Virus record (IMG/VR): IMGVR_UViG_3300009159_000307
Location: 1-24,305 of that record
Strand: one strand, 5' to 3'
DNA: 24,305 nt
From: a virus
Below are positions 1 through 24,305 of this stretch, piece by piece; the first letter of the stretch is position 1; each line of letters begins with the position of its first letter. The notes below the pieces were generated by a model. It was given only the letters and a program-made list of their open reading frames with translations. It had not been told where the DNA came from and did not search any database. The translations under genes and the position numbers were made by a program.

Positions 1-20
1 AGACTGAATTTATTTGCCAT
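1..20 (-). CDS. Possible start of gene 20 (portal protein), cut off by window edge
   Basis: Only six codons are visible, reading Met-Ala-Asn-Lys-Phe-Ser from an ATG at 18-20 on the minus strand. In T4 the gene after 19 is 20, the portal vertex protein, and every other gene here follows T4 order, so gene 20 is the expected neighbour. The sequence alone does not identify it. The ribosome binding site is weak (AAAGAAAC just upstream). The start follows the hairpin behind gene 19 by about 35 bases. Confidence 0.35.
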
Positions 21-55
21 AAGTTTCTTTTTATTCCAAATCAATTAAACATAAT

Positions 56-77
56 AGAGAGGACCGAAGTCCTCTCT
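56..77 (-). terminator. UUCG-tetraloop hairpin after gene 19
   Basis: A perfect 9-bp stem (arms 56-64 and 69-77) closes a 4-base loop. Read on the minus strand the loop is TTCG closed by a C-G pair, the unusually stable cUUCGg tetraloop; on the plus strand the loop would be CGAA. This orientation fits a transcript coming from gene 19. The bases after the stem (ATTATGTTTAATT) are AT-rich but not a run of T, so it may be a weak terminator or a 3'-end stabiliser. Confidence 0.7.
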
Positions 78-92
78 GAAATATAATATAAA

Positions 93-644
93 TTAAACGT
101 CTGTTGTATCCGAAGTCCAGTACTGGTATGCAAAGGTTACCGTGTATTCTTCAATAGAATCATTTGAACTCCAATCCAAATCAATAGTACTTAAATCTAC
201 TGGAAATAAACCAGTAAATGTATATTTTTTGATTGGATCGCCACCAATTTTTGAATATTGGTTAACAGTAGCATCAGCAGGGCTATATGCTAAAGGATTA
301 CTAGCATTTTGACTACGAACGTTTCCTGCATGACTATTAATTGCACTTAACCATTGTTCTAAAGCATTGCGTACTACAAAATCTTCATCATTAATAATAG
401 TTACTGTCCAATCTGGAAATGTTCTATTACCGGCAAATTTGAGTTCACGACCAAAGTAATAAATTGGAACAATCCCAATTGTAGAACCCGGTAGTTGAGC
501 TGATTTAGCCATGAATTGAATTTTATCACTTGGATTTTTTGTATTATTAACAAATGTTGGAAACAAGATGTTAACATCAAACAGATTGGGACGAGCCCCA
601 TCAAATTGTAACTGTGATCTGAACTGAGATGCATTAAATGCCAT
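93..644 (-). CDS. 19: Tail tube protein (T4 gp19-like)
   Basis: This 183-aa protein resembles T4 gp19 (163 aa), which stacks as hexameric rings to form the inner tube of the contractile tail. Recognisable features are the N-terminal MAFNASQFRSQL, the LPGSTIG segment near residue 50 followed by YFGRELKFAGNRTF, and the C-terminal YTVTFAYQYW strand. It lies directly after the sheath gene, as in T4. The start is fixed by an AGGAG seven bases upstream of the ATG. A late-promoter-like box overlaps the end of gene 18, and a UUCG hairpin follows the stop, so the gene may have its own short late transcript. It is about 20 residues longer than T4 gp19. The identification is by sequence pattern and gene order. 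Confidence 0.93.
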   Translation of the reverse strand: MAFNASQFRSQLQFDGARPNLFDVNILFPTFVNNTKNPSDKIQFMAKSAQLPGSTIGIVPIYYFGRELKFAGNRTFPDWTVTIINDEDFVVRNALEQWLSAINSHAGNVRSQNASNPLAYSPADATVNQYSKIGGDPIKKYTFTGLFPVDLSTIDLDWSSNDSIEEYTVTFAYQYWTSDTTDV

Positions 645-667
645 TTTTTTCTCCTATATCGTTGAGT

Positions 668-675
668 TATTTATT
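668..675 (-). promoter_or_regulatory. Late-promoter-like box for gene 19 (AATAAATA)
   Basis: The minus strand reads AATAAATA, one base from the T4 late consensus TATAAATA. It overlaps the stop codon of gene 18. A start about 6-7 bases downstream would leave a leader of about 20 bases with the gene 19 AGGAG. The same variant occurs before gene 13. In AT-rich DNA it could be chance. Confidence 0.45.
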
Positions 676-2386
676 AGACTGAACCAACGATTGTGTTGAA
701 AGAAACGCCAGTTCTTACTGCAACGAAATTCAACTGAATGTAGTTGATTGAACGAGCAGGTTTGATGTATATGTCACCAACAAATTGGTTCGCATCAATA
801 ACATTCGGTGTGTTATTTGTAGAATCACAAATAACTTGGAAGTCATAAATGCCACGGCGACCTTTAACATCACGTAAGAATGGAGTTACAAGTGCAACAA
901 ATTGTGATTGTGTAAATGAATCATTAAATTCAAACAACGAATATTTTGATGCTGTTGCAATAGTTTTCTCTAAGACAATAAACAATCTACGAACATTGAT
1001 TCGATCAAATGCTGATGGCTGACTTTGTAGAGTCTTGTCACCATATAACATTGTGCCTGCACCTTGCATTGAAACAACTGAATTAATTCCAAGGGCATAC
1101 AGAGAATCTCTCTGCGTCTGTGTTGGATTCCACGCCAATCTAACAAGATTCTTCAGATTACCACGGTTGTAACCAGCTGGTGAAAACCAAGGATCACGAA
1201 CTGAATCTGTATATGCACATAGACCAGCAATGTCACCATTTAATGGAACATAACGGTAAACATTGTTATATTTGTCAAACATATACTTCCAACCACTATC
1301 GGCTACAGCATAAGAAGATGATCTTGATAAGGCCGTATTCCAAGCAGTAATGTTTGAAACTTCCGAACCTGATTGATTAACCACATTTGCAGATGGTGGT
1401 GATACAAAAGCAATACAATCTTTACGGGCATTTGCAATATTATCAATAACATATTGTTGTGTTGTGACGGTTGCTGCACCAGTAATAACTAAAGACACAT
1501 CTGTTGTATCAGCATTAGTGAATCCACTCCAAGCGGACTGAATATCACCGTCTGTTACTGTGGCAGTACTACCATTAACTAATGTTGTTGTTTGTGCAGT
1601 AGAAATTGTCACAAAATTTGTATTAGCTAAATTTCTACCCCAACTAGCGTTAGTTGTTGAGTATGAAACTGGATCTATAGCGTAGATGTATTTTGAATTA
1701 TTAAAGATTGCTGTTTTATAATAATTTGGATTACCTAATGAATCTTTTGCATCAAATCCTTTTGATAGGAATGAAAAAGTTTCCAATACTGTATTTTTTG
1801 TACCTGTGAATAAACCGCCTGTATCCATTACAACAATGTGAATTTGATCGTTGGCTGAACCTAAACCTGCAGCTTGAGCTGAAGTGCTTGGTGCAGTTGG
1901 AAAATATGAAGAAACCCCAATACCATTAACATTCCATGATGTTGAATATGATGCAGCATCAACAACTGAAACTGTTAATGAATTACCTAATTCACCTGGA
2001 TATCTGGCAACAAAAGCACCATATGCATTATTGTTATTGCTAAACAGGTATGAAGTTTCAAATATATCCTTATTTTTAATCTGTATACCGGCAGCGGCTG
2101 TATTTGCAGAAGAATTATAAGTTGTATTGTTTGCAGCACGAACAACTGTTAAATTGTTACCATATGCCAAGAAACTAGCAGCAGAGAAAAATGATGTAAA
2201 TGTGTTGCTGTCTGGATTACCGAATTGTTCAGCTAATGATGTTTCACTTGGTACAGAAGTTTTTTTATTTACAGGACCCCATGCAAAAGGACCTGCATAT
2301 GCACCGGCAGTAGTTACAATAGTTGGAGTTGATGCTGTTTGATCAACTTCCGCTATTGATACGCCTGGAGAGATTTGAAATGCCAT
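674..2386 (-). CDS. 18: Tail sheath protein (T4 gp18-like)
   Basis: This 570-aa protein matches the contractile tail sheath family (T4 gp18, 659 aa), which surrounds the tube and contracts at infection. The N-terminus has the typical SPGVSIAEVDQT strand, then AGPFAWGPVNK and FLAYGNNLTVVRAAN. The conserved C-terminal part runs from about residue 350, with DSGWKYMFDKYNNVYRYVPL, the SPAGYNRG loop, FDRINVRRLFIVLE and FVGDIYIKPARSINYIQLNF. The variable middle is shorter than in T4, which explains most of the length difference. The start is supported by AAGGAGA seven bases before the ATG. A perfect TATAAATA box lies about 56 bases upstream. It is followed by the tube gene, as in T4. Confidence 0.96.
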   Translation of the reverse strand: MAFQISPGVSIAEVDQTASTPTIVTTAGAYAGPFAWGPVNKKTSVPSETSLAEQFGNPDSNTFTSFFSAASFLAYGNNLTVVRAANNTTYNSSANTAAAGIQIKNKDIFETSYLFSNNNNAYGAFVARYPGELGNSLTVSVVDAASYSTSWNVNGIGVSSYFPTAPSTSAQAAGLGSANDQIHIVVMDTGGLFTGTKNTVLETFSFLSKGFDAKDSLGNPNYYKTAIFNNSKYIYAIDPVSYSTTNASWGRNLANTNFVTISTAQTTTLVNGSTATVTDGDIQSAWSGFTNADTTDVSLVITGAATVTTQQYVIDNIANARKDCIAFVSPPSANVVNQSGSEVSNITAWNTALSRSSSYAVADSGWKYMFDKYNNVYRYVPLNGDIAGLCAYTDSVRDPWFSPAGYNRGNLKNLVRLAWNPTQTQRDSLYALGINSVVSMQGAGTMLYGDKTLQSQPSAFDRINVRRLFIVLEKTIATASKYSLFEFNDSFTQSQFVALVTPFLRDVKGRRGIYDFQVICDSTNNTPNVIDANQFVGDIYIKPARSINYIQLNFVAVRTGVSFNTIVGSV

Positions 2387-2441
2387 TTGTTTCTCCTTAA
2401 TTATTTTTGTTTTTGGCAGTTATAATAAGATACCATCATGA

Positions 2442-2449
2442 TATTTATA
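2442..2449 (-). promoter_or_regulatory. T4-type late promoter box (TATAAATA) for gene 18
   Basis: The minus strand carries an exact TATAAATA, the T4 late promoter consensus recognised by sigma factor gp55, in the 81-base gap between genes 17 and 18. Predicted initiation about 6-7 bases downstream gives a leader of about 50 bases that ends in the gene 18 AAGGAGA. Position and exact match make it the best minus-strand promoter in the left half. Confidence 0.7.
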
Positions 2450-2467
2450 TAACACCACTTTTATAGT

Positions 2468-4138
2468 TTATCTGGACAATTCTCTAAAATAACCAGAGTA
2501 AACCTCACCACCATCTGCTTTCTCCCACACATCATCGTCCCATACATCAAAATTAGTTTCTATTCCATTATCCATCATAGGTGTAGGTGGTGATAACTCA
2601 TCAACTTGATTCATATTTTCAAGTTGAATTTGTTTTCTCAAATCATGGTTAACAATTTCTCTGAAATATTTTTGAGTGGATGCCCACGCAAACATAACCA
2701 ATCCCATAACCAAATCATCATTTGCATCCGCTTCGGCCGCAAAGGAAGTTTTATTTGCAACAAATGTAGTTAGTTCTGATATGGTATCAAAATCAACCAA
2801 CTCCAGTTTATTGCCTTCTATAAGCATTTTTAGGTTTGAACAACCAATTCTTTTAACTTGTGGTGACATTTTGACACCTAACTGTACACCTCTGGCAAAA
2901 CCAGCCGACAACTGTTGTGGTTTTTTATTACCGGTAAATACCTTAAATAAGTTTTCATACTCAAGGTCTTGGTGAATAATGTCAGCCACTTGTGGTGTAT
3001 TATTGATCTCTATCAAAATATAGGCATCATTATACAATTTAGCTGCATTGTATATGTGTGTAGGGAACAACATAGGAGACACGGTGGGGTCTTTATATGT
3101 AGCTACTTGTCTGTAAGGTGTAGTAGACATATCAATGACGGAGAATGTAGAGGAGTCTAAATTCTTACCTTCTGAAACGTCCACCCAAATACCATAGAGG
3201 TGATCTTTCTTGTTGTCATCATCACCTTTGATTGGATATTCATAAATCTTAACACCATCATGTTCGGCAATCGGTTGTTTATATGTCAACTGTTGTAATT
3301 TGGTACCAGAAATCAGAGTATTAGTTGAACCTAAGAATTCTGTGTTAAATTCTTGTCTGAACTGGTGTTCTGATGTATTGCGAATGGTTTGTTCTTTCCA
3401 TTCTTCATCTCGACCTGGAACCTGAGACCAATGAATTTCAAATGGTACATAATCATTTCTTTTATTGACAGCATCATTCCATAATTTATAAAACAGATTC
3501 ATGCCGTTTGGTGTAGATACCATTAGAATCTTGGTTTTGGTACCTGATGTAATAACAGGATAAACAGAAGTCAAGAAGTCATATGCAATGTTAGAAGGAA
3601 CGAACGCAAATTCGTCCAAGAATACGATGTTGTATGCACCAGAACGAGCAGCAGATGATGATGTTGAGTTGGCAATAATAACTGAATTGTTTTCTAATTC
3701 AACACGGCCTTTGTTCCATTCAACGACACCTTGTTGCATCCAGATAGGTATTGATTCATAGGCTAATTGTAACTTACCTAGAATATCGTTTGCTGTTTTA
3801 CCTTTGTTGGCCAGAATTGCAATGTTTTGTGCAGACTTGAATAGTATTGTCCAAAGAAGATATGTAACTGCTGTTGTGGTTTTACCAACCTGACGAGGAC
3901 ATTTAACGATAACAAAACGATTTTCATCAAAGGTTTTAATCATGTCCTTTTGAAAATCGTACATATTAAAAGGTACAATACCTTTATCTAGAGAGATAAT
4001 GGTTACATATTTCGAAAAATAGATGTAATCTTCTTTACATTTTTTATATTCTTCAACTAACTCTGGTGTCCAATTAACTGGTACACCAACCCTTTTTAAT
4101 CGGGGATTATCCCTATACGTCTGTTTTGATGTTGCCAC
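2468..4138 (-). CDS. 17: Terminase large subunit (T4 gp17-like)
   Basis: This 556-aa protein is the DNA-packaging motor ATPase and headful nuclease. Walker A is CPRQVGKTT at residues 80-88 (Lys86), Walker B is IVFLDEF at 171-177 (Asp175, Glu176), and the coupling motif is VSTPNG near 207. The RNase H-type nuclease acids line up with T4 Asp401, Glu458 and Asp542: Asp320 in GIWVDVSEG, Glu377 in ILIEINNTP and Asp474/475 in NDDLVMGL. Compared with T4 gp17 (610 aa) about 90 N-terminal residues are missing; alignment begins near NPRLKRVGVP. The only usable start is GTG, with AAGGA 11-12 bases upstream and an in-frame stop just before it. In T4, genes 16 and 17 overlap; here an inverted HNH gene separates them, so 17 must start translation independently. 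Confidence 0.97.
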   Translation of the reverse strand: MATSKQTYRDNPRLKRVGVPVNWTPELVEEYKKCKEDYIYFSKYVTIISLDKGIVPFNMYDFQKDMIKTFDENRFVIVKCPRQVGKTTTAVTYLLWTILFKSAQNIAILANKGKTANDILGKLQLAYESIPIWMQQGVVEWNKGRVELENNSVIIANSTSSSAARSGAYNIVFLDEFAFVPSNIAYDFLTSVYPVITSGTKTKILMVSTPNGMNLFYKLWNDAVNKRNDYVPFEIHWSQVPGRDEEWKEQTIRNTSEHQFRQEFNTEFLGSTNTLISGTKLQQLTYKQPIAEHDGVKIYEYPIKGDDDNKKDHLYGIWVDVSEGKNLDSSTFSVIDMSTTPYRQVATYKDPTVSPMLFPTHIYNAAKLYNDAYILIEINNTPQVADIIHQDLEYENLFKVFTGNKKPQQLSAGFARGVQLGVKMSPQVKRIGCSNLKMLIEGNKLELVDFDTISELTTFVANKTSFAAEADANDDLVMGLVMFAWASTQKYFREIVNHDLRKQIQLENMNQVDELSPPTPMMDNGIETNFDVWDDDVWEKADGGEVYSGYFRELSR

Positions 4139-4159
4139 TATTATTTAATTCCTTGATAA

Positions 4160-4167
4160 TATAAATA
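4160..4167 (+). promoter_or_regulatory. T4-type late promoter box (TATAAATA) for the HNH gene
   Basis: An exact TATAAATA on the plus strand lies 61 bases before the HNH start codon. It is the only exact plus-strand late box I saw, and it points at the only plus-strand gene. Predicted initiation near 4173 puts the hairpin at 4171-4200 at the very 5' end of the mRNA. Confidence 0.65.
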
Positions 4168-4170
4168 GGT

Positions 4171-4200
4171 GTGTATCGACGGTGTTCAGACCGCATACAC
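4171..4200. promoter_or_regulatory. Imperfect hairpin between divergent gene 17 and HNH starts
   Basis: The arms GTGTAT (4171-4176) and ATACAC (4195-4200) pair outside, and CGGT (4080s block, 4180-4183) pairs with ACCG (4190-4193) inside, with a small internal loop and the apical loop GTTCAG. The hairpin can form in RNA from either strand. No T-run follows on either side, so it does not look like a terminator. It is more G+C-rich than its surroundings and may protect 5' ends or be a remnant of the insertion site. Confidence 0.45.
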
Positions 4201-4205
4201 TCTAA

Positions 4206-4213
4206 CATTTTAT
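4206..4213 (-). promoter_or_regulatory. Weak late-promoter-like box toward gene 17 (TATAAAAT)
   Basis: The minus strand reads TATAAAAT, matching the first six bases of the late consensus but not the last two. If used, it would start transcription near 4200, at the edge of the hairpin, and give gene 17 its own leader of about 60 bases. The alternative is readthrough from gene 16 across the HNH gene in antisense. Confidence 0.25.
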
Positions 4214-4227
4214 AGGAATGCCAGCAA

Positions 4228-4995
4228 ATGTATTTAGATAACAAATATACTCATTGGTATAATGACATAATCAATGCAGCCAAAACTAGGTCCAAACCTA
4301 ATAGTTACACCGAAAAACATCATATTATACCAGAATCTTTAGGTGGTTCAAATGACAAAGAAAATTTGGTGTATTTAACTTCCAAAGAACATTATACTGT
4401 ACATCATCTATTAACAAAAATGTTAATAGGATCACCAAAACATAAAATGATACACGCTTTTCATAGAATGTCTAACAGTAATGATATTAAAATTACAAAC
4501 AAACAATATGAAATATCAAAAAAATTAAAAAGTGATTTAATGATTCAATTACATAAAGATAAAAATTCGTATATTAATTCTGATGAATATAGAAAAAAAC
4601 AAATTGATGGTAAAAACAAACCTGAAGTAAAGAAAAAACAATCCAACAAAATGAAAGAAAACCATAAAAAAGAAAATTCAATATATAAAAATTTGAATTA
4701 TATTAAAAAACATAAAGACTCTTGCAATACCGTTGTATTTAAACAAAAAATGTCAGATACAAGAAAATTATATTGGTCTGATCCAAAATCAAAATATAAC
4801 GATAGACCAGATAATAAAAGAATTCCACCATTAAACAATAAAATTTGTAATGTAATAGATCTAAATGGTAATATTGTTGTTACGGATAATCTGAAACAAT
4901 ATTGTATAGATAATAATTTAAATTATCAATCAATGATGACCGTTGCCAGGGGGAAACAAAAAAAACATAAGGGTTATGAATGTAAATGGATTTAA
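4228..4995 (+). CDS. HNH homing-type endonuclease, antisense insert between genes 16 and 17
   Basis: This 255-aa protein has an N-terminal HNH nuclease motif: His31-His32 in EKHHIIPESLGG, Asn46 in KENLVYL and His55 in SKEHYTVHH. The middle (about residues 110-175) is lysine-rich with NUMOD3-like stretches. The C-terminus (about 205-255, ICNVIDLNGNIV to HKGYECKW) resembles NUMOD1-type helix-turn-helix DNA-binding modules. This is the layout of free-standing phage homing endonucleases, which cut alleles lacking the gene and spread by repair. It is the only plus-strand gene, has its own TATAAATA box and an AGGA 10 bases before the ATG, and its TAA overlaps the TAA of gene 16 at a TTAA. Two hand-counted 60-base samples held 11 and 14 G+C, far below the neighbours, which points to recent acquisition. 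The target site is not identifiable here. Confidence 0.9.
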   Translation: MYLDNKYTHWYNDIINAAKTRSKPNSYTEKHHIIPESLGGSNDKENLVYLTSKEHYTVHHLLTKMLIGSPKHKMIHAFHRMSNSNDIKITNKQYEISKKLKSDLMIQLHKDKNSYINSDEYRKKQIDGKNKPEVKKKQSNKMKENHKKENSIYKNLNYIKKHKDSCNTVVFKQKMSDTRKLYWSDPKSKYNDRPDNKRIPPLNNKICNVIDLNGNIVVTDNLKQYCIDNNLNYQSMMTVARGKQKKHKGYECKWI

Positions 4996-5426
4996 TTCAT
5001 ATCTATAACTTTTTTTTCATTATTATTCTTTAGTAATTTATTCAATTCTTCTGTGCTACCAACAAAAATAGCTTGGTCAATATTAGTGTTATTTACTTCT
5101 TTCTTTACATTATCCATATCACGCATTTGTTTTTGTATGTTTAGTAGTTCTTTATTAGCATCTACCATATTTTTAAGTAGTGTACCGTAGACTTCAAATG
5201 CTCTAGGATGTTGGCCTTGTTTTGCAATTTCTAATATTTCTGCCATGGCTTCTTGGCCTTGGTCAATAATACCTTGGAGATTTTCTCTTGACTGTTGGTA
5301 TGCATCATTTAAATCCTGTTGCATATCTGTGGGTTCATTATATTTTGTTGTAATTACCTGAGTCTTTTTTTCTTCAACAGGTACCACATCAAATATTTTT
5401 TCCATATTCTTATCAAAAGTATTCAT
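4992..5426 (-). CDS. 16: Terminase small subunit (T4 gp16-like)
   Basis: This 144-aa protein (T4 gp16 is 164 aa) is the recognition subunit that forms a ring, regulates the gp17 ATPase and starts DNA packaging. The central region, from TDMQQDLNDAYQQSRENL through GQHPRAFEVYGTLLKNM to NKELLNIQKQMR (about residues 33-105), is the predicted coiled-coil core and matches the family well. The C-terminus is Asn/Lys-rich. It starts two bases after the gene 15 stop and I see no clear Shine-Dalgarno, so translation is probably coupled to gene 15. Its stop overlaps the convergent HNH stop, leaving no room for a terminator between them. Confidence 0.88.
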   Translation of the reverse strand: MNTFDKNMEKIFDVVPVEEKKTQVITTKYNEPTDMQQDLNDAYQQSRENLQGIIDQGQEAMAEILEIAKQGQHPRAFEVYGTLLKNMVDANKELLNIQKQMRDMDNVKKEVNNTNIDQAIFVGSTEELNKLLKNNNEKKVIDMN

Positions 5427-5427
5427 T

Positions 5428-6423
5428 TTATGTGTTTGGTGTTTCTGTTATAGTGGTAGTATATGTATAATTACTATTAGCGTTAGCTGATGTTGGATTA
5501 GGAACAACAACAACTCTGGCCAACTTTAAAGGCGAAACCTCGTATGAATTGAATACATAGTTTGCGTTTGTGTTTAGACCTTTGATTGATTGTGTTGATA
5601 TAAAATTGCCTTGTAACTCAGTTAAATATAATTCTTTATTCGTTGTATTCCATTGAACAACTTTACCTGATGCAGATGATGTGTTTACAGAATAACCTTG
5701 ATATGCAATTTCACCTGTCTGGTATATACCATTGCCTGTATTGGCCATTTTGAATACCACCGTACTATCTGCGGTGACTTGATCATATACATTAGTAATA
5801 GCTGTTCTGATTATTGAAGCATTAGGAGTTGAAGCTCCATAAATGTAACCTTTCACGGTAAAATTTAGTGTCCAAATAACAACACGGGTATCATTCTCTC
5901 TCATACCTTCATATTCAACTTCATATTTGGTATCTTTTAATACAACAGGTATTTCTTTAACTATACCCATTTCTGGTACCATGTTTATTTTAATTGTATA
6001 GTCTGGTGCAAAGAATGGTAAAATATGTTCAATAATTTGTGAACCATCTTCTATATTTCTGACATAGATGTATAATGAAAAATCAAAGTTGTATGGTACT
6101 GGATTGTATTGAGAACTAACACTACCGTTTGATTGTTGTGCAAAGGCTTTCACATTTGTATTTTGTTTGCGAGACGAATCATAACTAATGCCGTTCATTT
6201 CAAATGACATTCTAGGTAGAGTCATTTGTATTTTTTTATCTAAATCTGGATCACCTTCCAAACGCATTACATATCTTTCTTTTGATGCATATGCAATAGG
6301 TACAATGAAACGTTCGGCTTCAGATTCATCTGTATTATAACGAACAAGTGTTATATTATCGAAAATGTTTCCGAATCCTACAATTATCTTTCTAATACTT
6401 CTATTATAATAAGTATTTGCCAT
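5428..6423 (-). CDS. 15: Tail sheath stabiliser and completion protein (T4 gp15-like)
   Basis: This 331-aa protein matches T4 gp15 (272 aa), which caps the head-proximal end of the tail as a hexamer and joins it to the neck. The family part spans about residues 1-200: MANTYYNRSIRKIIVGFGNI, the segment RYVMRLEGDPDLDKKIQMTLPR read in parts, YNFDFSLYIYVRN and VVIWTLNFTVKGYIYG. The extra length is a C-terminal domain (about 228-292) with TGEIAYQG, VVQW, LYLTELQGNF and IKGLNTNA, which closely resembles the C-terminal domain of the neighbouring gp14. The last 35 residues are Thr/Asn-rich. The ATG overlaps the gene 14 stop as TAATG, indicating translational coupling. Confidence 0.92.
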   Translation of the reverse strand: MANTYYNRSIRKIIVGFGNIFDNITLVRYNTDESEAERFIVPIAYASKERYVMRLEGDPDLDKKIQMTLPRMSFEMNGISYDSSRKQNTNVKAFAQQSNGSVSSQYNPVPYNFDFSLYIYVRNIEDGSQIIEHILPFFAPDYTIKINMVPEMGIVKEIPVVLKDTKYEVEYEGMRENDTRVVIWTLNFTVKGYIYGASTPNASIIRTAITNVYDQVTADSTVVFKMANTGNGIYQTGEIAYQGYSVNTSSASGKVVQWNTTNKELYLTELQGNFISTQSIKGLNTNANYVFNSYEVSPLKLARVVVVPNPTSANANSNYTYTTTITETPNT

Positions 6424-7304
6424 TATAATCTACCAAATGGATTTATTTCTGTATTATTAACAATTGTTGTGGCTGAAGTATTAATAACTTGATTGTCATA
6501 ACTTTCTTTTCTTGCTGGATCTTGTAATGGATCAAAATTTGCTAATATAAATTGTGCATTACTTGATGCACCAATGATTTTAACATTATCTGCAAATTCA
6601 CCATATATGTTCGTTACAGTCAACAATCTAGATGGAACAAACCATGTTTGTACTGTTGCATATGTGTTTGCGTTGGCCAACGTATTATCGGTTGATTGAA
6701 ACACAATCTCTGAAGATGTGTAACTACCTGTACCGTTGGCGGATAAGTTTAGATTCAATGTATAGGCTGATTGAGTAACAACATCATCAATATCTGGTAT
6801 ACCAGTTGAAATAACTTCTTGAGAATATTTGAATTTTTCAAGTGAAAGTTCATAGAAATATGGATTTATACGACCTAACATATGCATATCTTTTGCTTGT
6901 TCGGTAAATTTAATCTCATATAACTCACCAGTACCATTTAAGAAGGGTACGTATATCAAATCACCTTCACGGGGACGAGAAATATTGTTTGGTACTCTTT
7001 CATGGAATGACCTATGTGATACAATGACTTTAATTACATCTCTAATTTCAAGACCAAATTTAGAAAAGAAATCTTGGTCACCCATATATTCTGTTGCATT
7101 AGTAAGATACATTTCCAAAGGAAAAGCAGTTTCAAATTTCTTGACTGGATCTTCTCCAAATAATAAATCTCGAGCCGCATCATTGTCATTTGCAAGATAA
7201 TAGGTATCGAAACCCATTATTTTAATGGATTCTATAATGATATCTTCGATCAAACGTTGTTCGTTTTTCGCAGAATAGTTGTTGAAATATTGTGAAGTTG
7301 CCAT
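6423..7304 (-). CDS. 14: Neck protein (T4 gp14-like)
   Basis: This 293-aa protein matches T4 gp14 (256 aa), which with gp13 closes the filled head and forms the neck where the tail docks. Typical family stretches are SQYFNNYSAKNEQRLIEDII at the N-terminus, GFDTYYL, FGEDPVKKFETAFPLEMYL, REGDLIYVPF near residue 112 and GRINPYFYELSLEKFKYSQ. A C-terminal domain at about 192-255 (GTGSYTSSEIVFQS, ATVQTWF, LLTVTNIYGEF, KIIGASSNAQFIL) is shared with gp15. The gene starts one base after the gene 13 stop and its stop overlaps the gene 15 start, so 13-14-15 form a tight translational unit. Confidence 0.92.
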   Translation of the reverse strand: MATSQYFNNYSAKNEQRLIEDIIIESIKIMGFDTYYLANDNDAARDLLFGEDPVKKFETAFPLEMYLTNATEYMGDQDFFSKFGLEIRDVIKVIVSHRSFHERVPNNISRPREGDLIYVPFLNGTGELYEIKFTEQAKDMHMLGRINPYFYELSLEKFKYSQEVISTGIPDIDDVVTQSAYTLNLNLSANGTGSYTSSEIVFQSTDNTLANANTYATVQTWFVPSRLLTVTNIYGEFADNVKIIGASSNAQFILANFDPLQDPARKESYDNQVINTSATTIVNNTEINPFGRL

Positions 7305-7305
7305 A

Positions 7306-8076
7306 TTAGTTTATGAACATATCCAAAGGTCCACCGTAGTTCGTAATCATTTCTGATTCTAATTTAGTTATTTCTTCAGTAGCTTCAGCGAAAGTTTCTT
7401 TTCCGTTCAGTGTAACACCGCCAGGTAATTGTAGACCACCAAATTTCATCATGTTGGTTCCCCATTGTCTTTTAATCAAAGCTGTGGCATATTGTTTTAA
7501 CCAACGATCCGACCATACATTTCCATAAACATCCGGATTAATCACAGCAAAAGCTTCAGCTACAATAACTTGTCCTATTTTGGCTTGTGTTCCCCAACCC
7601 CAATCAATATAGAGTCTTTTCATATGTCTCTGATATCGAATAGGAACTTCTCCAGTGAACATAAGTTCTAGTGAACGTAAGTGTTGCATTGTCAAAGTAT
7701 AATTGATGTATGAGGCTGAGGTGAAGTCGTAGAGTTCATTTAAACGAAGTTGATACCTCAAATCAAACATATTAACATTTGACATGGTATCTGAAACAGG
7801 AAATATTCTGGTAATACCAATTATTTCTAATGGATTATTTTGAGCATCTACTGTCTGACTGAGATCCAAGTACCTTCGATCAATATCCGTTTGTTGTATA
7901 CCTTTGATGTAGTATACTTTTTGTACACCATCATAGTGGTAATCTTGCCAATATTGGAGTGCATCATCAATTCGATCCTGTACCTGATCATCATCTATGT
8001 TGATGTTTATGACCGGTGCACCCAATCGTCTTAGACAATAATCTGCAAAATCGTTTCTATTTGTAATTGTAGACAT
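7306..8076 (-). CDS. 13: Neck protein (T4 gp13-like)
   Basis: This protein matches T4 gp13 (309 aa), the head-completion and neck protein that partners gp14. Recognisable parts are NRNDFADYCLRRLGAP, the acidic DDDQVQDRIDDALQYW helix, YDGVQKVYY and, in the C-terminal half, LYIDWGWGTQAKIGQ and RWLKQYATALIKRQWG. I chose the ATG at 8074-8076 (256 aa, beginning MSTITNRNDF) because AGGAG lies seven bases upstream. An in-frame ATG at 8104-8106 would add ten residues, but it lacks a ribosome binding site and lies upstream of the late-promoter-like box, so a late transcript would not contain it. The ribosome binding site lies in one arm of a possible hairpin. The gene opens the 13-14-15-16 cluster. 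Confidence 0.92.
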   Translation of the reverse strand: MSTITNRNDFADYCLRRLGAPVININIDDDQVQDRIDDALQYWQDYHYDGVQKVYYIKGIQQTDIDRRYLDLSQTVDAQNNPLEIIGITRIFPVSDTMSNVNMFDLRYQLRLNELYDFTSASYINYTLTMQHLRSLELMFTGEVPIRYQRHMKRLYIDWGWGTQAKIGQVIVAEAFAVINPDVYGNVWSDRWLKQYATALIKRQWGTNMMKFGGLQLPGGVTLNGKETFAEATEEITKLESEMITNYGGPLDMFIN

Positions 8077-8081
8077 ATTAA

Positions 8082-8114
8082 TTCTCCTATCAATATATTT
8101 ATTCAACAGGAGAA
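8082..8114 (-). promoter_or_regulatory. Hairpin that would mask the gene 13 ribosome binding site
   Basis: On the minus strand TTCTCCT (8108-8114) is followed 19 bases later by its exact complement AGGAGAA (8082-8088), which is the gene 13 Shine-Dalgarno. In a transcript arriving from the upstream 68-aa gene the two arms can pair and hide the site. The late-promoter-like box lies in the loop, so a transcript started there lacks the masking arm. T4 genes e, soc and the I-TevI gene are known to use this arrangement to block translation from early readthrough RNA. The function here is inferred. Confidence 0.6.
8096..8103 (-). promoter_or_regulatory. Late-promoter-like box for gene 13 (AATAAATA)
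   Basis: The minus strand reads AATAAATA, one base from TATAAATA, inside the loop of the hairpin over the gene 13 start. Predicted initiation near 8090 would give a very short leader of about 13 bases that begins just before AGGAG. Short leaders are typical of T4 late mRNAs. Confidence 0.55.
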
Positions 8115-8123
8115 ATCATGTTA

Positions 8124-8330
8124 TTACATTTGAAATTTAGGGATTTCTCCACTGTCTTGGAGTTTTTGTACTTGAGCACTGGCTTGTTGTTGAATTGTGT
8201 CAATAACGCCACGACTATACTTGTGTGGAACTTCATCTAAAGACGCAAGTAAAACATTAATTTGACTAATTTTTAGAGTCAATGTAAGTTCTGGATCTTT
8301 TGCTTCTGGTTGTTGAGTTTGTTCTGTCAT
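8124..8330 (-). CDS. Small conserved-type phage protein, function unknown
   Basis: This 68-aa protein has an acidic, Gln-rich N-terminus (residues 1-15), then a strand-like LTLTLKISQINVLLASLDEV and an amphipathic helix from about residue 40 (RGVIDTIQQQASAQVQKLQ). It has no signal peptide, membrane segment or Cys. Small proteins with an LTLKxSQINxLLxxL pattern are, as I recall, common beside structural genes of environmental phages, but I know of no function. AGGAG sits eight bases before the ATG and a CATAAATA late-type box lies about 34 bases upstream. The conserved-looking core, good start signal and position between fibre and neck genes argue for a real virion-related or assembly protein. 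Confidence 0.75.
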   Translation of the reverse strand: MTEQTQQPEAKDPELTLTLKISQINVLLASLDEVPHKYSRGVIDTIQQQASAQVQKLQDSGEIPKFQM

Positions 8331-8363
8331 TTCAATTCTCCTAATGTATTAATAATGTACTAC

Positions 8364-8371
8364 TATTTATG
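8364..8371 (-). promoter_or_regulatory. Late-promoter-like box for the 68-aa gene (CATAAATA)
   Basis: The minus strand reads CATAAATA, one base from the T4 late consensus, overlapping the stop codon of the 114-aa gene. Predicted initiation near 8358 leaves a leader of about 28 bases containing AGGAG. Confidence 0.45.
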
Positions 8372-8711
8372 CTACGTTAATATCTTCTGTTGAAACCCAA
8401 GGCAATGGTGCTGGTTGTGGCGTTGGAATTTTTTGTGTATCAATCTGTGCCTGAACTTCTGATTCCATTGCTGTGACACGGCTTGTACCTAAAGCATCTT
8501 TTGTCCATTGAATAGCCATTGTCTGAGTAATATCTGCATATGGAGTAAAATTATCTGCATCAGCAGGTAAGAGATTTACTGAATAAGTAACCGAACCAGT
8601 CAAACTACCATCTACGCCAGAAATGGTAAAATTACTCATTACTGCTGTATTTTCTTCTGGTACATTCATAACAGAAAGACTGTTAATTTTCCATGTATAA
8701 GTTGTGTTCAT
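8367..8711 (-). CDS. Small phage protein downstream of the giant fibre, function unknown
   Basis: This 114-aa protein starts MNTTYTWKINSLSVM and continues with a beta-rich core (VMSNFTISGVDGSLTGSVTYSVNL, in two overlapping strands) followed by FTPYADIT, a short helix WTKDALGTSRVTAMESEVQA and a Pro-rich end PTPQPAPLPW. Proteins of this layout are frequent next to tail-fibre genes in environmental phages and have no established function, to my knowledge. The tail PxPxPLPW may be a binding peptide. GGA lies six to seven bases before the ATG, a weaker ribosome binding site than its neighbours. An exact TATAAATA and a second variant box lie upstream, so it probably heads its own late transcript. 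Confidence 0.78.
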   Translation of the reverse strand: MNTTYTWKINSLSVMNVPEENTAVMSNFTISGVDGSLTGSVTYSVNLLPADADNFTPYADITQTMAIQWTKDALGTSRVTAMESEVQAQIDTQKIPTPQPAPLPWVSTEDINVA

Positions 8712-8752
8712 AATTTTTCCAAATATTTTTATTAATGTTAATTGTTACTTTA

Positions 8753-8760
8753 TATTTATA
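8753..8760 (-). promoter_or_regulatory. T4-type late promoter box (TATAAATA) for the 114-aa gene
   Basis: An exact TATAAATA on the minus strand in the 67-base gap after the giant fibre gene. Predicted initiation near 8747 gives a leader of about 36 bases. The box lies inside a perfect 8-bp inverted repeat, ACTTTATA and TATAAAGT separated by two bases (8747-8764). Confidence 0.68.
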
Positions 8761-8767
8761 AAGTGTT

Positions 8768-8775
8768 TATTTATT
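8768..8775 (-). promoter_or_regulatory. Second late-promoter-like box (AATAAATA), 15 bases upstream of the first
   Basis: The minus strand reads AATAAATA, the same variant as before genes 13 and 19, just after the giant fibre stop codon. It may be an alternative start for the 114-aa gene transcript or a chance match in very AT-rich DNA. Confidence 0.35.
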
Positions 8776-8778
8776 ATT

Positions 8779-9095
8779 TTATGCCACCGCCTGTGAGATA
8801 CCTTGTTGATAAAGGTTTGTGCCATCAGATCGGAATGTGAAGTAGTCTTTAGCCCCTGCTGTTGTAGACAATGTAGGTGCAACACCCGCCGCCCACTTAA
8901 ATACTGAGTTCCAAGTCAACGTGTTACTACCAGCATTTTGGATTACAGCTAAAGCATAAAAACCTCCATTCTTTAAGTTTGTTGGTGCGCCCATTGTTCT
9001 ATTTGTAGATACAAATGTAAACGTTGCCACTTGACCACCCGCTGTACTAGTATCCCAAGTAATTGTAGCTGCATCTGTTAGTGTCAGGTTTGGTG
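8779..9095 (-). repeat. Fibre C-terminal domain module, copy 1
   Basis: About 105 codons, from YSPNLTLTDAATITWD to the stop, are nearly the same as the end of the fibre at 21316-21635. DNA identity includes an exact 48-base match (8872-8919 with 21409-21456) and an exact 26-base match beside it. The module is probably a trimer cap or tip; its high DNA identity makes it a recombination site. Confidence 0.85.
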
Positions 9096-12000
9096 AGTAT
9101 GCTGAGTCAATGACAACATAACCGCTGCCTTTTGGTGTCAATATTATATCAACATTTGCACCAGAACCTTGTGCAGAAAGTGTTGGTGTAGTGCTTGCAC
9201 TTCCTTCTACTTGCAGGTAGTTAACTGAACTAGCAACAGTCGTGACACGTAGGGATTCTGATCCTGCTGCGGCTCCTAGTGATGTTGTTCCTAATACTGT
9301 TAAACTCCCGCCGGATGTTATGGTACCCAGAGTTGTTAAGTTTCCTGTGCCTGTTAATTGCAAACAATCGTTTGAAGCCGACCATCCCCCAATACGGAAT
9401 ATATTATCCGTACCTAATCCCATGTTAATTGCGTATGCACCAGTTCTATGGAAGGACATTGAAGCGATTGTGCTGGTATTACCTCTAACAGAAAAAGATC
9501 CAGTGTCATTAGCAGTATTAACGTTTGTTGCGGCTGATGAGGCACCTATTAATAATCCGCTAAACGAGCCAGTAGTAGCACTAACAGTTCCACCAGATTG
9601 GTTTGTTGCGGTTGTAGCAGTTGTGGCAGTTGTGGCAGTTGTTGCGGTGTCAGCAGTACCAGCAGTTGCAACGTTTAGATTTGCCACTCTAGTAGTAGAA
9701 GCAACTGAAAATGGTGCTGTGCCAGTAGCAACTGTAGAAACAAATTGACCACTTGTTCCGTAATTACCTGTTCGACAATCAATATAGGCTTTAACAGTAG
9801 CTAAATCTTGATAATCACCAAAACCAATTCCATACCAAGAATTAATTTTTAAATTATATGTTGTAAAAGAAGCGCCATCTCCCGTACCTGCTTTAATTGC
9901 GTTTGTTCCTGCACCCGAAGGTAAAGCTATATTCCCTGAAAAAGAACCAGTTGTAGCACTAACAGTTCCACCAGATTGGTTTGTTGCGGTTGTAGCTGTA
10001 GCAGCAGAGCCTGTTACGTTAATTCCCCATGATCCACTGGCTCCCGTTCCCGTTAAGGTTGGAGAAAAACTATTAAAATTCGTACTCAATAGAACTCTTG
10101 ACCAAGCAGTAGTGCCGGATCCATTGGTTGCTCTATAATAAAAATCTTGAGTATCAAATCTAGAGGATAATTGCATAGCATAATAATTTGCATCATTAGT
10201 ATGTGTTGTTGATAACAAATGATGCCAACCTCCACTATCTGTGGGCCATCCTTCTGCTAAAGTTCCAGTGCTAGATTCATAAAAACCACTATTTGTTCTA
10301 GTAGTAATGTTGTCTTTTGATACTGCATCGTCAGAAAATACAGGGTATGGTGTGCTAGTTGCTGTTGTAGCAGTCGTGGCGGTGTCAGCAGTACCAGCAG
10401 TTGCCACGTTTAAGTTTGCAACTCTTGTTGTCGAAGTAATTACAAATGGTGCTGTACCAGTAGCTAAACTATTGGTCAACTGGTTATTCATTGATAATGT
10501 TGTTACACTAGCAATGGCACCAGTAACGTTAGCACTACCATTGAAGTTTTGTCCCCAAAGGGTTCTAATGGTTGTTAAGGTGGCTGCTGAACCAGTTGTG
10601 TTTTGGTTAAGTGTGGGAATATCGGCAGCAACAATTGCTCTAAATGTAGGAACTCCTGCGGATCCATTTGGTGCTGCAAGCACAAAGTTAGCTGTCTTTG
10701 AAGCATATGGGTTTGTTGTGTCACCATATGCGGCGCTTAAACTGATGACAGGTGCTGCGCCACCACTTGATGCAACAGGAGACGTTGCTGTAACACCTGT
10801 AACCGTACCTACGGCTGGTGATGTCCATGTTGGCACTGCACCTGCACCAGCCGAAGTTAAGACTTGTCCCGATGTGCCTGCCAAGTTGTTTGGTAGAAGT
10901 GGTCCTGTAAACCGTAATCCACCAGTACCTTTCGGTGTCAATACTATATCAACGTCTGCACTAGACCCCTGTGCTGAAAGGGTTGGCGTTGTGCTTGCGC
11001 TGCCTGTTACTTGCAGGTAATTAACTGCGGAGGCTGTGTCGGCAACACGAAACTGAACAGCCGAAGAGGTTCCGGTGTAAAACGTATGTGGCGACCCGCC
11101 TTTTGAAATGTATTCAAGAGAAATATTTGTATCAGAACCTTTTGCAAAAATGCGTCCACCTGTTCCTGTTGCCCCACCCCATACATCAACATAATTCACA
11201 GCACTGGCAACAGGCGTGACAAGTAAAGATGGTTGTGATGCCGCAGACGCATATCCTAAAGACACTGCCCCGCTTGATGTAATTTGCATAGAAGGCGTAA
11301 GGTTAGCGTCTGTAGCATTACGACGAGTTAAGAAATACAAATCGCCTTGTGAGTTTGATGCGCCGTTTGTTACATAAGACTTAATCGCCGCAAAACGCCA
11401 TGAGCCTGATGCCGCACCAAATACAACAGAGCCACCGTTACCCGCTGCGCCAGCCGTATCCGAAACAAGCAACGCACTGCCAAGTGCGCCTGACGTACTA
11501 ATGCTGGATACGGCTTGACCGTTCCCTAAAACCTGAACAGGATTGTCACCCTTTGGTACAAGACTCATTCCAATGTTTGCATCGGAGCCTTGTGCAGACA
11601 TAAAAGGTGCTGCACTTGTTATGTTGCCGTTTACTTGCAAATAATTAACAGCGGAGGCTGTCGGTGCAATGCGGAATTGTTGCAGACCACCGTTTGTTCT
11701 GAAGCTATGCGCCTCTGTGCCTTTAGCGTCGTAAGTGATGAAGATATTTGTATCGCTACCTTGGGCAGAAAAGTTCACACCCGCAGTCGTAGCGCCGCCA
11801 GTCACATATATTTGATTTACGGCATTAACAGTAGGCGCAATAACAAAGTTTGCGTAACCAGAGTTAGCTGTAAACACATGGTACTCAGCGCCTTTGGCAT
11901 TGTAATTTATACCTACGTTTGCGTCAGAACCGAGAGCGTAAAAGTTTGTTCTATTACCTGTTGCACTACCGTTTATTTGCAGATAGTTAACCGCTGAGGC

Positions 12001-15000
12001 AGTGTGTCCTACAAAGAATTGAGTTTGGTTACCGCCATTAGTTCTAAACAAGTGTCCGTTGCTGCCTTTTGAGTCAAATACAAGATTGATATTTGAATCA
12101 GTACCTTGTGCGCTAATTACGGGGCTGCCGCCTGATACACCACCAGTAACTTGCAAATAGTTAACTGCTGAGGCTGTGCTTGTCACCGCAAATTGTGGGG
12201 CGGACGCTAGGTTGTAATAATACATACCAGCGCCAAAGGTATAAAAACTACCAGTGCCTTTTGCTTGCATCGTAAAACTTATATTTGCATCAGAACCTTG
12301 AGCAGTAAGTAACGGCGCATTACCCGTAGACCCACCTGTTGCTTGCAGATAGTTAACTGCTGAAGCTGTGTGGGCGATGCTGAATTGAGCCTGTGCAAAA
12401 GTGTTTGTAAAAAATGATATTGACGCAGTGCCTTTTGATGAGACCTGCATACCTACATTTGTGTCAGTACCAGTAGAGAATAAATAAGGTGCGCCAGTTG
12501 TAGCCGCACCCGACACTTGTAGGTAATTAACAGCTGAGGCTGAGTGGGATATTTGAAACTGTGTATTGGCAGTGTTGCCATTTGTTCTAAATAAATGTGC
12601 GCCCGTACCTTTAGTGGCAAATACTGCGTTGACGTTAGTATCTGAGCCAGTTGACTGTAGAACCGGAGATACGCCTGTGCTTGCACCCAACACCTCAAGA
12701 AAATTTACCGCACTAGCAATAGGCGTGACACGCAGGGATTCTGAGCCGGGCGCTGCGCCTAGAGAAATTGTTCCACCAGCAATTCGCATACTTTCTGAAG
12801 GTGTTGCTGTACCTCCTGGAGATGTGAAAACGGATACATAACTGCTGATATTAGTATTACTAGTAAATGTACCAATAGTACCTCTAATATGAGCTACATT
12901 TGAATTGCTAGATCCGTTATAACCGCTAAAAAAATATGTACCAAGCACATCACCACTTATAACTGATGTTTGCGAGGACATAGTTCCTCTGGATTTTCTA
13001 AGCACCATATTTGGACCAACGGCATCTGTGGAACTTCTATGAACAGTTAAGTTTGTGTTCAAATCTCCACTTATGAATGGATTACTAGCCGTAGCATGAT
13101 ATATTGACAGTATATCACCAGATATAAATTCGGTTGATCCAATAGCAACGTTACCAGCAAAATAATTGTTTGTTCCTGTTACCTTAACGTTACCAGCAAC
13201 ACCTAAACCACCACTTATAACCAAAGCACCAGTAACATTACTTGTTGAAGGTTGTGTATTAGCAATAATTAATTGAGATGAACCATTGACAGTGATTGAG
13301 GTTCCTGTATTCGCTAACCGAGTATTAGCAAATGTAAATGCACCTTGTGCTAATATGTTTGCTGTATTTGCTTGAGTAAATGCTGATTGAGTGAATACAT
13401 TTACAGTATTAGCAAAAGTATATGCTGATTGAGTAAATTCTGCATTAGAACTAATCCAGGTGTTTTGAGATGTGTTTACGCCTTGCAGTGCTACAGTATT
13501 TGATTGTGCTGAATTGGCTGTACTATAAGCAGAATACGAATATGTGTTAACAGTATTAGCAAATGTAAATGCACCTTGTGCTAATATGTTAGCAGCATTT
13601 GCTTGAGTAAATGCCGATTGAGTAAATACATTAACCGTATTAGCAAATGTATATGCTGATTGTGTAAATGCTGCATTAGAACTTAACCAAGTATTTTGAG
13701 TAGTATTTACACCTTGAAGTACTACAGTATTAGACTGTGCTGAGTTTGCTGTACTATAAGCAGCTTGACTATATGCACCAAGTTCAATACCACCAACTGT
13801 TGCAGTATTACCTACAAGATTACCCTTAAAGAATCCACCATATACGTTAGCTGTGACAAAAGTAGGATCAGCAATATTAATTAAATTATTAGCTCGAATT
13901 TCTGGTGTGTAATTTTGGAAGAAAAACCATTCTTTTAGAGTAGCATCTCTAAAAACACCAGTGTGAGCATTTTGTGTTGAATTGTAATGTCCTATAATAC
14001 CAATATCAACAGTATCGGAAATAGTATTATTATTTCCAAGAAATATCAATGGATCATTTACGACAATTGATGAAGTATTAATAGTTGTTGAAATACCATT
14101 AATAATTAAATTACCAGATACAGTTAAGTCATTTGTGACAGATACCGATCCTGAAATAGTTCCACCAGTTTTAGCATAGTGAGTTGCATCGGTATATGAT
14201 TTAAGACCAGTATTAGCTTGATCGACATACGCCTTCATAGCAGTATTAGCAGCAGTTACATATCCGGATACAGCATTGTTTGATGCCAAAACATATGAAG
14301 CCATACCAGTATTGGCTTGGTCAACATACGATTTCAGACCAGTGTTAGCCTGATCGACATATGCTTTCATTGCAGTATTGGCTGCTGTCACATATCCCGA
14401 TACAGCATTGTTTGTAGAAAGTACATAAGAAGCCATGCCTGTATTAGCTTGGTCAACGTAAGACTTCAACCCTGTATTGGCTTGGTCAACATAAGCCTTT
14501 ATGGATGTATTAGCAGCAGTTACATAAGCAGTTACAGCATTATTTGTAGAAAGTACATATGATGCCATTCCAGTATTAGACTGATCGACATAGGCCTTCA
14601 TTGCAGTATTAGCAGTAATTACATTGCTAGACACATACGATGCCATGCCTGTATTAGCTTGGTCTACATATGATTTCATTGCCGTATTAGAAGCAGTCAC
14701 ATAAGCAGTTACGGCATTATTAGAGGCTAGTACATAAGAAGCCATGCCTGTATTGGCTTGAATTACATATGACTTTAGACCAGTGTTAGCTTGATCTACA
14801 TACGCTTTCATTGCGGTATTGGAAGAAGTTACATATCCAGTTACCGCATTATTGGATACTAAAACATACGATGCCATTCCAGTATTAGCCTGATCGACAT
14901 ATGCTTTCATTGCAGTATTAGCAGCAGTTACATATCCTGATACAGCATTGTTTGTAGAAAGTACATAAGAAGCCATTCCAGTATTGGCTTGGTCTACATA

Positions 15001-18000
15001 TGCTTTCATTGCCGTATTAGCTGCTGTCACATAAGCAGACACCGCATTATTGGATACTAAAACATATGAAGCCATTCCAGTATTGGCTTGGTCAACATAA
15101 GATTTCATTGCCGTATTAGCAGCAGTTACATATCCTGATACAGCATTGTTTGTAGAAAGTACATACGATGCCATTCCAGTATTAGCCTGATCGACATAGG
15201 CCTTCATTGCAGTATTAGCTGCTGTCACATAAGCAGTTACAGCATTATTTGATGCCAAAACATAAGAAGCCATACCAGTATTAGCCTGGTCGACATAAGC
15301 CTTCATTGCCGTATTAGCTGTATTTGTATATGTCTGTGCAGTACTTAGAGTAGTAGCGTCATTAGCTTGTAAGAAGGTGTTTGCTGAATAAGCATATGTA
15401 TTGACTGTATTAGCAAATGTAAATGATGCTTGTGCTAAAATATTTGCACTATTTGCTTTGTCGAAAGATGCACCAATAGTGGTATTTTGTACGATATTTA
15501 CTGATTGTAATACTGTTATGTTTGTTGCAGCAATATTTGCTGTATTATTAGCAGTGTTAGCGGTATTGTATGCAGACTGTGTGAATACTGCATTGGAACT
15601 AATCCAGGTGTTTTGAGTAACATCTACACCTTGGGTTATTACCGTATTAGACTGTGCTGAGTTTGCTATGCTGTAAGCTGAGTAAGAATATGTATTAACT
15701 GTATTAGCAAATGTAAAAGCACCTTGCGCTAATATGTTAGCTGAATTGGCTTGAGTAAATGCCGATTGTGTAAACACAGCATTAGCACTAATCCAGGTGT
15801 TTTGGGTTGTATTTATTCCTTGTAGTACAATTGTATTAGACTGTGCTGAGTTTGCTGTACTATAAGATGAGTAAGAATATACATTAACTGTATTGGCAAA
15901 TGTAAATGCTGCCTGTGCTAATATGTTAGCTGAATTGGCTTGAGTAAATGCTGCCTGTGCTAGCATATTTGCAGAGTTTGCTTTATCAAATGCTGCTGAT
16001 ATGTTAGTGTTTTGTACATCATTTACTGATTGTAAAACCACAGTATTTGCAGCAGCCGTATTTGCTGTACTATAAGCTGAGTAAGAATAGGTGTTGACTG
16101 TATTAGCTTGAGTAAATGCTGCCTGTGCTAATATATTTGCAGAGTTTGCTTGTGAGTATGCACTTTGAGTGAATACGTTTACTGTATTGGCTTTATCAAA
16201 AGCTGAATTTGCAGTTTGTCTAGCATATCCGTCAATTGATGATCCACCAGTTAGAGTATTGGCTAAATCAAATGCACCTTGTGCTTTGGAGTTTGCTGTA
16301 TTAGCTGTAGTATATGCAGATTGCGTAAAAACATTTACGGTATTGGCTTTATCAAAAGATGCTGTTATATATGTGAATACATCTATTCCATTTGTTCTCA
16401 CTGTACTAGCAACAACATTACCTTTAAAGTAACCTGCATAAACGTTAGCATATGCAAATGATGGATCTGCTATGTTAATTAAATTATTAGCTTCAATTTC
16501 TGGTGTATAACCTTGAAAAAATAAGTATTCTTTCAGATTAGGATCACGAATTAAACCAGTATGAGCATTTGTTGTTGAATTATAATGTCCAACAAAACCA
16601 ATATCTACTGAATCTGAAATAAAATTATTATTTGCCAAATAAAGCAAAGGATCATTTAATACTATTGATGAAGTATTAATTGTTGTTGCTGTACCATTTA
16701 CAAATAAGTTGCCTGAAACTGTTAGATCATTCGAAATTGAAACTGAACCAGTTATGGCACCACCAGTTTTAGCATAATGTGTTGCATCTGTATATGACTT
16801 TAGACCAGTATTAGCCTGATCGACATAGGCCTTCATTGCAGTATTAGCTGCTGTCACATAAGCAGATACAGCATTGTTTGTCGATAGAACATATGATGCC
16901 ATGCCTGTATTGGCTTGGTCAACATAAGCTTTCATCGCTGTGTTGGATGAAGTCACATATCCTGATACAGCATTATTTGTCGATAGAACATATGAAGCCA
17001 TTCCAGTATTGGCTTGGTCTACATATGTTTTCATTGCCGTATTAGCAGCAGTCACATAAGCAGACACCGCATTATTGGATACTAAAACATAAGATGCCAT
17101 ACCGGTGTTGGCTTGGTCAACATACGATTTCAGACCAGTGTTAGCCTGATCGACATATGCCTTCATTGCAGTATTGGCTGATGTTACATTGCTAGACACA
17201 TATGAAGCCATTCCAGTATTGGCTTGATCAACATAGGCTTTCATAGCCGTATTAGATGATGTTACATAACCAGTTACAGCATTATTGGAAGAAAGCACGT
17301 AAGAAGTCATGCCTGTATTGGCTTGGTCTACATATGACTTTAATCCGGTGTTGGCTTGGTCAACATACGCTTTCATAGCCGTATTAGTTGTATTTGTATA
17401 TGTCTGTGCAGTACTTAATGTGATAACGTCATTGGCTTGTAAGAATGTATTTGCTGAATAAGCATAAACATTAACAGTGTTGGCTTTATCAAAGGCCAAT
17501 TGTGCAAGTATATTAGCTGAGTTTGCTTTAGCAAATCCTGATGCAGCATAATTGGTTACACTAGAAATATTTGTATTTTGTGTGTTGTCTATACCCTGAG
17601 TGATTATAGTATTAGCTGAAGCTGAATTCGCAACACTATAGGCACTTTGCGTAAATACATTAACAGTATTGCTAAAATTATAATTAGATTGTGCTAATAC
17701 AGTTGTAGCATTTGCTGTTTGTAAAGCTGAATTTGCCGTTGTAGATATATTATTAGCTAAGTAGTATGCTGTATTTGCTGTCTGTGAAGCTAAGTTTGCA
17801 GTATAGAAAGCATTGTTTGCTGTTGTAGATATATTATTAGCTAAGTAGTATGCTGTATTTGCTGTCTGTGAAGCTGAATTTGCAATTGCATATATCTCAT
17901 CAACTTGAGATTGTACATTTACTGCACCAGAAAATATTGATGTTGATGGTACAGTTACCTGAGTTCCTTGATTAACACGAACATCAATTATACTTAAATT

Positions 18001-18081
18001 TGAACTTGGTACAGTTACCTGATCTCCTTGATTAACACGGACATTTATTGCATTAACCGGATTGACGATGATCGCAGGCAT
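8779..18081 (-). CDS. Giant tail-fibre-like protein (3100 aa)
   Basis: Domains in order: an N-terminal segment with a twin VRVNQGxQVTVPS motif (about residues 13-47, possible attachment end); heptad coiled coil (about 60-230); 11-residue repeats (230-430); a globular domain (432-558); heptads (560-915); more 11-residue repeats (915-1297); a second copy of the globular domain (1298-1430); heptads (1434-1585); a beta-rich region with nine SAVNYLQ-type repeats (about 1780-2390); fibre-type segments with NTTGSAATLTT and repeated ATTATTAT runs; a pyocin-knob-like domain (about 2584-2665); a tenth SAVNYLQ repeat (about 2950); and a C-terminal domain (2999-3100) shared with the other fibre. Such layouts belong to trimeric receptor-binding fibres. 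I see no S74 peptidase chaperone. The ATG overlaps the upstream stop as TAATG. It sits where T4 has 12 and wac. Its exact role (long fibre, whisker or short fibre) is unknown. Confidence 0.88.
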   Translation of the reverse strand: MPAIIVNPVNAINVRVNQGDQVTVPSSNLSIIDVRVNQGTQVTVPSTSIFSGAVNVQSQVDEIYAIANSASQTANTAYYLANNISTTANNAFYTANLASQTANTAYYLANNISTTANSALQTANATTVLAQSNYNFSNTVNVFTQSAYSVANSASANTIITQGIDNTQNTNISSVTNYAASGFAKANSANILAQLAFDKANTVNVYAYSANTFLQANDVITLSTAQTYTNTTNTAMKAYVDQANTGLKSYVDQANTGMTSYVLSSNNAVTGYVTSSNTAMKAYVDQANTGMASYVSSNVTSANTAMKAYVDQANTGLKSYVDQANTGMASYVLVSNNAVSAYVTAANTAMKTYVDQANTGMASYVLSTNNAVSGYVTSSNTAMKAYVDQANTGMASYVLSTNNAVSAYVTAANTAMKAYVDQANTGLKSYTDATHYAKTGGAITGSVSISNDLTVSGNLFVNGTATTINTSSIVLNDPLLYLANNNFISDSVDIGFVGHYNSTTNAHTGLIRDPNLKEYLFFQGYTPEIEANNLINIADPSFAYANVYAGYFKGNVVASTVRTNGIDVFTYITASFDKANTVNVFTQSAYTTANTANSKAQGAFDLANTLTGGSSIDGYARQTANSAFDKANTVNVFTQSAYSQANSANILAQAAFTQANTVNTYSYSAYSTANTAAANTVVLQSVNDVQNTNISAAFDKANSANMLAQAAFTQANSANILAQAAFTFANTVNVYSYSSYSTANSAQSNTIVLQGINTTQNTWISANAVFTQSAFTQANSANILAQGAFTFANTVNTYSYSAYSIANSAQSNTVITQGVDVTQNTWISSNAVFTQSAYNTANTANNTANIAATNITVLQSVNIVQNTTIGASFDKANSANILAQASFTFANTVNTYAYSANTFLQANDATTLSTAQTYTNTANTAMKAYVDQANTGMASYVLASNNAVTAYVTAANTAMKAYVDQANTGMASYVLSTNNAVSGYVTAANTAMKSYVDQANTGMASYVLVSNNAVSAYVTAANTAMKAYVDQANTGMASYVLSTNNAVSGYVTAANTAMKAYVDQANTGMASYVLVSNNAVTGYVTSSNTAMKAYVDQANTGLKSYVIQANTGMASYVLASNNAVTAYVTASNTAMKSYVDQANTGMASYVSSNVITANTAMKAYVDQSNTGMASYVLSTNNAVTAYVTAANTSIKAYVDQANTGLKSYVDQANTGMASYVLSTNNAVSGYVTAANTAMKAYVDQANTGLKSYVDQANTGMASYVLASNNAVSGYVTAANTAMKAYVDQANTGLKSYTDATHYAKTGGTISGSVSVTNDLTVSGNLIINGISTTINTSSIVVNDPLIFLGNNNTISDTVDIGIIGHYNSTQNAHTGVFRDATLKEWFFFQNYTPEIRANNLINIADPTFVTANVYGGFFKGNLVGNTATVGGIELGAYSQAAYSTANSAQSNTVVLQGVNTTQNTWLSSNAAFTQSAYTFANTVNVFTQSAFTQANAANILAQGAFTFANTVNTYSYSAYSTANSAQSNTVALQGVNTSQNTWISSNAEFTQSAYTFANTVNVFTQSAFTQANTANILAQGAFTFANTRLANTGTSITVNGSSQLIIANTQPSTSNVTGALVISGGLGVAGNVKVTGTNNYFAGNVAIGSTEFISGDILSIYHATASNPFISGDLNTNLTVHRSSTDAVGPNMVLRKSRGTMSSQTSVISGDVLGTYFFSGYNGSSNSNVAHIRGTIGTFTSNTNISSYVSVFTSPGGTATPSESMRIAGGTISLGAAPGSESLRVTPIASAVNFLEVLGASTGVSPVLQSTGSDTNVNAVFATKGTGAHLFRTNGNTANTQFQISHSASAVNYLQVSGAATTGAPYLFSTGTDTNVGMQVSSKGTASISFFTNTFAQAQFSIAHTASAVNYLQATGGSTGNAPLLTAQGSDANISFTMQAKGTGSFYTFGAGMYYYNLASAPQFAVTSTASAVNYLQVTGGVSGGSPVISAQGTDSNINLVFDSKGSNGHLFRTNGGNQTQFFVGHTASAVNYLQINGSATGNRTNFYALGSDANVGINYNAKGAEYHVFTANSGYANFVIAPTVNAVNQIYVTGGATTAGVNFSAQGSDTNIFITYDAKGTEAHSFRTNGGLQQFRIAPTASAVNYLQVNGNITSAAPFMSAQGSDANIGMSLVPKGDNPVQVLGNGQAVSSISTSGALGSALLVSDTAGAAGNGGSVVFGAASGSWRFAAIKSYVTNGASNSQGDLYFLTRRNATDANLTPSMQITSSGAVSLGYASAASQPSLLVTPVASAVNYVDVWGGATGTGGRIFAKGSDTNISLEYISKGGSPHTFYTGTSSAVQFRVADTASAVNYLQVTGSASTTPTLSAQGSSADVDIVLTPKGTGGLRFTGPLLPNNLAGTSGQVLTSAGAGAVPTWTSPAVGTVTGVTATSPVASSGGAAPVISLSAAYGDTTNPYASKTANFVLAAPNGSAGVPTFRAIVAADIPTLNQNTTGSAATLTTIRTLWGQNFNGSANVTGAIASVTTLSMNNQLTNSLATGTAPFVITSTTRVANLNVATAGTADTATTATTATSTPYPVFSDDAVSKDNITTRTNSGFYESSTGTLAEGWPTDSGGWHHLLSTTHTNDANYYAMQLSSRFDTQDFYYRATNGSGTTAWSRVLLSTNFNSFSPTLTGTGASGSWGINVTGSAATATTATNQSGGTVSATTGSFSGNIALPSGAGTNAIKAGTGDGASFTTYNLKINSWYGIGFGDYQDLATVKAYIDCRTGNYGTSGQFVSTVATGTAPFSVASTTRVANLNVATAGTADTATTATTATTATTATNQSGGTVSATTGSFSGLLIGASSAATNVNTANDTGSFSVRGNTSTIASMSFHRTGAYAINMGLGTDNIFRIGGWSASNDCLQLTGTGNLTTLGTITSGGSLTVLGTTSLGAAAGSESLRVTTVASSVNYLQVEGSASTTPTLSAQGSGANVDIILTPKGSGYVVIDSAYSPNLTLTDAATITWDTSTAGGQVATFTFVSTNRTMGAPTNLKNGGFYALAVIQNAGSNTLTWNSVFKWAAGVAPTLSTTAGAKDYFTFRSDGTNLYQQGISQAVA
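10900..12740 (-). repeat. Nine tandem SAVNYLQ-type repeats of about 60 residues
   Basis: Each unit reads roughly TASAVNYLQVTG, then AQGSDxNI, then a KGTG turn, then HxFRTNG and QFxIAH, over 57-65 residues. The seventh and eighth units are separated by a different segment of about 80 residues (near 11270-11535) containing GNGGSVVFG and WRFAAIKSY. The units differ at many positions, so they are old duplications. The region is richer in G+C than the coiled-coil regions. Confidence 0.85.
13780..14190 (-). repeat. Globular fibre domain, copy 2 of 2
   Basis: The segment from THYAKTGGTISGSVSVTNDL through TINTSSIV, GHYNST and NAHTGVF to NLINIADP and GGFFKGN matches the segment at 16405-16785. It interrupts the coiled coil. 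Some positions differ, so the duplication is not recent. Confidence 0.85.
14190..15335 (-). repeat. Second 11-residue repeat block of the giant fibre (about 34 units)
   Basis: Units alternate as AYVDQANTGMA, SYVLSTNNAVS and GYVTAANTAMK, making a 33-residue (99-base) higher-order repeat. One unit near 14610 carries a 4-residue insertion (SSNVI) and is 15 long. Hydrophobic positions recur at spacings 4-3-4, as expected of hendecad coiled coil. Confidence 0.88.
15176..15236. repeat. Exact 61-base direct repeat, copy A
   Basis: The same 61 bases occur at 16805-16865, 1629 bases away in the same direction, in the other 11-residue repeat block. Neighbouring units encode the same residues with different codons, so this identity suggests recent copying between blocks. 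Confidence 0.85.
16405..16785 (-). repeat. Globular fibre domain, copy 1 of 2
   Basis: The segment from THYAKTGGAITGSVSISNDL to AGYFKGNVVAS, about 125 residues, matches the copy at 13780-14190. Both copies follow an 11-residue repeat block ending in LKSYTDATHYAKTGG and precede a heptad block, so the whole coil-plus-domain module seems to have been duplicated. Confidence 0.85.
16790..17395 (-). repeat. First 11-residue repeat block of the giant fibre (about 18 units)
   Basis: It has the same units and 33-residue higher-order order as the block at 14190-15335, including a single 15-residue unit containing SSNVT near 17190. It is about half the length of the second block. Confidence 0.88.
16805..16865. 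repeat. Exact 61-base direct repeat, copy B
   Basis: This is the partner of 15176-15236. Identity stops abruptly on both sides. Confidence 0.85.
17738..17875. repeat. Exact 54-base direct repeat, two copies 84 bases apart
   Basis: 17738-17791 equals 17822-17875. The 84-base spacing is 28 residues, four heptads, so the duplication keeps the coiled-coil register. It encodes the AYYLANNISTTAN segment twice near the fibre N-terminus. Confidence 0.88.
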
Positions 18082-18434
18082 TATACGGAACTAACAGAGG
18101 TAACTCCTGGCGAAACAAAAATTTGTCCTTCCAGTACTCTTGTTATATTATTTGATGTTGTATTACGAATTAGTACATCGTATACTAAATTACCCGCAGG
18201 TACATTTGCTGTTGTTGCTGCGTTGGCTGACAATTGAACAATACCATTATTAGCATTAATGATAGAAACCACAAAATTGATTGTGGCATTTGCAGAATAG
18301 TAGGACCGTCTAGCAGCACTAGCTATGTTAAAACTAGTTAAGTTATAAGGAACACCGTTAGAATCAGTTAATGTTAACTGTGAAATGAATGTTTCATTCT
18401 GATTAAGATATAAATTACTGTATCCTGCTGGCAT
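18081..18434 (-). CDS. Small beta-rich baseplate/fibre-adaptor-like protein (BppU_N-type)
   Basis: This 117-aa protein reads like a single immunoglobulin-type beta sandwich: an N-terminal LYLNQNETFISQLTLTDSNG, VPYNLTSF, an alanine/arginine turn AARRSYYS, then IVQLSANAATTANVPAGNLV, YDVLIRNTT and RVLEGQIFVSPGVT. This pattern is like the N-terminal domain of phage upper baseplate proteins (BppU_N) and of small proteins found next to fibre genes in many phages. AGGA lies before the ATG. Its stop overlaps the start of the giant fibre (TAATG), so the two are probably made together, and it may join that fibre to the virion. The family link is from pattern recognition only; no catalytic motif is visible. 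Confidence 0.72.
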   Translation of the reverse strand: MPAGYSNLYLNQNETFISQLTLTDSNGVPYNLTSFNIASAARRSYYSANATINFVVSIINANNGIVQLSANAATTANVPAGNLVYDVLIRNTTSNNITRVLEGQIFVSPGVTSVSSV

Positions 18435-18500
18435 AATCGTATCCTATTGTTATTGTGTTATTTTATTTGCGATCATTTTTTAGTCATTTGAATTAATAAT

Positions 18501-19004
18501 TTAATTTGTATAATTTGGATCTTTTTCCCATATCACTGGAGGAAGTAATTCAAGTTCATTAATCGTTTTACATAATTTAACTGAAGTGATATAATCTCCT
18601 GCTTGATTACGAATTGTCTGTCTCCATACACTCCAATCTGTATTCATTGTTTGACCAGTTTCAAATGATTTTACTACCATCCAATCCGATGGTAATAGTA
18701 ATGTATATGCTGTTGTGTTTGTTAAATTTATTAAGTTTGTTTTACACGCATCTAAATTTTTAGGTGTAGTTGTATAGTTAATGGTTACTACACCATTAGC
18801 ATAAATGGGTTCATTTTGTGATACCCAGTAGTATTGATCGTTAGGATACTGACCGTAGATCACATCGACCATACCTATAGCTGCCTTTTCTTCCGGACTA
18901 GACAGGTTACACCAGTTAGCAGGATATTGGATTGAATCCCACTCAAAGGCTGTGTTGGTTGGTACAAATAAGGCGATATCGCCGTTGGAAATGATTGCAA
19001 ACAT
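18501..19004 (-). CDS. Tail-fibre assembly chaperone-like protein
   Basis: This 167-aa protein has two parts. The N-terminal part (about residues 1-75) contains EWDSIQYPANWCNLSSPEEK and AAIGMVDVIYG with PNDQYYWV, a motif often seen in phage proteins encoded beside tail fibres. The C-terminal part (about 105-165) has TLLLPSDWMVVKSFETGQ, then DWSVWRQTIRNQA and a short helix, which resembles the phage tail assembly chaperone family (Phage_tail_APC). Such proteins help fold or trimerise fibres and are usually not in the virion. It sits between the lectin-like gene and the adaptor-like gene, with AGGT about five bases before the ATG inside the end of the upstream gene. Which fibre it serves is not evident. 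Confidence 0.68.
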   Translation of the reverse strand: MFAIISNGDIALFVPTNTAFEWDSIQYPANWCNLSSPEEKAAIGMVDVIYGQYPNDQYYWVSQNEPIYANGVVTINYTTTPKNLDACKTNLINLTNTTAYTLLLPSDWMVVKSFETGQTMNTDWSVWRQTIRNQAGDYITSVKLCKTINELELLPPVIWEKDPNYTN

Positions 19005-19006
19005 AA

Positions 19007-21316
19007 CTACCTCGCTAAACTATTTTTGAATGGGTTTTCGGCAAAAGCCATGTATATGTAATTTACACCGTTAGTGTTCATTGCTGTTGAGCCACCTGAT
19101 CGTATTTTAAAACCGTTTGATAATGCGTCAACGTACCAAGACTGATCTTCAGCATTGGTAAGGTTAGGGTACAAACTACTTGTCATGGTGTTATAGGGAT
19201 TACGTTTTGTGTCATGCAAAATCCAGTTATCTACCCCTAACATTTTAATAAGTATCCATTTAGGTAAAAATCCTGTGTACACAAAAGGTCCATCAGAACT
19301 TCCATTTCCCGTGTAACTACCAAATTTACTGTATCCGGATATTGGTGTCCAGCAATATGCTACATATAATGAACCAGAATTATTAACATTTAGTGCTGTA
19401 CCTACAGAAAATACAGACGATGTTGGTAATGTGCTATTCCAAGTCTCAGCCGAAACCGCTGCTGCATCACTTAAATTTAACGATAAATAACGAGTGGCTG
19501 GGTTGATTATGTGCCACACCCGCCAATCTAGCACACCGCTTCTAGATTTAACAATAATAAATTCTGGCGAAACACCAAGACCATGCCCAATAGTTGCATT
19601 AGCACCCGTACCCGTATAAGTCACAATTGAAAACCCTGCACTAGCATTAACACTCACTTGTGATGTGATTGTGCCATTGGTGTTTGATACTGCCGATGCC
19701 CCTGCCTTCCACGCCCAACCAACAGAACTGCCGCTAGGTGTTGTGTAGGTTGTTTCGGCTGCCGTGGTGTTGGATTGCAATACCGCCGACAAACCACGCA
19801 CACTATCTAGTAGTTGATGGTTATTTACGTTTATTCTGTCCTTAATCCACTCTAGGAACTGTCCTGTAAACAAAGCCTCAGTCGTAGCTTTAATATCTGC
19901 GCCTCTCGCAAGTGCGATGTTCATGTGATCGCTACCCTTGACGATGGTGCTGTTGGGCAAGTTGAATGTATTAAGAGCAACAAATCCTGATGGTGGTGTG
20001 TAGGTGAATGGGCGTTGACCAAAATTACATTGCCATTGAGCAAAATTAAACCCCCCTACGGCAAAAAAATATTGCAAAGTTAATCCACTAAATGCAACAC
20101 CTTGACTTACGTTGTTTTTGTAAAACGTAAGTGTTCCTGCAGTAGCATCAAATGCAATTGAAATTGTGTCGCCAATAACATAACTTGCGCCATACGCTGT
20201 TGCAGCACCGCTGTTAATTTTTGACCCAGTATTCCTGTACGAATAACTTGTTGCGCTGCCACCAATAACACCTGATGGCGTAGGAAAGTCATTAGAACTA
20301 AGCAAGCCTACATCTAATATAGAAGTTGAGCCATCAACGTATATCGCAGTAAATTCCGCATACCATTTGCCTGTTGTAGGCAAAAGAATGGTTGCAGGCA
20401 CTGCGCTAAAGTTTGACGCACTGGCACAATTAACAAACAAGTTTGCGTTTGAAATTGTAGGTGTGCCAGCTAAGTTTGGCGCAATTGGATTCAACACAGC
20501 AAAGTTAGCCGCTCTATCACCAGTCAACGTAGGCACATCCGTCATAGAGTCATACGTCACACCAGCCGTGATGCTAATGTTGTTTGTCACCCAATAATTA
20601 CCATTGCCTGAATAGTCACGCCCCAAGCCTACGTTGCTGCTTGTGGTCAGCGCAGAGTTGTCGGTAAACGGTAAATAGAACCCGTTTGTACCGTATGTGC
20701 CTGTGTATCGTGCGTGTTGCCATACGCCTGTGAGAGCGTTGGTTGAGCCGAAGGATGATGGAGTAAGTTGCAAAGCGTTAACAAAATTTATTTCAGTCAT
20801 GTACCCATCGTAATATCGTGGAAATGACGGATAATCAGAAGCCGCAATTCTATGAATGATTGCGTTGTTGTAATTTAAATTAGTATTTTGTGCTGGGTAT
20901 GTTTCAATCGCCAAATCCACGACTCGAACATTGTTTACATAAATTCTTGCTCTGTCTGTGTTGGTTGCTTGGGTTGTGTCAATTGCAATAACAAAATGAT
21001 ACCAAGATGCTGGGTCACGATATACGGTAGTTGTCGTTAAAGACAGACCACCTAAAGCATCAAAAATATTTAAACGGGCAAGACTGTCAAACGAAATCCC
21101 AAAATAATCTGATGTAGATGCATAGCTATAAAACAGCATGGCAAAGTCAGAGCTAATAAAAGCCCCTCGCTTAGTCCAAAAACTAAGCGTGAATTTTTGA
21201 CGATTACCTGCACTTGCTGGAGTACGGTTTAACGAAGCACTAGCACTCGCCCTTGTTCTAAGCGAGCGTGTAAGGTTGTATCCTGTACGGCTGCTACCCG
21301 CCATGATTGGAAACAT
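19007..21316 (-). CDS. LamG/SPRY lectin-like virion protein (769 aa)
   Basis: The N-terminal third (about residues 40-190) looks like a LamG/concanavalin-type jelly roll: FTLSFWTKRG, WYHFVIAIDTT, RIYVNNVRV and YYDGYMTEINFVN. A linker (FYLPFTDNSALTTSS, then RDYSGNGNYW) follows. A SPRY-like domain covers about 305-445, with GKWYAEF and GDTISIAFDATAGTLTFYKN. The C-terminal part (about 455-769) contains GIGHGLGVSP-type (NATIGHGLGVSPEFIIVKSR) and KWILIKML segments found in many marine phage proteins, of unknown function. It probably binds surface sugars as a decoration or receptor-binding protein. Its start overlaps the upstream fibre stop (TAATG); an ATG four codons in, giving MAGSSRTGYNL, is an alternative. 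A 60-base sample held 29 G+C against 19 in the fibre next door, so it may be acquired. Confidence 0.82.
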   Translation of the reverse strand: MFPIMAGSSRTGYNLTRSLRTRASASASLNRTPASAGNRQKFTLSFWTKRGAFISSDFAMLFYSYASTSDYFGISFDSLARLNIFDALGGLSLTTTTVYRDPASWYHFVIAIDTTQATNTDRARIYVNNVRVVDLAIETYPAQNTNLNYNNAIIHRIAASDYPSFPRYYDGYMTEINFVNALQLTPSSFGSTNALTGVWQHARYTGTYGTNGFYLPFTDNSALTTSSNVGLGRDYSGNGNYWVTNNISITAGVTYDSMTDVPTLTGDRAANFAVLNPIAPNLAGTPTISNANLFVNCASASNFSAVPATILLPTTGKWYAEFTAIYVDGSTSILDVGLLSSNDFPTPSGVIGGSATSYSYRNTGSKINSGAATAYGASYVIGDTISIAFDATAGTLTFYKNNVSQGVAFSGLTLQYFFAVGGFNFAQWQCNFGQRPFTYTPPSGFVALNTFNLPNSTIVKGSDHMNIALARGADIKATTEALFTGQFLEWIKDRINVNNHQLLDSVRGLSAVLQSNTTAAETTYTTPSGSSVGWAWKAGASAVSNTNGTITSQVSVNASAGFSIVTYTGTGANATIGHGLGVSPEFIIVKSRSGVLDWRVWHIINPATRYLSLNLSDAAAVSAETWNSTLPTSSVFSVGTALNVNNSGSLYVAYCWTPISGYSKFGSYTGNGSSDGPFVYTGFLPKWILIKMLGVDNWILHDTKRNPYNTMTSSLYPNLTNAEDQSWYVDALSNGFKIRSGGSTAMNTNGVNYIYMAFAENPFKNSLAR

Positions 21317-21635
21317 TATGCCACCCCCTGTGCAATGCCCTGCTGATACAAGTTTGTACCGTCAGATCGGAATGTGAAGTAGTCTTTTGCACCCGCATCA
21401 GTTGAGAGTGTAGGTGCAACACCCGCCGCCCACTTAAATACTGAGTTCCAAGTCAAGGTGTTTGATCCACCGTTTTGAATCACAGCCAAAGCATAGAATG
21501 CACCGTTACTTAGGTTAGTCGGTGCGCCTATTGTGCGATTGGTTGATACAAACGTAAATGTGGCAACTTGACCTGATGATGTGTCCCAAGTGATGGTTGC
21601 AGCATCAGTTAAGTTAATATTAGGTGAATATCCAG
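21316..21635 (-). repeat. Fibre C-terminal domain module, copy 2
   Basis: This is the partner of 8779-9095 in the giant fibre. Differences are scattered at third positions and a few codons, with the exact 48-base core at 21409-21456. Confidence 0.85.
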
Positions 21636-24305
21636 TACCAATAAGTGATGTTGGAATGATTGTGACATTAGATGCTGCTGTAACACGTCCTGTTGCATCT
21701 ACAACTATTGACATGGCTGTATTGCTTCCGTTTGGTCCACCATATGTTCCGGCAGTTACTCCAGATGATGGTAATCTAGCGGAAGGTATAGTTCCAGTAG
21801 TTAATAATGTTGCATTTGCTGCAAATATTTGTAGAAATGCATTAGCTGTATTTGTGTAATTTGTAGAAAATGTATTAGCTTGATTACCAATTCCTACAGC
21901 AATACTAGTTGAGTATGTATTTGCTTGGGTACCAATAGATTGTGCATATGTATTAGATTTAATACCAACTGAATCTGAATATGTGTTGGCTTGAGTACCA
22001 ATTGTTATAGCAAAAGTATTTGATTTAGTACCAACTGAATCAGCATATGTATTTGCTTGAGTACCAATAGTTATAGCAAAAGTATTTGATCTAGTACCAA
22101 CTGTATCAGCATATGTATTTGCTTGAGTACCAATAGTTATAGCAAAAGTATTTGCTTGAGTACCAATCCCTACAGAAATACTAGTTGAATATGTATTTGC
22201 TTGTGATCCAATGGATTGTGCATAGGTATTGGATTGATTACCAATTCCTACAGAGATACTAGTTGAATATGTATTTGCTTGTGATCCAATGGATTGTGCA
22301 TAGGTATTGGCTTGAGTACCAATTGTTATAGCAAAAGTATTTGATTTAGTACCAACTGAATCAGCATATGTATTTGCTTGAGTACCAATCCCTACAGAAA
22401 TACTAGTTGAATATGTATTTGCTTGAGTACCAATTGTTATAGCAAAACTATTTGCTTGTGATCCAATAGATTGTGCATAGGTATTTGATCTAGTACCAAC
22501 TGTATTAGCATATGTATTGGCTTGATTACCAATTCCTACAGAGATACTTGTAGAATATGTATTTGCTTGGGTACCAATGATAGTTGCAAAACTATTTGCT
22601 TGTGATCCAATAGATTGTGCATATGTATTTGATTTAGTACCAACTGAATCAGCATATGTATTGGCTTGAGTACCAATTGTTATAGCAAAAGTATTTGATT
22701 TAGTACCAACTGAATCAGCATATGTATTTGCTTGAGTACCAATCCCTACAGAGATACTTGTAGAGTATGTATTAGCTTGTGATCCAATAGATTGTGCATA
22801 GGTATTTGATTTAGTACCAACTGAATCAGAATATGTATTTGCTTGAGTACCAATTGTTATAGCAAAACTATTTGCTTGAGTACCAATTGTTATAGCAAAA
22901 GTATTTGATCTAGTACCAACTGAATCAGCATATGTATTTGCTTGGGTACCAATTCCTACAGAAATACTAGTTGAATATGTATTTGCTTGAGTTGCAATGG
23001 TTTGAGTAAACGAGTATGCAGTATTTACTGATTTTGATGTTGCAACATTTGATGATGTAGACAATACACTATCGGACAACATACCCGAATCTAATATTCG
23101 ATAGAATGTGTTTGCTACGTTTACATCTTTAACTGTCCAATAATCACCAGATTCGTACCACAGTAATGATGCATTAGATGCTACAATTACACCGTTTGCT
23201 GTAAGTGTACCGTTTGCTGTAAATATTGTACCATTTGCATTACTTGATGCACCAATTCCTGTAAAGTTATTAGATCCACTAGTTGCAGTATTACTAATGA
23301 TGATATATCTACCACCGACTACTATATCTGATGCACTCAATGGTCTATAAACAGAATACTCTGAATTTGCTGTTCCACTTGTCGCACCGTTTAAATTCAC
23401 AGTAAATGATGGTGAATTATAGACCGTACTTCCTGTTATAATAAAACTTCCTGTAACCGTTGCTGAGGATGCTGTTAAAGCCCCACCAATTGTTGCTGGA
23501 CCTGATGTTGTTATTGAAGGCGCAGTTATTGTTGCATTAGTTCCAGTAACAACAACATTAGATGCATATACAGTATTTGTTGTATTGACATTACCCGTAT
23601 TGACGTTATTCGTTACAAATAAGTTTGCTGTTGAAATTGTTGCAGTTGTAACAATATTAGCAGTAGTGATGTTTCCAGTAACATATACAGTATTTGAAAC
23701 TACATTATTTGTCGCAACGTTATTAGAAACTGTAATTGATGATGTGTTAACAGAAGTGTTAGCTTGTACTTGATTGAAAAATCCAGTTCCAATAACATTT
23801 AATGTATTGGCTGTAGCTAATCCTGTATTTGATGATGTATTAGCTTGTACTTGATTTAAAAATCCAGTTCCAATAACATTTAATGTATTAGCGGTTGATA
23901 AACTTGTATTTGTTGAAGTATTGGCTTGTACACGATTTAAAAATCCAGTTCCAATAACGTTTAACGTATTAGCTGTAGCTAGAACAGTATTTGTTGAGGT
24001 ATTGGATTGTAATTGGTTAATATAACCCACACCAATAACATTTAATGTATTGGCTGTTGATAAAGAAGTATTTGTTGAGGTATTGGATTGTAATTGGTTA
24101 ATATAACCCACACCAATAACATTCAGTGTATTGGCTGTAGCTAATCCTGTATTTGATGAAGTGTTAGCTTGGATTGCATTAGTATAACTTGTTCCAATAA
24201 CATTCAACGTATTAGCGGTAGCTAATCCTGTATTTGATGATGTATTAGCTTGTACTTGATTGAAAAAACCAGTTCCAATAACATTCAACGTATTAGCGGT
24301 AGCTA
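21316..24305 (-). CDS. Coiled-coil tail-fibre protein, 5' end beyond the window (at least 990 aa)
   Basis: The frame stays open to the window edge, so the true start is outside; an apparent TTG start at 24286-24288 is an ordinary Leu codon inside a repeat. Order of parts, in visible residues: 27-residue repeats (1-190); Asn/Thr-rich beta strands (190-290); a globular part with VGGRYIIISNT, FTGIGASSNA and GTIFTANG (about 290-405), a motif common in phage fibres; about 31 repeats of 11 or 15 residues (430-805); TGTIPSARLP (about 825); and a C-terminal domain (885-990) that matches the end of the giant fibre. It is probably a trimeric fibre. The stop overlaps the start of the lectin-like gene, and no promoter lies between them. 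Confidence 0.85.
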   Translation of the reverse strand, partial: ATANTLNVIGTGFFNQVQANTSSNTGLATANTLNVIGTSYTNAIQANTSSNTGLATANTLNVIGVGYINQLQSNTSTNTSLSTANTLNVIGVGYINQLQSNTSTNTVLATANTLNVIGTGFLNRVQANTSTNTSLSTANTLNVIGTGFLNQVQANTSSNTGLATANTLNVIGTGFFNQVQANTSVNTSSITVSNNVATNNVVSNTVYVTGNITTANIVTTATISTANLFVTNNVNTGNVNTTNTVYASNVVVTGTNATITAPSITTSGPATIGGALTASSATVTGSFIITGSTVYNSPSFTVNLNGATSGTANSEYSVYRPLSASDIVVGGRYIIISNTATSGSNNFTGIGASSNANGTIFTANGTLTANGVIVASNASLLWYESGDYWTVKDVNVANTFYRILDSGMLSDSVLSTSSNVATSKSVNTAYSFTQTIATQANTYSTSISVGIGTQANTYADSVGTRSNTFAITIGTQANSFAITIGTQANTYSDSVGTKSNTYAQSIGSQANTYSTSISVGIGTQANTYADSVGTKSNTFAITIGTQANTYADSVGTKSNTYAQSIGSQANSFATIIGTQANTYSTSISVGIGNQANTYANTVGTRSNTYAQSIGSQANSFAITIGTQANTYSTSISVGIGTQANTYADSVGTKSNTFAITIGTQANTYAQSIGSQANTYSTSISVGIGNQSNTYAQSIGSQANTYSTSISVGIGTQANTFAITIGTQANTYADTVGTRSNTFAITIGTQANTYADSVGTKSNTFAITIGTQANTYSDSVGIKSNTYAQSIGTQANTYSTSIAVGIGNQANTFSTNYTNTANAFLQIFAANATLLTTGTIPSARLPSSGVTAGTYGGPNGSNTAMSIVVDATGRVTAASNVTIIPTSLIGTGYSPNINLTDAATITWDTSSGQVATFTFVSTNRTIGAPTNLSNGAFYALAVIQNGGSNTLTWNSVFKWAAGVAPTLSTDAGAKDYFTFRSDGTNLYQQGIAQGVA
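21870..22990 (-). repeat. Mixed 11- and 15-residue repeat shaft (about 24 + 7 units)
   Basis: Eleven-residue units such as ANTYADSVGTK, SNTFAITIGTQ and SNTYAQSIGSQ are mixed with seven 15-residue units of the type ANTYSTSISVGIGTQ. Both lengths fit right-handed coiled coil (11/3 and 15/4). At the DNA level units are 33 and 45 bases, with many near-identical stretches. Confidence 0.9.
23740..24305 (-). repeat. 27-residue (81-base) tandem repeats at the fibre N-terminal side
   Basis: Seven units, each starting NVIGTGFFNQ or NVIGVGYINQ and ending in ATANTL or STANTL, run to the window edge and clearly continue beyond it. The two units near 23995-24120 are almost identical in DNA. Confidence 0.88.

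Follow-up and report, generated by a model that had tools for sequence, protein, structure and literature searches.

A predicted RNA hairpin, split by the gene's own late promoter, would hide the Shine-Dalgarno sequence of neck gene 13 in many uncultured T4-like phages and probably insulates the 13-16 block

In phage T4, RNA reading through into the lysis gene e folds over the translation start, while the late RNA, which lacks the 5' strand of that structure, is translated (PMC3014915). The SD or the start codon likewise lies in a helix in T4 soc, gene 49, I-TevI, I-TevII, I-TevIII, segB and the mobE gene of Aeh1, and for I-TevI it is a late promoter just upstream that frees the buried start (PMC3014915, PMC2988022). 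Coliphages RB49 and IME08 carry a terminator and a late promoter before gene 13, which likewise severs this gene from upstream transcription, but their hairpin would act on transcription and leaves the SD outside the stem. The locus described here is the leader of gene 13 in a 24.3-kb viral contig of a T4-like phage (24,305 nt, the whole stretch analysed, hereafter the window), and it shows three features of the e, soc, 49 and I-TevI class, namely a buried SD (predicted), a promoter that would free late RNA of the 5' arm, and compensating pairs. In gene e, too, the late promoter (TATAAATA) is situated around the 5' strand (PMC3014915); e, however, is a lysis gene silenced on early RNA, whereas here an essential neck gene heads a late operon and has late boxes upstream. 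The remaining cases concern other genes, several of them mobile endonucleases. The promoter-split logic itself is therefore established, reviews describing it for e, soc, 49, I-TevI and other homing endonucleases (PMC3014915, PMC2988022), as the original prediction had stated, and its further statement that the neck operon was not among the reported cases held as well, since the open-access papers searched gave no such structure at gene 13 or in the neck operon.

On the minus strand the window carries, in this order, tail-fibre-like genes, a 114-aa ORF, a 68-aa ORF, genes 13, 14, 15 and 16, and then genes 17, 18 and 19. The start of gene 13 was taken as the ATG at 8076, as in the original prediction; the frame of the ORF tool opens at a TTG at 8106. 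The features around it are as follows.

8124-8330, minus strand: 68-aa ORF upstream of gene 13 and co-directional with it; it has a late box of its own (8370-8364)
8105-8114, minus strand: 5' (blocking) arm UUCUCCUGUU, which pairs with the SD in the predicted fold, covaries in relatives and is missing from RNA begun at 8090
8096-8103, minus strand: T4-type late promoter box AATAAATA (-13 to -6), in the loop; position by PMC1524935
8090, minus strand: predicted +1 of the late transcript, placed by the T4 rule six bases past the final A of the box
8082-8091, minus strand: 3' arm GAUAGGAGAA of the predicted fold, with the gene 13 Shine-Dalgarno (AGGAG)
7306-8076, minus strand: gene 13, neck protein (head-tail adaptor Ad2), ATG at 8076 (phrog_211, E 3e-40)
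5428-7304, minus strand: genes 14 (head closure Hc2) and 15 (tail sheath stabiliser), in close succession after gene 13 and with no clear SD
4992-5426, minus strand: gene 16, small terminase, last of the packed block, 1 nt after gene 15 (phrog_445)

The starts of genes 14, 15 and 16 lie at most 1 nt from the preceding stop and clear SDs are missing there; in most relatives too, gene 14 follows gene 13 within 10 nt. The 68-aa ORF has no family match in Rfam, Pfam or PHROG, and the second gene upstream of gene 13 has two late boxes (8774 and 8759). Genes 16 and 17 are separated by an inserted HNH homing endonuclease gene on the other strand (4228-4995, plus strand), and a 3100-aa protein (8779-18081, minus strand), without PHROG match, consists largely of repeats such as TAMKAYVDQANTGM.

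Reading along the minus strand, TTCTCCT (8114-8108) is followed by the 19 nt GTTGAATAAATATATTGAT, AGGAGAA (8088-8082), TTAAT and the gene 13 ATG (8076-8074), which bears out both the inverted arms originally pointed out and the identity of the second arm with the gene 13 SD. Three further pairs (GUU with GAU, two of them G-U) extend the 7-bp arms to a 10-bp stem with a predicted energy of -12.4 kcal/mol (z -3.4), three of the ten pairs being weak (G-U or adjoining the loop), and an equally good fold arose in only one of 200 dinucleotide shuffles. The hairpin fills most of the 47 nt between the 68-aa ORF and gene 13. Folding with and without the upstream arm, over several context lengths, gave the outcome that the original prediction had proposed: the predicted probability that the SD is unpaired is 0.0003-0.002 in read-through RNA vs 0.63-0.78 in RNA begun at 8090. 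Among the 13 gene leaders in the window, an SD-covering stem of at least seven Watson-Crick pairs occurs at gene 13 only. TTCTCCT has five occurrences on the two strands of the window, the expectation being about 0.004 per 40 nt. The leader finds no explanation in Rfam, Pfam or PHROG, its comparison with Rfam giving no match to a curated model and a single sub-threshold hit located elsewhere. Inverted repeats also bracket the late box (674-668) of gene 19 (tail tube, ATG at 644), within window positions 691-658 on the minus strand. ATCGTTG (691-685) and CAACGAT (664-658) make a 7-bp repeat there, but the second arm stops 2 nt short of the SD and does not cover it.

The late promoter in the loop, also part of the original prediction, was recovered as a T4-type box at 8103-8096, whose A at -13 is a normal T4 variant found at nine of about fifty T4 sites (PMC2988020). 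Since T4 late boxes span -13 to -6 (PMC1524935), the predicted +1 falls at 8090, and the late RNA begun there would lack the 5' arm 8114-8105. A homologue of the late sigma factor gp55 was present in all ten related genomes tested, the window itself being a 24-kb fragment, and sigma-70-like sites near the leader were at chance level only. We gave no evidential weight to where +1 falls with respect to the stem, a placement that the geometry all but dictates.

To place the element among relatives, gene 13 homologues were fetched by protein similarity irrespective of their leaders, and cultured phages were added; the first of the four homologue sets was seeded with the window's gp13 and the other three with hairpin-bearing gp13, so that the counts below are not family-wide frequencies. 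After removal of duplicates there were 191 distinct leaders, 147 of them with a TAAATA box, of which 134 also have an SD. We distinguished type I, with the 5' arm upstream of or overlapping the late box, from type II, with the 5' arm in the box and spacer: 54 leaders are strong type I, with stems of up to 18 bp, 18 are type II, 75 have a box without a strong stem and 44 are without a box. Type I follows the gp13 tree, with ten changes vs 47 when shuffled, and occurs in every leader of two gp13 clades (25 of 25 and 20 of 20). The window's own clade (n = 65) comprises five type I, nine type II, 40 box-only leaders and 11 without a box; type I has been gained or lost repeatedly in it and, with only 5 of 65 leaders of type I, the element is dispensable there. 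Thus, where the original prediction looked to related phages, the answer is divided: the arm is present throughout two clades, with compensating changes, but the window's own clade mostly keeps the SD without the arm. The cultured phages examined have no strong stem, Pelagibacter phage Mosig (L268) having a weak one.

This patchiness (5 of 65) is what could be said for a chance or vestigial match in the window, the element being real in other clades, a reading that we regard as very improbable: about 0.004 such matches are expected per leader, and L279, L335, L006 and L340, all of the same clade, share the stem, either its inner pairs or its loop having changed. In L340 the end of the upstream ORF is almost the same as in the window, and the 7-bp arms are preserved base for base while several positions of the loop differ.

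When 45 distinct type I stems were aligned in register on the SD, 83% of cells were paired and both sides had changed in 11 of the 14 pairs (112 cells, compared with 45.2, sd 4.8, for shuffled stems); because this register had been fitted, pairing is favoured in these figures. The covariation score was 0.430, and sliding the 3' side by 1-3 columns reduced it to 0.073-0.115. With a fixed TCC/GGA anchor in place of a fit, 11 of 12 flanking positions paired more than they did with shuffled partners, and stems of at least 8 bp numbered 44 vs 18.8 expected. On this comparison across relatives the hairpin is a real element and not a product of chance. The same alignment bears on whether the repeat, which brackets the promoter, acts instead as a DNA palindrome (a protein site or a cruciform) and not as RNA. 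We consider this hardly credible, given that the stem sequence varies freely with pairing kept, that G-U pairs occur in most columns and that the SD is the most constant part.

Another possibility is that the hairpin is mainly an intrinsic terminator, stopping upstream RNA before gene 13. A U-run does follow 22 of the 54 type I stems, and RB49 and IME08 have their terminator-like hairpin at the same place; however, 32 of the 54 stems have no U-run, the sequence after the window stem (UUAAUAUG) has none either, and a terminator scan was negative at this stem on this strand. A terminator role is accordingly unlikely for the window and possible for the 22 relatives. Terminator and hairpin never occur together in one leader, only six leaders having a terminator, too few to weigh.

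A further test against chance came from two scans of the whole IMG/VR collection, one with the arm pattern and one with its reversed copy as a control of equal composition. The totals (at least 120 for each pattern) are uninformative. Among the matches listed that lead directly into an ORF, the pairing run inside the selected 6-mers continued for a mean of 2.84 bp with the real pattern, compared with 0.78 bp (sd 0.13) for swapped arms, whereas listed control matches showed no continued pairing (0.82 vs 0.78 swapped). Gene 13 was the commonest family behind the real pattern among the matches listed (PHROGs: 17 of 76 proteins; local profile: 31 of 103), and was missing among the families listed for 43 control proteins; the three control matches to the local gene 13 profile come from real-set loci in which the arm contains the control word as well. 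Homing endonucleases and further genes make up the other real-pattern matches. Two pattern matches (L222 and L263) were rejected as trivial, because divergent genes face each other there and each arm mirrors the SD of the other gene; the neighbours of gene 13, unlike these, are co-directional. At both loci the divergent genes share an AT-rich region with late boxes on both strands.

In two large uncultured genomes that carry the hairpin, searched piecewise for late boxes and then an ORF, a strong SD-covering stem was found at gene 13 alone, of 13 bp among 20 late-promoter genes in G001 and of 18 bp among nine in G004, and in G008, whose gene 13 is without a strong stem, no late-promoter gene has one. 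Stems ahead of the late promoters of other genes likewise surpass swapped arms, by a modest margin (z -3.2 and -3.7), and therefore gene 13 is not the sole user of such stems.

Taken as an RNA element, the hairpin is proposed to work as follows. RNA entering gene 13 from upstream, for which the 68-aa ORF is the proposed source, would carry both arms, fold and be poorly translated, while RNA begun at about 8090 without the 5' arm would have its SD free. Since each of genes 14-16 begins within 1 nt of its predecessor and shows no clear SD, translation throughout the block 13-16 is probably governed by this gate. We think it probable that the main effect is insulation, the block being expressed from its own late promoter only and shut off from RNA arriving from upstream, be it late tail-fibre RNA or read-through of earlier origin. 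As judged from the late boxes of the upstream genes (8370, 8774 and 8759), RNA reaching gene 13 from upstream would be at least partly late.

These boxes also leave unsupported, as worded, the original suggestion that the hairpin delays neck synthesis until late infection. In that interpretation gene 13 is silenced on early or middle read-through RNA and the neck proteins appear late, as with T4 gene e; the parallel to e and I-TevI would be exact (PMC3014915, PMC2988022), and at 44 of the 54 type I loci the next gene upstream is without a late box, so that it may be read from a more remote promoter, of whatever class. Against it, the directly upstream gene has its own late box in G001 as well as in the window, most neighbouring genes are tail genes or unknown and not early ones, and early neck proteins would have no obvious cost. 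Timing is thus a tentative alternative, which we hold to be the less probable one. Insulation explains the anatomy at least as well and, in view of the upstream late boxes, more economically.

In type II leaders the 5' arm is drawn from the promoter box and spacer and ends at the predicted start, as in AAATAGTCCT...AGGACTATTT, where the predicted start follows the first element. The class rests on a comparison of 75 leaders in which the stretch of 8 nt preceding +1 was a better match to the downstream SD region than swapped stretches were (z -8.1), which is weaker evidence as related rows inflate the figure. This layout, in which the box itself is the 5' arm, was seen in L485, L486, L493, L500, L501, L504 and L505, and L500 has a compensating U-A to C-G change.

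Considering both types, we lean towards the view that a gate specific to gene 13 is a conserved feature heading the neck-terminase block in large uncultured T4-like lineages, where it would tie connector synthesis to a single promoter. The few classical T4 cases would thereby be joined by an essential virion-assembly gene of common aquatic phages. The singling out of gene 13 within single genomes suggests that the amount or the source of neck protein is under selection. In addition, covarying stems support late promoter positions in unculturable phages, and nature offers variants ready for testing where hairpin, terminator and bare promoter replace one another.

Two further arrangements were seen among the relatives. 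In L279 (2277-2340), L282 (2270-2332) and L004 (3775-3833), an SD-covering repeat (TCCTTGTTG...TAACAAGGA or a variant of it) encloses a late box belonging to the gene behind gene 13, probably gene 14. In L338, L340 and L341 the match to gene 13 stretches over about 1000 nt yet covers 254-257 residues, suggesting that an intron or a mobile gene is inserted within gene 13.
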